Assembly: GCA_009773205.1 (NCBI GenBank)
Contig: WPAE01000030.1
Location: forward strand, 1-64,000
Direction of reading: 5' to 3'
From: Ignavibacteria bacterium
GTDB lineage: Bacteria > Bacteroidota > Ignavibacteria > Ignavibacteriales > Melioribacteraceae
Length of the DNA: 64,000 nucleotides
In this document: in pieces, positions 1-64,000 of the stretch
Numbering within the stretch: the first letter of the stretch is position 1
Layout: each line of letters starts with the position of its first letter
Notes under the pieces: generated by a model
Seen by the model: the letters and a program-made list of their open reading frames with translations, nothing else
Told to the model about the DNA's origin: nothing
Database searches by the model: none
Made by a program: the position numbers and the translations under genes

Positions 1-44
1 TAGGAGGCATTTAATATGAAAAAATAAAAGCGGTATCTTTACAT

Positions 45-935
45 TTAAGGTGAGGAATGAAGTGAACCTGGAACTGGGGAATAAAATGGTTTTTGACATA
101 TTTTTCCACATTCATTCCCAAATTCATTCTTTACAACTTGCACAATGTCTGCACCTTTCTCTCCTTTTTTAACCGGCAATATTTCATCAAGCGGGAAATT
201 AACTTTCAGAAAATCTTCAAGTTCTAATTCTTGTACTTCGCCTTGAAGCTGCTGAGAACCCTGTTCTGATTTTTTCTTCAACTCTTCAATCTTTTCGTTC
301 ATTTGCCTTAACTGTTCATCTCTTTCACGAATTTTTAATTGGTACTCCATATCAGATTCACTCTTAGCTTTGCTATAAACCTCGGCTTTAGCAGCATCTA
401 CAGCTCGCTCTTTTTCTATGCTAAGTTTTTCTTTTTGTTCCTCTAATTCCCGTTTCTTTTTCCTTAATTCAAGTTCATTTGCTTCAGCTTCACTAAGTCG
501 TGTTTTTAGTTCACTTATCTTTTCAAGTAAATCTTCTTTCTCTAATTTCGATTCAACTTCAAACTTTTCTTTTAATTTCGATTCGATTTTCTTTCGTTCT
601 TCATCAAGCTTTTCACTAATTTCATTTTCTAGAGAATCTTTCTTTTTTTATATTTCTCGTTCGCGTTTTTTAAGATTAAGCTCTCTTTTAGCCAGATCAG
701 TAATGGGTTGTTCTTTTTCAGAAATCTGATTTTTAAGATCTAGTAATTCATAACTATATTTATATTCATACTCACTCTTAATTTTTAGCTCAATCTTTTC
801 TTCTGTTTCTTTCTTAAATCCAGCAAACTGATTTGTATACCGTTGTTCAACTTCATTTTCAATTTGTGTTGTCAACAAACTCGAAATCTCAATTTCCGTA
901 TTGCACTTAGGACAGTTAATTTTTTGAAATGTCAT
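45..935 (-). pseudogene. DUF2130-family protein, interrupted and truncated
   Basis: The reading frame starts at 935 after a strong ribosome site (GGAGG five bases upstream). It opens with a zinc-ribbon-like CPKC motif, then a long charged coiled coil typical of DUF2130 proteins. An ochre stop (648-650) interrupts it after about 95 codons. The same frame then stays open to 45, with no ATG between 647 and 351, and carries the family block GADIVQVVKNEFGNECGK. After about position 100 the family sequence ends and the frame runs into unrelated residues, so the conserved C-terminal half is missing (about 296 codons against roughly 400 or more in the family). The gene follows the GIY-YIG gene, whose stop codon lies beside this gene's ribosome site, so it was the last gene of the defence operon. 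DUF2130 proteins have no established activity. A sequencing error at 648-650 would explain the stop but not the missing C-terminus. Confidence 0.75.
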
Positions 936-944
936 AAATCCTCC

Positions 945-1778
945 TTAGAATTTTCGATTACCAAACGGCAATTTACTTTTCATTTCAAAAAATCTTTCTA
1001 ATAACTCCTTCTCCAAGTTTCTGGGTTCTGGAGGATTTCCTGTTGGTAAGAACCAAACGGAAAACATCTCCCAGTCACATAATTGGAATATTATTTCACC
1101 ACCACGATGTGGGCCTCTATCAGTTGTTTTCCCCGATGCATGATCAATAAAATCTTGCAAACGGGATTTTAAAGAACGAGGAGAATTACTACCTGCTAAT
1201 CCATAATATATTACATCAACATTTGATATCCACTTATTATTTAATTTTTCGGTTTCCCAAGGATTTACGACGTTGTTATTCTTAGATATTGCTTGTTCAT
1301 CTAATAAATTATAAATGTAATTTCCCGGTAAAGTTACAGCATAGAGACCAGGTGATTTTAATTTTATGTCTTTAGGTAATCCTTCTTTTATTAAGGTTTG
1401 GAATGATCCTAATTCTTCAAATCCACTTCTTGTAAGAAAATCTATGTTTGTTACATCATCATTCATAAAATGCAAGGAGCTATGATTGAACATGCTATTA
1501 ATAATGGGGTTTTGGGCCGGATAATTTTCTACTAAATCTTCTACCATTATCTTGTTCATTATTTCTTCATCTCTTCCTACAAGACCAACCAAAGTTTTAT
1601 TTCTTAAAAATAAATGTGGATAATTTTTTGTTCTTCCATGAATTTGAAATGCAGAGATTGAGGAGCCATCTCCCTTGAAATAATTATTGCGGTTATTAAC
1701 TTCTTCCGCAATTTGATTAGTGTTCATAGTACTATTGCGTTCTTTAAGTATTGAAATTATTTCTTCGTGAAGTGTCAT
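945..1778 (-). CDS. HARE-HTH domain fused to GIY-YIG-like nuclease
   Basis: The protein has 277 residues. Residues 1-68 form a HARE-HTH (HB1/ASXL) winged-helix domain with the block FQIHGRTKNYP, nearly the same as the first HARE-HTH of the ATPase at 2800-5079. The C-terminal part fits a GIY-YIG nuclease: GLY at 144-146, YYG at 191-193, the catalytic-type arginine R206 in SRLQDF, glutamates in ELLERF (258, 261) and an asparagine in the final GNRK. HARE-HTH domains have been proposed in the literature to read DNA modification in restriction enzymes, so this is probably a DNA endonuclease steered by its HARE domain (inference). The ATG at 1778 has GAGG five bases upstream. A 24-bp motif shared with the hsdR promoter lies 54 bp upstream, suggesting its own promoter. 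The GIY-YIG assignment rests on motif spacing only. Confidence 0.72.
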   Translation of the reverse strand: MTLHEEIISILKERNSTMNTNQIAEEVNNRNNYFKGDGSSISAFQIHGRTKNYPHLFLRNKTLVGLVGRDEEIMNKIMVEDLVENYPAQNPIINSMFNHSSLHFMNDDVTNIDFLTRSGFEELGSFQTLIKEGLPKDIKLKSPGLYAVTLPGNYIYNLLDEQAISKNNNVVNPWETEKLNNKWISNVDVIYYGLAGSNSPRSLKSRLQDFIDHASGKTTDRGPHRGGEIIFQLCDWEMFSVWFLPTGNPPEPRNLEKELLERFFEMKSKLPFGNRKF

Positions 1779-1831
1779 CTTAACCTCATAATTTTCTAAT
1801 GCTAAAATAAGCTAAGATATAGAAGGATAAG

Positions 1832-1855
1832 TTTTTGCAATGTTGTTGCAACACT
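1832..1855 (-). promoter_or_regulatory. Shared 24-bp putative operator, copy 1
   Basis: On the minus strand the core reads GTGTTGCARCAACATTGCA followed by an A-run. It matches 10421-10444 at 23 of 24 positions. It contains the palindromic half TTGCAA and a GTTG/CAAC inverted repeat. Thirteen bases beyond its TTGCAA is a TATATC hexamer, so the motif sits where a -35 element or operator would be for the HARE/GIY-YIG gene. No regulator is proven; the CARF/winged-helix protein of the same cluster is the obvious candidate. Confidence 0.55.
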
Positions 1856-1863
1856 GAGAGTTA

Positions 1864-2799
1864 TTAATTCTGAATAGTCACCTGATGTTCAAGAGAATTG
1901 ATTGTACCGGCAAAAGTAATTTTCTCTTTTATTCTGTAAACTGTGCTATTTTCTTGAATATTTTCCCAACGTTGTTTATATAGTGTATGACCTAATAAAC
2001 TTACATCAGTTGTTTCATTCGGTACCCCTTCATCAAAACCATAATCAACATTGATTCCACCAAATTCTGTTAAAAGATATCGTGGATGCTGATTCTCGCC
2101 ATCTTCAAGTCTAACCCATCTTATCACATCAATTTTCTTATTAACCGGAATATATCTAAAGAAATTTTTCTTGAATTCAGTTATAAAATGATTTGCTTCA
2201 ATCTTATCAGAGGTATGAATTTCAATTCTTTGATGATCCCTGGACACGCTGAATATTAATTCGAAATATTTTCTAAAAGCTCTAAAATAGCGGGGTGTGC
2301 CGGGATCAAAATGCGAATCCATAATTAATAATTGATTAGACATTTCAAAAAATGGCTTAAAACAACTACCTAAATCATTAACCGTTCTTTTAATAGCTTT
2401 TGAAGTTGAATTTTTCCATTTTTCATGGAATTCGTCTATATCATCAGCGTATAAGCTCCCATCATTCTTCGTATTCGAGATAATAGCATGAAATTCTTTT
2501 ATTCTGTTGGAAGCAATAGCGTTTGTAATCCAATCAGTATTGGAATTATAATCCCGATGATTTCTTACAAATTTTTTGTCAAAGTCTAAATCATCATTAT
2601 GCAGAATTTCTTCTATTCTCTTAAGTTTTATAGGAGTTAAATCAGTATTTGTTTGACAACAATCATAAACTAATTTTTTCCACTTTTTAGGAAAACGAGA
2701 TATCATTCTTCCTGTTTCGCACCCAAACTGAGAAGTAAATCGATTGAAATCCTTCCAATTAGATATAACTTCAGGGTCAAGCGCAAATTCAAGTATCAT
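1864..2799 (-). CDS. Partner protein of HARE-HTH ATPase, possible degenerate PLD fold
   Basis: The protein has 311 residues, is soluble, and has no signal peptide or membrane segment. Its ATG follows directly on the stop codon of the upstream ATPase (TAA then ATG), with GAGGAA in the upstream gene as ribosome site, so the two are probably translated together. The middle (about 150-200) reads LLIMDSHFDPGTPRYFRAF, then an IEIHTSDK segment. Near residues 235-275 come HPRYLLTEFGGINVDYGFDEG and VSLLGHTLYKQRW. From memory this layout resembles an uncharacterised group found beside defence ATPases, whose histidine-anchored block recalls the second half of phospholipase D-like domains. The complete HxK(x4)D signature is not present, so catalysis is doubtful. 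It could be an effector, or an adaptor for the ATPase. Confidence 0.5.
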   Translation of the reverse strand: MILEFALDPEVISNWKDFNRFTSQFGCETGRMISRFPKKWKKLVYDCCQTNTDLTPIKLKRIEEILHNDDLDFDKKFVRNHRDYNSNTDWITNAIASNRIKEFHAIISNTKNDGSLYADDIDEFHEKWKNSTSKAIKRTVNDLGSCFKPFFEMSNQLLIMDSHFDPGTPRYFRAFRKYFELIFSVSRDHQRIEIHTSDKIEANHFITEFKKNFFRYIPVNKKIDVIRWVRLEDGENQHPRYLLTEFGGINVDYGFDEGVPNETTDVSLLGHTLYKQRWENIQENSTVYRIKEKITFAGTINSLEHQVTIQN

Positions 2800-5079
2800 T
2801 TAGAAAAGTTCCTCAGCTCTTTCCGTAAAAAATCCTTGCGGCCATTTAATGGCAAAATCCCCATCTTCTGTAATTGGTATGCTTACAAGTTCCGCCCCTT
2901 TTGGTGTCATATTAACATAAATAACATTAACATCCTCCGGTTTAATGCTTGGAATACCCGGTGGTAATTCTCCTTCTGAAGATTCCCTAATACGCCTTAA
3001 TATTCGCAGCATCATATGCTCACTATGATTTTCCAATATTAACACATTTTTATTTTCACCAAGAGCAGATTCTATGACAACATCACCTAGTTCAGCTTGA
3101 AGAGCGGGATGCAAATGGATTTCAGGTTGTTCAATCATTATGATTTTATTTTTATTTCCATATAGATTAACAAGAACTGGAATTACTTGACTAATCCCAA
3201 AACCTACATCTCTATGACTTACAACTATTTTTTTATCTACATCAAATAATACAAGATCGTTAATCCCTTCGACAGCATCGGGTTCATTTATTTTTTTACT
3301 TATCTTTTCAACTACTTCTTCTTCACTATACCATGTTGATAGTTTACTCAAATCAAAATCCAGCTCTTTGGCAGCCTCATGCAATTGAGAAATAAAATCA
3401 TTCCCATTTGTATCAGCATATTTTCTTACCTCAAGCCGATATTTCGAATTCATTTTTTTATTTTTATCCCCACTCAACCATCCATTAACTTTATCTCTTG
3501 TTATTCTTATATCTCGAAGTTTTTCCCAAGCTTCACCACCTCCGGCTTTCCAGTTGGGATCATTATTACTGCTAAATGGAAGGTGCCTTGGAGGGTAAGA
3601 CCTTACTGGGCCCAAATAAACCATTGTTGAAAATTGCCTTTCAACATTGTCATATATTTCTTCAAATAAATCATTGAGTCTAAAAGGAAGAAATAGATTC
3701 AGCGCATTAAAAAAATCTACTGCTAGTGAACTTTTACTAATCGGTTGAATAACCTGAGAAGATTCGATTTGATTTTGTTCTCTCTTTGCAAGCTTAATTC
3801 CTTTCGGAATAAAATTGTTTGGAGAAGCATAAAGATCAACAACAAGTTTATCCATGCATTCGTCAATTACCAACCAATCATCATCATCAATATTTGTTTT
3901 TGTAGAATGGGTTAACAACAAAGCTGATATTAACTCTTTAAGAAAAGGAGTCTTTTTGTTGAGATAATCAATTCTAAAGATTGCAAACATTGGACCCATT
4001 AAGTTTGCATTTGCACTCATACTTAAAAGAGGTTCATCGTTTAATTGAATTTCATACTTTTCAACGAAAGGATTTCCAACTGGAATAAACTCACCTGTTG
4101 AGACTTCATCAAAATAATCGATTTCGTTTTCAACGCGTATTATTTTCTTTTCCTTCTTTTCCTTTTGGGGTTGTGATATTTCTAAGAGAACTTTTATTTT
4201 ATTAATAAAAGGAAACTCACTTTTTAATTTTGTTTCATTCGAATCTATTTCTATTGCAAATTTTAATCTTTGATTTGGATCTCGTTTATTTAATAACTGC
4301 TTGAATCCACCTAAATCAACTGAATCTCCACTAATTGTCATGAAATGTGTATCAAGAATTTTTGTTGTGAAAGCATTATTAAGGTATAATATCGAGTGAA
4401 TTAGACTTGATTTACCTGAGCTATTAGGTCCGAATAAAAGTGTAATTGGTTTTAGTTTTAGCTCCTGCAGATTTGCATATGCCTTAAAGTTAGCCACCGA
4501 AACTGACTTTAAGTTTATATTTATTTTGTTTGTTTCTATTTTAGAATTAAAATCGCTCAATTCTTGCTTTAATAATTCTGTGTGATCTCTAAGTTCACTA
4601 ACATCATCACCTTCATCATCCCATTTCGCTAGTCTAACAACATCACCATTTACATCAAATATTTTTGAAAAAGATTTAACAGTAGTAAATATCTGTCCCG
4701 GTGTAACCTTGCTACCATCTGGATTTTTATAAATTTCTCTTGTGTTTATTGTATCTGCAATAACTTTTGTTGTTAGCTCTTCTCCATTGATATTTAATAT
4801 CTCGCTTATCTCCACATCTAACGTAACCGACTTCTTTGCTGTTATTTTATCTGCATTTTCTTTTTGCCACTCTATTAATCCAACATAATTACCTTCTCTA
4901 AAAAATAAATCCGGATAATTTTTTGTTCGTCCATGAATTTGAAATGGAGTTACTTCTGATCCATCTTTTTTTAGATAGTTTTTCCTCTGATTAACCTTAT
5001 CGGCAATATCTTTTGTGCGTAACTTTTCTCCCGTTTCTTTTAGGATTGCTACAATTTCTTCGTGTAACGTTATTGCCAT
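2800..5079 (-). CDS. HARE-HTH x2 / DUF3696-type AAA ATPase
   Basis: Residue numbers count from a GTG three codons before the chosen ATG at 5079, which has AGGTG six bases upstream. Two HARE-HTH domains come first (about 4-73 and 93-156), then an ABC/SMC-like ATPase: Walker A GPNSSGKSS at 220-228, a long middle insert, GFGISQVIPV (signature-like region, about 630), Walker B IIMIEQPEIHLHP around 650-661 and a switch histidine in LENHSEHMMLR. The C-terminus EDGDFAIKWPQGFFTERAEELF-type ending is characteristic of DUF3696 ATPases, relatives of OLD/AAA15 defence ATPases. The second HARE copy is more divergent than the first, which closely matches that of the GIY-YIG gene. It lies ten bases after hsdS and runs into the 311-residue partner. 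It is probably the motor or sensor of a defence module acting on modified or unmodified DNA (inference). Confidence 0.8.
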   Translation of the reverse strand: MAITLHEEIVAILKETGEKLRTKDIADKVNQRKNYLKKDGSEVTPFQIHGRTKNYPDLFFREGNYVGLIEWQKENADKITAKKSVTLDVEISEILNINGEELTTKVIADTINTREIYKNPDGSKVTPGQIFTTVKSFSKIFDVNGDVVRLAKWDDEGDDVSELRDHTELLKQELSDFNSKIETNKININLKSVSVANFKAYANLQELKLKPITLLFGPNSSGKSSLIHSILYLNNAFTTKILDTHFMTISGDSVDLGGFKQLLNKRDPNQRLKFAIEIDSNETKLKSEFPFINKIKVLLEISQPQKEKKEKKIIRVENEIDYFDEVSTGEFIPVGNPFVEKYEIQLNDEPLLSMSANANLMGPMFAIFRIDYLNKKTPFLKELISALLLTHSTKTNIDDDDWLVIDECMDKLVVDLYASPNNFIPKGIKLAKREQNQIESSQVIQPISKSSLAVDFFNALNLFLPFRLNDLFEEIYDNVERQFSTMVYLGPVRSYPPRHLPFSSNNDPNWKAGGGEAWEKLRDIRITRDKVNGWLSGDKNKKMNSKYRLEVRKYADTNGNDFISQLHEAAKELDFDLSKLSTWYSEEEVVEKISKKINEPDAVEGINDLVLFDVDKKIVVSHRDVGFGISQVIPVLVNLYGNKNKIIMIEQPEIHLHPALQAELGDVVIESALGENKNVLILENHSEHMMLRILRRIRESSEGELPPGIPSIKPEDVNVIYVNMTPKGAELVSIPITEDGDFAIKWPQGFFTERAEELF

Positions 5080-5088
5080 TAGATTCAC

Positions 5089-6345
5089 CTAACTAAATTT
5101 TTCTAAAAATTTTTTCTGTTCTTCCATTTCTTGAAGTATCTCTTTCATATGTGCTGCCCGCCAGGATGCGGTTAGACTTCCATCAAAAGCTTTCGATAAT
5201 AATAAATCAAATAAGTTCTGTATTTTTTTATTTGCTTGTTCCCTTAAATCTCTTTTCAGTTCCAGATTGATAATAATATCGTCAAACTTTTTTATTAATG
5301 ATTCTTTTTGTGTCGGATACGGTATACTCATATTTAATATGTCTGAATCAGAAACGGCTGGATAAGAGGCTCCTCTAGCCAAAGTCATTAATTTTTCTGA
5401 AAACCAATTTAATCTTGATAAAGCATAAAGAAATCCAAAACCATAATCTGCTTTTGTTCTTATAACACAAAACCCTGTGCTACAAACTTGATTATCCAAA
5501 TCTTTTGGAACTAGAGCTGTCGCTTTTAAATAAGGTCTAACTGTTGAAATAATAACATCATTGTGCTTTATAATTTGTTTTGCCCTACTTGGTGCATCTG
5601 AGCCAAAATATTTAGAATAAGAAATTATTTTCCCCGTTTTCCCATCAACACTTGATATATCAATATAATTAAACTCAATGTCGGGATATTTTTTGAAATC
5701 TTTCTGTTCGACTTTTTTAACTATTTCTCTTATTGTCATTATTCCACTATATGTAAGTGGATCCCCAAACATCTCGGTAAACAACGTCGGGACAATTTTC
5801 TCTGCTTTTTCATCTGCTTGTTTGCGAAGTTTACGTATTTCATCAGCTTGGTCTAATATTTCAATAATCCGATATTGCTCGGAACGTGGTGGAAGTGGTA
5901 ATTGATGATTCTGTAAGAAATTTAAAGGAACGCGTTGTTGACCAACCGCTCCACTCATTCTTAGTTTAGCTTCTTTTCTAAATGATTCTTGACGCAAATA
6001 ATAATAAAGATATTTATTGACTAATAAATTACTGACGCGTAATACATGAAATTCCGTTGAACCATAACCTATTCCATTCTTTAGATTTTTGGCTATAGCT
6101 ATTTTTCCATTTTCCATACATGGAGTAATTTTAGCAAAAAGAATGTCATCTTCTTTAAAAAAAGTAAATCCCTTTTTTACATCCTTAATCCTTCTCACAA
6201 TTAATTCTTCTATTTCGCAACTTACTTCTGACACTGCTTGCATTGGCACAAACGATACTTGATAATCATCTACATAATTACTTTGTTCATTATTTCGCGG
6301 ATTAATTTGGCATAGTTTTGATATTTGAACATTGCTCCAGTTCAT
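5089..6345 (-). CDS. hsdS: Type I restriction-modification specificity subunit
   Basis: HsdS gives sequence specificity to type I methyltransferase and restriction complexes. The 418-residue protein has the usual two half-repeats: a first target-recognition domain (about 1-150), the conserved helical spacer LPLPPRSEQYRIIEILDQA leading into RKQADEKAEKIVPTLF (about 150-195), a second recognition domain (about 200-340), and a second spacer ending in LFDLLLSKAFDG (about 380-395). The two halves should read the two parts of a split recognition site, which cannot be predicted by eye. The ATG overlaps the hsdM stop in an ATGA arrangement, so translation is coupled. Length and architecture are complete. 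Confidence 0.93.
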   Translation of the reverse strand: MNWSNVQISKLCQINPRNNEQSNYVDDYQVSFVPMQAVSEVSCEIEELIVRRIKDVKKGFTFFKEDDILFAKITPCMENGKIAIAKNLKNGIGYGSTEFHVLRVSNLLVNKYLYYYLRQESFRKEAKLRMSGAVGQQRVPLNFLQNHQLPLPPRSEQYRIIEILDQADEIRKLRKQADEKAEKIVPTLFTEMFGDPLTYSGIMTIREIVKKVEQKDFKKYPDIEFNYIDISSVDGKTGKIISYSKYFGSDAPSRAKQIIKHNDVIISTVRPYLKATALVPKDLDNQVCSTGFCVIRTKADYGFGFLYALSRLNWFSEKLMTLARGASYPAVSDSDILNMSIPYPTQKESLIKKFDDIIINLELKRDLREQANKKIQNLFDLLLSKAFDGSLTASWRAAHMKEILQEMEEQKKFLEKFS

Positions 6346-8084
6346 ATTGATATTTTTATTTCTTTCAAAAGGTTTTCTAATTTTTTAGTAATATTTTTTT
6401 CTATATCAATTGTTTCTTCGAGCAATTCAACAAGATTTTCTTCATTGTTTTTGTTAATAATCTGTGGTTTATATCTTCCAGCAGTTAAGTTGTAATCATT
6501 CTCTGAAATTCTATCAGCAAGAACCCACCAACATTTTGGTTCTTCACTTCCATGCCCTAGGATTGAGAGACCTTCAACCCCGGGTGGATTTTTGAAACCA
6601 AACTTTTTGTATATGTTCCATTGGTTAATCAAATCCGGTATATCATTTTTATCAGGTGTTTCCGGTCGCCCGCCACCAGTTATTTTATCCGGATCATATC
6701 CATCATTTTTTATTTCATAGAACCAAACCTTTTGAGTGGCTATGTTATTTTCAAACAACGAATCTTTAACCAGTTTTCTAAAAAGCAGAATTGAAGTCTT
6801 TACTCCCGCATATGGTTTAAATACTCCAGCAGGTAAACTAATTACAGCTTGCAAGTTGAATTTTTCTATCAGTTTTACTCGCAGTTCAATATGAGCTGTA
6901 GTTGAACCAAACAGCAACCCTTCTGGAACAATAACAGCACATCTGCCGCCTTCTGCTAGTGCATCAAACATAACCGCTAAAAATAATAATTCACTTTTTT
7001 TAGTGTTCTTGGGAAGATTTTCTCTAATTGATTCTTTTGGCAATACACCCGCAAAAGGGGGATTGGATAAAATAACTTTATACTTTCTATATAAATCTTC
7101 ATCAGTAAGACCACCCATTTCAGAGAGAGTATTTCCTCTTTTAATGTTTGCTTTAGAAATTCCATGCAGCACCATGTTCATTGTGGCGATTCTCATTATC
7201 TGTCGGCTAACGTCTATTCCATACAGAGAATCTTCTAGTAAGTGCCAATCTGGAATATTTACACCATCGCCTTTTTCATATGTCATCAAATTTGGATTGG
7301 ATTCTTTAAGTTCTCCCAAGAACTTTTTTCTTAATTTCGGATCAGTATCAAATGGTAATTCACTATCATTAAATTTTAAATGGCTTTCGCTGTTTAGTTT
7401 TTCAAGATATTTTCTAATTAACCATTCCTCACCATAGATAGGCACTTCCTCAATTCTTTGCGAGTATTTGGACATAATATATTCGAGTGCATCAATTAAA
7501 AAACCCGCAGTTCCGCAAGCCGGATCATAAATTGTATCACCGATTTCCGGTTCAACAAGTTCAACCATAAGTTTTCTGATTTGACGAGGAGTTCTAAACT
7601 GTCCAAGTAACGACCCCTCCATAGTATTAAGATATGTAAGCATGTATTCGTAAATATCACCTTTAACATCAGACCCTAAGGAAGAAAAAATTATCGAATC
7701 AATTTCATCTATAACTTCTTTGAGAACATTTGGATCATGAATCTCTAATACTGCATCACGGAAGTATGCAGCTATGTATTCATTATCGCTATTAATATTA
7801 GACATGTATGGAAACACTTCATCACGAATAAATTTGTGTAACTTATCTCCGCTATAAAATCTCCACTTACTCCAACGGAATCTTTCAGCTTGCTCTGGGT
7901 ATAATGTCTTGGCTCTGCTGCTCCCTAAACGTATCTGTTGAGCAATATCGTTTTCCCTTTCATCAAGGAGTTTAAGATAGATGAGATATGAGATTTGCTC
8001 GATGTAAGTAATTGGATTATTAACTCCGCCGGCGAAAAGTATATTTGTAATTTTATCTAGCTTTCTTCGTAAATCTTGATTCAT
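6342..8084 (-). CDS. hsdM: Type I restriction-modification methyltransferase subunit
   Basis: HsdM transfers a methyl group from S-adenosylmethionine to adenine N6 in the site chosen by HsdS. The 580-residue protein has the HsdM N-terminal helical domain (about 1-140), motif I DPACGTAGF at 187-195, and the catalytic NPPF at 341-344. An insert between these motifs (about 205-290) makes it longer than the roughly 500 residues of classic HsdM. The gene begins three bases after the hsdR stop and overlaps hsdS by four bases, giving the order R-M-S in one transcript. All catalytic motifs are present, so it should be active. Confidence 0.95.
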   Translation of the reverse strand: MNQDLRRKLDKITNILFAGGVNNPITYIEQISYLIYLKLLDERENDIAQQIRLGSSRAKTLYPEQAERFRWSKWRFYSGDKLHKFIRDEVFPYMSNINSDNEYIAAYFRDAVLEIHDPNVLKEVIDEIDSIIFSSLGSDVKGDIYEYMLTYLNTMEGSLLGQFRTPRQIRKLMVELVEPEIGDTIYDPACGTAGFLIDALEYIMSKYSQRIEEVPIYGEEWLIRKYLEKLNSESHLKFNDSELPFDTDPKLRKKFLGELKESNPNLMTYEKGDGVNIPDWHLLEDSLYGIDVSRQIMRIATMNMVLHGISKANIKRGNTLSEMGGLTDEDLYRKYKVILSNPPFAGVLPKESIRENLPKNTKKSELLFLAVMFDALAEGGRCAVIVPEGLLFGSTTAHIELRVKLIEKFNLQAVISLPAGVFKPYAGVKTSILLFRKLVKDSLFENNIATQKVWFYEIKNDGYDPDKITGGGRPETPDKNDIPDLINQWNIYKKFGFKNPPGVEGLSILGHGSEEPKCWWVLADRISENDYNLTAGRYKPQIINKNNEENLVELLEETIDIEKNITKKLENLLKEIKISI

Positions 8085-8087
8085 TTA

Positions 8088-10379
8088 TTATCCTACTTTT
8101 GCGTTAAATATTGATTCGTTCATTTCGCTGATTACATTCTTCAATCCATTTTCACCAAATAATTCTATTCCTAATCCAGCAGCATTTAGAATTGAGAGAG
8201 GGGGTTGGAATAAATCATCAATTTCAATTTTCCCTTTAACAACGCCTCTATTTTTAAGCATGTTGAGATATTGTGCTTGATCTGTAGTTAATGATTTTGT
8301 AACAAGCCACGCATGAAAATTTTCAGTAATTATTTCTTCCTTAGATTTCTGTTTTTCAACACCAAGAGCATACTTTATAAAATCAATTATATTACCACCG
8401 GGATTTCGATATGCATTTCTAAGGTTATCCTCATTGAAATACATATCAGGGCTGTTTAGAATTTCAGCGAGACGTTTTTCTTCTTCTTCTGTAAGGGAAT
8501 AATTATCTTTTTCTTCAGAAGAAACTTCCGATTGTTTTTTTATTTTTTCAATAATCGGATTTGTAATTAAAGATTTCTTAATCGTCTCTTCCCAATTAGT
8601 AAGATAATCACGCTTATCAATTCTTTCTCCTTGAGGTCCATATTCAACATAGTTTACATTATATAGCCATTCATCATCTAGTCCAAGTTCAATTAATTCT
8701 CGGTGAGTTTTTGGCTTATCCGGTTTCGTTTCATAAGCTCTTCCACCACCGGCTCCAGAAAAGATATCGAATTCACTATCATTAAAATATTTGTGATTAC
8801 CAAAGAAGTCGTAGATCATAAATTTCTTTTTATCAATTGAATCACAGGTGCGTGTTCCTCTCCCTCTCATCTGTTGATATAAGATAGGAGAACGAACTCT
8901 ACGGCACATAACCAAATGTAGAACTTCTCTGCAATCAAAACCGGTATCTAACATACCTACACTTACAGCAATCATCGGGTAGGTTTCTCTTTTGAATTTT
9001 CTTATCAATTCGTCAGCATTAGCAACATCACTCGTTATCACTTCAGCATATTTACCTTTTAGTTCAGGATGAAGTTGATTGAGATACTCAGTCAACCGAG
9101 TTGCATGATTTTTTGTTATAGCGAATACAATTGCTTTACCAGGACCGATTTTTTGGTTAGGGGCGAGTTCATTAAATTTTTCCCATGCTAGTTTATCGAA
9201 TTCCTCCATCATCATTTGGTTTGTTTTTGAGTTAGTCCACTTTCTTTCAAATTCGGAGGGATCATAATGATCTTCATTCAAATCAGCACCATCAGAAATT
9301 AACTCTGTAATGCGATCTGCAAATTTGTAGGGGACTAAATGACCTTCAACAAAGGCATCTTGAATTTTATATGAGAAGTCCGGCTTATCCTCTTTACACT
9401 GATAGAATTGAAACGTATTCCTCTCAATATAAATCGAAGGAGTTGCAGTTAATCCAATATGTAGAGCATCAAAATGTGTTAAAGCGGTTTGCCATGCGCC
9501 ATAAATAGAACGGTGACATTCATCAGCAACCACTACATCATAATATCCACTGGTAAATTCGGTATATCTAGATACCATAGTTTGCAATAGACAAACAGTA
9601 ATCTGTTTTTCTTGCCTTATCATTCCAGGTTTTAGCCAATAACTACCATGCTGCGGAAGAATATCTTGAAACGCTTCCAACGCCTGCTTTGCGAGTTGTT
9701 CTCTATCAACGAGAAATAATATTTTTTCAGCACGATTCGCATCAATTAGTCTTTTTAGATCAAGAGTAATTAAATCCGTTTTCCCTGTCCCAGTTGGTAG
9801 CTCAATTAAAAATCTTCTTTTACCAAGCTCTAAAGAATGATCAAGAGCTTTCATTGCTTCTTGCTGATACCCTCTAACTAGTCTCTTTTCACCTTGTCGT
9901 ATATAAGTATCCGGTATTTTAATTGTCGCCATAGGATGCTTTTCGATCCGCATCTGTAGTAGTCTTTCCAAATCTCTTTGTGAATAGAAAGAACTGACAA
10001 TCCTTGCATCATCATTCAGGTAATCCCAAAAATATATTAGATCACCGTTAGTTAAAAAGATGAAAGGGGCCCCAATTGCTTTTGCATAAGGTAGTGCTTG
10101 TTGCTTTGCTCTATAAGGTTGCAACGCGGATTTTTTTGCTTCAATTATAGCTAATGGTTTCCCATCTTGGGTTCTTAACAAGTAATCAGCTCTACCAAGC
10201 GCTTTTTGATTTGAATTAATAGAAGTGTTATACTCTATACTAGGTTCTTTAACTGAATTGTTATCTAAGTAGATAGAAAACTCAGTATTAACAAGGTTCT
10301 TATTAGTGATATCCCATCCAGCACTTTTTAAGAGATCGTCAATTAATATTCTGGCGTCTTGTTCCGTATTAAAATCCAT
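8088..10379 (-). CDS. hsdR: Type I restriction enzyme helicase-nuclease subunit
   Basis: HsdR translocates DNA using ATP and cuts it when the type I complex meets unmethylated sites. Counting from a TTG five codons upstream, the N-terminal PD-(D/E)xK nuclease has D70 and E86-A-K88, followed by a superfamily 2 motor with P-loop PTGTGKT (200-206), DECH (291-294), an LTATPS motif III, and QMRGRGTRT as motif VI. The EcoEI-like C-terminal region follows. I chose the ATG at 10379 because GGAAG lies at the right distance; the upstream TTG gives 768 residues instead of 763. A 24-bp motif shared with the HARE/GIY-YIG promoter lies 42 bp upstream, with a TTATAA box between, so a promoter probably starts here. 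Confidence 0.95.
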   Translation of the reverse strand: MDFNTEQDARILIDDLLKSAGWDITNKNLVNTEFSIYLDNNSVKEPSIEYNTSINSNQKALGRADYLLRTQDGKPLAIIEAKKSALQPYRAKQQALPYAKAIGAPFIFLTNGDLIYFWDYLNDDARIVSSFYSQRDLERLLQMRIEKHPMATIKIPDTYIRQGEKRLVRGYQQEAMKALDHSLELGKRRFLIELPTGTGKTDLITLDLKRLIDANRAEKILFLVDREQLAKQALEAFQDILPQHGSYWLKPGMIRQEKQITVCLLQTMVSRYTEFTSGYYDVVVADECHRSIYGAWQTALTHFDALHIGLTATPSIYIERNTFQFYQCKEDKPDFSYKIQDAFVEGHLVPYKFADRITELISDGADLNEDHYDPSEFERKWTNSKTNQMMMEEFDKLAWEKFNELAPNQKIGPGKAIVFAITKNHATRLTEYLNQLHPELKGKYAEVITSDVANADELIRKFKRETYPMIAVSVGMLDTGFDCREVLHLVMCRRVRSPILYQQMRGRGTRTCDSIDKKKFMIYDFFGNHKYFNDSEFDIFSGAGGGRAYETKPDKPKTHRELIELGLDDEWLYNVNYVEYGPQGERIDKRDYLTNWEETIKKSLITNPIIEKIKKQSEVSSEEKDNYSLTEEEEKRLAEILNSPDMYFNEDNLRNAYRNPGGNIIDFIKYALGVEKQKSKEEIITENFHAWLVTKSLTTDQAQYLNMLKNRGVVKGKIEIDDLFQPPLSILNAAGLGIELFGENGLKNVISEMNESIFNAKVG

Positions 10380-10420
10380 CTTTAACTTCCGCAAAATAAA
10401 CTTTTTATAATGATCTGATA

Positions 10421-10444
10421 TTTTTGCAATGTTGCTGCAACACT
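10421..10444 (-). promoter_or_regulatory. Shared 24-bp putative operator, copy 2
   Basis: This site matches 1832-1855 at 23 of 24 positions. It overlaps the stop codon of the CARF gene by two bases and lies upstream of hsdR. Thirteen bases after its TTGCAA is TTATAA, the same geometry as the other copy, so it sits at the -35 region of a probable hsdR promoter. Two copies this similar, both just upstream of defence genes and nowhere else that I noticed, suggest a shared transcription factor. Confidence 0.55.
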
Positions 10445-11408
10445 ATCTAACAATCTTGATTTTTTCCGGAGAAGCCATGATACCATAGAATTTAGCTCCC
10501 CTTTTTCCATTTATCGAAATTTGGAAAGTATTTAACAAAGTATCATTGTTAAGAGATTCTCTAATCTTTCTATTTATCTTTGAAACATTACCTCGAAATG
10601 TTTGTATCCCTAATTCAGATACATTTTTAATCATCTTCCGCAAGTCTTCTCTGTTAAGATCTAAATCTGGAAATGACTCTTTGTGATACTGATAAATCGA
10701 TCCCATAAAATCTATTGATACACATAAACCCGAGAATTTTTCATCTCCCAAATCGTTTAATACTCTTTCAGAGAAGTATCTATAGTGACAAAATTCCATT
10801 GGAGATAAAGCAATTAAAACTTCTCCTATTGATATAATCCCCCGCTCAATATTTAACTCTGCTTGTGGAATTAAATCTTTTTTGATTGTGTCTATCTCAT
10901 TTTTTAATCTTTGAATCTTGGGAAGGGAAGTGTCTAATTTGACCTCGACATTATGAGATTTTCCAAATTTTGGATCTTTTACCTTAATTAATCTAAGCGG
11001 GAATTCTTCCGAGAAGTCACCGGACTCAGCCAATAGTATCCAGCAAACTTGCATGGCTGGAGTACCCGAGGAAATAGCAGCAGTGTATTGAATCTTATTA
11101 TCCTTCTGCAAGCCATCAGTAAATTTTTTCAGCTTAGTATAAATTTCATTATAGTCAGTAACGTCTGATAAAGTTAATTGTTGTTCAGATACAGTTCGAG
11201 CGTATTTTCTTGATTTAATTGCCAGAACTAAATGGCTAACTGCTTTAGAATAAGTAGTTTCACCAATTTTGGCTTCATTCCAAAGTAAAATTACTTCATT
11301 AAATTTTTCATTTTTCAGAGCGGTAAGTATGGCCCCGTCATTTTTCCCTAACAGTTCCCCGCCATCATTTGTACCAACAAAACTGAGTAAAGTCTTCTTA
11401 ACTGTCAT
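10443..11408 (-). CDS. CARF-like ligand sensor with C-terminal winged helix
   Basis: Residue numbers count from a TTG two codons upstream of the chosen ATG at 11408. The N-terminal half (about 5-170) looks like an RtcR-type CARF domain: a first strand LLSFVGTNDGGELLGK, a segment VTDYNEIYTKL, and the diagnostic AAISSGTPAMQVCWILLAES block. CARF domains bind cyclic oligonucleotides or related nucleotide ligands in many defence systems. A helical linker follows, and the last 80 residues (SKINRKIRESL, then ISINGKRGAKFYGI) look like a winged helix of the response-regulator type. That suits a ligand-controlled transcription factor for the type I locus, and the shared motifs at 10421 and 1832 could be its operators (inference). 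No nuclease motif is visible in the C-terminus. No CRISPR genes are in the window, so the ligand source is unknown. Confidence 0.68.
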   Translation of the reverse strand: MTVKKTLLSFVGTNDGGELLGKNDGAILTALKNEKFNEVILLWNEAKIGETTYSKAVSHLVLAIKSRKYARTVSEQQLTLSDVTDYNEIYTKLKKFTDGLQKDNKIQYTAAISSGTPAMQVCWILLAESGDFSEEFPLRLIKVKDPKFGKSHNVEVKLDTSLPKIQRLKNEIDTIKKDLIPQAELNIERGIISIGEVLIALSPMEFCHYRYFSERVLNDLGDEKFSGLCVSIDFMGSIYQYHKESFPDLDLNREDLRKMIKNVSELGIQTFRGNVSKINRKIRESLNNDTLLNTFQISINGKRGAKFYGIMASPEKIKIVR

Positions 11409-12056
11409 TTGCAAAGTAATATTTTAAGTTTTGGCAATTTACTAAAATTTCAACCAATTCGTAATTCGTCTATTAAATAAGTCTAATTACAAAAACAATC
11501 CGAAATCCTAAACTTAATCCGTCACGAAAATAACTAACGACTAATTTTTAATATTTATGATTGCTTGCTCTATTAAATAAAATTGAGAATAGTCTTTTTA
11601 CAATAAACTTCGTTTATTAAATGTCTTCAGATCGTATATGATAAAAGTTGTGTTTTTCAAAGAGACGTTTTGCAACTCCTTGATTAATAAGTGAATCTAT
11701 AAAAGTTGGTAACTGTTTATCAATGCTCATGTAAAATGGTTCACTTTTTTTGAAGCAATAGAATCATACTTTCCTGTAAGTTATATTTTATCTTAAACAT
11801 TTATTTATGATTAAAAATAATCTCTTATTTGTTAGGTAATTTTAGTTTGATTTTTCATTCTTTCTAACTCTGATAAATTAGATTAGATACGATTCTATGC
11901 AATTTATTTCTATGCTTTTTATATAAAGCGATATTGGGATTAAAAAAATATCTGTCAATTCCGACGAGACTTTTTCTGTATTGAAATCTTCCCCAACTTT
12001 TATTATCAAGGTTCACCTTAAAGATGCGTACTTTTTTCAGTTCATTTGGATTTCTG
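11409..12056. other. Gene-poor AT-rich spacer with a 37-codon ORF remnant
   Basis: This stretch separates the defence island from the DUF5916 gene. The only coding-like piece I can see is a minus-strand ORF at 11617-11730 (37 codons, starting MSIDKQLPTFIDSLINQG and ending HIRSEDI). It reads like the N-terminus of a longer protein and may be what is left of a deleted gene. An 87-codon frame at 11864-12127 begins inside the 91-bp repeat and is probably not real. No clear terminator was seen. Confidence 0.4.
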
Positions 12057-12147
12057 ATGAATCTCCTCGCCGCAACCTGCCCGCCGCTTTGCTTTGGCAG
12101 GCGGGGCAGCGAGGTTTCTGAAAACAAATTTTATTTATTCGCCTCAA
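12057..12147 (+). repeat. 91-bp hairpin repeat, copy 1
   Basis: This sequence is identical over 91 bases to the reverse complement of 18366-18456. It contains an imperfect GC-rich stem (CTGCCCGCC paired with GGCGGGGCAG) and an AT-rich tail. The next bases extend a small CGCCTCaagaggcg-type palindrome that the second copy shares with one mismatch. The end of the repeat overlaps the stop codon of the DUF5916 gene. It behaves like a REP or MITE type intergenic repeat. Confidence 0.9.
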
Positions 12148-14396
12148 GAGGCGCACACGCCTAACAAATACTGAAACTTTACGAAGTATTGCTGCGTTGT
12201 GTTTGCTAAACCAATTTCATTGTGATCTACATAGCTGCTTGTAGCGCCAGCATAAAATGTTGTAAATGGATTTAATTTGTAGCTAAAGAGCGGGTACAAA
12301 TTAAAAGATTTATCAAACGTGTTGTACTGAGTAATTACGCGTACAAATATTTCGGAAGTGAATTGATAAATACCAACAATGCGATAAATGTTGCCATCGT
12401 ATAACAAGTTGCCATTAGCTTCGCTAGAAAGGTTTGCGCGTGAGTAATCAACCGAAAAATTAATTCGCGGAGTAGGTTTTAATGTAAATCCAGCATATAA
12501 ATTATGCCCGCTGCCCATTTCCGGACGCGATGATCTATAAATGAATTTCCCTATCTGTCCGCTTGCGTAAAATGATAATTCCTTAAATAGTCTTGTATTT
12601 GCGCCAAACATTAAGCGGTTAATTCCATCAAACTGTTTTCCGCTGAAGTTTTCATCGTTAACCAGCAAATAAGAAACTCTTAAGTTTGTCTGTCCTTTTA
12701 AAGTAAAGAATGCACGTGTCATTAAGAATTGTTCTTTCTTTAAACCGGAATAGTTAAACTGCATATTACCCTGTACTGCAATACTCCAACTATCTATAAA
12801 AGAATTTTTTGGATAAAAATTGAAGTCGTGTTCCATGTATAACTGACGTTGGTTAACCTGCCCGAACAAGCCGTTGTAGGTTTGAAAAGTAGGAGAAAAA
12901 TTATTGAACACAGTGGTAAACTCATAATTTCGTGATTCGTAAGAAAGCACCAAGTGTAATCCATCGCCTGTGTAGCTCTCTCCATCGAATGCGGCTGTGA
13001 AATCGGTCTTTCCTAATTTTCTTGTGTTGCCAAAAACTTTCGTATTGTTCAATTCTTTGGTCTTGCTAAAAAATCCTTCACCGGAGAAATACCAGTTATC
13101 CCAAAACTTATACTTCCAATCCAAACCGAAAACATAGTTGCCGGCGTTATCAATATTTCTTCCAAGACCCAATGCGCCAACGAAGCTTTCGTTTCCAAAA
13201 TCATATCTTAATCTGCCTACAGTTGCTAAAGATTTCATGTCGGTAGAAACAAGATTGCTACGCTCTTCGCCGGGAATTTCTACAACAGTATTTCTATCAT
13301 ATGCAGTGAGCAGCAAGTAAGAAAGTTTTCCCTCTTTACCTAATATTCTTCCTGCACCCAAAGGATTGTTGATAGATCTTGAATAATAGATTGGCGTTTG
13401 AAGTAAATCACTTCCAGTCAAAAAGAACGGGCGTTTTTCATCATAGTTCAAAGCAAAAGTGGTGTTAATTTCAATTTGTTCAGCGTCTGCCTCTATCTGG
13501 CTAAAATCTGGATTCACAACAGCTTCTAATGCAAACCCTTGATTAGGGGCATATTTTACGCCTGCTCCAATTCTTCCTTTTAACGGGTCGAATTTAATTT
13601 TTGAAGAAGCATCGTTAATATCTGTAAGTTGACCATTGCGTTGCCCGATAAGATAAGGAAGCAGTTCAAGAGAGCCGCTAGATTTTATATTTTTTAATCC
13701 AGTTAACAATCCGGCTTGCGAAATAAAAGATGGAATGTTTCTATCAACTTTTACCCAAGAAGTTTGAAATCTGCTTTCTCTAGGAATTGTTCTTGAAAGA
13801 TGCAGAGCCCATGTGTGATCTTCTTTCTCTGGAAAGTTTAAACTCTTAAAAGGAATTTTGATTTCAGCAGTCCAACCGTGCTCGTTGATATTAGCTGCAG
13901 AATACCAAACATAATCCATAGAAGTATCTCCGCCATTGCTGGTAGTAAGCAGATCGCCTTGGTTTCCGTATGGATTGACAGCAAACTCATACGCTTTTTG
14001 GTAGTCGCCGTAAGTATCAAATATTACAATTACAAAATCATCGTTGAAAATTTTATCTCTATCAGAAACATTTGCGCGTATCTTCTCCGGTTCGGTATCG
14101 CGGCAGTCAAACCCGAAATAAATGAATTCGTTATCATATAAAATTCTAGCGGTCGTTTTTTGTTTTGCAGGAACATTTTCACCAGGGCGAAATTCATAAC
14201 TTAATTCAACTGGTTCTGCTTTTTGCCAATTAGGATTATCAAGTTTGCCGCTTAGCTCGAAAGTATCTTCAATTCTCTCTGCACTAACAGTTGGTTTTTG
14301 GTTAGGAATAGTTTGCTGAGCATTAATAGAAGAAAAAAGTAAAATGAGAAAAAAAGTTCCAAGTAAAAATTTAGAACCGTAAGAGATTTGTTTCAT
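12144..14396 (-). CDS. Secreted CBM9-like / DUF5916 outer-membrane protein
   Basis: The protein has about 750 residues. A signal peptide ends near SSINAQQ. An N-terminal domain (about 35-230), with DPEKIRANVSDRD-like and NPYGNQGD segments, resembles CBM9-type beta-sandwiches fused to DUF5916. The rest is a run of alternating aromatic strands (for example GLDWKYKFWDNWYFSGEGFF) that suggests an outer-membrane beta-barrel, as expected for DUF5916. Its role is unknown; the family is common in Bacteroidota-related genomes. I chose ATG 14396 (AAGG upstream) over a TTG two codons earlier. The last residues (GVCAS) and the stop come from the 91-bp repeat, so the natural C-terminus may have been altered by its insertion. 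The gene has its own spacing on both sides. Confidence 0.8.
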   Translation of the reverse strand: MKQISYGSKFLLGTFFLILLFSSINAQQTIPNQKPTVSAERIEDTFELSGKLDNPNWQKAEPVELSYEFRPGENVPAKQKTTARILYDNEFIYFGFDCRDTEPEKIRANVSDRDKIFNDDFVIVIFDTYGDYQKAYEFAVNPYGNQGDLLTTSNGGDTSMDYVWYSAANINEHGWTAEIKIPFKSLNFPEKEDHTWALHLSRTIPRESRFQTSWVKVDRNIPSFISQAGLLTGLKNIKSSGSLELLPYLIGQRNGQLTDINDASSKIKFDPLKGRIGAGVKYAPNQGFALEAVVNPDFSQIEADAEQIEINTTFALNYDEKRPFFLTGSDLLQTPIYYSRSINNPLGAGRILGKEGKLSYLLLTAYDRNTVVEIPGEERSNLVSTDMKSLATVGRLRYDFGNESFVGALGLGRNIDNAGNYVFGLDWKYKFWDNWYFSGEGFFSKTKELNNTKVFGNTRKLGKTDFTAAFDGESYTGDGLHLVLSYESRNYEFTTVFNNFSPTFQTYNGLFGQVNQRQLYMEHDFNFYPKNSFIDSWSIAVQGNMQFNYSGLKKEQFLMTRAFFTLKGQTNLRVSYLLVNDENFSGKQFDGINRLMFGANTRLFKELSFYASGQIGKFIYRSSRPEMGSGHNLYAGFTLKPTPRINFSVDYSRANLSSEANGNLLYDGNIYRIVGIYQFTSEIFVRVITQYNTFDKSFNLYPLFSYKLNPFTTFYAGATSSYVDHNEIGLANTTQQYFVKFQYLLGVCAS

Positions 14397-14484
14397 CTGC
14401 AAGCCTTATAAAATTTCGAGTTGTTTTTATTACTGAATGTTAGACGCAGTATAACCGCAAAACGTTACAAAGCGAAATAATTTT

Positions 14485-15237
14485 TTAATTAAGAATTTTA
14501 ATTACTTCACTATGAATAAATCCCGAAGTTGCAATTATACTGTTTCCGGTTTCAGCGTTATTACCTTGATAATCAGTAATTGTTCCACCTGCACCGCGTA
14601 TAATCGGAATAACTGCCATAGAATCCCACACGCTCATTATCGGATCAATCATAATATCTGCATAACCGGTTGCAATGAGATAGTAACCGTAGCAATCTCC
14701 CCATTGTCTGTATAAATTTACTCTGCGCATCAAATTTTCAAATTTTTTTAAGTTCTGATATTTCTCGATATGACGATGATCGGTTGTAAGAAGAGATGCA
14801 GATTCTAAACTGTAGCAATTACGTACTCTTACTCTTACTTCGTTTAAGAAAGCGGTTTCATTATCGCCTATTAAAAATTCCTTTAATACTGGTTGATTGA
14901 CAGCACCAAAAATCGGCTTTCCATTTTTTGTTAGCGCAATCAGTGTTCCAAAAGTTACCGTGCCGTGAATAAAACTTTTTGTTCCATCAATAGGATCGAG
15001 AATCCATTTGTACTCTGCATCTTTATTATGCACTCCAAACTCTTCGCCAATAATTCCATGCTCGGGAAAATGCTTCATAATCATTTCGCGCATTAACTCC
15101 TCAGCTTTTTTATCTGCAATAGTAACTGGAGTTGAATCGGCTTTACGCTCAATGGAAAAATCTTTGCGCCAATACCGATTAATTATCATGCCGCTTTCTT
15201 CGGCAAGAAGTCTGCAAAAGTTTTTAAGTTCGTTCAT
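14485..15237 (-). CDS. hisN: Inositol monophosphatase family, histidinol-phosphatase-like
   Basis: The protein is a Mg-dependent phosphatase of the IMPase family, about 250 residues. It shows the metal-binding IGEE motif, DPIDGTKSFIHG, and near the C-terminus WDSMAVIPIIRGAGG followed by a TDYQG strand. The sequence SFIHG after the DPIDGT motif, with the short overall length, is typical of the HisN-type histidinol-phosphatase branch rather than CysQ or SuhB, but substrate is hard to assign by eye. No histidine genes are adjacent. I chose ATG 15237 over an upstream GTG. It ends 88 bp from the DUF5916 start, with no evident terminator. Confidence 0.82.
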   Translation of the reverse strand: MNELKNFCRLLAEESGMIINRYWRKDFSIERKADSTPVTIADKKAEELMREMIMKHFPEHGIIGEEFGVHNKDAEYKWILDPIDGTKSFIHGTVTFGTLIALTKNGKPIFGAVNQPVLKEFLIGDNETAFLNEVRVRVRNCYSLESASLLTTDHRHIEKYQNLKKFENLMRRVNLYRQWGDCYGYYLIATGYADIMIDPIMSVWDSMAVIPIIRGAGGTITDYQGNNAETGNSIIATSGFIHSEVIKILN

Positions 15238-15439
15238 ATTACACACTAGAGATTATTAAAGTAAACACCATAGAACACGGTTTTTGTACTTGGCTGCGCT
15301 CCTCGCTGAATGCGCTAGTCTAAGCGGGCACTCGGACTGACACTAAAACCGGCATCGAATGGCTTTCGTAAAAGTATTGTGTTCTATTGCAAAGATATTC
15401 AAACAAATCTTCAACAAAAATTTTATTTTCGCATTGCTT

Positions 15440-16402
15440 ATGAATACCTACAAAGCAAATAGCAAAAATATTAAGAAAGCCGCTCATATAATTAAAGCAG
15501 GCGGGTTAGTAGCGTTTCCTACAGAAACTGTTTATGGTTTAGGCGCCGACGGCTTAAATCCAATTGCCGTTGCTAAAATTTTTGAAGTAAAGAAACGTCC
15601 CTCTTTCAATCCTCTTATTTTACACATATCAGATAAAAGCTGGCTAAAAAAACTTACTACAGTTAAGCGTGAAAAAATTGATTTGCTAATTAAAAAGTTT
15701 TGGCCGGGTCCATTAACTCTTGTGCTGCCCAAAACCGAACTTGTACCCGAAATTGTAACTTCCGGCAATCCAACTGTTGCAGTTAGAATGCCGAATCATC
15801 CGGTTGCTTTGCAGTTAATTGAAACCAGTAAGAGACCAATTGCTGCGCCGAGCGCAAATAGGTTTGGGCATTTAAGTCCAACCGAAGCTTCGCATGTTTC
15901 TAAATATCTTGGCGATAAGGTTGATATGATTTTAGACGGTGGTAAAAGTTCTGTTGGCGTTGAATCTACAATCTTGCAGTTTTATGAAGATAATTTTTAC
16001 TTGCTTCGCCACGGCGGTTTATCAAAAGAGGAAATTGAAAATGAGGTTGGTAAAATTAAAACCGGAACAATGAACGAACAGAAGCCAAACTCTCCCGGGC
16101 AGCTTCCGTTTCATTATTCGCCGCACACTCCTTTAAAATTTTTTAATAAAAAATTATTAGACGAAAAAAAGAAAATTGGCGCTATATTTTTAAGACAGAA
16201 CAAACTCGATTTTCCTTTTGCAAAGATTAAACTGCTTTCGGAACAAGCCGATTTAAGGGAAGCGGCAGCAAATCTCTTTTCATTCCTTCACGATTTGGAA
16301 AAAGAAAACCTAGATCTCATAATTGTAGAAAAGATTGAAGAAACAGGTTTGGGAAGAGCAATTATGGATAGACTGAAAAAAGCTGTTAAGCAGCACGAAT
16401 AA
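15440..16402 (+). CDS. tsaC: Threonylcarbamoyl-AMP synthase (TsaC/Sua5)
   Basis: This enzyme makes threonylcarbamoyl-AMP from threonine, bicarbonate and ATP for the t6A37 modification of ANN-decoding tRNAs. The YrdC-type domain comes first: AGGLVAFPTETVYGLGADG, KRPSFNPLILH, and the basic binding pocket running to APSANRFGHLSPT. A C-terminal Sua5 domain follows after the linker NSPGQLPFHYSPHTPL, so this is the long Sua5/YwlC form of about 320 residues. An in-frame ATG at 15359 would add 27 residues with no family match, so I start at MNTYKANSK. The 112 bp upstream of that earlier ATG hold only GC-rich hairpin sequence. Confidence 0.93.
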   Translation: MNTYKANSKNIKKAAHIIKAGGLVAFPTETVYGLGADGLNPIAVAKIFEVKKRPSFNPLILHISDKSWLKKLTTVKREKIDLLIKKFWPGPLTLVLPKTELVPEIVTSGNPTVAVRMPNHPVALQLIETSKRPIAAPSANRFGHLSPTEASHVSKYLGDKVDMILDGGKSSVGVESTILQFYEDNFYLLRHGGLSKEEIENEVGKIKTGTMNEQKPNSPGQLPFHYSPHTPLKFFNKKLLDEKKKIGAIFLRQNKLDFPFAKIKLLSEQADLREAAANLFSFLHDLEKENLDLIIVEKIEETGLGRAIMDRLKKAVKQHE

Positions 16403-16418
16403 TTTTACCAAGTAGTTA

Positions 16419-16898
16419 TTACTCAAGCACCCGCTCTAAATGATGCCGCAAGTGCAAGTAATAATCTTTTATAAAATATTCTAATGTTGCCGGTTTACTT
16501 TTCGGCACCACGATATAAGCAATAGCATTAAAGTTGTGTTCAACTGTTTCCTTCAGCAAAATTTCATTCGGTATTTCTGCAATTAAGTGAACGATGAGAA
16601 AATTAAAACCTTTCCACAATTCAACCAAAGAGAACCAATTAACAAATTGATAATTCTGAACCTTTACCCAATCATCTTGGTTGTAGCTTTGAAAAACGAG
16701 ATTCCTTTGAAACTGTGCTCTAACAAATCGCTGATGATTGTTTGAAGCCGAATCAACCAAATGCCCAAGTATTTCCTTCTTAGACCATTTGTTCTCTTGT
16801 TTAGAAGAGGCTTCGCCATCGCTAATCATGAGTAGCTTCGTATAAGATTCCAACAAATATTCTTTCTGATCGCACAAAAAATTTTTTAACGAGTTCAT
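16419..16898 (-). CDS. DinB-like four-helix protein
   Basis: The 159-residue all-helical protein fits the DinB/YfiT-like superfamily. WSKKEILGHLVDSASNNHQRF in the middle and DYYLHLRHHLERV at the end supply the histidines that bind a metal in this fold. Family members include thiol-dependent transferases and stress-induced proteins; no substrate can be given. It is convergent with tsaC (16 bp between stops) and divergent from the M24 peptidase gene. Confidence 0.75.
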   Translation of the reverse strand: MNSLKNFLCDQKEYLLESYTKLLMISDGEASSKQENKWSKKEILGHLVDSASNNHQRFVRAQFQRNLVFQSYNQDDWVKVQNYQFVNWFSLVELWKGFNFLIVHLIAEIPNEILLKETVEHNFNAIAYIVVPKSKPATLEYFIKDYYLHLRHHLERVLE

Positions 16899-17128
16899 AT
16901 TCTTCCTTTTAATTCTTCAATCTCAAACTCCCAGTTTATGGAGCCGTGCTTTCTTTATAAGCAGCACACAATGTTGATTTTTACTTAGTGGAATCTATCT
17001 TATTTCTTTCAATTACGAAATGGGAATTTCTTTGTAATTTTTCGTCAACAAAATTTTAATTAATGAACAAAAGAATGTTGTGGTCATTTAAACAGGCAAA
17101 CTAAATAATAAAAAATTCCGGAGAGTGT

Positions 17129-18319
17129 ATGTCCAATCAAATGGTCTTAGAAAAAATTGAACAAGCAGTAAAAATTCTTAACGAAAAAAACATTGATATG
17201 TGGATGACTTATGTGCGAGAAACCGGCAACATGAAAGATCCGATGATGGATATGATTGTGGGAACCGGAGCCACTTGGCAGTCTGCATTTATTATTACAA
17301 AAAGCGGTGCAACTCACGCTGTAGTTGGTTCGCTTGAGTTTGAAAACATGAAAGCTGTAGGAACTTACAAAAACATTCATCCATATTTAAAATTTGTAAA
17401 AGATGATCTTCTAAAAGTGTTAGATATGTACAAGCCTCAAAAGATAGCAATCAATTATTCGCGCAATTCTACACTTGCAGATGGATTGCCTCACGGTTTA
17501 TATTTAGAATTGATAGACCATCTAAAAGAAACTCCATACGTAAACGTACTTGTTTCATCCGAAGAAATTGTAGCAGCATTAAAGGGAAGAAAATCAGCCA
17601 GCGAACTTTCTAATATGAAAGAGGCAATCAACGAAACTCTCAAAATTTTTGGAGAAGTTGGAAAGTTTTTAAAAGTTGGTGTAACCGAAAAGCAGGTTGC
17701 TGAGTTTGTGCTTGATTTAGTAAAGCAACGCGGTTTAGAAACATCTTGGGATGTAGAACACTGTCCCGCTGTTTTTACCGGACCCGATACTGCCGGCGCA
17801 CACTCCGGTCCAACAGGTAGAGCAATTCAATATGGGCATGTAGTTAATATGGATTTTGGCGTTAAGGTAAACGGGTATTGCTCGGATTTACAAAGAACTT
17901 GGTATATATGTCATCCTCATGAAGATAAAGCCCCAATGGAAGTGCAGCGAGGCTTTGATGTTATAGTTGAATCAATTACAAAAGCAGCAGAAGAATTAAA
18001 GCCCGGTAAACAAGGCTGGGAAATTGATAAAGTTGCGCGCGAGTATATTCAAATAAAAGGATATGATGAATATCCGCACGGACTTGGGCATCAAGTTGGG
18101 CGTTTTGCTCATGATGGAGGCTGTTTATTAGGTCCAAAATGGGAGCGTTATAATAATTTGCCTTATCTGCAAATTGAAGAAGGAAATATTTTTACTATAG
18201 AACCAAGATTAAATGTAAAAGATTTTGGAATTGCTACTGTTGAAGAAGAAGTTTTAATTACAAAAGATGGCTGCGTGTTTCTTTCGGAAAGACAGAAAGA
18301 ACTTTATTTAATAAGATAA
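17129..18319 (+). CDS. M24 family metallopeptidase (Xaa-Pro aminopeptidase-like)
   Basis: The 396-residue protein has the pita-bread fold of M24 peptidases. The N-terminal creatinase-like domain covers about 1-155; the catalytic domain shows the metal ligands in order: D in VVNMDFG, D in GYCSDLQRTW, H in YPHGLGHQVG, E in FTIEPRL and E in TVEEEVLI. All five are present, so activity is likely. Substrate could be Xaa-Pro peptides or a related amide. The ATG at 17129 follows GGAGAG. The gene stands alone with repeats downstream. Confidence 0.88.
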   Translation: MSNQMVLEKIEQAVKILNEKNIDMWMTYVRETGNMKDPMMDMIVGTGATWQSAFIITKSGATHAVVGSLEFENMKAVGTYKNIHPYLKFVKDDLLKVLDMYKPQKIAINYSRNSTLADGLPHGLYLELIDHLKETPYVNVLVSSEEIVAALKGRKSASELSNMKEAINETLKIFGEVGKFLKVGVTEKQVAEFVLDLVKQRGLETSWDVEHCPAVFTGPDTAGAHSGPTGRAIQYGHVVNMDFGVKVNGYCSDLQRTWYICHPHEDKAPMEVQRGFDVIVESITKAAEELKPGKQGWEIDKVAREYIQIKGYDEYPHGLGHQVGRFAHDGGCLLGPKWERYNNLPYLQIEEGNIFTIEPRLNVKDFGIATVEEEVLITKDGCVFLSERQKELYLIR

Positions 18320-18365
18320 TGCTTTTAATCCGCCAGAGGCGGACGAGGGTCAAATTCTCCGCCTA

Positions 18366-18456
18366 TTGAGGCGAATAAATAAAATTTGTTTTCAGAAACC
18401 TCGCTGCCCCGCCTGCCAAAGCAAAGCGGCGGGCAGGTTGCGGCGAGGAGATTCAT
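18366..18456 (-). repeat. 91-bp hairpin repeat, copy 2
   Basis: This is the exact reverse complement of 12057-12147. It lies in the 545-bp spacer between the M24 peptidase and the amylase gene. Perfect identity over 91 bp points to recent spread or homogenisation. Confidence 0.9.
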
Positions 18457-18549
18457 AAAGAACAAAGGGATTACAAAGTTCTAAGAACTTTAGCGTCTCC
18501 TATTATTCAAAAAACAAACAATCTGTCACAAATTTTTATATTCACTAGC

Positions 18550-18702
18550 ACTACTAACCGACTAATTTTTTTCAAAAACGATAATCGCTTGTTTTTACAA
18601 TCGTTTAATCGTTTTAACAGATAGATGAGATGGCTTAATCAAATCAAAAAAAACAGAACATGCCGCGGCAGGCATGTTCTGTTTTTTTAGTCGGTTAGTA
18701 GT
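18550..18702. repeat. 153-bp element with 16-bp terminal inverted repeats
   Basis: The ends ACTACTAACCGACTAA (18550-18565) and its reverse complement (18687-18702) match perfectly. The interior has no ORF and holds a strong hairpin near its right end (18646-18688). The layout fits a MITE-type non-autonomous element, though no clear target-site duplication is visible. It could instead be a long-range stem of a structured RNA. Confidence 0.6.
18646..18688. terminator. Bidirectional hairpin terminator
   Basis: A 12-bp perfect stem, ACAGAACATGCC with GGCATGTTCTGT, encloses a GCGGCA loop. It is flanked by an A-run on the left and a T-run on the right, so it can terminate transcription both ways. 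It lies between the convergent M24 peptidase and amylase genes and inside the 16-bp inverted repeat element. Confidence 0.8.
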
Positions 18703-18709
18703 AATTATA

Positions 18710-18814
18710 AACCCAAATTTTCCGTTAGGAAAATTTGCCCTTTGGGCAGACAGGCATTAAGTCATTTAGAGTAAATAGGTTATGTCGAAATTCTCAATTT
18801 TCAACACTTACTAA
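18710..18814 (+). repeat. Dispersed intergenic repeat family, copy A
   Basis: It begins ACCCAAATTTTCCGTTAGG and ends near TTTTCAACACTTACTAA. It matches 52065-52194 and the reverse complement of 42626-42766, lacking a roughly 26-bp internal segment (around GCCCGCCCAACAAGATGG) that those copies have. The 5' part forms a hairpin (AAATTTTCC with GGAAAATTT). No coding potential is seen. Confidence 0.85.
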
Positions 18815-18864
18815 AATCTTACATGCTTGTCGGGGTTAACCCCGTCCAGTACCTTCTTCTGTTA

Positions 18865-21246
18865 TTACTGTAGCTTTATAAACATGTAACCAACAGAATT
18901 CATTTCAAGCGATAAAACATTTCCTGCAACAGCATTTTTTTGATTTGTTAGCAGATTAACCGTTTCGCTGATTTTGTAATTAGCCGGAAAAGTAAGATTA
19001 ACCTTGACCAGTTCTTCCGATTTATTTAGTACTACAAGAATCCTTTCGTTAAAATCTGAGCGAATAAAAGCATAAATATTTTCGGTGGCTGCAAGAGTTA
19101 AAAAATCTCCGCCGGTTAATGCAGAATACTTTTTACGGAGATTGATAATTTGTCTTACATCTTTTAGCATCTGCTTTTCATCTTTACTTAGTTGTTCGTT
19201 AAAGCGCATCATTCTTCTGTTGTCTGGATCTGAAGCGCCGCTCATACCAAACTCGCTTCCGTAGTAAATTACAGGTACACCTGGTATGGCGTTCATGTAC
19301 GCATAGTACAATTTTGCTTTTTTGTAGCTGCTAGGGTTATCAACAATGGGCGGATTGTTCCATCCTTCTTCAATTGCGCTCCATTGAGTTACGTCCAAAT
19401 CTCCATCGGCAAATGCCATAAAGCGGTTTTTATCGTGGCTATCCATAACATTGCCCATTAAATTATTTTCTCCGTAAACGAGAAAAGTTTTTTTGAGTTC
19501 TGCATCCAAAGATTTGAACGACATTTTCTCATCAATAAATGTTGGAAGCGCAGTATCATAAAGATTAAAATTAAATTGCGCAGATAGCTGTCCATTATTA
19601 ACATAAGAATTAATTAGCTCGTAACTGCCGAATGTTTCGCCAATTTGATAAACGGAAACTTTGCGCGGAATTTCGATTTCGGATTTTACTTTGCGAGTGA
19701 GCGTGCGCCAAAAACCGTTTGAAATATGTTTTACAGCATCTTGTCTAAACCCATCGGCGCCGGTTTGCTTTAGCCACCAAATTGCATTCTTGGCTTGATA
19801 TTTAATCGCTTCTTGTGAGCCAACGTAATTGAACTTTGGCAGATAAGGCTCGAACCAAGTTGTTAATCTATGTTCATCCCAAAGCCGAAGATTTTTTCTT
19901 CCATCGGGTAAATTTAATTCACCAAACCACTCTGGCTTTTTCTTAAAAAGTGGGTGTGTTTCGTGAACATGATTAGCTACAATATCTAACAGAATTTTTA
20001 TTCCATATTTATGTGCCGTTGAAACAAGCTCTTTCAGCTTTTTCATTGTGCCGAAACGTTCCTCAACATCGTAAGAACTTACAGGCCAGTAACCATGATA
20101 TCCGCTGTACCATCTGTGCGGAGCAGGAGCTTCTTTATAAGCTTTATCGGGATTATCATAAACCGGTGAAAGCCAAATTGTATTTATCCCAAGAGAATCG
20201 AAGTAGCCTTCGTTTAATTTGTTTATTATTCCTTGAAAATCTCCACCCATATAGTTTGCTTTATCAAAAAGAGAATCATGTACAATAGGCTTGTTCAGTA
20301 ACTTATCGCCATCGCTAAATCTATCTATAAGCAGAGAATAAATAATACTGTTGTGCCAGTTTGAATAATCATTTTCGGTTTTCCCATCTTTAATGAAAAC
20401 AGATTGAATATTTGTAGTTCTGCCATTTTTAGTAACTGCAACCCTAAGGAGATTTTTTCCTTTCAGCTTATTGCGGGGCAGCAATGTTTTAAAACTACTC
20501 CCGAGAATCTTTATCTTGCTTGTATCAATGCGCTGGTTATTTAGAAGAGCTATAATGTTTGAGTGATTAATAGCGTTGCCATCTTTTTCGTTTTCATAAT
20601 AGAAACCGAACGAGCTTACAGAAGGATTAATTTCTTTTTTATCCTTGTGTAGAAACAGCTTCCCGAGATTATGCTCTTCAACATTAAAAATTGAGTTGTA
20701 ATCTCCCATTCCGTTAGGTTTTTTATTGGGATTGTTAGGGTCAATAATTTCCTCACCATCGCCAAAGAATTTATATTCGTATCTGCCCGGTTCAAGTGCA
20801 ACTTCCGTTTCAAAAATTCCATCATTGTTTTCGTCTTTCATTGGCATGCTGCTTCTATCCCAGCCGTTAAAACTACCAAACAAAGTCAGCTTATTATATT
20901 TTTTAGCAGGCTTATAAGTAAACTTAAATTTGGGCTGCACACTCGAACGAACCGGAATGGAATAGGTTTCTTTTCCAAGCTTAAAATCAATTAAAGTAAG
21001 TCCGGAGAAGTTTAGGTTGGGTGTAAAGCGAACTACTTTAGATTTTTTATCATAATCTACAATTACGTTTTGATTTGGCGCGAATGTTACTTTGTACTTA
21101 GGCGAATAGAACATATCGCTTATAAGCATTGAATCTGTTTTGCCTGCAATTAAATTAACAGGTTTTATAATGTCTTGAATTTTAGATTGTGCATTAAGCA
21201 GAGCAGCAGATAATATAATAAAAGCGAAAAGTGAAAAGGGGCGCAT
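18865..21246 (-). CDS. Secreted GH13 alpha-amylase family protein
   Basis: The 793-residue protein has a signal peptide (about 1-20) and acts outside the cytoplasm. A starch-binding-like immunoglobulin domain (AMPK/CBM48 type, about 105-190) carries FGSFNGWDRSSMPM and GRYEYKFFGDGEE. The GH13 barrel runs from about 300 to 690: nucleophile D in DGFRQDAVKH (about 500), acid/base E in QIGETFGSY (about 540), and the transition-state D in VMDSHDKNR (about 603). A C-terminal beta-sandwich closes it. The layout fits cyclomaltodextrinase/neopullulanase-type enzymes that hydrolyse starch oligomers. No sus-type transporter genes are adjacent. Confidence 0.88.
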   Translation of the reverse strand: MRPFSLFAFIILSAALLNAQSKIQDIIKPVNLIAGKTDSMLISDMFYSPKYKVTFAPNQNVIVDYDKKSKVVRFTPNLNFSGLTLIDFKLGKETYSIPVRSSVQPKFKFTYKPAKKYNKLTLFGSFNGWDRSSMPMKDENNDGIFETEVALEPGRYEYKFFGDGEEIIDPNNPNKKPNGMGDYNSIFNVEEHNLGKLFLHKDKKEINPSVSSFGFYYENEKDGNAINHSNIIALLNNQRIDTSKIKILGSSFKTLLPRNKLKGKNLLRVAVTKNGRTTNIQSVFIKDGKTENDYSNWHNSIIYSLLIDRFSDGDKLLNKPIVHDSLFDKANYMGGDFQGIINKLNEGYFDSLGINTIWLSPVYDNPDKAYKEAPAPHRWYSGYHGYWPVSSYDVEERFGTMKKLKELVSTAHKYGIKILLDIVANHVHETHPLFKKKPEWFGELNLPDGRKNLRLWDEHRLTTWFEPYLPKFNYVGSQEAIKYQAKNAIWWLKQTGADGFRQDAVKHISNGFWRTLTRKVKSEIEIPRKVSVYQIGETFGSYELINSYVNNGQLSAQFNFNLYDTALPTFIDEKMSFKSLDAELKKTFLVYGENNLMGNVMDSHDKNRFMAFADGDLDVTQWSAIEEGWNNPPIVDNPSSYKKAKLYYAYMNAIPGVPVIYYGSEFGMSGASDPDNRRMMRFNEQLSKDEKQMLKDVRQIINLRKKYSALTGGDFLTLAATENIYAFIRSDFNERILVVLNKSEELVKVNLTFPANYKISETVNLLTNQKNAVAGNVLSLEMNSVGYMFIKLQ

Positions 21247-21317
21247 TACGTTTCTCCAAATATTAGCTGGAGAAAAATAAAAAAATTCCTATAGCTTTAA
21301 TGAAAGAAACTGAGAGA

Positions 21318-21962
21318 TTAATGATGATTGTGCAAAGCAAGGTATTCATCCAAAGAATCTAAAGAGCAGATGTATTTTACATTTTTGTATTCTTTAAATA
21401 TGTCGTCAGTTCCTTCGGCAAGAGCCTGCCCGCCAACAATAGTTCTTAAGTCTGGAAATTCATTTTGAATTGCATTTAGCAAAGCAACAAGGCGCGTAAA
21501 GTTTAGATAGAAGTTGTTTGATATGCCAACAATATCTGCTTGTTTTTCTTTGATGATCTTTAACACTTCATTTTGCGGAGTGTTTGAGCCGACAAAAAAT
21601 ACTTTGTAGCCAAGTGTCTCAAGATAGCATGCCACCATTCTTGCGCCAAGCTCGTGAAATTCTTTATCAATACATGTAATTACTATAATCTTGTTTATGT
21701 CTTTTATCGCTGTATGATGCGAAGCAACATAATCAACAAGTCCTTCTGTTATTTTTGTTGCTATGTGTTCATCTGCAACAGAGCATCTATCATTTTCCCA
21801 CATCTGTCCTACGCGGTACATAGAGCGTTGAAATAATTTCACAAAAATATCGCGCAAGCTGGTTTTGTTAGCAATTAGATTATCAACAATCGAGTAGCAC
21901 TGTTTTTTGTCGCCATCGAGTAAAGAGTTAAGGTAATGTAAAAATGTTGCTTCGGTAATCAT
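21318..21962 (-). CDS. Stand-alone cobalamin-binding domain protein
   Basis: The 214-residue protein consists of a helical cap (about 1-95) and a Rossmann-type B12-binding domain (about 100-210). The cap has VGQMWENDRCSVADEHIAT, like the cap of CarH/LitR photoreceptors and of methionine synthase. The B12 domain has EFHELG (the ExHxxG variant of DxHxxG, with the cobalt-ligating histidine), then SNN in place of the usual SxL, and IVGGQAL. There is no MerR-type DNA-binding domain and no methyltransferase domain, so it is probably a sensory or carrier protein acting through a partner. It lies between the amylase and the PAP2-like gene on the same strand. Confidence 0.8.
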   Translation of the reverse strand: MITEATFLHYLNSLLDGDKKQCYSIVDNLIANKTSLRDIFVKLFQRSMYRVGQMWENDRCSVADEHIATKITEGLVDYVASHHTAIKDINKIIVITCIDKEFHELGARMVACYLETLGYKVFFVGSNTPQNEVLKIIKEKQADIVGISNNFYLNFTRLVALLNAIQNEFPDLRTIVGGQALAEGTDDIFKEYKNVKYICSLDSLDEYLALHNHH

Positions 21963-22015
21963 AAGTCGTTTTTCTTAATTACAGCTTAACGAAATTGAAG
22001 CTGAAATAATTCCAA

Positions 22016-22768
22016 TCAAACAGATAATTTTTTCTCTTTGTTTATCAAATGAGCTATGCGGTAAGTTGTATAAGCAAAAAAAGGAGCTGCAATTACATCA
22101 ATTGTGTAATGAACATGTTGAGCTAAAACAGTTGCACCAATCAATATTGTACAAATCACAAAACTTAATTTGAGATATTTGTTTTGTGCAGTTAAAGCAA
22201 GCAAAAACATTGTTGAAGTGTGACCGGAAAAGAAAAGATCTTTTAGAAGAGTTTTCCCTCCTCCAAAGAACGCAACAAACGGATCTTCCATAGGAATAAT
22301 TGCGGGCGGTGCATTTAGCGGAAGAAAATGTATTGTTATTAACCGAAGCGATGCAAGCAAAGCATAAGATTGAAACGCTATTAATACACTACGTGGAAAT
22401 TTTGCTAATGCAGAAAGCCCAATAATTAAAGCACCATAAATAAGAACAAAACTAATCCAAGTTAGGTCTATCGGCTCAAAAGTTTCAAGTAAAGGATCGT
22501 GCAAGGTTGAACCTGGACGAGTTTCGTTGTACGGCAAATAGTTTGCTAAGAAGAAAAGAACAATTGACAACAGAATTGTTGATACAATAAGTTTTGTTAT
22601 GAATCCGCTATCGGCAAATGCTGCCTTCCAAGCTACAGTTATTTCTTTGATGTGCTTAATAGTTATCCTACAAAAAATTACGCGCAAAGATAAAAACAGC
22701 AAACCGGTAAAAAAAACAGCTAAACTATTTTTCCAGTCTGCCAAGTATTTTTTTAACGAACCCAACAA
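22016..22768 (-). CDS. PAP2-like / sphingomyelin synthase-related membrane enzyme
   Basis: The 250-residue protein has about six membrane segments and the catalytic features of the PAP2 C-terminal (sphingomyelin synthase-related) group: SGHTSTMFLLAL, then HVHYTIDVIAAPF, with the two histidines and the aspartate of the triad. It probably transfers or removes a phosphoryl or phospho-head group of a lipid at the membrane. The start is uncertain: a TTG at 22768 overlaps the upstream gene by 44 bp and another TTG at 22744 overlaps by 20 bp. No ATG fits. Confidence 0.72.
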   Translation of the reverse strand: MLGSLKKYLADWKNSLAVFFTGLLFLSLRVIFCRITIKHIKEITVAWKAAFADSGFITKLIVSTILLSIVLFFLANYLPYNETRPGSTLHDPLLETFEPIDLTWISFVLIYGALIIGLSALAKFPRSVLIAFQSYALLASLRLITIHFLPLNAPPAIIPMEDPFVAFFGGGKTLLKDLFFSGHTSTMFLLALTAQNKYLKLSFVICTILIGATVLAQHVHYTIDVIAAPFFAYTTYRIAHLINKEKKLSV

Positions 22769-23192
22769 AGCGATGAAATGGATCGGCGCCCTTTATAAAC
22801 ATCATTGGGCAGCCGTTATGAATTACAGTTAATCCATTCGTTTCTCCATACTGTGCCGCCTCTTTATTATAGCTTCCATTACCCAATCCTTTATGAAACC
22901 AAACTCTTGTAATTCCGTTGTCAAGACACTGCTTTATTATTTCGGGGGCCGCCGCCGGGTTGGCGGCAATAAAAACAGCGTCAGCCTTTTCAGGAGTTTC
23001 AGAAAGGTTTTTGTAGCACCTGTCGCCTTCTACATATTCTGCATTTGGATTAATTGGAAAAACAGTATAACCAGCTTCCTTAAATTTTTTGTAGATAGCA
23101 TTTCCAACTTCGGTTTGCGGTTTTCTTGAGACGCCTGCTATCGCAATTTTCCTCTGCGAAAGAAAATCGGTAACTTTCTCTGCATAAGTCAT
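22725..23192 (-). CDS. CoA-binding protein, YccU-like
   Basis: The 155-residue protein is a single Rossmann-fold CoA-binding domain: IAIAGVSRKPQTEVGNAIYKKF near the N-terminus, then VFPINPNA, DAVFIAANP and WFHKGLGN. The family (CoA_binding_2) is widespread and has no firm role. It starts eight bases after the stop of the large LTD protein gene and runs into the PAP2-like gene, so the three may share a transcript. Confidence 0.88.
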   Translation of the reverse strand: MTYAEKVTDFLSQRKIAIAGVSRKPQTEVGNAIYKKFKEAGYTVFPINPNAEYVEGDRCYKNLSETPEKADAVFIAANPAAAPEIIKQCLDNGITRVWFHKGLGNGSYNKEAAQYGETNGLTVIHNGCPMMFIKGADPFHRFVGFVKKILGRLEK

Positions 23193-23200
23193 TTTTCGTC

Positions 23201-26200
23201 CTATAATTTTCTTGCAACCACAATTGGCTTTTTAATGGCTTCAATATTGCCGCTTCCATCAGAGGCAATTTCTATTAATAAAATATAGATACCGATTCTA
23301 AGTGCTCTTCCATTGTCATCCAAGCCGTTAAAAACAACAGAAGTGTTGGAAGAAGCAGGACGGTTCTCTAACAAAGTTCTGACCAAGCGTCCTTGGCTGT
23401 CAAATACTTTTATTTGTATTTGAGAAAGTTTATAAGGCAGATTAAAACTAATGACCGCAAAATCTTCAAAGCCATCGTTATCTGGAGAGAATGGATTTGG
23501 GCTAATAGTTACTTTAGAATCGCTAGTAAGATTTTGTGTGAATATTGAATTTTGCTTCCCCGGAGTTGCGCCTTCGCTTGTTACACTTGTGCTCCAATTC
23601 GATTTATCATTTGAATTGAAAGCAGGATTAATTCTTTCTAAAGATTTGTTCTTCGTTTCAAGAAAATTTCTGTTGTGCCATGATGGGGAATAAACTACAG
23701 AATCCAACGTAGAACCAAACAGGTCTTTAAGTATTAGCGAAGTTCCTTCGTTAGAAAGATTTAAAGAAGATGACACGCGGCATTTATTTTTGTTTAACCA
23801 AGCATACTTTTTGTAAACACTTGTGTCTGAAGCTAACACAAAATACTCTTGCGGCGGAACAATAAAAGCTGAAGAAGATAATTTCACTTTTTCTTTTGCT
23901 CCAATCTTCAAATCCATTCCGCCAACTTGGATAGAATCGTTAGAAGCATTAAATAACTCCACAAACTCCGCGCCGCCGGTTTCTGGTTCGTACATTATTT
24001 CGTTAAACAGAAGAGAGCCTGCTTTATATTTTTTAGGATTTGCAGACGCGTTTTTAATTCCCGGCGAAGCGCCAATAGTTGAGATTGAAGCAGCCCAATT
24101 TGTGCTGTCGCTTGTTGCTTTAAATAAAGAAATTCTTTCGAGCGAAGTTCCTTTCCCGCCGCCCCAAGACGATTTGTAGAAAAAGCTGTCTATAACCGCG
24201 CCTCTAAAATCGTAAATCATAACTCCATCAGTAGTATTTCCGAGTGAGCCAAATTTAGTTTGGAAAAATTTCTTAGGCGGAATAAATGCGTAAGCTTGTG
24301 TATCTGGTGTTACAATGGCATATTCTCCCGGCTGCAAATACTCATCTTTTGTTGTTACAGAAACTTTTGTCGGTGAAGGAAGCAAATCGCTTATAGCCCA
24401 GTTTTTCAAGTTCACTGCTTCGTTCGAAGCGTTAATAAACTCAACCCATTCGGGCTCGTTGGTTAATGGATCATACATTATTTCTGTTATTAATACCGAA
24501 TTAGGTTTTGCGCCCGGTATCACATCTCCGCTAAAAGAGTTGTTTAGTGTGTCTTCATCGTTAATAAAAACTACTTTATACATTATTGTTTTTATATCGC
24601 TCAATTTTATTTTTGCTGTAGAATAAACAACTACGGAATCGTTGTTTTTTAGATTAGCAGCACTTACTTCGCCAAGATATTTGAATGCGTTGTTAATCTT
24701 TTCATAATATTTGATTGAATACTTATCGGCATCATTTGTGCCGTAATTAATAACTCTTGCGCCAATACTAATTTCTTCGTTAAGAGATGGATAAAGCGGT
24801 TTAGTAATAATTGCTTTAGCGGCGAGATCAAACTTTTTAATTGCAATACTGTTAATTCTGCCCGGCGTGCTTAATTCCAAATCTTTAGAAGAACCCCAAT
24901 TTGTTTTTTCATTAGAGGGAGCTGAAATCTGTTTTCGTTCCAAAGATTTACCGCTCTCTCCGCCCCACTTGCTTTCATAACGCACAGAATCAATTGTAGT
25001 ATTACGAGAATCTTTAATTACAACTCCGTCTGCATCGTTGTTCAAATTTGCGAAACTTGTTATAATAATCCTTGATGGAATTTCTCTGTGAAAATTTTTA
25101 ATTGCAGAGTCTTTTGCAATCACTAAAAAAGTATTCCTTGGGAAGAAAGAATCTTTTGCCTTAATTACTTGCTTTTGCGGAGTAGTTAAAACATCAGTAA
25201 TTGACCAGTCTTCTATATCAACATCAATGTTTGATGCGTTGAAAAGTTCAATCCATTCCGGTTCTCCGTTCAGGGGATTGAACATTATTTCATTTACACT
25301 AATTATTCCTGGAATATAACCGGGAGTTACCGAAGCAGTAAAGCTATTGTTAGTTTGGTCTTCATCGGCTGCTAACTCTGCAATGGCTTCAAAAGTTAAT
25401 TTTGTTTGCAGGCTTTCAACCGAAAATGAAAACTCGTAAGTAAGATTTGCTCCTGCAGAAATAAGCATTGTGTTGGTTTCTTCTACTCTTTGCTTGTTTC
25501 CATTTTTATCAACTCTGTTTAAAAGAAGCCTAAATGATGTTCCGTTTTTTCCGCGATTGTTTACTGCAGCGGATATTTTAACACGCTGTCCGGCAAGAGG
25601 CGCAACAGGATTAAAATTCAACTGTGTTAATGCAACATCTATTTTTTTCTGAGAAATAGAATTAATAATTCCAGGAGTTGCGCCGAGCTGATGAAGAGAA
25701 GTTTTCCAGTTTGTTGAATCTGTAGAAGTTTTTGCAAACTCAAATCTTTCTAAAGACTTTCCGTTTGTTCCACCCCAACTGCTTTTGTATTCGAGAGAAT
25801 CAATTGTTCTGCCAAGTGAATCGAGAATCACAACTCTATCGCTGCTGTTATTTAAAGTTGGAAATGAAGCTACTATTACTTTTGAAATATTTGCATAGCG
25901 TGTGAATACTGCGCTGTCTTTGGCGGCTACAAAATATTCTTCCGGGTTAAGTATAATATCTTGATTTACAACTTTAGCTCTGATTGAAGAATTTCCTACT
26001 TGATAGCCCTTCAGGTTAATTTGTTTCTGGCTGTTGTTATAAATCTCTATCCATTCCGGCTCGCCAACAACTGGCGCATACATAACTTCGTTAATTACTA
26101 AATCGCTTCGTTCTTCATTAACGGTTACACAATCTATTTTAATTACAGCTTGGTTGTTTTCCACATATTGATCTGCACTATATTCAACTACAGCTATGTA

Positions 26201-29200
26201 AGTGTTTATACCGGCAGTATAAGAACCATCTTCAACATCATATTTTACTTGTGCGCCAACGGCAAGATTTGTTTCATTTTTCAAATACACCAATTCACTC
26301 AATTCTGTTAAACCATTCTTGTTTGCATCCCTGAATAGTTTAACTGCAAAGATTGGTGCGTTGTTTTTGCCAATGTTATTAACCGTAATTGTAAACTTTA
26401 CTTTCCTTCCAACAATGCCGTATTTCTGAGCTGATAAAATTGAAGACGCTACCAGATCATAATCTTTAGGCGAAACCGAGTTTATTCTTCCCGGCGTGCT
26501 TAGCTCAATATCTTTAGAAGAAGCCCAGTTGGTTTTAACGTTAGTTCCGTTTTCAATTAAAACTCTTTCTAATGATTTACCATTTTCGCCGCCCAAGCTT
26601 TTTTCATAAAACAAAGAATCAATTGTAACGCCGCGTGAATCTTTAAGCACAACGCCATCAGCATCGTTGTTCAAATTTGCAAAGCTGCTAACAATCAGTT
26701 TACCTGGAATCGTTTTATGAAAATCTTTTATTGTGCTGTCCTTAGCAACTACCAAATACGTTTTGCTTGGAAACGAATAGTCTTTAGAATTAATTTTTGA
26801 TTTAACAGGACTTGTTAGCACATCTGTTATTGACCATTCTTCCAAATCAATGTTATAAGAAGAAGCATTGTATAGCTCTATCCATTCTGGTTCGCCGTTT
26901 ACAGGATTGAACATAACTTCGTTAAGCACAACTGTTCCGGTGGTGTATCCGGGTCTAATTAGTTCGGTTACAGAATTATTAGCTAAATCCTCGTCCAAAG
27001 GGTAATCCGCTGCAACTTCAAAAACCTGCTTGGATGTAATAGACTCTACAGCAAAAGTGAATTCATAAGAAAGCGACGCATTCTTGAATAATGTTACGGT
27101 ATTAGATTCTTCAATTTTTTGCTTAGTACCGTCTAAGTTAATTCTGTTAAGTACAAATTTAAATGCTGCATCATTCTTCCCAATATTTGAAGCACTTGCG
27201 GAGATTTTTACTCGTTGCCCTACAAGCGGCGAAGCAGGAGTGTAAATAATTTTAGATATGACAACATCAAACTTTTTTTGCGAGTTCGAGTTTACAGCTC
27301 CCGGTGTGCCGCCAAACTGATTTACAGAGGTTTTCCAATTGGTAGAATCGGTTGACTTGCGCACCCAATCAATTCTTTCTAATGATTTCCCTGTGGAGCC
27401 GCCCCAATTATTCTTATACTCTAAAGAATCTATTGTTCTATCAAGAGAATCTAGAATTACAACTTTATCTTTACTATTATTTAAAGTTGGAAATGTTGCT
27501 GTAGAAAAATTGGATGCTTTCGGGTATGTCTGGAACATCAAACTATCGCGTGTAATTACAAAATACTCTTCCGGGTTTAATAAAACATTTTTGGTAACAA
27601 CTTTTGCTTTAGATGTTGAGTTTGCTACTTGATAACCATTAAGATTAATTTGCTTTGTGCTCTTATTATAAACCTCAATCCATTCCGGTTCGTATGAGTT
27701 TGGGCTGTACATAATTTCATTAACCACAATATCGCCCGCTGCTTCGTTTAACAGAACGGCGTTTATTTTAAAGCTGCCGCTGTTGTTTTCAATAAACTCA
27801 TCGGTAATCAAATCAACTCTTGCCAAAAACTGATTTTGCCCGGCAACAAAAGTTCCAATAGTAAAAGTGAAAGTAGAAGTTGCAAGACTTGCAATGCTTG
27901 AACCGCTGAACTCTCCTATCTTTTCATCATCATCTGCAACACTATTCGCATTCAAATCTCGGAATAACTTTACCGAGTAATTGTTCTCTAACGACTTTCC
28001 CAAATTTTCTAAAACCACATTAATCTGAATAGTTTTACCAATTTCCGCATACTTAGCAGCAGAGCTAATAGTTTTGATGCTCAAATCGTTTTTCTTTTCA
28101 GAAACAGAATTAATTTTGGATGGCGTTGCTTTAAACTTACTAACAGATGTTTTCCAATTGCTAGGTTCGTTAGAGGCGGCATTAAAGGAAATTCTTTCCA
28201 AAGACTTTCCACCTGTGTTGCCACCCCAAGTTGGCGAGTATTTAACAGAATCAACAGTAATATTTGTGCTTCCTTTTAACACAACATTATCACCCGTATT
28301 GCCAAACGAAGGAAGTCCTTTCACAATTAAATTCAAGGAATGCTGATAGAAGCCGGCAATAGTTGCATCGCTGCTAACAACAACATACTCTTTTGGCTGC
28401 AAAAGAAAATCAGTTGTGGTAATAACAGCCGTAAGAGAGTTGTCTGCTATTCTCCAGTTTTTTAAATTTATAGTATGGTCTGTTCTATTATAAAGCTCTA
28501 TCCATTCGGGTTCATCGTTAGAAGGCGCATACATAATTTCGTTTATTACAACATCGGTGTAAGAAGCTGGTTTTTCACCTATCGTTGTAAGAACAAATGT
28601 TTTATTGTCCGAAGTTTTTTCATCGAGCGTATAATTTACTTTAGCGATAATTAAATTCTTTCCTGTTTGCTCCGCATAAAATTTAGCTTGAACAAAAATC
28701 GAATCGCTTGAAGACAAATCTGTAAAACTTTGGCTGTAAATTCTTTCGCTCAACTGCTCAACAGAATCTGCGTTAACATCTCGAAATATTTCCACTGAGT
28801 AATTTGCTGCATCATTTACGCCGTTGTTTTTAACTATAAACCTTACATTAACCGAATCTCTTTCAACAGGAATTGCCGGAGTTAAAGAACTAAATCGAAT
28901 AGTTAAATTGTGCAAATGTGTAATTGGAGTAACGGAATTAATTTTCCCTGGCGTTCCATGAGCGGTTGTGCTGTTACGCCAGTTGGCAGAGCTGTTATCC
29001 TTATTGATGATGTATTTCTCATCAGAAATTCCGGCGTTGTTATCGGCAGAATAAGTGTAGGTTTCTATAACAACATCCGTTGCATTCAGCAGGGAAACAT
29101 CTCTGCTTGTTGTGTTTGCCATTCCTGAAGTACCAAAAGAATTATCTGCAATTTTTATTACTAATGCGTCTGCTGGAATCAGATTTTTGTAAACACCATT

Positions 29201-29497
29201 ATTGTAATCGTAATCGTTTTCTATAATTACAGCATACTTTCCCGGTCTCAGCTCCATTCCGCCAATAAAAGAAACTAAGTTATCTGCGTTTGAAGTAAAG
29301 TATTTTATTTTAAACCCGGTAAGGTTAACAGTTTGAGTAGCCGAAGAGTTATAAATTTCTATAAACTCGCCATTACTTTCGGAAGGAGTAAACATTACTT
29401 CTGTAAAAGTAAGCGAAGCGCCAGTTTGACCAAGAACGCTTGTGCTTATTACAAACAGCGCTGTTAAAGTAGCCAAAACATAAAATACTCTTTTCAT
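23201..29497 (-). CDS. Giant secreted LTD/CARDB repeat protein with FlgD-like C-terminus
   Basis: From ATG 29497 the protein has 2,098 residues; an upstream start would add 27 residues before the signal peptide MKRVFYVLATLTALFV. Eight lamin-tail domains can be counted by their NEIMYxPxxxEPEWIELYN-type opening, located near DNA positions 29395, 28535, 27715, 26910, 26085, 25285, 24475 and 23997. Six CARDB-like adhesion domains alternate with the first six. Several CARDB units hold a calcium-type loop such as DLNANSVADDDE. The last 110 residues are a FlgD/Ig-like domain (SPNPFSPDNDGFEDF, then GIYILLIEI), like the C-terminal sorting regions of type IX-exported proteins. It is probably a cell-surface or secreted adhesin. 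Units 3-4 and 5-6 are a recent duplication of about 1.63 kb. Confidence 0.88.
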   Translation of the reverse strand: MKRVFYVLATLTALFVISTSVLGQTGASLTFTEVMFTPSESNGEFIEIYNSSATQTVNLTGFKIKYFTSNADNLVSFIGGMELRPGKYAVIIENDYDYNNGVYKNLIPADALVIKIADNSFGTSGMANTTSRDVSLLNATDVVIETYTYSADNNAGISDEKYIINKDNSSANWRNSTTAHGTPGKINSVTPITHLHNLTIRFSSLTPAIPVERDSVNVRFIVKNNGVNDAANYSVEIFRDVNADSVEQLSERIYSQSFTDLSSSDSIFVQAKFYAEQTGKNLIIAKVNYTLDEKTSDNKTFVLTTIGEKPASYTDVVINEIMYAPSNDEPEWIELYNRTDHTINLKNWRIADNSLTAVITTTDFLLQPKEYVVVSSDATIAGFYQHSLNLIVKGLPSFGNTGDNVVLKGSTNITVDSVKYSPTWGGNTGGKSLERISFNAASNEPSNWKTSVSKFKATPSKINSVSEKKNDLSIKTISSAAKYAEIGKTIQINVVLENLGKSLENNYSVKLFRDLNANSVADDDEKIGEFSGSSIASLATSTFTFTIGTFVAGQNQFLARVDLITDEFIENNSGSFKINAVLLNEAAGDIVVNEIMYSPNSYEPEWIEVYNKSTKQINLNGYQVANSTSKAKVVTKNVLLNPEEYFVITRDSLMFQTYPKASNFSTATFPTLNNSKDKVVILDSLDRTIDSLEYKNNWGGSTGKSLERIDWVRKSTDSTNWKTSVNQFGGTPGAVNSNSQKKFDVVISKIIYTPASPLVGQRVKISASASNIGKNDAAFKFVLNRINLDGTKQKIEESNTVTLFKNASLSYEFTFAVESITSKQVFEVAADYPLDEDLANNSVTELIRPGYTTGTVVLNEVMFNPVNGEPEWIELYNASSYNIDLEEWSITDVLTSPVKSKINSKDYSFPSKTYLVVAKDSTIKDFHKTIPGKLIVSSFANLNNDADGVVLKDSRGVTIDSLFYEKSLGGENGKSLERVLIENGTNVKTNWASSKDIELSTPGRINSVSPKDYDLVASSILSAQKYGIVGRKVKFTITVNNIGKNNAPIFAVKLFRDANKNGLTELSELVYLKNETNLAVGAQVKYDVEDGSYTAGINTYIAVVEYSADQYVENNQAVIKIDCVTVNEERSDLVINEVMYAPVVGEPEWIEIYNNSQKQINLKGYQVGNSSIRAKVVNQDIILNPEEYFVAAKDSAVFTRYANISKVIVASFPTLNNSSDRVVILDSLGRTIDSLEYKSSWGGTNGKSLERFEFAKTSTDSTNWKTSLHQLGATPGIINSISQKKIDVALTQLNFNPVAPLAGQRVKISAAVNNRGKNGTSFRLLLNRVDKNGNKQRVEETNTMLISAGANLTYEFSFSVESLQTKLTFEAIAELAADEDQTNNSFTASVTPGYIPGIISVNEIMFNPLNGEPEWIELFNASNIDVDIEDWSITDVLTTPQKQVIKAKDSFFPRNTFLVIAKDSAIKNFHREIPSRIIITSFANLNNDADGVVIKDSRNTTIDSVRYESKWGGESGKSLERKQISAPSNEKTNWGSSKDLELSTPGRINSIAIKKFDLAAKAIITKPLYPSLNEEISIGARVINYGTNDADKYSIKYYEKINNAFKYLGEVSAANLKNNDSVVVYSTAKIKLSDIKTIMYKVVFINDEDTLNNSFSGDVIPGAKPNSVLITEIMYDPLTNEPEWVEFINASNEAVNLKNWAISDLLPSPTKVSVTTKDEYLQPGEYAIVTPDTQAYAFIPPKKFFQTKFGSLGNTTDGVMIYDFRGAVIDSFFYKSSWGGGKGTSLERISLFKATSDSTNWAASISTIGASPGIKNASANPKKYKAGSLLFNEIMYEPETGGAEFVELFNASNDSIQVGGMDLKIGAKEKVKLSSSAFIVPPQEYFVLASDTSVYKKYAWLNKNKCRVSSSLNLSNEGTSLILKDLFGSTLDSVVYSPSWHNRNFLETKNKSLERINPAFNSNDKSNWSTSVTSEGATPGKQNSIFTQNLTSDSKVTISPNPFSPDNDGFEDFAVISFNLPYKLSQIQIKVFDSQGRLVRTLLENRPASSNTSVVFNGLDDNGRALRIGIYILLIEIASDGSGNIEAIKKPIVVARKL

Positions 29498-29613
29498 GTA
29501 CGGTAAGATTTTGTGGGTGATTATTTGGATTGAAATATAATTAAACCAAACTATCTGTGCATCTGTTTTCTGTAGCAAGCTCGCAATAGCTGCAATGCGC
29601 TAAAAGATGACTA

Positions 29614-29708
29614 AAAAGCATTCATCGGCAACAATCCGGTAGAAGAAGAATTTCGGGTAAGCAACATTCATACATTACCCAAAATGCTTTTATAAAAGTA
29701 TCTACCGG
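29614..29708 (+). promoter_or_regulatory. Interleaved inverted repeats in divergent leader
   Basis: Three inverted repeats lie in the 275-bp space between the LTD gene and the divergent sigma factor: AAAAGCATT (29614-29622) with AATGCTTTT (29683-29691), CCGGTAGA (29636-29643) with TCTACCGG (29701-29708), and GGGTAA (29655-29660) with TTACCC (29675-29680). The first two pairs cross each other, so they cannot form together as a simple stem; they would be alternative folds or a pseudoknot, or separate protein sites. Function is not known. Confidence 0.35.
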
Positions 29709-29772
29709 TCTTAATTGCAAATTTAACTCAGTTAGCATACTTTTGATTAGCAGTAATTAGGGAAATTTAGAA

Positions 29773-30357
29773 TTGAGTTTGAGCAGGTTCAGAGATCTGT
29801 CAGATTTAGAGTTAATGCAAGAGATTTCGCGGTTCGAAAGCCGCGCTCTTGAAGAACTGTACGATAGGTACTCGCCGCTGCTTTATACAATTATTAAAAA
29901 AATTTCTCCTAATCAGAGTACTGCAGAAAAAATTTTGGCGGATGTATTTGTTATAATCTGGCGTAAAATTTCCAGGTTTGATATGAAATGTGGAAATGTT
30001 TACACATGGCTTGTTTCTCTCGCTAGAAATAAAGCTGTGGATAGCCTTCGCCGCGAACGTGTTGCCGGACAAACCGTTCAGCTTTATGATGATGAATATG
30101 AAGATTATTTTATTCTTCCTACGTTTGATAAAAATATAGACAGCGTAGATTTTAGAACGGCTTTTGCTATAAAGCCCAAAATAGAAAAAGCGCTTTCAAA
30201 ACTTACCGATACTCAAAAGTATGTTTTACATTTAGCTTATTACGAAGGTTATTCTGTTGATGAAATATCCGATAAGCTTAATGTTCCAATCGAAACAGTA
30301 CGCTCTAAAGTAATGAACGCGTTGCACAACCTTCGTGATTTTTTGGTGAGAGAGTAA
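29773..30357 (+). CDS. ECF-type RNA polymerase sigma factor
   Basis: The 194-residue protein has sigma region 2 (LEELYDRYSPLLYTIIKK to NVYTWLVSLARNKAVDSLRR) and region 4 (LTDTQKYVLHLAYYEGYSVDEISDKLNVPIETVRSKV), with no region 3, as in extracytoplasmic-function sigma factors. A TTG at 29773 with AGGGAA upstream is the only start that keeps the full region 2, since a stop lies just before. The stop overlaps the ATG of the anti-sigma gene (TAATG), so the two are co-translated. It resembles the SigK-like group controlled by RskA-type anti-sigma factors. Confidence 0.9.
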   Translation: MSLSRFRDLSDLELMQEISRFESRALEELYDRYSPLLYTIIKKISPNQSTAEKILADVFVIIWRKISRFDMKCGNVYTWLVSLARNKAVDSLRRERVAGQTVQLYDDEYEDYFILPTFDKNIDSVDFRTAFAIKPKIEKALSKLTDTQKYVLHLAYYEGYSVDEISDKLNVPIETVRSKVMNALHNLRDFLVRE

Positions 30358-31508
30358 TGGCAGAAAAAGCAATTCACGAAATGGTTGCGGCGTTTGCCGT
30401 AGGATGTATGGACAAGCAAAATTTTGTCCAGTTCAAAGATTACATGCAAGAAGGCGGCGAGCTTCCCGATGGAGAACTTGGAGAACTTCAAAACATAATT
30501 TCTATGATTCCGGTAATTCTAGATTTGGAAAAACCGCACCCGGCAATTAAAGACATGGTTGCAAAAAAATTAATTGGCATTAAAGACGAAATTAAAGCAA
30601 AGATTATAAATGAACGTAACACCATGGTTAATACCAGCACGCGTATGACTTTGCCGCCCGTTACAGAAATTAGACTCCCCAAACCGCATGCGGTTAAACC
30701 GCAGCCAAATACGCCAACGTTTCAAACGCATTCAGCAATAACAAAAACCGCGTTTCATTTTTCCGAAGATGAACTTACTAATACTTTTGCGGATGAAAAT
30801 ATTGCCAAAAGAAAAACAACAATTAACAAGCCGGCAGCTCCAGAACCTGCTGTTCCACAAATAACAGAAATAAAACCTGTACAAGTTGATGAACCCAAAG
30901 TAACCACTAAAAATGTACACGAAGAAGTGAAGACAGATATTGACGATAAATCTTCATCGAACATTTTGCCGATAATCGGTTTAATTATTTCGCTTTTGCT
31001 AATTACCATTTTAGGATACTACGTTTTTTCATCCTACCAAAAACTGAACGACCGCTTAGAAGGAATGAAAAGTGAATTAACAGCTATGAAAAGCCAGCTT
31101 GCGGATGCTAATAATTTTGTTGGTAATTATTCTTCTTTAGTAGAGTTTTTTAATTACCAAGACATTAATGTGATTAGTTTTACAAGTGCAGCAGCAAATG
31201 TAAAGTCTTCTGCAAAAGTTCTTCTTTCTTTTGGTGAAAAGGAAGGGCTTATTCAGTTTAGAAGTATGCCGCAATTGCAAGCGGGTCAGGTATTTCAGTT
31301 GTGGATGGAAAGCAAAGGGCAGCCTTATTCTCTTGGAACTTATCTGCCTGTTGGTTCTGAGTACTTAAAAATTACTTCCTTCCCATTTCTGCCAAAAGAA
31401 CAAATAACCGGCTACAAGGTTACTGTTGAACAAAACACAAACACAGCAACACCATCTGCTCCTTTGTTATCATCAAGTTTAATAGTACAGCCAAGAAGAA
31501 CCCGCTAA
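30357..31508 (+). CDS. RskA-like membrane anti-sigma factor
   Basis: The 383-residue protein has a cytoplasmic N-terminal helical region that would hold the sigma factor, a low-complexity Pro/Thr/Lys-rich linker (about 95-195), one membrane helix (NILPIIGLIISLLLITILGYY, about 205), a short coiled coil, and an extracytoplasmic C-terminal RskA domain (VFQLWMESKGQPYSLGTYLP). The usual HxxxCxxC zinc motif of ZAS anti-sigma factors is absent. It is translationally coupled to the ECF sigma gene and presumably keeps it inactive until an envelope signal. Its stop abuts the stop of the convergent membrane protein gene. Confidence 0.85.
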   Translation: MAEKAIHEMVAAFAVGCMDKQNFVQFKDYMQEGGELPDGELGELQNIISMIPVILDLEKPHPAIKDMVAKKLIGIKDEIKAKIINERNTMVNTSTRMTLPPVTEIRLPKPHAVKPQPNTPTFQTHSAITKTAFHFSEDELTNTFADENIAKRKTTINKPAAPEPAVPQITEIKPVQVDEPKVTTKNVHEEVKTDIDDKSSSNILPIIGLIISLLLITILGYYVFSSYQKLNDRLEGMKSELTAMKSQLADANNFVGNYSSLVEFFNYQDINVISFTSAAANVKSSAKVLLSFGEKEGLIQFRSMPQLQAGQVFQLWMESKGQPYSLGTYLPVGSEYLKITSFPFLPKEQITGYKVTVEQNTNTATPSAPLLSSSLIVQPRRTR

Positions 31509-32006
31509 TTATTTTTTTCTGCTGATGTAAATGCTTACACCAAAAAAAATGAGTATTACCGGGAGAAAAAATTCAAACGTATCCCCAATAATTTTCAGCC
31601 ATTTGAACAAACCAAGTTCTCTTAGAACAGTTAGCGAAAAAATACTTAGTAAAGCTAAGGTTACTCCGGTAAAGAGAAACGTTTTATGTTTAGTGTTCTC
31701 TATAAACATAATCACAAATGCAGAGCCGGAAATAAATAGAATGGAAACGAGCACCAAGCCGCGAGTGTCTATAATATCGTATAAGTTTTTTATCATCAGA
31801 ACAATTCCAGCTAAGAATAAGATAGAAGAAAATATAATCATCTTACGCGGGCCATAACGGAAGGAATAGTTCGCATTGCTCAATCCAAAAGCTGTTAATA
31901 CAATTCCAAATAAAATTTCTGGATTGTAAGACAAAACACCGCTCCAAATCAAAAGTGAGCCAACGCCAAATATAATTAACGATATTGCAGTTAGGTTTTT
32001 ATTCAT
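31509..32006 (-). CDS. Small integral membrane protein, LiaF/DUF5668-like
   Basis: The protein has about 165 residues and five or six hydrophobic segments and ends in SIYISRKK. Short glycine-rich hairpins such as LLIWSGVLSY and ILFGIVLTAFGL resemble the repeated two-helix units of LiaF-type proteins that accompany PspC proteins. The ATG at 32006 lies inside the 3' end of the upstream PspC gene (eight-base overlap), so they form an operon, probably in envelope-stress sensing. Family assignment is by topology only. Confidence 0.6.
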   Translation of the reverse strand: MNKNLTAISLIIFGVGSLLIWSGVLSYNPEILFGIVLTAFGLSNANYSFRYGPRKMIIFSSILFLAGIVLMIKNLYDIIDTRGLVLVSILFISGSAFVIMFIENTKHKTFLFTGVTLALLSIFSLTVLRELGLFKWLKIIGDTFEFFLPVILIFFGVSIYISRKK

Positions 32007-32694
32007 CGGCAAAAATGTGCTTTTGCGGTTCTGGTTGTGTTGTAATTGCTATTATTAAATAAGCTATGGCAAACATCCCCAATGTTAATCCGGTAAGTAA
32101 AAGAAAAATTATTCTTAGAGAAGAAGAATCAATCCCAAGATACTTTGCAATTCCTCCGCAAACACCTAATAGAAATTTATCATCTGTAGTTCTAAAAAAA
32201 TTTTTCATCTCATTCGTGCTAAACTTACTACTTGTAAATTTATTCATAAGAAGAAAAACACCAGCAGCAACTGCCAGCAAAGGAAACATAAAATTGTTTG
32301 GCAGTAAAAAAATGCTTGTAGAACTCGTAAAGCCCAGCTCTTGTAATGTAAAATGAAGCCCGGTAACAATAAACACGCTACTCAATATAGTTCTGAAGTT
32401 TTCTTTTGAGATTGCTTTAGTATCTTTCTCTATAAAAGATTCGTTGTGTTTGCCTGGTGGAAGCAAATAAGCAATTAACAAGTAAGCGGCAACAATCCAT
32501 GCACCAAGAAGAAGCAACACAGCTGCAATAATTCTTATTAAGGCGGCTTCCTTGCCAAAATACTCTGCAATACCTCCGCAAACGCCTGTTATAATGTAAT
32601 TATCTGCAGAGCGCTGCAACTTTCTAACAGGCAAAGATTTATTTGATGGCGCATCATCACCAAACAATTCGTTATGTATGTTTTGTTCTTCCAT
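31999..32694 (-). CDS. Tandem PspC-domain membrane protein
   Basis: The 231-residue protein contains two PspC domains. The first (about 25-80) has ITGVCGGIAEYFGKEAALIR and two membrane segments; the second (about 165-220) has LLGVCGGIAKYLGIDSSSLR with two more. A further hydrophobic pair lies between. PspC proteins sense envelope stress at the inner membrane in the phage-shock response. The duplication within one chain is notable but seen elsewhere in the family. It is the first gene of a two-gene operon. Confidence 0.87.
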   Translation of the reverse strand: MEEQNIHNELFGDDAPSNKSLPVRKLQRSADNYIITGVCGGIAEYFGKEAALIRIIAAVLLLLGAWIVAAYLLIAYLLPPGKHNESFIEKDTKAISKENFRTILSSVFIVTGLHFTLQELGFTSSTSIFLLPNNFMFPLLAVAAGVFLLMNKFTSSKFSTNEMKNFFRTTDDKFLLGVCGGIAKYLGIDSSSLRIIFLLLTGLTLGMFAIAYLIIAITTQPEPQKHIFADE

Positions 32695-32772
32695 TAAAAC
32701 AAATATAATAAAACCTGTTGAGTGAATTAGAAATCAAATTATGGATAAATGATAAACCCAAAAAAATCATCC

Positions 32773-32848
32773 CACAAGGCGGGGCTTGTCGGCCCAAAGG
32801 GCAAACCTGCCTACCGCAGGCAGGTTTGCCTAACGGAAAATTTGGGAT
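32773..32848 (-). repeat. Dispersed intergenic repeat family, copy D (partial)
   Basis: This 76-bp stretch matches the part of copy C (42700-42766) from GGGCTTGTCGGCCCAAAGGG to GGAAAATTTGGG, including the internal hairpin CCTGCCTACCGCAGGCAGG. The rest of the repeat is absent. It lies in the 460-bp spacer between the PspC gene and a STAS gene. Confidence 0.8.
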
Positions 32849-32937
32849 AAAAATATGCGTTCAGCTTTGTGCTGTTGAAACACCATAACTTGTTTACTTT
32901 CTGTAACTGTGAGTTATTAATTACCCTGAAATATATT

Positions 32938-33032
32938 GGCGCCTCTAAAAATATCAATTTCCTTTGCGGGCTTTCCTTTTTCTTTGTGTTCTTAGCATGA
33001 AATATTTTAAAACAAAAGTTTTTAGAGGTGCC
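32938..33032. repeat. 95-bp element with GGCRCCTCTAAAAA ends
   Basis: The left end GGCGCCTCTAAAAA and the right end TTTTTAGAGGTGCC are inverted repeats with one mismatch in 14. A second element with related ends lies at 42958-43091. The interior has no ORF of note. Size and ends suggest a MITE. Confidence 0.55.
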
Positions 33033-33154
33033 CATATTCTCATTTAGTGCTGCACTGTTTCAGAACCGCTTAAGAGGCGAACCGCAATTTTATATTAACT
33101 GTATTATTGTATATATTTTCCAACCAAATTAATGAAAACAGGTTTTAGTTAGAG

Positions 33155-33520
33155 ATGGAATTCAAATCAGAAAAAACAGGTGATATCGGAATTGTTCATG
33201 TATATCTAACACGAGCAACTTTAGCTAAAGCTGTTACTTTTAAGGATTTTACGACTGAAATTATTTCTTCCGGCACAAATAAATTAGTAATTGATCTTGC
33301 TATTTGCGAGTATATTGACTCAACCTTTCTCGGCGCTATGGTTGCTTTATTGAAAAAAGTGAATTCTCTTAATGGAGATTTAAGATTGGTTTACAACAAA
33401 GAAATGCCATCGTTGGTTTTTGTACTTACAAGAATGGATAAAGTTTTTAAGATTTTTCCAAATTTGCAAGAAGCAGTAGATAGTTTTAATGCCGGAAAGC
33501 CAAAGCTTACATGGAAATAG
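33155..33520 (+). CDS. STAS-domain anti-sigma factor antagonist
   Basis: The 121-residue single STAS domain has the phosphorylatable serine in the family motif (LAICEYIDSTFLGAMVAL) and the usual C-terminal helix. Such proteins bind a kinase-type anti-sigma factor in partner-switching systems, and a PP2C phosphatase reverses their phosphorylation. A closely related STAS protein is at 39698-40051 and a REC-PP2C at 40206-41345. The gene is alone here; its stop touches the stop of the convergent U32 gene. Confidence 0.88.
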   Translation: MEFKSEKTGDIGIVHVYLTRATLAKAVTFKDFTTEIISSGTNKLVIDLAICEYIDSTFLGAMVALLKKVNSLNGDLRLVYNKEMPSLVFVLTRMDKVFKIFPNLQEAVDSFNAGKPKLTWK

Positions 33521-34738
33521 CTACTCTTTTATAGTTATAACTTTATAAATCCTGTCGTTAGGTCTTGCCAATTCTTTGCACGCAAACGTTACTTCAGTTC
33601 CTTTTTCGCCCGTAAAAATTTTGTTTTCGTCTAACATCAGCTCGTCAAGTTTCATTTCAATTGTACCTGTAGTATTGCCAATTATGTAAATAGTTTCTCC
33701 AATGCCAAGAGTATCTGCTTCTAATTTAACAGAAACCACGCCGCTCTTTTTGTAGTAGTTAATAACTTTTCCAACGTAAGATTTTTTTGTTGTGGCGGCG
33801 CTTCCGTAAATGTTTGCAAAATCTTTACTTGTTGGTGTTCCCAAATAAAATCCTGTAGAAAAGCCACGGTTGTAAACTTTCTGAAGCTCTTCAACAAACT
33901 GCATTTTGATATTTGTAGTAAGTTTTCCTTCAAAATAAAGATCAATTGCTTTGCGGTAGATTGAAACAACAGTTGCAATATATTCCGGTGCGCGTTTTCT
34001 TCCTTCTATCTTGAATGAGTCTATGCCTGCTTCGATTAACTTATCAATGATTTCTATTGTGCAGAGGTCTTTAGGAGACATAACATAATCTTCGCCAAGC
34101 ACTAAAGAGCCGCTTTGGTCTTTGTCTATCACTTCAAATTCGCGGCGGCAAGGTTGAAGGCATTCGCCGCGGTTAGCGCTTTTTCCAAACAGCTCGTGGC
34201 TCATAAAACACCTTCCGCTTACTGCAACACACATTGCGCCATGCACAAAAGTTTCTATTTCAATTTTCGATTTACTCTTTATATCGCGTATTTTATCTAA
34301 CGTACACTCTCTTGCAAGTACAACGCGTAATGCACCAAGATTTTCGTAAAACCGTGCCGCAGCAGAGTTTGAAATGGATGCCTGTGTACTTATGCAAAAC
34401 GGCATTTTATGTTCAAGACATTTTTGTATTACGGACATATCCCAGCAAATTACTAAATCTATACCGGCGTGTTTTGCTTTTCTAATAATTTCATCTAACT
34501 CATCAAGCTCGTTTTCGTAAACTATAGTATTAAGGGTTAAGTGCGCTTTTACATTTTTTCCGGCACAATGTTTTACAATCTCTTCAAGTTCAGTAACATC
34601 AAAATTGCCTGCAGAAGCGCGCATGTTTAATTGTTTTACGCCAAAATAAACTGCATCTGCGCCATTGTTTATCGCTGTGTTTAACATTGCCCAGTTTCCG
34701 GCAGGAGCTAAAAGTTCCGGTTTCTTTATTTGTGGCAT
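33521..34738 (-). CDS. Peptidase U32 family protein (tRNA/rRNA hydroxylation type)
   Basis: The 405-residue protein starts PQIKKPELLAPAG at ATG 34738, with AAGGA seven bases upstream; the in-frame start 51 bp earlier has no family match. It shows the U32 signature: FVHGAMCVAVSGRCFMS, then GECLQPCRREF, with the four cysteines that hold an iron-sulfur cluster in TrhP/RlhA-type proteins. Those relatives act in prephenate-dependent hydroxylation of tRNA uridine 34 or of 23S rRNA, so a role in RNA modification is more likely than proteolysis. Which of the two cannot be told from sequence alone. Confidence 0.85.
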   Translation of the reverse strand: MPQIKKPELLAPAGNWAMLNTAINNGADAVYFGVKQLNMRASAGNFDVTELEEIVKHCAGKNVKAHLTLNTIVYENELDELDEIIRKAKHAGIDLVICWDMSVIQKCLEHKMPFCISTQASISNSAAARFYENLGALRVVLARECTLDKIRDIKSKSKIEIETFVHGAMCVAVSGRCFMSHELFGKSANRGECLQPCRREFEVIDKDQSGSLVLGEDYVMSPKDLCTIEIIDKLIEAGIDSFKIEGRKRAPEYIATVVSIYRKAIDLYFEGKLTTNIKMQFVEELQKVYNRGFSTGFYLGTPTSKDFANIYGSAATTKKSYVGKVINYYKKSGVVSVKLEADTLGIGETIYIIGNTTGTIEMKLDELMLDENKIFTGEKGTEVTFACKELARPNDRIYKVITIKE

Positions 34739-34789
34739 TTCGTCCTTAATTTTACCGGCGTAATTATAATAAATATTGTTTAGAAACAT

Positions 34790-35023
34790 CTAAAATATTT
34801 ACGCTAAGTCATGGTGAGTCTTCGACACAATCACTGCCTTCGCAGTGATTGGCTCAGACTGACATCCAGTACTCAATATTTTTTTGTCATGGCCTCCCGT
34901 CTCGCCTTCGGCTCATCAGGCGGGCGACTGGCTCAGCTTGCCTGCTGCAAGCAGGTGTGACAATAGATTAATTATTTAGATATTTCGTTTAATTAATTTT
35001 GAACCCAAACTTCTATTTATCAA
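34790..35023. repeat. GC-rich hairpin spacer
   Basis: This 234-bp gap contains several small stem-loops in succession: AATCACTGC with GCAGTGATT (about 34830-34852), CGCCTTCGG-type arms near 34905-34926, and CTTGCCTGCTGCAAGCAGG near 34938. These resemble REP-type repeats. No ORF is seen. Confidence 0.5.
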
Positions 35024-36151
35024 ATGAACAAGAATTTTATTTTAGCATTAGTTGGTATAGGCATTGGCGGGATAGGATTTGGTTTAATTACTCCTGTTAC
35101 CGTTGTTTTGCTCGAACAAAATAACGCACCAAGCTGGATAACCGGAACTTCGGCAATGATTGGTTACTTGAGCGTTGTTTTGTTTTCTGGTATTGCCGGA
35201 AGGCTGATTGATAAATACAACATAAGAACAGCATTGTTATATGGTTTATCAATTTGGATGATAGGCGCGCTTCTTCATGTGTTTTGGTATGTTTATCCCC
35301 TTTTGTATGTAATAAAATTTTTTATGGGAATTGGCGGAACATTTGTTTTTGTTGCCACCGAAGTAGTAATAAATAATTATAGTAATGATTCAAACCGCGG
35401 TAAAAATATTGGTCTTTACGTTGTTCTTCTTTCGATTGGAATTGCCATGGGAACTTTATTGATTTGGACAATTAAGTTTGGAAGCTGGGTCCCTTTTGTA
35501 ATAGGCGCAGCTATTATGCTTATTGTTCTAATAATACAATATATTTTGTTCGAACCGATTACAACTGATACCAACAAGACAACTCCGGTTAAACTTTCTA
35601 TAAAACAAATACCGTTAATTGGTTTAGCAGCTTCGTTAGTTTACGGACTTTTTGAAGCGTCCGTAATTGTAGCACTTCCAATTTACGGATTGCGCAATGG
35701 CTTTAGCAGCAACGATGTTTCGTTCTTTCTCGCTTCATTTGTAATTGGCGGCATCATTCTAGGCTATCTAATCAGCGCTTTCTCAGATAATGTTTCTAAA
35801 TTCAACTTGTTATTGTTTATTGCACTTAAGCTAGGAATGTTTTTGCTCTTGCCGATTGTAAACGCAAACTTTTATTTCTTGCTCGCCGTTTTTTTCTTGA
35901 TTGGCGGAATTGTACCGGCTTTTTATACTGTTGGATTAAACTACACTATCGAAAAAGTTGATAAAATTTATGTTGCCCAGGCAAACGGGCACTACATAAT
36001 GATGTATGGAATTGGCACCATTGCTGGTCCATTAATTGGTGCAGGACTAATTGAACTTGATAAAGAAAACGGGTATTGGATTTTTTCTGCGCTGCTCTGT
36101 TTTTGCTTTGCTGCGGTATTTCAAATTTTAAAAAGAATTCGTTCGCTGTAA
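35024..36151 (+). CDS. Major facilitator superfamily transporter
   Basis: The 375-residue protein has about twelve hydrophobic helices. Between helices 2 and 3 is AGRLIDKYNIRTALLYG, the MFS loop motif (G-x-L-x-D-R-x-G relative). Helix 4-5 has GIGGTFVFVATEVVINNY, and a central loop FEPITTDTNKTTP separates the two six-helix halves. Substrate is unknown; the first half resembles drug/sugar exporters. It stands alone, 49 bp before the histidine kinase, so read-through is possible. Confidence 0.82.
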   Translation: MNKNFILALVGIGIGGIGFGLITPVTVVLLEQNNAPSWITGTSAMIGYLSVVLFSGIAGRLIDKYNIRTALLYGLSIWMIGALLHVFWYVYPLLYVIKFFMGIGGTFVFVATEVVINNYSNDSNRGKNIGLYVVLLSIGIAMGTLLIWTIKFGSWVPFVIGAAIMLIVLIIQYILFEPITTDTNKTTPVKLSIKQIPLIGLAASLVYGLFEASVIVALPIYGLRNGFSSNDVSFFLASFVIGGIILGYLISAFSDNVSKFNLLLFIALKLGMFLLLPIVNANFYFLLAVFFLIGGIVPAFYTVGLNYTIEKVDKIYVAQANGHYIMMYGIGTIAGPLIGAGLIELDKENGYWIFSALLCFCFAAVFQILKRIRSL

Positions 36152-36200
36152 TATCAACCGAATTTATTATCTTCGTCCCAAAATATCAGCCAATTTTCAG

Positions 36201-38162
36201 ATGAAGCCCAAAAACGCTAAGAAAAACAAAGAATCCGCATCCAGAATTGCCTCAAAAGGAAACACAAAATCTAAGAAAGAGATTATTGAAGTGGGCGATA
36301 TTTTTGCTGCTGCAACGCCAATTTTGATTACAGATTCCGTTCAAAACTTTATAAAAGCAAATAAACCTTTAGCAGATATTTTTGACACAAAACCCAACAA
36401 GCTAACTTACAATTTTCTTAATGAGGAAATCTTTTTTGCTTCTAACAACAAAAAAATTGCGTTTGAGGAATTGCCTTTTATACGTGCGGCTAAAGAAAAA
36501 ACAAACATTACAAATTTTGAGATTAAGATTACCGACCAGCATGGCGTCCAAAAATGGTTCCTTATAAATTCTTTCGTTTCTAAAAAAACCAAAGAGATTT
36601 TTGTATATAGTTTTTTTGTGGAAGTAACACGCCAAAAAGAAATTCAAAACATATATAACGAGACAATCAGTTCGATAACGACCGTGCTTTATTCAACCAG
36701 TCCGGATGGAACAAATTATAATTTTGTTTCGGAAGCTGTCCGTTCAGTGTTCGGCTATTCACCAGAGGACGTTTACAAATACAAGAATAAAATACTTCGA
36801 TCTATTGTTCCGGCTTACTTCAAAGATTTCAAAAACTTTATTCATACTCTTAAACAAGGTAAAGAAGCCGCCGTAGAATATAAATTGCGGGACCGCTTTG
36901 GAAAAGAACATTGGGTCCGCCATACAGGCACGCCTATTTTTAAGAATGGTGAAGTAAGCAGAGTAGTTGGAATTATTCAAGACATTACCGAAGAAAAAAA
37001 CACACAGCTAAAACTAACTAACTCCGAAGAACGGTTTAGAATGTTAATTGATACTGCTGATGATTTAATTTTTATTCTTAACGGCTTCGGCTACTTTAGC
37101 ATGGTAAATAAAAGCGGCGCCACAACTTTGGGTTATATGCCGGAAGAAATGATAGGCAGGCACTTTCTTGAGTTTGTTGATAAAGATGAGGAAAAGAAAG
37201 TTGCCGAAGCATTTACGAAAATTTTGGAATCGAGCGGAATAACAATTTTTGAAGTTAATATTCTGGACCGTTTTGATAAACCCGTGCTATTCGAAATACA
37301 CGCGCGCCCTGTTTTAGCAGATGGTATTGTTAGCGGTATGTTGAGTATTGGAAGAAACATAACGCGCAGAAAAAGCGATGAGCAAAAAATAAAAGAGCTT
37401 AACGCTAAACTAATTGAAGCCAACAGAATTATTTCTATAGAAAGAGAACGCGCCCGCCACAAAATTACTGTGCTCGAAGAATTAAATAAACTAAAGAGCG
37501 AATTCATTTCCAATGTATCTCACGAGCTGCGCACGCCGCTGGCCTCGATAGTTGGCTTTGCCGAAACAATTTATTTCGATCTTGATCTTTCGAAAGACAC
37601 TCTTAAAGAATTTAGCAGCATTATTCTTACCGAAGGAAGGAGACTTGCTAAATTAATTAACGACCTGCTCGATTTCTCGAAATTAGAATCTGGCGAAGAA
37701 GAATTACAGAAAGATAATATTGATATTACAGAAGTCTTAGAAAAAGTACTTTTGAGTTTCGAACAAAATATCAAAGACAAAAATCTTATTCTATCCAAAG
37801 AGTTTTTAAACCGCGAAATAATAATAAATGCGGACCGCGAACGACTAAAAAAGGTTTTTTCAAACATACTATCCAACGCAATAAAGTTTACAAATTCAGG
37901 CGGAAGAATTTCAGTGTTTATTCACGATTTCGGCAAAGAAATTGAAGTTGCAATTTCCGATACGGGAATTGGGATACCGGAAAAAGATTTACCAAACTTG
38001 TTTCAAAAATTTGGAAAAGTTACGCGTCCAGGCGCGCTATTAACCGGCGCCGGCTTTGGATTAGTCAGCACAAAACAAATAATTGATCTTCATAAAGGTT
38101 TTATAAAAGTACGTTCTGAGGAAGACAAAGGAACAACATTTATCATTCGTTTACCTCGTTAG
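36201..38162 (+). CDS. PAS-domain sensor histidine kinase
   Basis: The 653-residue cytoplasmic kinase has no clear membrane segment. A basic N-terminus precedes a degenerate PAS-like stretch, then PAS domain 1 (about 150-270, ending VVGIIQDITEEK) and PAS domain 2 (about 275-395, ending MLSIGRNITRRK). A coiled coil leads to the H-box SNVSHELRTPL (histidine near 441), the N-box NILSNAIKF, and G-boxes DTGIGIP and GFGLVSTKQ. All catalytic motifs are present. A 139-bp spacer with inverted repeats (GCGAACAC 38209-38216 and GTGTTCGC 38231-38238) separates it from the NtrC-type regulator, its likely partner. Confidence 0.9.
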   Translation: MKPKNAKKNKESASRIASKGNTKSKKEIIEVGDIFAAATPILITDSVQNFIKANKPLADIFDTKPNKLTYNFLNEEIFFASNNKKIAFEELPFIRAAKEKTNITNFEIKITDQHGVQKWFLINSFVSKKTKEIFVYSFFVEVTRQKEIQNIYNETISSITTVLYSTSPDGTNYNFVSEAVRSVFGYSPEDVYKYKNKILRSIVPAYFKDFKNFIHTLKQGKEAAVEYKLRDRFGKEHWVRHTGTPIFKNGEVSRVVGIIQDITEEKNTQLKLTNSEERFRMLIDTADDLIFILNGFGYFSMVNKSGATTLGYMPEEMIGRHFLEFVDKDEEKKVAEAFTKILESSGITIFEVNILDRFDKPVLFEIHARPVLADGIVSGMLSIGRNITRRKSDEQKIKELNAKLIEANRIISIERERARHKITVLEELNKLKSEFISNVSHELRTPLASIVGFAETIYFDLDLSKDTLKEFSSIILTEGRRLAKLINDLLDFSKLESGEEELQKDNIDITEVLEKVLLSFEQNIKDKNLILSKEFLNREIIINADRERLKKVFSNILSNAIKFTNSGGRISVFIHDFGKEIEVAISDTGIGIPEKDLPNLFQKFGKVTRPGALLTGAGFGLVSTKQIIDLHKGFIKVRSEEDKGTTFIIRLPR

Positions 38163-38301
38163 AAAGCCCCGCTGCGCTCAGCGGAGTAGAAATAATATTC
38201 ATTATTTTGCGAACACTTGGTTAATGCCGCGTGTTCGCCATCCTGTTAGAAGGACGAAGGTCTTATAACGGGGTTTACCAAAGTAATAACAGCCGAGAGA
38301 T

Positions 38302-39684
38302 ATGGAAAAATTAATTTTTATTGTTGACGACGAAGAGTCAATTCTTAAAATGCTTTCCCACTGGGTAAAAAACCAATGGGGTTATAATGTAAAAACATTT
38401 ACCAACGGAAATGATATGCTCGGCGCTATATCTGAAAACCCGGATTTGGTGCTGCTGGATATTATGCTGCCCGATATTAATGGAAACGAAGTTCTTGGAA
38501 AAATAAAACAACGAATTCCGCGTCTTCCTGTTATTATGCTCTCTGCACAAGGAAGCGTTGAGGTTGCTTTAGAATCTGTTCGCTTAGGCGCATTCGATTA
38601 TTTTCCGAAACCTGTAGATAAGAACCGGCTTGAACCAGCAATAAGAAACGCAATCAAAAGTTATGATCTCGAAAGAGAAGTAGAAAAACTAAAAGAGAAT
38701 CTCCAAAAAGAACACAGTTTCGAGAATATTATTTCTGCAGATAAAAAAATGCAAGAAGCTTTTAGGATGATCTCAAAAGTTCTTGATAACGATATTACAG
38801 TTTTGATTACAGGCGAAAGTGGAACCGGAAAAGAACTTGTTGCACGCGCAATTCATTACAGCGGAAAGCGTAAAGCCGCTCCTTTTGTTGTTGTTAACTG
38901 CGCTTCAATACCAAGAGAACTTCTAGAAAGCGAATTGTTTGGACATGAAAAAGGTTCTTTCACCGGCGCACATCAAAGAAAAATTGGAAAGTTTGAGCTT
39001 GCCAAAAGCGGTTCACTTTTTTTAGATGAAATCGGCGAAATGGAAATGTCGCTCCAAGCAAAAATTTTAAGAGTAATTCAGCTAAAAGAATTTGAAAGAG
39101 TTGGAGGCAACGAAGTTATTAAGACAGATGTTAGAATTATTTCTGCAACTAACAGAGATTTAAAAGCCGCGGTTGATAACAAGCATTTCCGCGAAGACTT
39201 GTATTACAGGCTAAGTTCTTTCCCTATTCATATACCGCCTTTGAGAGAACGAAAAGCTGATATAGTTGTTCTGATAAATCACTTTGTAAAAGCATTCAAC
39301 GAAAAACTTGGCAGGAATATTAAAGGCGTTACAAAATCCGCACTCAAATATTTATATGATTATGATTGGCCTGGCAACGTACGCGAATTAGAAAATTTAT
39401 TGGAAAGATGTATAATCTTAACCGATGCCGAAACTATTGATACAGATATACTTCCTCAGACAATTACAAATCAGATTGGCTCTGCTAACTTTAACGGAAG
39501 CGGAGTTTTGTTTGGCGATGAATCCCCGGTAATTCCTTTTGAAAAACTTAAAGAGGAAGCAATTAGACACTCTCTTAAACTTACCGGCGGAAACATTGTT
39601 GAAGCTGCTCGAAAGCTGAGAATTGGAAGAGCAACTCTTTACAGATTGATGGAAAAGTATAAAATAGATTCTTCTAAAAACTGA
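38302..39684 (+). CDS. NtrC-family sigma-54-dependent response regulator
   Basis: The 460-residue protein has a receiver domain (about 1-120; phospho-aspartate in LVLLDIMLP), an AAA+ domain (about 140-375; Walker A GESGTGKE, the sigma-54 contact loop GSFTGA, Walker B in LFLDEIGEM) and a Fis-type helix-turn-helix at the end (GGNIVEAARKLRIGRATLYRLM). It activates sigma-54 promoters when phosphorylated, probably by the PAS kinase just upstream. No convincing GG-N10-GC promoter was noticed in the window. The STAS gene follows 13 bp after its stop. Confidence 0.93.
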   Translation: MEKLIFIVDDEESILKMLSHWVKNQWGYNVKTFTNGNDMLGAISENPDLVLLDIMLPDINGNEVLGKIKQRIPRLPVIMLSAQGSVEVALESVRLGAFDYFPKPVDKNRLEPAIRNAIKSYDLEREVEKLKENLQKEHSFENIISADKKMQEAFRMISKVLDNDITVLITGESGTGKELVARAIHYSGKRKAAPFVVVNCASIPRELLESELFGHEKGSFTGAHQRKIGKFELAKSGSLFLDEIGEMEMSLQAKILRVIQLKEFERVGGNEVIKTDVRIISATNRDLKAAVDNKHFREDLYYRLSSFPIHIPPLRERKADIVVLINHFVKAFNEKLGRNIKGVTKSALKYLYDYDWPGNVRELENLLERCIILTDAETIDTDILPQTITNQIGSANFNGSGVLFGDESPVIPFEKLKEEAIRHSLKLTGGNIVEAARKLRIGRATLYRLMEKYKIDSSKN

Positions 39685-39697
39685 GTTTGATAAACTA

Positions 39698-40051
39698 ATG
39701 GAATCCAAAATGGGCATAATTGAAGAAGTAATTGATGATGTTTTGGTTGAGATTATAAATCTCGATCGTGCGACGATTAGCGAAGCAGAGGACTTGAAAG
39801 TTAAAATTAACTCCAAGATAAATGCCGGCTTTACAAAAATTATTGTGGATTTATCCGCTGTTGAATTTTTAGACTCAACATTCTTAGGTGTTATTGTTGG
39901 AACTCTTAAAAAAGTAGTTAAACAAGGCGGAGACCTTAAGCTTGTCGGTTTCAAACCCCCTGTACGATCAATGTTTGAGCTTACTCGTTTATTCCGCGTA
40001 TTTGAAACTTATTCGGAATTACAAGAAGCAATCAGAAGTTTTCATAAATGA
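39698..40051 (+). CDS. STAS-domain anti-sigma factor antagonist
   Basis: The 117-residue single STAS domain has the acceptor serine in VEFLDSTFLGVIVG. It is a close relative of the STAS protein at 33155-33520 (both have DSTFLG and a KPPVR/KEMPS loop before the last helix). It follows the NtrC gene by 13 bp and precedes a REC-PP2C gene, so it is probably the substrate of that phosphatase in partner switching. The matching anti-sigma kinase is not in the window. Confidence 0.88.
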   Translation: MESKMGIIEEVIDDVLVEIINLDRATISEAEDLKVKINSKINAGFTKIIVDLSAVEFLDSTFLGVIVGTLKKVVKQGGDLKLVGFKPPVRSMFELTRLFRVFETYSELQEAIRSFHK

Positions 40052-40205
40052 GCCGAACCTAACCCGCCCGCCGTTTTATGAAGGGTTGGGCGGGTAAGTC
40101 GAAAACAATGTTTTTTTATCAATGATCATTGCTTTTTAGAGTAGGCTCATAAATAGAAATTAGAATGACAGTTCGAGAATCTGTTCTCGAAAACCGGAGA
40201 TTAAA

Positions 40206-41345
40206 GTGGCAGAAAGGAAAGCAGCAAACAGAATACTTCTTGTAGAAGACGAATTCAACATTGCTAAATTATTTCAGTATAATCTATCTAAAGCTGGTTA
40301 CGAAGTTACACACGCGCCCAACGGCAGAGAAGGATATGAAACGGCAGAAAAAATTTTACCGGACTTAATTATAAGCGATATTATGATGCCCGAAGTTGAT
40401 GGGTTTGAGTTTCGTAAGAAATTGCTTGCAAATCCAGAGCTTAAGAAAATTCCTTTTGTATTCTTAACTGCAAAAGGGGAAGAAGACGATATTCTTCAAG
40501 GTTATGATTTAGAGATCGAAGATTATATCATCAAAACTTCCAGCCCAAAAGTAGTAATTGCTAAAGTTTCGGCTATTCTAAAAACTCTTGAAAAAGAAAG
40601 AACTAAAATTGTTGATGAAGTACAAAAAGCCGCAGATTCTATGGGAGTTAAAGTTGTTCCGGATGAATTTCCAAAATTCGACGGCTACGAAATTTCGCAC
40701 TGGCATCAGCCTCACAAAAATGTTCCCGGAGGAGATTTTATAGATTATATAAAAGTGGATGACGATAATCTTGTTGTTGTGCTTGGCGATACAATGGGCA
40801 AAAGATGGGGCGCTTGGTATTTTGCTGTAGCTTATGCCGGATATGTTCGCAGCGCAACGCGGTTTGTTTTAGAATCTGCCAACGTGTATAAACCAAGCGA
40901 TATACTCCACAAAGTAAACGAATCTATCTTCAAAGATGAACGAATCGCTGAAGTTTTTATTACTCTTTCCATTATTATTATTAACAAAAAGAATAATATT
41001 GTTAAATACTCCGGTGCAGGAGATCTGCCTCTTTTTTTCAAATCGAGCAACGGAGTGCAAAGTTTTGTATCAAAAGGATTGCTTCTCGGCTTCAGCCATT
41101 CCGGCGAGTATGAAGACCATGAACTTCAACTTGAAAGCCTGAGCGAACTTTTTTTGGTTACAGATGGAATTACTGAGGCAAGAAACTCTGCCGGAGAAAT
41201 GTACAAAGAGGAGGGGTTTATAGAATTTCTTGGCGCGCTGGATTCTTCAACAGACAGCTTGGAGCAAATCAAGACTGAAATGTACAACTACACCTCTGGC
41301 GAGTTCGATGACGATGTTAGTTTAGTAAGAATAAAGATGCTCTAA
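40206..41345 (+). CDS. Receiver / PP2C (SpoIIE-RsbU type) phosphatase
   Basis: The 379-residue protein starts with GTG at 40206 (CGGAG upstream). The receiver domain (about 8-125) has the acidic pair VEDE, phospho-aspartate in IISDIMMP and a lysine-type YIIKTSS end. The PP2C domain (about 160-375) has metal aspartates in VPGGDFIDY, VVLGDTMGK, LFLVTDGITEA and FDDDVSLVRI. It would dephosphorylate a STAS protein, probably the one 154 bp upstream, when its receiver is phosphorylated. It is the output end of this signalling cluster. Confidence 0.92.
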   Translation: MAERKAANRILLVEDEFNIAKLFQYNLSKAGYEVTHAPNGREGYETAEKILPDLIISDIMMPEVDGFEFRKKLLANPELKKIPFVFLTAKGEEDDILQGYDLEIEDYIIKTSSPKVVIAKVSAILKTLEKERTKIVDEVQKAADSMGVKVVPDEFPKFDGYEISHWHQPHKNVPGGDFIDYIKVDDDNLVVVLGDTMGKRWGAWYFAVAYAGYVRSATRFVLESANVYKPSDILHKVNESIFKDERIAEVFITLSIIIINKKNNIVKYSGAGDLPLFFKSSNGVQSFVSKGLLLGFSHSGEYEDHELQLESLSELFLVTDGITEARNSAGEMYKEEGFIEFLGALDSSTDSLEQIKTEMYNYTSGEFDDDVSLVRIKML

Positions 41346-41549
41346 ATCTTTAACTAGCTTTGTTCCCCCTTCTGCCAGAAAAATTACAGCTAAAGGTAAT
41401 TTACGTTACTTATTAGAAAAATTTTCTTTTGCAAATAGTGCGAATTCAATCGTTTTTCGAATTTTTGAGTTATCAAATGTGATTTAACCTCTATTCCATT
41501 TTGTCTGCTTTGTCCAAAATGCCTAACTTTAACCCAACGATTCTCTATA

Positions 41550-41876
41550 ATGCTTATAACAATTGTGAAAATTAAAATTTTAATATATTGTCTTGGTTTG
41601 TTGACTGCCGGTTTTGTAATTGCAGCTCACGGTTCAAATAATGCCACCGGAAAAATTTACTCTAGACAAACTATTGTTAAAGATTCCACTGTTGAGATAT
41701 TTATTAGCGAGAACCCAGCAACTAATCAAGCTGGCGGTAAAACAAATTACGCCCTTATCTTTTCTGGTTTCCAGTCATCATTTCTCTCACTCGATTTTCA
41801 AATTGAGCCTATTGTAGCTTATTACGAAAATCTGTTCAGAACCAATAGAAGGTTCGCTGCCAACTTAAAAACATAG
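41550..41876 (+). CDS. Small secreted protein, unknown
   Basis: The 108-residue product has a hydrophobic N-terminus (IKILIYCLGLLTAGFVIAAHG) that fits a signal peptide, then a polar region of about 80 residues with no motif I recognise; it ends YENLFRTNRRFAANLKT. No good ribosome site precedes the ATG; a GTG five codons later is another option. It lies 65 bp before the RlpA gene on the same strand and may belong with it. It could be a chance ORF, but the signal-like start argues for it. Confidence 0.4.
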   Translation: MLITIVKIKILIYCLGLLTAGFVIAAHGSNNATGKIYSRQTIVKDSTVEIFISENPATNQAGGKTNYALIFSGFQSSFLSLDFQIEPIVAYYENLFRTNRRFAANLKT

Positions 41877-41941
41877 CACTTCTTGTAAGTCGGCTCTCTT
41901 ATTATTCCTTTTAGCAGTTATGTTAAACTAATTTAGAGGTT

Positions 41942-42427
41942 TTGTTGCGCTACATAAAAACATTATCAATTATAAGTCTTGTTGTTGTTTCTGCGGGATT
42001 AATAAATCTTGGCGATACTCCAGCAAATATTAACCACGGCTTGACAAAAGTAAACGTAAGCAAAGATGCTGAACCGAATTTGGCACCTGTAGAACTAAGC
42101 GATATTGGAGTTATGACCGCTTCCTGGTACGGACCAAGATTTCATGGTAAAACTACTGCAAACGGAGAAATTTACAATCAGATGGCTTTAACCGCGGCAC
42201 ACAAATCTTTGCCATTTGGAACGCTGCTGCAAATCACAAATCCGCGAAACGGAAAGTCTGTTATTGTTAGAATTAATGACAGAGGTCCTTACATAGAAGG
42301 GCGCGAGCTCGACCTATCCAAAGGAACAGCAAAAACATTAGGGATAATACAAAAAGGGGTTGTACGGGTCAAAGTTCAGCAAGTTGTAATCAATTCCGAA
42401 AATATTCCTGTTGGTACACTTAACTAA
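41942..42427 (+). CDS. rlpA: RlpA-like double-psi beta-barrel protein
   Basis: The 161-residue protein has an N-terminal hydrophobic segment (signal peptide) and the RlpA barrel: ASWYGPRFHGKTTANGE, LPFGTLLQITNPRNGKS, and VRINDRGPYIEGRELDLSK. The histidine and aspartate of the catalytic-type pair are present. RlpA proteins are lytic transglycosylases that cut denuded peptidoglycan; there is no SPOR domain, so this short form must reach its substrate otherwise. Starts are TTG (41942 or 41945) with AGAGG upstream. Confidence 0.85.
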   Translation: MLRYIKTLSIISLVVVSAGLINLGDTPANINHGLTKVNVSKDAEPNLAPVELSDIGVMTASWYGPRFHGKTTANGEIYNQMALTAAHKSLPFGTLLQITNPRNGKSVIVRINDRGPYIEGRELDLSKGTAKTLGIIQKGVVRVKVQQVVINSENIPVGTLN

Positions 42428-42490
42428 TTATTCAAGTTAACCACTTACAATTATAAACCGTTAAAGCAGCTAAAAATCTTTACCTTTTTC

Positions 42491-42801
42491 TCATTAACTC
42501 ACGGATTAAGAGGTTGCGTGAAAATGATAAAATAGTTGGTAGGCGCAACTTTCAAGTTGCGGTTTTATCAAAGAAACGCAAGCTGACCCGCTTCGCCAAG
42601 CGGCTTAGCGCGGCGAGAGCTTGCGGTTGAAAATTGAGAATTTCGACATAACCTATTTACTCTAAATGACTTAATGCCTGTCAGCCATCTTGTTGGGCGG
42701 GCTTGTCGGCCCAAAGGGCAAACCTGCCTACCGCAGGCAGGTTTTCCTAACGGAAAATTTGGGTTAATATTAACACAGTCTCTTAATCCGTGGGTTAATG
42801 A
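42491..42801. repeat. 311-bp unit bounded by 22-bp inverted repeats
   Basis: The ends TCATTAACTCACGGATTAAG (42491-42510, match continues two bases) and the reverse complement at 42780-42801 match at all but one position. Between them lie a GCGCAACT/AGTTGCG hairpin, a larger CGCAAGCT/AGCTTGCG stem (about 42577-42626), and copy C of the dispersed repeat. No ORF is present. It may be a composite MITE or a set of nested insertions in the 764-bp gap after rlpA. Confidence 0.55.
42626..42766 (-). repeat. Dispersed intergenic repeat family, copy C
   Basis: This is the fullest copy, about 140 bp. In reverse complement it aligns with 52065-52194 and 18710-18814 and has an extra 23-bp hairpin (CCTGCCTACCGCAGGCAGG) next to GGGCAAA, which copy D also has. 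Confidence 0.85.
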
Positions 42802-42957
42802 ACCAAAAAACTAATTTATATAACCGTTTCAACGGTTTTAAGTAACCAATTATTTGACTGACAACTTGAGTAAATATAAATTTGTTCCAAAAGTAGTTTT
42901 ACCATGCATTCTACCCCGATTATAGTAATTACTTTTTCGAATAAGTTTTTGCTAAAA

Positions 42958-43091
42958 GCATCTCTAAAAATTGTCATTCTGAATCCGCTTTAGCGGATGA
43001 AGAATTTCAGCTTTGTCAATTTGAAAGAAAACGAAGATTCTTCGTCGCTCCGCTCCTCAGAATGACAAACATTTTTGGTTTTTAGAGATGC
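42958..43091. repeat. 134-bp element with 13-bp terminal inverted repeats
   Basis: The ends GCATCTCTAAAAA and TTTTTAGAGATGC match perfectly. Inside, GTCATTCTGA near the left pairs with CAGAATGAC near the right, extending the fold. The flanks contain CTAAA on both sides, a possible short target duplication. The ends resemble those of 32938-33032. Confidence 0.6.
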
Positions 43092-43191
43092 CCTAAAGCT
43101 ATTAGTGGTCAATCAAAAACGGAAATGCTTTTAAAAAGTATTTCAATAGGACCAATAAATATTTTATATTAAAAACAAAAAGCCGAGAATT

Positions 43192-43620
43192 ATGACTGTT
43201 ATTTTTTCTAAAGCATGCGAGCTGGGTCTTCAGGCAGTGCTTTTTCTTTCTACAAAAGGAGATCAAGTTTTTAACGCTACAGAGGTTTCGAGAGAATTAA
43301 AGGTGCCAAAAGAATTTATTTCCAAAGTAATGCAAATGCTTACTGTTAGCGGTATTGTTGGCTCGCGAAAAGGGAAAAAGGGTGGTTTTTATTTAGGTAA
43401 AAATCCTGTAGAGATTAAACTTATTGATATTGTTGAAGCTATAGATGGCTTAGATATTTTCAAATCTTGCGTACTTGGTTTTCCTGGCTGCTCGCACGAA
43501 ACACCTTGTCCAGTACATGATAAATGGGGAAAGTTAAGAGAAGAAGCTTATCAAATGCTAAGCGAAGAAACTTTAGAAGATTTGAAAGAGAAAACGAAAA
43601 ATAAAATAATGCTTCTTTAA
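43192..43620 (+). CDS. Rrf2-family transcriptional regulator
   Basis: The 142-residue protein has the Rrf2 winged helix (ATEVSRELKVPKEFISKVMQML, then GSRKGKKGGFYL) and three cysteines in SCVLGFPGCSHETPCPVH, arranged CX6CX5C. This matches the iron-sulfur-binding members of the family (IscR/NsrR-like), so it probably senses iron-sulfur status, NO or redox. No isc or suf genes are nearby, so its targets are unknown. It precedes a DEAD-box helicase gene by 180 bp. Confidence 0.88.
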   Translation: MTVIFSKACELGLQAVLFLSTKGDQVFNATEVSRELKVPKEFISKVMQMLTVSGIVGSRKGKKGGFYLGKNPVEIKLIDIVEAIDGLDIFKSCVLGFPGCSHETPCPVHDKWGKLREEAYQMLSEETLEDLKEKTKNKIMLL

Positions 43621-43799
43621 TGGTTTGTTCAAAAAGATGTAATGCTTAGAAGAAGATCATCAAAAAAAGATTACTTTCTGAGTTTATGGTTAAATTCACG
43701 GGTATAAAACTAGAATATTTGCAGCACATAATTCTTCACAAATTAAAATCGTATATTGGGGGTGAAATTAATTAACGTACAAACAATTAGAAGTATCTC

Positions 43800-45374
43800 T
43801 TGCTCAAGAAAATCGCATCTAAAATTAAAAGCCTATTTGGTTCTAAGCCTAAGAAAACAGTTACAAAATCTGAAATAGCAAAAAAAGAAATATCTGCTCC
43901 GCATAAACACAATAAATCTTTAACTCACGAAAAATTATCTACCGAACATAAACAGCGAAGACCATACAAAAAAGAAACCAAAGAAGAGTACCGGCTTCGC
44001 CACGAAAAGAAGGCCCTATCCCAAAAGAAAATAGAAAAGCCTGCACAAGTTAAGCCTGCACAAGAAGTTTGGGATGAATCTCTTTTCAAAGTTCCTGCAG
44101 AGAATGGAAAAACCAGGTTTCATGATTTTAAACTTCCTACCGAAATTCTGCATGCAGTTTACGATTTGGAATTTAGTTATTGTACGGAAGTGCAGGCGGA
44201 AACTCTTCCAAAATCTTTAGCCGGTGAAGACATTACAGCACAAGCTCAAACCGGAACAGGAAAAACAGCAGCTTTTTTAATTACAATCTTCCATCACTTT
44301 CTGGCAAATAAAATTGATAAGAAGCGTAGGCACGGAACACCGCGCGCTTTAATTTTAGCTCCAACACGCGAGCTTGTTTTGCAAATAGAAAAAGATGCGC
44401 GTGCTTTAGGCAAATATGTTACATGCAAAATGTTATCTCTTCTGGGCGGAGTTGATTACGCTAAGCAGCTTAAAGCTCTAAAGTATGAAGAAGTTGATAT
44501 TTTAATTTGCACTCCTGGCAGATTAATAGATTTTATGATGAAAAACCTTGTTGATCTAAGCAAAATTGAATTACTAATAATTGATGAAGCAGATAGAATG
44601 CTCGATATGGGATTCATTCCTTCCGTCAAAAAAATTATTGCATCAACTCCGGCAAAAGCAAAACGGCAGACAATGTTTTTTAGCGCTACTATAAGCGGAG
44701 ATGTAAAACGGCTTGCGGAATCTTGGACTCGCCAGGCATTTCAAGTAAATGTAAAACCGGATGAAGTTGCGGTAAAGAGCGTAGAACAGATCGTTTACAT
44801 AACAACAGTTGAAGAGAAGAAAACCCTTCTTTACAACTTGATTATGCAAAAAAATCTTGAACGGGTTTTGGTTTTTGTAAACCGCCGCGACGAAGCTAAG
44901 CATGTAAAAGAAACTTTTGAGCATTACGGAATTAGCTGCGCGCTTCTTTCCGGAGATGTAGATCAACCTCAGCGTATAAAAAGATTGGAAAGATTTCGCG
45001 AAGGAAAAGTTCGTGTCTTAGTTGCTACAGATGTGGCTTCACGCGGTATTCACGTAGAAGGAATTTCTCATGTAATCAATTATAACATTCCGCAAGATGT
45101 TGAAGAGTATGTTCATAGAATAGGTAGAACCGGAAGAGCGGGCGCAACAGGAATTTCGATAAGTTTTGCAGACGAAAATGATTCGCACGAATTACCAAGA
45201 CTCGAAGAATATCTTGGCAAAAAGCTCGACTGTGTCTTCCCGGAAGAAGATCTGCTATTGCCGATTCCGGAAAAACATCAAAAGAAAAATTTGCCTAAAC
45301 CTCTGCGTAAAGAATTTAGCAAAAGAGATCAATCTGTTCAGAATAGAAACTATAGAAGTCGTGGAAAGAAATAA
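43800..45374 (+). CDS. DEAD-box ATP-dependent RNA helicase
   Basis: The 524-residue protein has a Lys-rich N-terminal extension (about 1-95), then a Q-motif region (FHDFKLPTEIL, EVQAETLP), motif I AQTGTGKT, Ia PTRELVL, II DEAD, III SAT, and VI HRIGRTGRAG. The C-terminus is a basic tail. It resembles RhlB/RhlE-type helicases of RNA turnover and ribosome assembly. The start is a TTG at 43800 with AGAAG upstream; a stop at 43788 blocks any earlier start. Downstream, 45385-45470 contains small GC-rich inverted repeats. Confidence 0.9.
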   Translation: MLKKIASKIKSLFGSKPKKTVTKSEIAKKEISAPHKHNKSLTHEKLSTEHKQRRPYKKETKEEYRLRHEKKALSQKKIEKPAQVKPAQEVWDESLFKVPAENGKTRFHDFKLPTEILHAVYDLEFSYCTEVQAETLPKSLAGEDITAQAQTGTGKTAAFLITIFHHFLANKIDKKRRHGTPRALILAPTRELVLQIEKDARALGKYVTCKMLSLLGGVDYAKQLKALKYEEVDILICTPGRLIDFMMKNLVDLSKIELLIIDEADRMLDMGFIPSVKKIIASTPAKAKRQTMFFSATISGDVKRLAESWTRQAFQVNVKPDEVAVKSVEQIVYITTVEEKKTLLYNLIMQKNLERVLVFVNRRDEAKHVKETFEHYGISCALLSGDVDQPQRIKRLERFREGKVRVLVATDVASRGIHVEGISHVINYNIPQDVEEYVHRIGRTGRAGATGISISFADENDSHELPRLEEYLGKKLDCVFPEEDLLLPIPEKHQKKNLPKPLRKEFSKRDQSVQNRNYRSRGKK

Positions 45375-45588
45375 CTAAGAAAATCTTTCGAGCGACGCCT
45401 CGACTTCGCTCGGCGTGGCTTCCGAGATGTCATTTCGAGCGGTGCCGGATCTCAGTTCGAGCAAAGTTGAAAAATGATTTTGCTTTCTAAACTGAAGTGT
45501 TTCAGCGGCTGCAAGTTGTTTACTGCTGTGATTTTTATACTTGTTTTATGTATTATTCGACTAAATAAACCAGCGCCATAAATTTCAA

Positions 45589-47235
45589 ATGTTCGAACGG
45601 GAAATAAAATTTATATATGACTTCAATCTTAATAAGGTCAATAAACTTGGTCCTTATTTCACGTTTGAACAGCTTCAAAGCGTTGATCTTCACCCTGCAA
45701 TTCTAAATTACATTTCTGCCGAAATAGATTTTTTAGTTTTTGAAGACCGGCAGAAGCTACTCAAAAATTCTGTGTTCGATTATTCTGGCGAAAAAATTGC
45801 CTCTTTCTTTACAGAAATAAATAAAGAACTAAAAAAATCAAAACGTTTCTCGCTTGAATACATTGCTAAATTGATTTTGCATGCTGCTTCTTTTACGGTT
45901 AATTACCTAGTGCGCCCAAAATGGACTTTAACAAGATTTGTCTTTGATGAAGCAAAACATAAATCAACAAATGAGATTAAGCAGATTCTAAACTATGTTT
46001 ACTATTACAAGTTTGTTAAGAAAATTATTATCTCTTACATCAACACAAAAAAAATTCTTTCGATGAATGCCGAGGAGTTTGAAGAACTTCTCAAGCGAAC
46101 AGATAAACTTGGAATGGAATCCAATTTAAAAGGAATTATGTCCAGCTCGCTTATTTCGATGGCTGAGTTTTTTAATATTGGACAAATGCAAAAGACGCGC
46201 ATTCCTCTCTCTGCAGTTGAATTATTTTTAGAAGAAAAAGATTTGCCGCTTCATATACAGAAAATTGCAAATACACTTGGAACCGATGAGAACGCGCATT
46301 TTTATATTGGCGATTACATGAAAGCAATAACAAGTATAATGCCGGTTCTAAAAGAAGAAGAACCTTTGCAGCAAGATTTATTTCTCTTTGAAGAACAAGC
46401 AATAGCTCCAGAAACTGAACCTAAGGCTGACCAAGATAGTTTCTTTGAAGAATACAACGACACAAACGATGAGATTGCTGCTTCACAAAAAGATGTTGAA
46501 GATAAAGAAGAGGTTAGCGCATGGATTTCCGCTGAACACAAAGCTGAAAATACAGAGCTAATTCCATTCGTTGATGAAGAAGTAACAATCAAACCAAATG
46601 CAAAGATTAGAATTAAAGTAAACGAAGGAAATAAGATAGAACCTGTTACCGAGGAAGAAAGCATTGAAATTATTACAGCGTCTCTAACAGAAGAAAGCCT
46701 TGATTCATATTCTTCGGTAATTAAAGGATTCGACAATGAAGAGGAGGTGATTGAAAAGACTAATTCTGATGAAAGCGATAAAGAAAACACTTTACTGGAA
46801 ATTGTTGAGGACATAGAAAAAGAAGCAGAAGAAACAGAAGAACAAGAGTTGTTTTTTGGGCAGACCAACTCTGCGTTTATACACGAAGTTGAAGATGAAA
46901 AACACTACGAAATAAGATCTAAAGAAGTTGATCAGGCTTTTGTGGAAGAAAGCCAAGAAGAGGATGAATTAATTCAAAAGCGGTTTGAAGAACAAACAAC
47001 ACTTGAACTATCTGAAATCTTAGAGCATAAAAACATTACAAAAATTATTGAAGTTGTTTTCGATTACGATATAGAAGATTTTGCTAACATGTTAGATGAA
47101 ATTTCGAGCTGCAAAAATGTTGACGATGCACATTTCATAATTAACGAAACACTTGCAATCCGTAGAATAAACCGAAACTCAAAGGAGGCGGAAATACTCC
47201 GAGATATTATTTCAGAGTATTTTGACCGCAGATAA
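45589..47235 (+). CDS. Unrecognised 548-residue protein upstream of obg
   Basis: I do not recognise a family. The N-terminal 260 residues look globular and helical (FLVFEDRQKLLKNSVFDYSG, YVYYYKFVKKIIISYINTKK). Residues about 265-470 are strongly acidic and low in complexity (many Glu, Ser, Thr), probably disordered. The C-terminal 75 residues (ILEHKNITKIIEVVFDYD onward) look folded again and end in EYFDRR. There is no signal peptide or membrane segment. The gene ends six bases before obg, so both are probably cotranscribed, which hints at a role in ribosome assembly or growth control (inference). Confidence 0.7.
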   Translation: MFEREIKFIYDFNLNKVNKLGPYFTFEQLQSVDLHPAILNYISAEIDFLVFEDRQKLLKNSVFDYSGEKIASFFTEINKELKKSKRFSLEYIAKLILHAASFTVNYLVRPKWTLTRFVFDEAKHKSTNEIKQILNYVYYYKFVKKIIISYINTKKILSMNAEEFEELLKRTDKLGMESNLKGIMSSSLISMAEFFNIGQMQKTRIPLSAVELFLEEKDLPLHIQKIANTLGTDENAHFYIGDYMKAITSIMPVLKEEEPLQQDLFLFEEQAIAPETEPKADQDSFFEEYNDTNDEIAASQKDVEDKEEVSAWISAEHKAENTELIPFVDEEVTIKPNAKIRIKVNEGNKIEPVTEEESIEIITASLTEESLDSYSSVIKGFDNEEEVIEKTNSDESDKENTLLEIVEDIEKEAEETEEQELFFGQTNSAFIHEVEDEKHYEIRSKEVDQAFVEESQEEDELIQKRFEEQTTLELSEILEHKNITKIIEVVFDYDIEDFANMLDEISSCKNVDDAHFIINETLAIRRINRNSKEAEILRDIISEYFDRR

Positions 47236-49214
<1,979 letters not shown>

Positions 49215-49224
49215 TGGAGTAGTT

Positions 49225-50067
49225 ATGTTAAAATTAGTCAAAAGAAAGAAAGCACTCTTTATAGTTCTTTCGTTTATCGTAGCAGCCTGCTCGGCAATTC
49301 AAACCCTAAACATTTTCCCTGTTGAACAAGATGTAGCCCTCGGTTCCGAGTTTGCACTTCAGCTTCAAAACAGTGCTAAAGATTATCCGGTTTATAATAA
49401 TCCAGCTTTGAAAAATTACATTACTCAAAATATCTTCAAGCCTATTCTTAACTCTCCCGATGTTCTTTACAGAGATATTTTTAAGTACAATCTAGAAATT
49501 ATTAAGAACGATACTATTCTAAATGCGTTTGCAGTACCTGGTGGGCCGGTTTACGTTTACACGGGATTGCTAAAATACCTTGATTCTGAAGCCGCTTTAG
49601 CAGGCGTGTTAGGGCACGAAATTGCACATGCAGAAAGAAGGCATTCTACAAATAGAATGACCAAGCAATTGGGTTTGCAGATGCTTACTCAGTTGGTTCT
49701 GGGCAATAATCCATCGCAAACCGCAATGATTGTATCTAACCTTTTTTCCGGTATGGCACTGTTAGCAAACAGCAGAGCAGATGAAGATGAAAGCGATCGG
49801 CTTTCGATGAAGTATTTACAATCAACAAAGTATTATCCAGGCTCAGTAAAATTCTTTTTTGAAAAGATGCGGGATGATGGAAAAGTTTCTGCCGGAGGCG
49901 GCGGTGTATTTGCTTTTTTCTCAACTCACCCTGATCCAATTGCTAGAATTGCCTCTGCAGATCAAAGATTAAAAGATGCGGGCATTCCAGTTAAAGATTA
50001 TAGAGCAACCGGGGCGGGAGTCTTTAAAGAAGAGTATAAAAAGTACATTTTAAGCCAGATTAAGTAG
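49225..50067 (+). CDS. M48-family metallopeptidase lipoprotein
   Basis: The 280-residue protein has a lipoprotein signal ending VAAC (Cys22 as lipid anchor). The peptidase domain has HEIAHAERRHS, the HExxH zinc motif, and a downstream glutamate in DEDESDRL. This fits the BepA/LoiP-like group of periplasmic M48 enzymes that handle outer-membrane protein quality control. It follows the permease by ten bases. Confidence 0.88.
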   Translation: MLKLVKRKKALFIVLSFIVAACSAIQTLNIFPVEQDVALGSEFALQLQNSAKDYPVYNNPALKNYITQNIFKPILNSPDVLYRDIFKYNLEIIKNDTILNAFAVPGGPVYVYTGLLKYLDSEAALAGVLGHEIAHAERRHSTNRMTKQLGLQMLTQLVLGNNPSQTAMIVSNLFSGMALLANSRADEDESDRLSMKYLQSTKYYPGSVKFFFEKMRDDGKVSAGGGGVFAFFSTHPDPIARIASADQRLKDAGIPVKDYRATGAGVFKEEYKKYILSQIK

Positions 50068-50143
50068 TTTGGCTTAAGCACTGTTCTTTGCTTGAAGTTT
50101 GGAACTCCATAACATATATTTACCATCCGTTTTTAGAAATTTT

Positions 50144-50217
50144 GGCGAGGTAGCTCAGTTGGTCAGAGCAGTGGAATCATAATCCACGTGTCGGGGGTTC
50201 AAGTCCCTCCCTCGCTA
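50144..50217 (+). tRNA. tRNA-Met (CAU)
   Basis: The sequence folds as a cloverleaf: acceptor GGCGAGG/CCTCGCT (one G-U pair), D-arm TAGCTCAGTTGGTCAGAGCA, anticodon stem GTGGA/TCCAC with loop ATCATAA (anticodon CAU), and T-arm GGTTCAAGTCC. The G-U first pair argues for the elongator rather than initiator tRNA; a lysidine-modified tRNA-Ile2 cannot be excluded. CCA is not encoded. secG starts 21 bases downstream. Confidence 0.9.
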
Positions 50218-50237
50218 CAAAAACTAAGGAGTTATAG

Positions 50238-50579
50238 ATGTTCACTTTATTAATGACATTTTCTGTGGTTATAGCAGTTGTTTTGGTAATCGTCGTATTG
50301 TTACAATCAAGTAAAGGCGGCGGACTTGCCGGCTCTTTTGGCGGTGTTGGGCAGTTTGGAACTGTTTTCGGTACTAGAAGAACTGCAGACTTTTTAAGCA
50401 AATCTACATGGTGGTTAGGCGGCACTTTAATAGTTTTAGCCGTAGTTATAAATCTTTTTTTCTTACCTGGAACTACTGCACAAGGAGAAGAAAGTATTAT
50501 ACAAGGCGGGGCGCAGCAGGCTGTTCCAACTGCTCCTGCGTTACCGCAGCAGAGGGCACCTCAAGCACCAGTTAAATAA
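50238..50579 (+). CDS. secG: Protein-export membrane subunit SecG
   Basis: The 113-residue protein has two membrane helices (about 5-22 and 55-75) around the conserved cytoplasmic loop VLLQSSKGGGLAGSFGG, diagnostic of SecG. It assists SecYEG during protein export. A Gln/Ala/Pro-rich tail extends beyond the usual length. It lies just after a tRNA gene and is followed by a strong terminator. Confidence 0.95.
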   Translation: MFTLLMTFSVVIAVVLVIVVLLQSSKGGGLAGSFGGVGQFGTVFGTRRTADFLSKSTWWLGGTLIVLAVVINLFFLPGTTAQGEESIIQGGAQQAVPTAPALPQQRAPQAPVK

Positions 50580-50587
50580 TTCTATTG

Positions 50588-50612
50588 AGCCCCTTTGCAA
50601 AGGGGCTTTTTT
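50588..50612 (+). terminator. Rho-independent terminator after secG
   Basis: A perfect 9-bp stem, AGCCCCTTT with AAAGGGGCT around a GC loop, is followed by six Ts. It lies eight bases after the secG stop. Confidence 0.92.
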
Positions 50613-50711
50613 ATTAATGAGAAATTGCTTTTACAAGTTTAGTACAGTGTTAAAGCAATTTTAATTATGCCGTTTAAGGCGGCGCAGGTATCTAAAAATT
50701 TATGGTGAATA

Positions 50712-51557
50712 ATGAAGAAAAATGAAAAGGCTGTAAAAGCGTATAATGATTTAGAGTTTTTGAATTCGAAAGATGCACGCACAATTAGAATTTTAGCGGA
50801 GTTTCTTCAGCCTAAAGCACGGTTTGAGCAAAATAAAATTGTTGATACGATTGTATTCTTTGGTTCTGCTAGAATTGTCTCCCGAAAAGATGCTTTGAAA
50901 ATGCTAAACGATGCCAAGAAAGATAAGAGTAAATCAGGTAATGCTAAATTTGAAAAAGCTCTCAAGGCTTTAGAAATGTCTCAGTATTACGAGGACTCTG
51001 TTGAACTTGGAAAAAGACTGACCGAGTGGAGTATGTCTTTGCCTACAGCGGGCAAGCGTTTTATGATTTGCAGCGGCGGCGGACCTGGCATTATGGAAGC
51101 AGCTAACAAAGGGGCTTATAATGCAGGCGGTCTTTCAATTGGATTAAATATCAGTATTCCTTTTGAACAATTTGTCAATAAATATGTTGACCCAAATTTA
51201 GCTTTTGAATTTCATTACTTCTTTATGAGAAAGCTTTGGTTTATGTACTTAGCTAAGGCACTTGTTGCTTTCCCAGGCGGGTTTGGAACTCTTGATGAAA
51301 TGATGGAAGTATTAACTTTAGCACAGACCAAGAAAGTAACTAAGCCAATTAAAGTAGTTTTGTTCGGAGAGAGTTATTGGAGAGAGGTTTTAAACTTTGA
51401 TGCGTTAATTGAGCACGGAATGATTAGCAAAGAAGATCTGAAGTTATTTGATTTTGCAAGCACAGTTGATGAAGCTTTTATTAAAATTACTACATACTTA
51501 ACCAAACACTACTTATCACCTCAGAAAGCCAAAAAGACAGCAAAGAAGAAGGCATGA
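50712..51557 (+). CDS. LOG-family nucleotide-processing protein
   Basis: The 281-residue protein has the LOG/TIGR00725-like Rossmann domain: ICSGGGPGIMEAANKGA and the PGGFGTLDEMMEV motif that binds phosphoribose. LOG enzymes cleave nucleoside 5'-monophosphates (some make cytokinins). The N-terminal 80-residue extension is like that of the YgdH group. Its last four bases overlap the PCuAC gene. Confidence 0.85.
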   Translation: MKKNEKAVKAYNDLEFLNSKDARTIRILAEFLQPKARFEQNKIVDTIVFFGSARIVSRKDALKMLNDAKKDKSKSGNAKFEKALKALEMSQYYEDSVELGKRLTEWSMSLPTAGKRFMICSGGGPGIMEAANKGAYNAGGLSIGLNISIPFEQFVNKYVDPNLAFEFHYFFMRKLWFMYLAKALVAFPGGFGTLDEMMEVLTLAQTKKVTKPIKVVLFGESYWREVLNFDALIEHGMISKEDLKLFDFASTVDEAFIKITTYLTKHYLSPQKAKKTAKKKA

Positions 51558-51988
51558 AAAAATTATTAGTGGTTTTTTTTATAACCGGCGTTGTAGTTGC
51601 TCAATCTGGCAAACTACAATTAAACATTAACGAGCCGTGGATTCGCCCCGCAGCGAAAGGGGCAAACTCCGCTTTCTTTTTCCAGCTTGAAAACAAAAGC
51701 CATAAAGCCGATACGCTCTTAGCTGCAAAGTTTGCACATTCCGAAATTGTTGAACTACATGAAACTTTTAAAAAAGAAAACGACATAATGGGAATGCGCT
51801 CTGTAAAGTTTGTTGCAGTTCCGGCTAAAAACACTGTTATTTTCAAACCAAGAGATTTACATATAATGCTTATCGGTTTAAAACAAGATATAAAGATTGG
51901 CGAAAGCCATGAGCTAATATTGGTTTTCAAAAAAGCAGGGGAAGTTAAAACTAATGCTGTTGTAAGTGATATGCCTATAAACAAATAA
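51554..51988 (+). CDS. PCuAC-type periplasmic copper chaperone
   Basis: The 144-residue protein has a signal peptide, then the cupredoxin-like PCuAC domain (DUF461): WIRPA, the Cu(I) ligands in ELHETFKKENDIMGMR (H and two M) and the HxM pair in DLHIML. It would deliver copper to a periplasmic target such as a cytochrome oxidase CuA site, none of which is in the window. The start ATGA overlaps the LOG gene stop. Confidence 0.87.
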   Translation: MKKLLVVFFITGVVVAQSGKLQLNINEPWIRPAAKGANSAFFFQLENKSHKADTLLAAKFAHSEIVELHETFKKENDIMGMRSVKFVAVPAKNTVIFKPRDLHIMLIGLKQDIKIGESHELILVFKKAGEVKTNAVVSDMPINK

Positions 51989-52064
51989 GTTGCTCGCATA
52001 AAAACTTATTACACTTTAACACTCTTGCCTTAAACATCTTCGCTTGTTCTCTGAAGAAAACTTT

Positions 52065-52194
52065 AACCCAAATTTTCCGTTAGGAAAATTTGCCATTTGG
52101 GCCGACAAGCCCGCCCAACAAGATGGCTGACAGGCATTAAGTCCTTTAGGGTAAATAGGTTATGTCGAAACTCTCAATTTTCAACACTTACTAA
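52065..52194 (+). repeat. Dispersed intergenic repeat family, copy B
   Basis: This 130-bp copy matches copy A with a 26-bp segment more, and the reverse complement of copy C without its extra hairpin. It lies in the 506-bp gap between the PCuAC and lipoprotein genes. Confidence 0.85.
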
Positions 52195-52200
52195 TAACCC

Positions 52201-52251
52201 CGTCCCGATTTTCGGGACGGCCTTCGGCAATCCCGCTTATATTTAGCGGGA
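52201..52251. repeat. Paired small hairpins
   Basis: CGTCCCG with CGGGACG (52201-52219) and TCCCGCT with AGCGGGA (52231-52251) form two adjacent stem-loops beside copy B. They could serve as terminators of the PCuAC transcript but lack a T-run. The rest of this gap to 52494 shows nothing recognisable. Confidence 0.45.
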
Positions 52252-52494
52252 CATTTCTAATGAATTTTTTGGGGTTAAATAATATGTAACAACTTCTCAC
52301 CGGAGAACACGCTATTTATAGCAGGCAGTTAACAAAGCAGACAATCAAAACTCGCATTATAGAAGGCAATAAACCGCACACTCGGAAAAATAAAGTACTT
52401 TAGATAGTAACCTTAAATCGGGATAAGTGTCAAAATATTTCTCTTTATTCTAAAGATTAAATTCGTAAAATTTGAGTAATGGTTGGAGTGATTT

Positions 52495-53307
52495 ATGAAA
52501 CGGCTGCTACTTTTAGTAATCAGTTTAATTTTTCTTTTAACATTTAGCGGATGCCAGGATGATGTTTTGCTTCCTAGCCACAGCAGTATTGATATAACAA
52601 AAGACTCGCCAAAGGAAGCCGCGCTGAAAATCGGCGAATCTGTTTTGTTGAATAATGAAATGCTTATTACATTTACAGGCGTTGGCGCAGACAGCCGCTG
52701 CCCAATTGATGTGATTTGTGTTTGGGCGGGCGATGCAGAAATAAAATTGAAACTCAGAAAAGGAAATTTGGAAAGAGAAGTTATTCTTCACACCGGATTA
52801 CTACCAAACTCTGCTTTGTTTGATGGTTATGAGATTTATCTTGCAAGCGTTCTTCCCTTTCCCAAAAGCAACGAAAATATTAAGCCGGGTCAATATTCAA
52901 TTCAACTAAAATTTAATTACAACATCAATTCCGAAAAGAAGCAAATTCACTTTATTAACAGCAATAACGATTGGGTTTTGAAGAAAGATGCTCTTAACGT
53001 AAACTCAGCAAACATTGAAAAAGACGAGCTTGTAATGTCTGTTAGTTATGGCGGCGGCTGCGCTAATCATATAATTGATCTTTATTCTTATACGGGAATT
53101 TTAAAATCCAATCCGCCTCAAATGAATCTTGTGATGTCTCATAACGCCAATAACGATATGTGCGAAGCTTACATTACAAAAACTTTTCGGTTTGATTTAA
53201 GCAAGATAAAAAAATATCTCGGCGGGCAAACCGGAACTGTTATTCTTAACACTGCCGGAACAGATGGCAAGCCGATAAAACAATCTCCGCTCAGTTATAG
53301 ATATTAA
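52495..53307 (+). CDS. Lipoprotein with CVWAGxA-type motif, unknown
   Basis: The 270-residue protein has a lipoprotein signal ending FSGC. Residues about 60-85 carry GADSRCPIDVICVWAGDA, a cysteine-containing motif found in many uncharacterised bacterial lipoproteins. The C-terminal part (about 165-265) has a second conserved-looking segment with SYGGGCANH and NANNDMCEAY, so four cysteines may pair. No enzymatic function can be given. It probably sits in the outer membrane. Confidence 0.7.
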   Translation: MKRLLLLVISLIFLLTFSGCQDDVLLPSHSSIDITKDSPKEAALKIGESVLLNNEMLITFTGVGADSRCPIDVICVWAGDAEIKLKLRKGNLEREVILHTGLLPNSALFDGYEIYLASVLPFPKSNENIKPGQYSIQLKFNYNINSEKKQIHFINSNNDWVLKKDALNVNSANIEKDELVMSVSYGGGCANHIIDLYSYTGILKSNPPQMNLVMSHNANNDMCEAYITKTFRFDLSKIKKYLGGQTGTVILNTAGTDGKPIKQSPLSYRY

Positions 53308-53363
53308 GACTACTGAGCATAAATTGTCGGCAGACTAAAATTTTGTTCGCTATATTGTAAATC

Positions 53364-55191
53364 ATGACCAAAGAATACTTATCAAATTTATTTAAGACAT
53401 ATCAAAAAGGGGACGCAAGAGAGGAATCTTATTACAAACATCTTGCGGATTTTATTACAGCCTTTTCTGAATCTGAACGGAAAAAGAAAATTGATGTAAC
53501 AGTTCTCCCCAAAAAGACTGAAGCCGGAAATCCCGATTTTAGAATTTGGGATGGCAGACAAAAAATAATCGGTTACATAGAAGCAAAAGATTTAGGCGTT
53601 GATCTCGGCAAGATTGAAGACAGCGAACAATTAGCGAGATATTTATCAACTTTCCCGAATGTCATATTAACGAACTTCACAGAGTTTTGGTTATACAGAA
53701 ATGGCGAAAGAATAGAGAAAATATCTATTGCGCGTCCTTTTGTTATTAAAAAAATTTCTACAGTTCCGCCTCTTGAAAACGAAGCTAAATTATTTGAACT
53801 ACTTGAAAGATTTTTAGACTTTTCACTTCCCAAAACTTATACTGCTAAAACTCTTGCCGTTGAACTAGCAAAAAGAACAAAATTTTTGAAAGATGAAATT
53901 GTTACAGAAGAATTAAAACTCGGCACAAAATCAATTCACGGTTTTTTATGATGCCTTCAAAGAGTTTTTAATTGCAGGAATAAATGAAAGTGAATTTGCC
54001 GATCTTTATTCGCAAACCATTACTTACGGTTTGTTCGCCGCCCGTCTCCGCTCCGAGAAAGATTTTAACAGAAAACTTGCTTACTCATACATTCCTAAAT
54101 CTATAGGCATTTTAAGGGATGTTTTCAAGTTTATTTCTTTAGAAGACCTACCCAAGCAGATGGAAGTAATTATTGATGATATTGCTGAAGTTCTCAACGC
54201 TGCGGACGCTAAAAAAATTCTCGACCAATATTACCACGAAGGCAAAGGAAGCGACCCAGTTTTACATTTTTACGAAACATTCCTTTCTGTTTATGATCCC
54301 AAGACAAGAGAAAAACGCGGCGTTTATTACACTCCCGAACCGATCGTCTCTTTTATTGTCCGCTCTCTCCATGAAATTCTAAAAGAAAAGTTCGGTATTT
54401 CTGATGGATTGGCATCAAAGAATGTAACTCTGCTAGATCCCGCCGGCGGAACTCTAAGTTTCCTTGCCAAAGCAATCGAAACTGCGGTTGAAGAAATTGA
54501 AAGCAAATACGGTAGGGGCACTGTTAAAACATTTCTGAAAGATCAGATTCTACAAAATTATTATGCTTTTGAATTAATGATGGCTCCTTATGCAATCGGG
54601 CATATGAAAATGTCTTTTCTTTTGGAAGAACTTGGCTACAGAATGGAAGACGATGAGCGTGTAAAATATTATTTGACCAACACTCTCGAGATGAAAGAAC
54701 TTGATGAATCAAAATTTCCCGGAATGTCATCTCTTTCCACAGAAAGCCACGAAGCCGGAAAAGTTAAAAAGCAAGTTCCAATTCTTGTTATTCTCGGCAA
54801 TCCTCCTTATTCGGGACATTCCTCAAATACCGGCGAATGGATTTCCGATGTAATTAAAAAATATTATCAAGTTGATGGCAAACCTCTTGGTGAAAAAAAT
54901 TCTAAATGGCTGCAAGACGATTATGTAAAATTTATTCGCTTCTCTCAGTGGAAAATTGATGAAGCTGGTGAAGGCGTTCTTGGCTTTATTACGAACCACA
55001 GCTATCTCGATAACCCTACATTCAGAGGAATGAGGCAATCTTTGATGTACAGCTTTGACGAAATCTATGGTCTTGATTTGCATGGAAATAGTTTGAGGAA
55101 AGAAAAAGCCCCCGATGGAAATAAAGATGAAAATGTTTTTGATATTCAGCAGGGTGTTGCAGTTTGTTTTATGATAAAGTATAAGAAATAA
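53364..55191 (+). pseudogene. Type IIG/ISP-like nuclease-methyltransferase, N-terminal part, frameshifted
   Basis: The first frame (53364-53951) is a PD-(D/E)xK nuclease domain: NPDFRIW with D58 and E73-A-K75. It ends in KSIHGFL at a T6 tract (53942-53947). Removing one T restores a continuous frame through YDAFKEFLIAGINESEF into the second frame, which then runs to 55191. That part has a helical coupler, DPAGGTLSFL (motif I), LGNPPYSG (catalytic NPPY) and ends ENVFDIQQGVAVCFMIKYKK. Family members continue directly into a KVYHxEIFGLRE sequence, which here begins only at 56058, after a whole BRO-like gene. Full length would be about 1,036 residues. The frameshift may be a mutation, a sequencing error or slippage. 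Confidence 0.85.
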
Positions 55192-55207
55192 TTTGTGAGA
55201 TAATAAA

Positions 55208-56056
55208 ATGAGTAACGAAAAATCATTGGCTGCATTTGAAACTTTCAAAATTCGCCGTAATTACGACGAAGTGAAAGAAAAGTGGTATTTCTCTGTAATT
55301 GATATTTGTGCTGCTCTAACTGACCAAAAAAATTTTAAGAGAGCACAAAGTTATTGGACTACACTAAAAAACCGCTTGAAAAAAGAAGGAAGTGAGATTG
55401 TCACAAATTGTGACAAACTGAAACTAACAGCCGCTGACGGCAAAAAATATTTCACTGATGTTGCTGATGTTGAAACAATTCTTCGTCTTGTTCAATCTGT
55501 TCCAAGCAAAAAAGCGGAGCCAATTAAACTTTGGCTTGAAAAGGTTGGCTATCAAAGAATTGAAGAAATGAACGATCCCGCAATTGCATTAAACCGCTCG
55601 CGTGATTACTGGCAGAAACAAGGAAGAAGCGAAAAATGGATTCAGCAAAGGATGCTTAGCCAAGAAACAAGAAATAAACTTACAGATTATTGGAGCGAGC
55701 ACGGTATAAAAAAGGATGACGAATTTGCAATCCTTACAAATATAATCCATAAAGAGTGGGGCAACTTATCGGTTAAAGAGCACAAAGAAATGAAGGGATT
55801 AAAAACTCAAAATCTCTGCGACTATATGAGCGAGGCTGAATTAATTTTTACTGCACTTGCAGAACTTTCTACAAGACAAATTGCTGAAGTTGAAAAAGCA
55901 GAAGGATTTGAAGAGAATAAAATGCCGGCAAAAAAAGGAGGAAAAATTGCCAAAGACGCTCGCAAAGCTCTTGAACTGAAAACCGGGAAAAGTGTAATTA
56001 CCGGAGATAATTTTTTGCCGCCAACAAATACTAAAAAAACAATTAAAAGAAAATAA
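55208..56056 (+). CDS. BRO-N / DinD-like protein nested in RM gene
   Basis: The 282-residue protein has an N-terminal BRO domain (about 10-110; RRNYDEVKEKWYFSVIDICAA, then YFTDVADVETILRLV) and a C-terminal part like DinD/BRO-associated proteins (KGLKTQNLCDYMSEAELIF and KKGGKIAKDARKALE). BRO-N proteins bind DNA and are common in phages and next to restriction-modification genes. It has its own ATG 16 bases after the MTase fragment's stop, and its stop is followed at once by the next ATG. There is no other phage gene around. It may be a regulator or a companion of the RM enzyme. Confidence 0.8.
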   Translation: MSNEKSLAAFETFKIRRNYDEVKEKWYFSVIDICAALTDQKNFKRAQSYWTTLKNRLKKEGSEIVTNCDKLKLTAADGKKYFTDVADVETILRLVQSVPSKKAEPIKLWLEKVGYQRIEEMNDPAIALNRSRDYWQKQGRSEKWIQQRMLSQETRNKLTDYWSEHGIKKDDEFAILTNIIHKEWGNLSVKEHKEMKGLKTQNLCDYMSEAELIFTALAELSTRQIAEVEKAEGFEENKMPAKKGGKIAKDARKALELKTGKSVITGDNFLPPTNTKKTIKRK

Positions 56057-56057
56057 T

Positions 56058-57341
56058 ATGGCAAAAGTTTATCACTCAGAAATTTTTGGATTACGGGAAA
56101 CCAAATACGATTGGCTTAACAAACACAATATCAAAAATGTTAAGTGGAATAAGATTTATCCGAGCCGGGATTTTTATCTCTTTATGCCAACTGATAATAA
56201 GCTTGCAAACTATTACTACTCCTTTGAGAAGATTACCGAAATATTCCCTGTGAATAGTGTGGGAATAGTAACAGCAAGAGACAAATTCGTTATTGACTTC
56301 GACAGAAAGAAACTTGAAAGAAGACTGGAAGATTTTCGAAACCCTAAAATTGATGATGAAATATTAAAGCAAACGTATGATTTGTCGGAAAACAAAAGCT
56401 GGAAGATAAATGAGCAGAGAGAGAAACTGAGAAAAGATTTTGATTGGAAAGATTCAATTACAAAAATTCTTTACCGCCCTTTTGATGAAAGATGGGTAAT
56501 ATATAACGATGATATGGTTGAACGAACAAGAAAAGAAATTATGCAAAATCTGATGAGTGAAAACATCGCTTTAATTACCTCAAGGATGACAAAAGGCGAA
56601 ACTTTCAAGCATGCGCAAGTGACTGATAAAATAACTGAGGTTATTTGTGTGTCGCCAAAAACTTCCAACAATGGTTTTGTTTTTCCTCTGTATCTTTATT
56701 TGAAAAAAAAGGATAAAAAGAAAACTTCTTATATACAGATGATGATGTTTGAACCAGAAGCTGAGTATCAAACCCGCCAACCTAATATAAACCCATCCTT
56801 GTTTGAAGAGTTTAAGAAGAGTTACAAAAAAGACGTTACTCCTGAAGAAATATTTTATTACATCTACGCGGTTCTTTACAGCAATACCTACCGTACAAAA
56901 TATGTAAAGTTCTTAAAAATAGATTTTCCGCGTGTTCCTTTTACAAAGAACTACAAACTTTTTATTCAACTCGGTAAACTTGGCAAACAGCTTGCAGATT
57001 TACATTTGCTAAAATCTGAAGTGTTAGATAAATCTATTTCTGAATTTCCTATTGAGGGAAACAACAAAGTAGAAAAACCACACTTTGGCTACGCTCTGCG
57101 TGGCAATGGAAAAGTATGGATAAATAAAGAACAATATTTTGACGGAATAAAAGAAGAGGTTTGGCAGTATCAAATAGGCGGTTATCAAGTGTGTGAGAAA
57201 TGGTTAAAAGGTAGAAAAGAAAAAACACTCACATTAGAAGAGATACAAACCTATTGCAAAATTGTAACCGCACTTTCAAAAACAATTGAAGTTCAGATTG
57301 AGATTGATAAGTATTATGAAAGCATAGAAAAATCTTTATAA
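56058..57341 (+). pseudogene. Type IIG/ISP-like RM enzyme, C-terminal (specificity) part
   Basis: The 427-residue frame opens AKVYHSEIFGLRETKYDWL, the sequence that directly follows the methyltransferase part in intact homologs, and continues with FPVNSVGIVTARDKF and ILYRPFDERW, typical of the target-recognition region of these enzymes. It has an ATG right after the BRO gene stop, so it could be made as a separate polypeptide that reassembles with the first half. Otherwise it is simply the cut-off end of a broken gene. I label it a pseudogene fragment for now; function as a split subunit is possible. Confidence 0.75.
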
Positions 57342-57409
57342 ACTCGCAGCAGAATATTACACTCCTCTTGCCGAGAAGAAATATCTCAAACTATATATCA
57401 ATAGATTCT

Positions 57410-58078
57410 TCAGCCACCGCTGGCAGATTCAGAATGACCAAACGAAAAACTCACAAGTTTAATTTTTTTTCCCTTCTCCAAGTGCATCTTTTCGTACTTG
57501 GTTTTAATTGTGTACTCAAACGTAATCTGCTCAAGCGAGTAAATATCGTTGTGAACAAAATTTGTTTTTAGTTTCATCTCGTCAATCATTTGAAGTGTGT
57601 ATTCGTAAAGAGTATCATCATCGGTCTTCAAATTAATCTTACCGTTTTCGGTTAATATCTTTTTATATATCGCTAAAAATCTTGGGTGTGTTAAACGCTT
57701 TTTAATGCTGCTCTGAAACGGATACGGATCGGGAAATGTAATCCAAATTTCTTCTGCTTTAATATCTTTTAGTGTTTCATCAAGACGTTCTATGTAAGCA
57801 ATAAGCAGTGCAACATTTTTTGTGTTTCTTTCATTTGCGTTTTTTGAAGCATTCCATAAACGATTTGGTTTTCTATCAATTCCTAAAAAATTTCTCTCTG
57901 GATAATGCTCTGCTAAGCCAATAGAATAATCTGCCTGCCCGCAGCAAAGCTCAATTGTAATCGGCTTGCCGTTGCTAAAAAAGTTTTTAATTCCAGCTTC
58001 AGCGTTTTCGTTTTTGTAATCAAACACATTTAGAAACGATCTTACTTCGGTAATTTTTTTATATTTTTTTCTTCCCAT
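57410..58078 (-). CDS. trmB: tRNA (guanine-N7-)-methyltransferase
   Basis: The 222-residue protein methylates G46 in the tRNA variable loop. It has the SAM motif IELCCGQADYSIGLAEHYP, GIDRKPNR, and the catalytic WITFPDPYPFQSSIKKRL segment, then the C-terminal TDDDTLYEYTLQ. It is convergent with the RM fragment, with 68 bp between stops. The last codons include short sequence also common in intergenic repeats (AGATTCAGAATGAC). Confidence 0.92.
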   Translation of the reverse strand: MGRKKYKKITEVRSFLNVFDYKNENAEAGIKNFFSNGKPITIELCCGQADYSIGLAEHYPERNFLGIDRKPNRLWNASKNANERNTKNVALLIAYIERLDETLKDIKAEEIWITFPDPYPFQSSIKKRLTHPRFLAIYKKILTENGKINLKTDDDTLYEYTLQMIDEMKLKTNFVHNDIYSLEQITFEYTIKTKYEKMHLEKGKKIKLVSFSFGHSESASGG

Positions 58079-58575
58079 CTCAGTGAACGAAGAACGTAGA
58101 GTGAAGAACGAAGAACTAACTGTTAATTCAATCCGCGTTAATCAGTTCAAGTCGTGCAATCCGCGTTCTATTATTTTGTTTATGATTTTGCGACGCGAAA
58201 AATAGAAAAGTTTTTTCTCATTTTTCTTAATGCTTTTTTCAGTTCAAGTCAGTTTAATAAGTTAAACCTGCCCGTCCGGCATGCGGGTCTGCGTTCTATT
58301 ATCTTTATAAAATAGTTGCAGAAAAATTTCCTCTCTCTCTTGTATCTATTTAATCTGATTACTATACTCGCTCCAAGAATTGAACATTTTGCAAAATGAT
58401 AAAGCAAAACACAAAATATAACCCCGATCATAAATTTTACTGTTCACTGCTGGCAAGTAAAGTTATTTCGATTCTGCTTCAGGCTACATCCACGTACACG
58501 CAAACCACGATTCGTTAATATTAACGCAAACTTTTAGCTTCCACATAAATTATTAAAACAAGGGTAAAGTTTATC
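58079..58575. other. Spacer upstream of the threonine operon
   Basis: This 497-bp gap holds two pairs of direct repeats (TCAGTTCAAGTC at 58142 and 58239; GCGTTCTATTAT at 58163 and 58291) and a 14-bp palindrome, CATTTTGCAAAATG, near 58385. No leader peptide rich in Thr/Ile codons and no clear attenuator hairpin was seen, so promoter control of the operon is not explained. Confidence 0.4.
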
Positions 58576-59970
58576 ATGATAGTATTAAAATTTGGCGGGT
58601 CGAGTGTAGGCAATGCAGAAAGGATTGATGGCGTAATTTCAATACTTATAGACAGCTACATAAACAAGAAAAAGAAAATAGCAGTTGTGTTTTCTGCTTT
58701 TCAAGGTGTAACAGACAAGTTTATAGAAATCGGCAAACTTGCATTTCAGCGCAAGCTTTCTTACAAAGCAGAAATTGAACAATTGATTGAGAGGCATTAC
58801 GACACTGCTTTCCGCTTAAACCCAACAAGCATGCATGAGCAAATTGTTGAAAATCTTGATCGTCTTTTTGACGATCTGAAAGAAGTTACGCACGGAGTAT
58901 ATCTTGTTCGCGAGCTTTCTCCACGCACGCTCGATTACATTCAAAGTTTCGGCGAAAGATTATCCAACACAATTATTGCGGAATCTCTTTGCAACCGCGG
59001 AGTTGAAGCAGAATATCTTGACGCGAGCAGTCTTGTTAAAACAAACAGCGAGTTCGGAAATGCGAAAGTTAATTTTCCTGTTACCAACAAAAACATAGCC
59101 CAACATTTTAAGAAGCACAACAAAGTTCAGATTATAACTGGATTTATCTCATCAACAGAGAAAAATGAAATTACTACACTAGGACGCGGCGGCTCGGATT
59201 ACACAGCTTCAATTTTTGGCGCAGCTTTAAATGCTGGGGCAATTGAAATTTGGACTGATGTTGATGGAATTTTAACAGCAGATCCGCGCAAAGTGAAAGA
59301 AGCATTTTCGCTTAAATCTGTTACTTACGAGGAAGCAATGGAGTTATCACATTTTGGAGCAAAGGTAATCTATCCGCCAACAATGCTGCCAGCTCTTCAA
59401 AAGAAAATAAAGATTGTTATTAAGAATACATTCAATCCTTCTCATCCAGGTACAGAGATTATAGAAAAAAGCAGCAGCGAAAAAATGTTGATCAAAGGAA
59501 TTTCATCAATAGATGATATTTCTATTATACGCGTGCAAGGAGGCGGAATGGTTGGCGTTACGGGCGTTGCGGGAAGGTTATTTACCGTGCTAGCACGGCA
59601 CGGAATCAATATTATCCTTATTACACAAGCTTCTTCAGAGCACAGCATTTGCTTAGCGGTTCTTCCTAAGTTTGGCGAGCATGCAAAGAAAATAATAGAA
59701 AGTGAGTTTAAGCTTGAAATTATAGAAGGAAAAATAGGCGAAGTAGTAGTTGAAGATGAACTTTCCATAATTGCTGTTGTAGGAGAAAAAATGCGCCACA
59801 CAATTGGCGTTGCCGGAAAAGTTTTTAACGCGCTTGGTAAGAAGGGGATTAATATTATTGCCATAGCGCAGGGTTCTTCAGAGTTAAATATTTCTCTCGT
59901 AATTAATAAAAACAATTTGACAAAAGCATTGTTATCAATTCATAAAGATTTATTAGCGAGGTTAAAGTGA
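58576..59970 (+). CDS. Aspartate kinase
   Basis: The 464-residue enzyme phosphorylates aspartate, the first step to threonine, methionine and lysine. It starts with KFGGSSVGNAERI, has TLGRGGSDYTASIFGAAL and two C-terminal ACT domains (about 310-460; QASSEHSICLAV and GSSELNISLVI), so it should respond to amino-acid feedback. It is a monofunctional kinase with no homoserine dehydrogenase domain. Its last bases overlap asd (GTGA), starting a tight four-gene operon. Confidence 0.95.
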   Translation: MIVLKFGGSSVGNAERIDGVISILIDSYINKKKKIAVVFSAFQGVTDKFIEIGKLAFQRKLSYKAEIEQLIERHYDTAFRLNPTSMHEQIVENLDRLFDDLKEVTHGVYLVRELSPRTLDYIQSFGERLSNTIIAESLCNRGVEAEYLDASSLVKTNSEFGNAKVNFPVTNKNIAQHFKKHNKVQIITGFISSTEKNEITTLGRGGSDYTASIFGAALNAGAIEIWTDVDGILTADPRKVKEAFSLKSVTYEEAMELSHFGAKVIYPPTMLPALQKKIKIVIKNTFNPSHPGTEIIEKSSSEKMLIKGISSIDDISIIRVQGGGMVGVTGVAGRLFTVLARHGINIILITQASSEHSICLAVLPKFGEHAKKIIESEFKLEIIEGKIGEVVVEDELSIIAVVGEKMRHTIGVAGKVFNALGKKGINIIAIAQGSSELNISLVINKNNLTKALLSIHKDLLARLK

Positions 59971-61004
59971 GTGCAAAAATTTCAGTTGCAATTTTAGGCG
60001 CTACCGGCAGTGTCGGTCAGCGTTTTATTGAATTGTTATTAAATCATCCTTGGTTTGAAGTTGCTGAGTTAGCAGCATCGGACCGTTCTGCAGGCAAGAA
60101 ATATTCCGAAGCAACAAACTGGGTAATGCAAACACCTCTGCCGGAAAAATATTCAAACATGATTGTAAAGAAGTGTGAGACAAATTTGCAATCTAGAATT
60201 GCTTTCTCCGGTTTGGACGCGAGCGTAGCCGGAGAAATTGAAACAGCTTTTGCAGACGCAGGCTGCTTTGTTATTTCAAACGCTCGCAATCACCGTTTTG
60301 ATGCAGATGTTCCGCTAATGATTCCAGAAGTAAACCACAATCATCTCGATGTGGTAAAATTCCAAAACTATAAAGGCGGAATTGTTACTAACCCAAACTG
60401 CTCAACAATTGGATTGGCAATTGCACTTAAACCCCTTTATGATAATTTTGGTTTGGAAGCCGTGAATGTTGTTACTATGCAAGCCGTTTCCGGCGCCGGT
60501 TATCCAGGCTTACCAAGTTTGGATATTATAGATAATGTTATTCCTTTTATCGGCGGCGAAGAAGCAAAAATGGAAACCGAGCCGCGCAAAATTTTTGGTT
60601 CTTTTATGAACAATAAATTTGTTGATGCTGATTTTAAAATAAGCGCACAGTGCAACCGCGTTGGCGTTATAGATGGACACACAGAATGCGTTCAGGTGAA
60701 GTTGAAATCGAAAACGAGCAAAGAAGAAATTATAAAAGTGTGGAATGAGTTTAAATCCATTCCGCAAGAACTCGCGCTGCCTTTTGCGCCAAATCCAGTT
60801 ATCACTTATTTCAAAGAAGATAAATACCCGCAGCCGCGCGTTCATCGTAATTTAGGCAACGGAATGGGGGTTGCAATTGGAAGGCTTCGCGAAGATTCCC
60901 TTTTCGATTATAAGTTTGTTATACTTTCTCATAACACTATACGAGGCGCAGCCGGCGGAACAATTCTTATTGCAGAATTAATGAAGGCTCAGGGAATTAT
61001 CTGA
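59967..61004 (+). CDS. asd: Aspartate-semialdehyde dehydrogenase
   Basis: The 345-residue enzyme reduces aspartyl phosphate to the semialdehyde with NADPH. It has GATGSVGQRFIELL (nucleotide binding), the catalytic cysteine in TNPNCSTIG, and the archaeal/fungal-type segment SGAGYPGLPSLD. A GTG start overlaps the kinase gene. The stop overlaps the thrB start. Confidence 0.95.
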   Translation: MSAKISVAILGATGSVGQRFIELLLNHPWFEVAELAASDRSAGKKYSEATNWVMQTPLPEKYSNMIVKKCETNLQSRIAFSGLDASVAGEIETAFADAGCFVISNARNHRFDADVPLMIPEVNHNHLDVVKFQNYKGGIVTNPNCSTIGLAIALKPLYDNFGLEAVNVVTMQAVSGAGYPGLPSLDIIDNVIPFIGGEEAKMETEPRKIFGSFMNNKFVDADFKISAQCNRVGVIDGHTECVQVKLKSKTSKEEIIKVWNEFKSIPQELALPFAPNPVITYFKEDKYPQPRVHRNLGNGMGVAIGRLREDSLFDYKFVILSHNTIRGAAGGTILIAELMKAQGII

Positions 61005-61933
61005 TGAGAAAAATTAAAGTTTTTGCGCCAGCTTCGGTTTCAAATGTTGGTCCCGGTTTTGATATGATGGGATTTGCTCTTAACAAGCCTGGAGATGAAG
61101 TTGAATTAAAACTTAACAACACAAATGAAATTAGAATTATCAAAATTTCCGGAGATAGCGGAAGGCTTCCGCTCAATCCAGAAAAAAACACAACTACCGG
61201 CGCTATTAAATCTTTGCTCAATAAATACAATATTAATATCGGGCTCGATGTTTCAATTCACAAAAAAATGGGAATTGGAAGCGGACTCGGTTCCAGCGCA
61301 GCAAGCGCAGCAGCCGGAGTTTTTGCTTTGAACAAACTACTAAATTTAAAACTGAGCAAGCATGAGTTACTCGAACACGCCATCGCCGGAGAGTTCATCG
61401 CCAGCGGAAGTGTTCATGCCGATAATGTTGCGCCTGCTTTGTTCGGCGGGTTTGTTTTGATTCGCTCTTACATTCCGATTGATATTGTTCGGCTTGATTA
61501 TCCGAAGAATTTATTTTGTTCCATTGTTTATCCAAATATTGTAATTAATACGATTGAGGCAAGAAAAATTTTAGACAAAACTTTTGAGCTTAAGTCCGGA
61601 ATTGCACAAGCCGGAAATGCAGCGGGTTTAGTTGCTGGTTTATTAACTAAAAATATTTCCTTAATTGGTCGTTCAATGGTTGATCAGTTTGCAGAACCAA
61701 AACGCGCTGCACTAATTCCTTGTTATGATGAGATTCGTAAAGCAGCTTTTGAAGTTGGCGCGATTAACTGCAATATTTCCGGTTCCGGTCCATCAATGTT
61801 TGCCTTTTCAACTTCGTTAAAGGCAGCAGAAAAAATTGCACTCGTAATGAAGAAAGCTGCAAAGCAAAAAGGATTTGGCAGCAAAACTTATGTTTCCAAA
61901 ATAAACGAAAAAGGCCCAATAGTTATAAAATGA
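61004..61933 (+). CDS. thrB: Homoserine kinase
   Basis: The 309-residue GHMP kinase phosphorylates homoserine. It has APASVSNVGPGFDMMG at the N-terminus, GIGSGLGSSAASAAAG (ATP-binding GHMP motif) and NISGSGPSMFAF near the end. The start overlaps the asd stop (TGATG), and the stop overlaps thrC by four bases. Confidence 0.95.
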   Translation: MRKIKVFAPASVSNVGPGFDMMGFALNKPGDEVELKLNNTNEIRIIKISGDSGRLPLNPEKNTTTGAIKSLLNKYNINIGLDVSIHKKMGIGSGLGSSAASAAAGVFALNKLLNLKLSKHELLEHAIAGEFIASGSVHADNVAPALFGGFVLIRSYIPIDIVRLDYPKNLFCSIVYPNIVINTIEARKILDKTFELKSGIAQAGNAAGLVAGLLTKNISLIGRSMVDQFAEPKRAALIPCYDEIRKAAFEVGAINCNISGSGPSMFAFSTSLKAAEKIALVMKKAAKQKGFGSKTYVSKINEKGPIVIK

Positions 61934-63243
61934 AATATTACAGCACAAACAATAGGTACAAATTCTTTTCTTTTGAAGAAGCCATTACGAAAGGTTTGGC
62001 TGACGATGGCGGTTTGTTTATGCCGGAGTCAATTCCAAATCTTGGAAAAGAATTTATACAAAATTTAGAGAAGAAATCTTTTGTTGAAATTGCTATCGAA
62101 GTTTCAAAGCATTTCGTTTGTAATGAAATCCCTCAAAGCAAATTAGAAGAAATTATTTCGGATGCAATTAATTTTCCCGCTCCAATTATTGAGATAAATA
62201 AAAATTTATTTGTGCTTGAGCTATTTCACGGACCAACTTTAGCTTTCAAAGATTTTGGCGCACGCTTTTTGGCTAAAATAATGGGTTACTTTGCACAGAA
62301 AAAAAAATCTCACCTCAATATTCTTGTTGCAACAAGCGGAGATACCGGAAGCGCAGTTGCTAACGGGTTTTATAACACGCAGGGAATTAATGTTTACATT
62401 TTATATCCAAAAGGAAAAGTCAGCAAGATTCAAGAGCGGCAGCTTACTTCTCTTGATAAAAATATTACCGCGCTTGAAATTGATGGAACCTTTGATGACT
62501 GTCAGCGCTTAGTAAAAACGGCTTTTGTTGATTTAGAGCTAAACAACAAAATGAATTTGTCTTCTGCAAACTCTATTAACATTGCTCGCCTTCTTCCTCA
62601 ATCTTTTTTTTACATTGAAGCTTTCAAGCAGATTTATGATAAATCTCTTCCTGTAGTATTTTCGGTTCCTTCCGGAAATCTTGGTAACATTACCGCAGGT
62701 TTACTTGCCAAGAAAATGGGTTTGCCAATTCACAAGTTTATAGGTGCTACAAATAAGAATGATGTTTTTACTGAGTTTATTAAGAGCGGAAATTTTAAGC
62801 CACGTGCTTCAGTGCTAACACTTTCCAACGCAATGGATGTTGGCAATCCAAGTAATCTTTCCCGGATTATTGATTTATATTCAAACTCGATTGATGAAAT
62901 TAGAAATGATATTTACTCTGCAACATTTACCGACGTTCAAACACGTGAAACAGTAAAACGTGTTTATAAAGAATACGATTACATTATTGAACCACACGGC
63001 GCAGTTGGATATTTGGCATTAGAAAAATTCTTAAAAGAAAACTCTGAGCAAAAATTTTCTTCTGTTGTTTTGGAAACAGCACATCCGGCAAAATTCAAAG
63101 ATGAAGTCGAACAAGAATTATCTGTAGAAGTTGAAATCCCGGAACGATTGGCAAAATGTTTATCAAAAGAAAAGAAAGCCGTTGAGCTTTCCTCTGAATA
63201 CAAAGAGTTAAAGAAATATTTAATCGGCGGATATAGTGTTTAG
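61930..63243 (+). CDS. thrC: Threonine synthase
   Basis: The 437-residue PLP enzyme turns phosphohomoserine into threonine. The PLP lysine lies in GPTLAFKDFGARF, followed by ATSGDTGSAVANGF and VPSGNLGNITAG (phosphate-binding). It is the last gene of the operon. Homoserine dehydrogenase is missing from the operon and must be elsewhere. Confidence 0.95.
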   Translation: MKYYSTNNRYKFFSFEEAITKGLADDGGLFMPESIPNLGKEFIQNLEKKSFVEIAIEVSKHFVCNEIPQSKLEEIISDAINFPAPIIEINKNLFVLELFHGPTLAFKDFGARFLAKIMGYFAQKKKSHLNILVATSGDTGSAVANGFYNTQGINVYILYPKGKVSKIQERQLTSLDKNITALEIDGTFDDCQRLVKTAFVDLELNNKMNLSSANSINIARLLPQSFFYIEAFKQIYDKSLPVVFSVPSGNLGNITAGLLAKKMGLPIHKFIGATNKNDVFTEFIKSGNFKPRASVLTLSNAMDVGNPSNLSRIIDLYSNSIDEIRNDIYSATFTDVQTRETVKRVYKEYDYIIEPHGAVGYLALEKFLKENSEQKFSSVVLETAHPAKFKDEVEQELSVEVEIPERLAKCLSKEKKAVELSSEYKELKKYLIGGYSV

Positions 63244-63477
63244 GTTGGGTTAGCCTGCCTAATAAGCGGTTGAGGAACATGTAATTCTTCGCTTGTAAAC
63301 TCGATCAGAATGGAATATTCGAGTTGTACAACACGCCCTTTGCGCAGTCGGTTTACGAACCTGAATGACAATTGTTGAAATGTACTAAAGATATGTTTCT
63401 TTCATAACTAATGCCCTTTCTTTATTTTTCGATTGAGTGTTTGATAGAAGTTTCTATTGCTTAACCGAAAGACGAGA

Positions 63478-64000
63478 ATGAAAAAACTACTAATTGAATT
63501 ATTAAAAAAATACTATTCGCAGATTAGCGAAAAATGGATTGATATACTTCTGCAGATTTACAAAGACAAACTTACAGAGCCACAGATTCAATCTTTTGTT
63601 TACAGCAGCCTAAATACATTTATAGATGTAATAAAAAAAACAGATTATAAAGAAGCCGATCAATTTTTGATTTCAAGCTACAATCTCTTTTCTGCTACAA
63701 ATCTTAACCTTTTAGAAATAAGCCAAATTTTTAGTCAAGGCAGGTTTGCAGTATTAAACGCAATTGAAACAGAAGCCTCTGCCGAGACGGATCCGGTTAT
63801 ACTTTTAGGATTTCTTGATGACCTAATCGAGCAGATTTACGCACGATACGGTATGCTTCATCAAGAAACAAAAATGAAAGAAATTGAGCTTGACCGCGAC
63901 AGGCTTGCCTCAAAACTTGAGTTTGACCAGCAGTACCTTAAGAGCATTCTTGTCTCTGCAGATCAGGCAATTATGGTTGTTGATGAAAACGAAAGATTTA
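63478..64000 (+). CDS. RsbRD-N / PAS sensor protein, cut by the window edge
   Basis: The ATG at 63478 is followed by 174 open codons to the end of the window. The first 140 residues (KKLLIELLKKYYSQISEKWID, then LLGFLDDLIEQIYARYGM) fit the RsbRD N-terminal helical sensor domain. A coiled coil then leads to ILVSADQAIMVVDENERF, the start of a PAS domain. It is probably the N-terminus of a sensor kinase or phosphatase. ACCGAAAGACGAGA precedes the ATG. Confidence 0.75.
   Translation, partial: MKKLLIELLKKYYSQISEKWIDILLQIYKDKLTEPQIQSFVYSSLNTFIDVIKKTDYKEADQFLISSYNLFSATNLNLLEISQIFSQGRFAVLNAIETEASAETDPVILLGFLDDLIEQIYARYGMLHQETKMKEIELDRDRLASKLEFDQQYLKSILVSADQAIMVVDENERF

Follow-up and report, generated by a model that had tools for sequence, protein, structure and literature searches.

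A probable split Type IIG-like restriction-modification enzyme carrying a BRO/DinD-type gene at its methylase/specificity joint

Within the window (the whole stretch of 64,000 nucleotides that was analysed), a BRO/DinD-like gene lies between the two parts of what resembles a single-chain restriction-modification (RM) enzyme, which raises the question of whether this locus encodes an enzyme that has been split into subunits or merely the remains of a gene. The original prediction favoured a domesticated split enzyme, composed of a nuclease-methylase subunit, a BRO protein and a specificity subunit. Both the ORF listing and the sequence agreed with the anatomy it described, with all four frames located on the + strand (Table 1), and a complete BRO-type gene was indeed seen exactly at the methylase/specificity joint, with a 16-nt gap on one side and, on the other, the specificity ATG beginning 1 base past the BRO stop.

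Table 1. Features of the split enzyme locus, in positions of the window.
Feature	Position	Strand	Details
Nuclease part of RM subunit, N-terminal	53364..53951	+	195 aa, cut short by frameshift
Run of six T	53942..53947	+	Five T in relatives L118 and L127; cause of the nuclease/methylase frameshift
Gamma-type N6-adenine methylase part	54031..55191	+	Motifs DPAGGT, NPPYS; C-terminal end FMIKYKK
Spacer, RM stop to BRO start	55192..55207	+	16 nt
BRO/DinD-like cargo gene	55208 (ATG)..56056 (TAA)	+	282 aa, Bro-N domain, PDC-S13
Specificity (TRD) subunit	56058 (ATG)..57341 (TAA)	+	427 aa

The nuclease part matched the PADLOC Type IIG profile PDLC03610 over residues 1–185 (E 9e-30) and contained a PD-(D/E)xK motif (PDFRIWDGRQKIIGYIEAK) that is kept in relatives. 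The methylase part matched PF02384 (N6_Mtase; E 3.5e-10) as well as PF07669 (Eco57I), yielded PDB matches to LlaBIII (4xqk), 7lo5 and LlaGI (5ffj), and ended in ...AVCFMIKYKK-TAA, with the stop at 55191. The specificity half corresponded to Type_ISP_C (PF18135, E 1e-92), and in PADLOC the nuclease, methylase and specificity parts proved to be successive stretches of the single profile PDLC03610. The middle gene bore both marks of the PDC-S13/BRO family, namely a Bro-N domain (PF02498; 25.7 bits, barely above the cut-off of 25.6) and a full-length match to PDC-S13 (PDLC04920) over residues 1–278 (E 5e-115); its structure model had a mean pLDDT of 61 and an unreliable C-terminal half. An NCBIfam search at E 0.001 gave no match; DinD is used here only as a loose label. 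The 'PDC' gene names come from the embedding approach of Payne et al. 2024, as cited in PMC12988326.

Relatives were collected by searching 294 class-level genomes with the specificity half and 164 order-level genomes with the methylase half, after which the loci were fetched. The same joint was split in 15 loci of the window's class (apparently Ignavibacteria), i.e. the window, G319, G301, G277, G218, G369, G060, G207, G260, G330, G322, G311, G343, G314 and G373. Some of these relatives sit on short contigs, and G319 and G311, where the contig stops before the specificity gene, were counted as split from the methylase end and the cargo. Because the same joint is divided in 15 related loci, the split arrangement exceeds chance. 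A further 25 relatives were fused, with methylase and specificity parts in single chains of about 1035–1080 aa that read through the joint without interruption. The finding set beforehand as refuting a split enzyme was that no other genome has the three-gene order and that the motif is unmethylated; this refutation fails, as RM-BRO-S was found in G301 (L207), G277 (L117) and G369 (L201), and in G319 (L206) as far as the contig end inside BRO. Among the BRO-bearing loci fetched from public genomes, three (L005, L006 and L007) also have the enzyme halves.

The content of the slot differed between split loci. BRO was the commonest cargo (7/15, including one fragment and one broken copy), being found in the window, G319, G301, G277 and G369, in broken form in G218, and as a fragment together with DUF559 in G060. 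The slot was occupied by DUF559 in G207, by a Y1_Tnp/RAYT transposase in G260, G330, G322 and G311, and by an MNT-HEPN pair in G343. No gene was present in the slots of G373 (51 nt) and G314 (162 nt), the latter containing hairpins like those flanking the G311 RAYT, perhaps as the scar of a former RAYT. Specifically, a RAYT gene with REP-like hairpins spans 3600–4307 of L198 (G311), and similar hairpins lie at 3820–4010 of L200 (G314), where the gene is absent. At 2785–3484 of L204 (minus strand), the MNT-HEPN pair overlaps the methylase and specificity genes alike at the split joint.

By alignment, the joint maps behind the final methylase strand (about residue 1147 of LlaBIII) and ahead of the TRD core of LlaGI/LlaBIII (beginning at 1200–1205; PMC4872093). 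The methylase half ended in FMIK in 15/15 split alleles versus 0/25 fused relatives, and the specificity half began with M[AST]K[VI][YF]H in all 13 split alleles in which it was within reach, its start adjoining an RBS or an upstream stop. In all 25 fused alleles, an F stands where FMIK has its M, no start codon is present at the joint, and the linker comprises 1–3 codons (for example FFIKYKN-GK-KKQVYHQEIFG). Since the fused relatives cross the joint with such a short linker, no enzyme sequence has been lost at the joint. In a constraint test covering the split alleles with a readable methylase half, a single clade of split alleles on the methylase was not rejected and had the better likelihood (p-AU 0.78). 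The alleles fit one origin of the 15 splits, with later replacement of the putative cargo.

We therefore consider it about 70% probable, from the sequences compared here, that the window family represents a split Type IIG-like RM enzyme with separate RM and specificity polypeptides, the genes of which flank a slot occupied by a BRO/DinD-type gene. The compact three-gene operon would yield two enzyme polypeptides, RM (nuclease plus adenine methylase) and specificity; the latter may bind RM non-covalently via the former intramolecular interface, and this assembly would restore methylation and restriction by analogy with Type IIB RM/S and Type I M/S. BRO might then be a co-expressed, defence-associated DNA-binding passenger and not an obligate subunit, with its stop codon possibly coupling translation to the specificity gene, while the joint would act as a slot in which defence-type genes or mobile genes are exchanged, as in an hsdM-X-hsdS operon. 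The splitting step is plausible because EcoKI and Staphylococcus Type I enzymes function with M and S either fused or separate (PMC3510504, PMC6158711).

The nuclease-methylase-Type_ISP_C order of the window is the same as in single-chain Type IIG/IIL and Type ISP enzymes (PDB 7lo5/7lvv, LlaBIII 4xqk, LlaGI 5ffj). As in Type IIG, nuclease and N6-adenine methylase are located on one chain in the family (separated by an extra T in the window copy); in contrast to single-chain Type IIG/IIL, the window enzyme is interrupted by another gene at the methylase/TRD joint, and specificity is an ORF of its own in the window and the split relatives. Type ISP enzymes have an SF2 helicase-like ATPase located between nuclease and methylase, whereas the RM part of the window family comprises about 608 aa without a helicase; its nuclease-methylase region best matches Type IIG profiles, and the ISP name attaches to the C-terminal domain only. 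Going by gene layout alone, RM and specificity are on separate polypeptides, as in Type IIB enzymes such as BsaXI (PMC11997821), but the specificity subunit here is a Type_ISP_C from a fused enzyme, and cargo genes lie between RM and S. Type IIB enzymes of the BcgI/BsaXI kind are further characterised by cutting on either side of the site as an (RM)2S complex. HsdM_N and Methylase_S (PF01420), the domains that mark Type I hsd systems, were absent from the window proteins in the family search.

A second break in the window enzyme, overlooked in the original prediction, separates the nuclease from the methylase. The window's T-run reads GGTTTTTTATGATG versus GGTTTTTATGATG in L118 and L127, and the one surplus T ends the nuclease frame, which puts the methylase out of frame with the nuclease and leaves it only a TTG start (54031). 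In 10 of the 11 split relatives with a complete nuclease-methylase region, both parts form a single ORF of about 608–625 codons, the exception being L202, which carries its own frameshift within the methylase. The surplus T reflects either an error in sequencing or a private mutation of recent date. Programmed –1 frameshifting at this run was considered as a rescue of the window RM and discarded, since, when traced manually, the –1 frame reaches a stop within a few codons, and it is the +1 frame that encodes the methylase. The window copy is either mis-sequenced or impaired and, because of the frameshift, may not be fully active; the extra T makes it the least certain part of the case.

This frameshift belongs to a number of decaying copies that speak against a split enzyme, together with L202, G218/L119 (most of the methylase missing and BRO broken, with a decayed appearance) and L115 (a BRO fragment). 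Such copies would be expected if BRO or an earlier mobile element had inserted and killed the enzyme gene, leaving the ORFs as remnants, and the presence, in some genomes, of RAYT transposases and of REP-like hairpins at the joint points the same way. A dead gene at the synonymous divergence seen here (median dS of 1.37 for the methylase among split alleles) would be expected to have many stops, yet no stop codons were present in the analysed methylase and specificity frames of the split alleles. Omega (Nei-Gojobori) amounted to 0.036 for the methylase among split alleles (L202 being excluded from this set owing to its frameshift), 0.093 for BRO among split loci, and 0.166 for the specificity half in split alleles, equal to the 0.170 of fused alleles. 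RM, BRO and the specificity half are all under purifying selection, although the low omega could partly stem from time spent in fused form, if recombination moved the joint. Moreover, the motifs PD...ExK, DPAGGT and NPPYS are kept in split and fused relatives, the nuclease-methylase ORFs and motifs are intact in ten relatives, and the specificity gene retains its own start. Omega values of 0.04–0.17 at near-saturating synonymous divergence, in a split common to 15 loci, make destruction by insertion an improbable explanation, and one that is largely refuted at the family level. The proposal of a domesticated split enzyme instead of wreckage was thus borne out by the same order in other genomes and the low omega on all three genes; as far as can be judged from sequence, the split is real and maintained.

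The original prediction fared less well on the role of BRO. As a dedicated third subunit, BRO would belong to an obligate three-subunit machine and act, for instance, as a regulator of RM/S assembly that binds DNA. Apart from the prevalence and low omega of BRO, such a role would agree with the split-enzyme BROs falling in one clade of nine (support 0.975), albeit with two orphan BROs among them, and with PDC-S13 also separating hsdM from hsdS in true Type I systems (in L052 and L063, with HsdM_N and N6_Mtase upstream and Methylase_S downstream; L032 clusters with L052). However, most surveyed PDC-S13 loci had no RM genes recognised alongside, and BRO belongs to a set of cargoes that replace one another, as the same split haplotype also holds DUF559, RAYT, MNT-HEPN or a mere spacer. 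An obligate role is accordingly quite unlikely, and BRO is probably cargo rather than a fixed subunit. The window gene differs from other PDC-S13/BRO/DinD members in its placement inside a Type IIG-like enzyme.

Other PDC-S13 settings were encountered in the survey. L030 contains an HSDR_N plus N6_Mtase polypeptide (804 aa), BRO and a 480-aa protein that matched no Pfam family, with gaps of 3 and 1 bases, and its 3583–8287 region is possibly a Type IIB-like RM-BRO-S operon. L054 (3872–9367) carries an MmeI-type methylase gene, an Eco57I-type methylase gene, BRO and a T5orf172-ResIII helicase, and this type of system, with PDC-S13 embedded in a restriction-like operon, recurs in L037, L053, L059, L060, L066 and L072.

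It is very unlikely that the main purpose of the split is specificity shuffling, with TRDs being swapped by recombination between the conserved ends of a separate specificity gene and the cargo travelling along: the methylase half is mostly 80–94% identical versus 45–74% for the specificity half, the latter has conserved ends and a variable middle, and the methylase tree departs from host taxonomy, but fused alleles have the same methylase/specificity contrast, so splitting is unnecessary for it.

Returning to the split-enzyme reading, splits were rare outside the window's group. In L120 (G285), YhcG/DUF1016 (PDC-S02) separates methylase and specificity genes that are 76% and 52% identical, respectively, to those of the fused L114. 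L211 (G229) and L212 (G225) belong to the same enzyme family, a relative of which (L213) has both halves in one frame, and the L212 slot contains a DinD-type PDC-S13 gene. At 4679–4972 of L211 (minus strand), a 97-aa gene of no known family was observed between the halves of the split Type_ISP_C enzyme. The gaps on either side of the cargo were 1 and –8 nt in L120, 2 and 6 nt in L211, and 30 and 4 nt in L212, and the genes at the split joint of L204 overlap. Such short gaps or overlaps to either side of the cargo suggest that L120, L211 and L212 are operons with coupled translation. A survey of 297 Desulfobacterota genomes yielded one clear split with cargo, L234 (G802), with a Y1_Tnp gene in the slot; the other short candidates checked there turned out to be frameshifts, contig ends or incomplete frames. 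As L211 and L212 may descend from one split, about three further split events beyond the window's group are likely. We would give roughly even odds to the broader notion that single-chain Type IIG-like enzymes have, at their methylase/specificity joint, a recurrent slot within the gene, where the embedding of defence-type or mobile genes repeatedly turns one-gene enzymes into two-subunit ones with exchangeable cargo.

Embedding of defence genes within multi-gene defence systems is already known, and DarTG2 has been found embedded in a Type I RM system (PMC12255303). The slot logic of the window is shared by multi-gene RM systems into which other genes are embedded ('guilt-by-embedding', Payne et al. 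2024, as cited in PMC12988326); the hosts seen there were already multi-gene, whereas the slot described here interrupts a gene that relatives have in one piece, so that subunits are created. The literature searched contained no account of a Type IIG/ISP enzyme that is split and carries embedded cargo, and what is new with respect to it is the embedding in a single-chain enzyme, with a split at a domain boundary that is under selection and recurs in other lineages. If the notion of a recurrent slot is true, an operon of the hsdM-X-hsdS style can arise by splitting of a fused enzyme, and not solely by the opposite route, fusion. The natural fused/split pairs, with methylase identities of up to about 94%, would lend themselves to studying the interconversion of one-piece and multi-subunit enzymes, and the slot marks BRO, DUF559, YhcG and MNT-HEPN as candidate defence genes.
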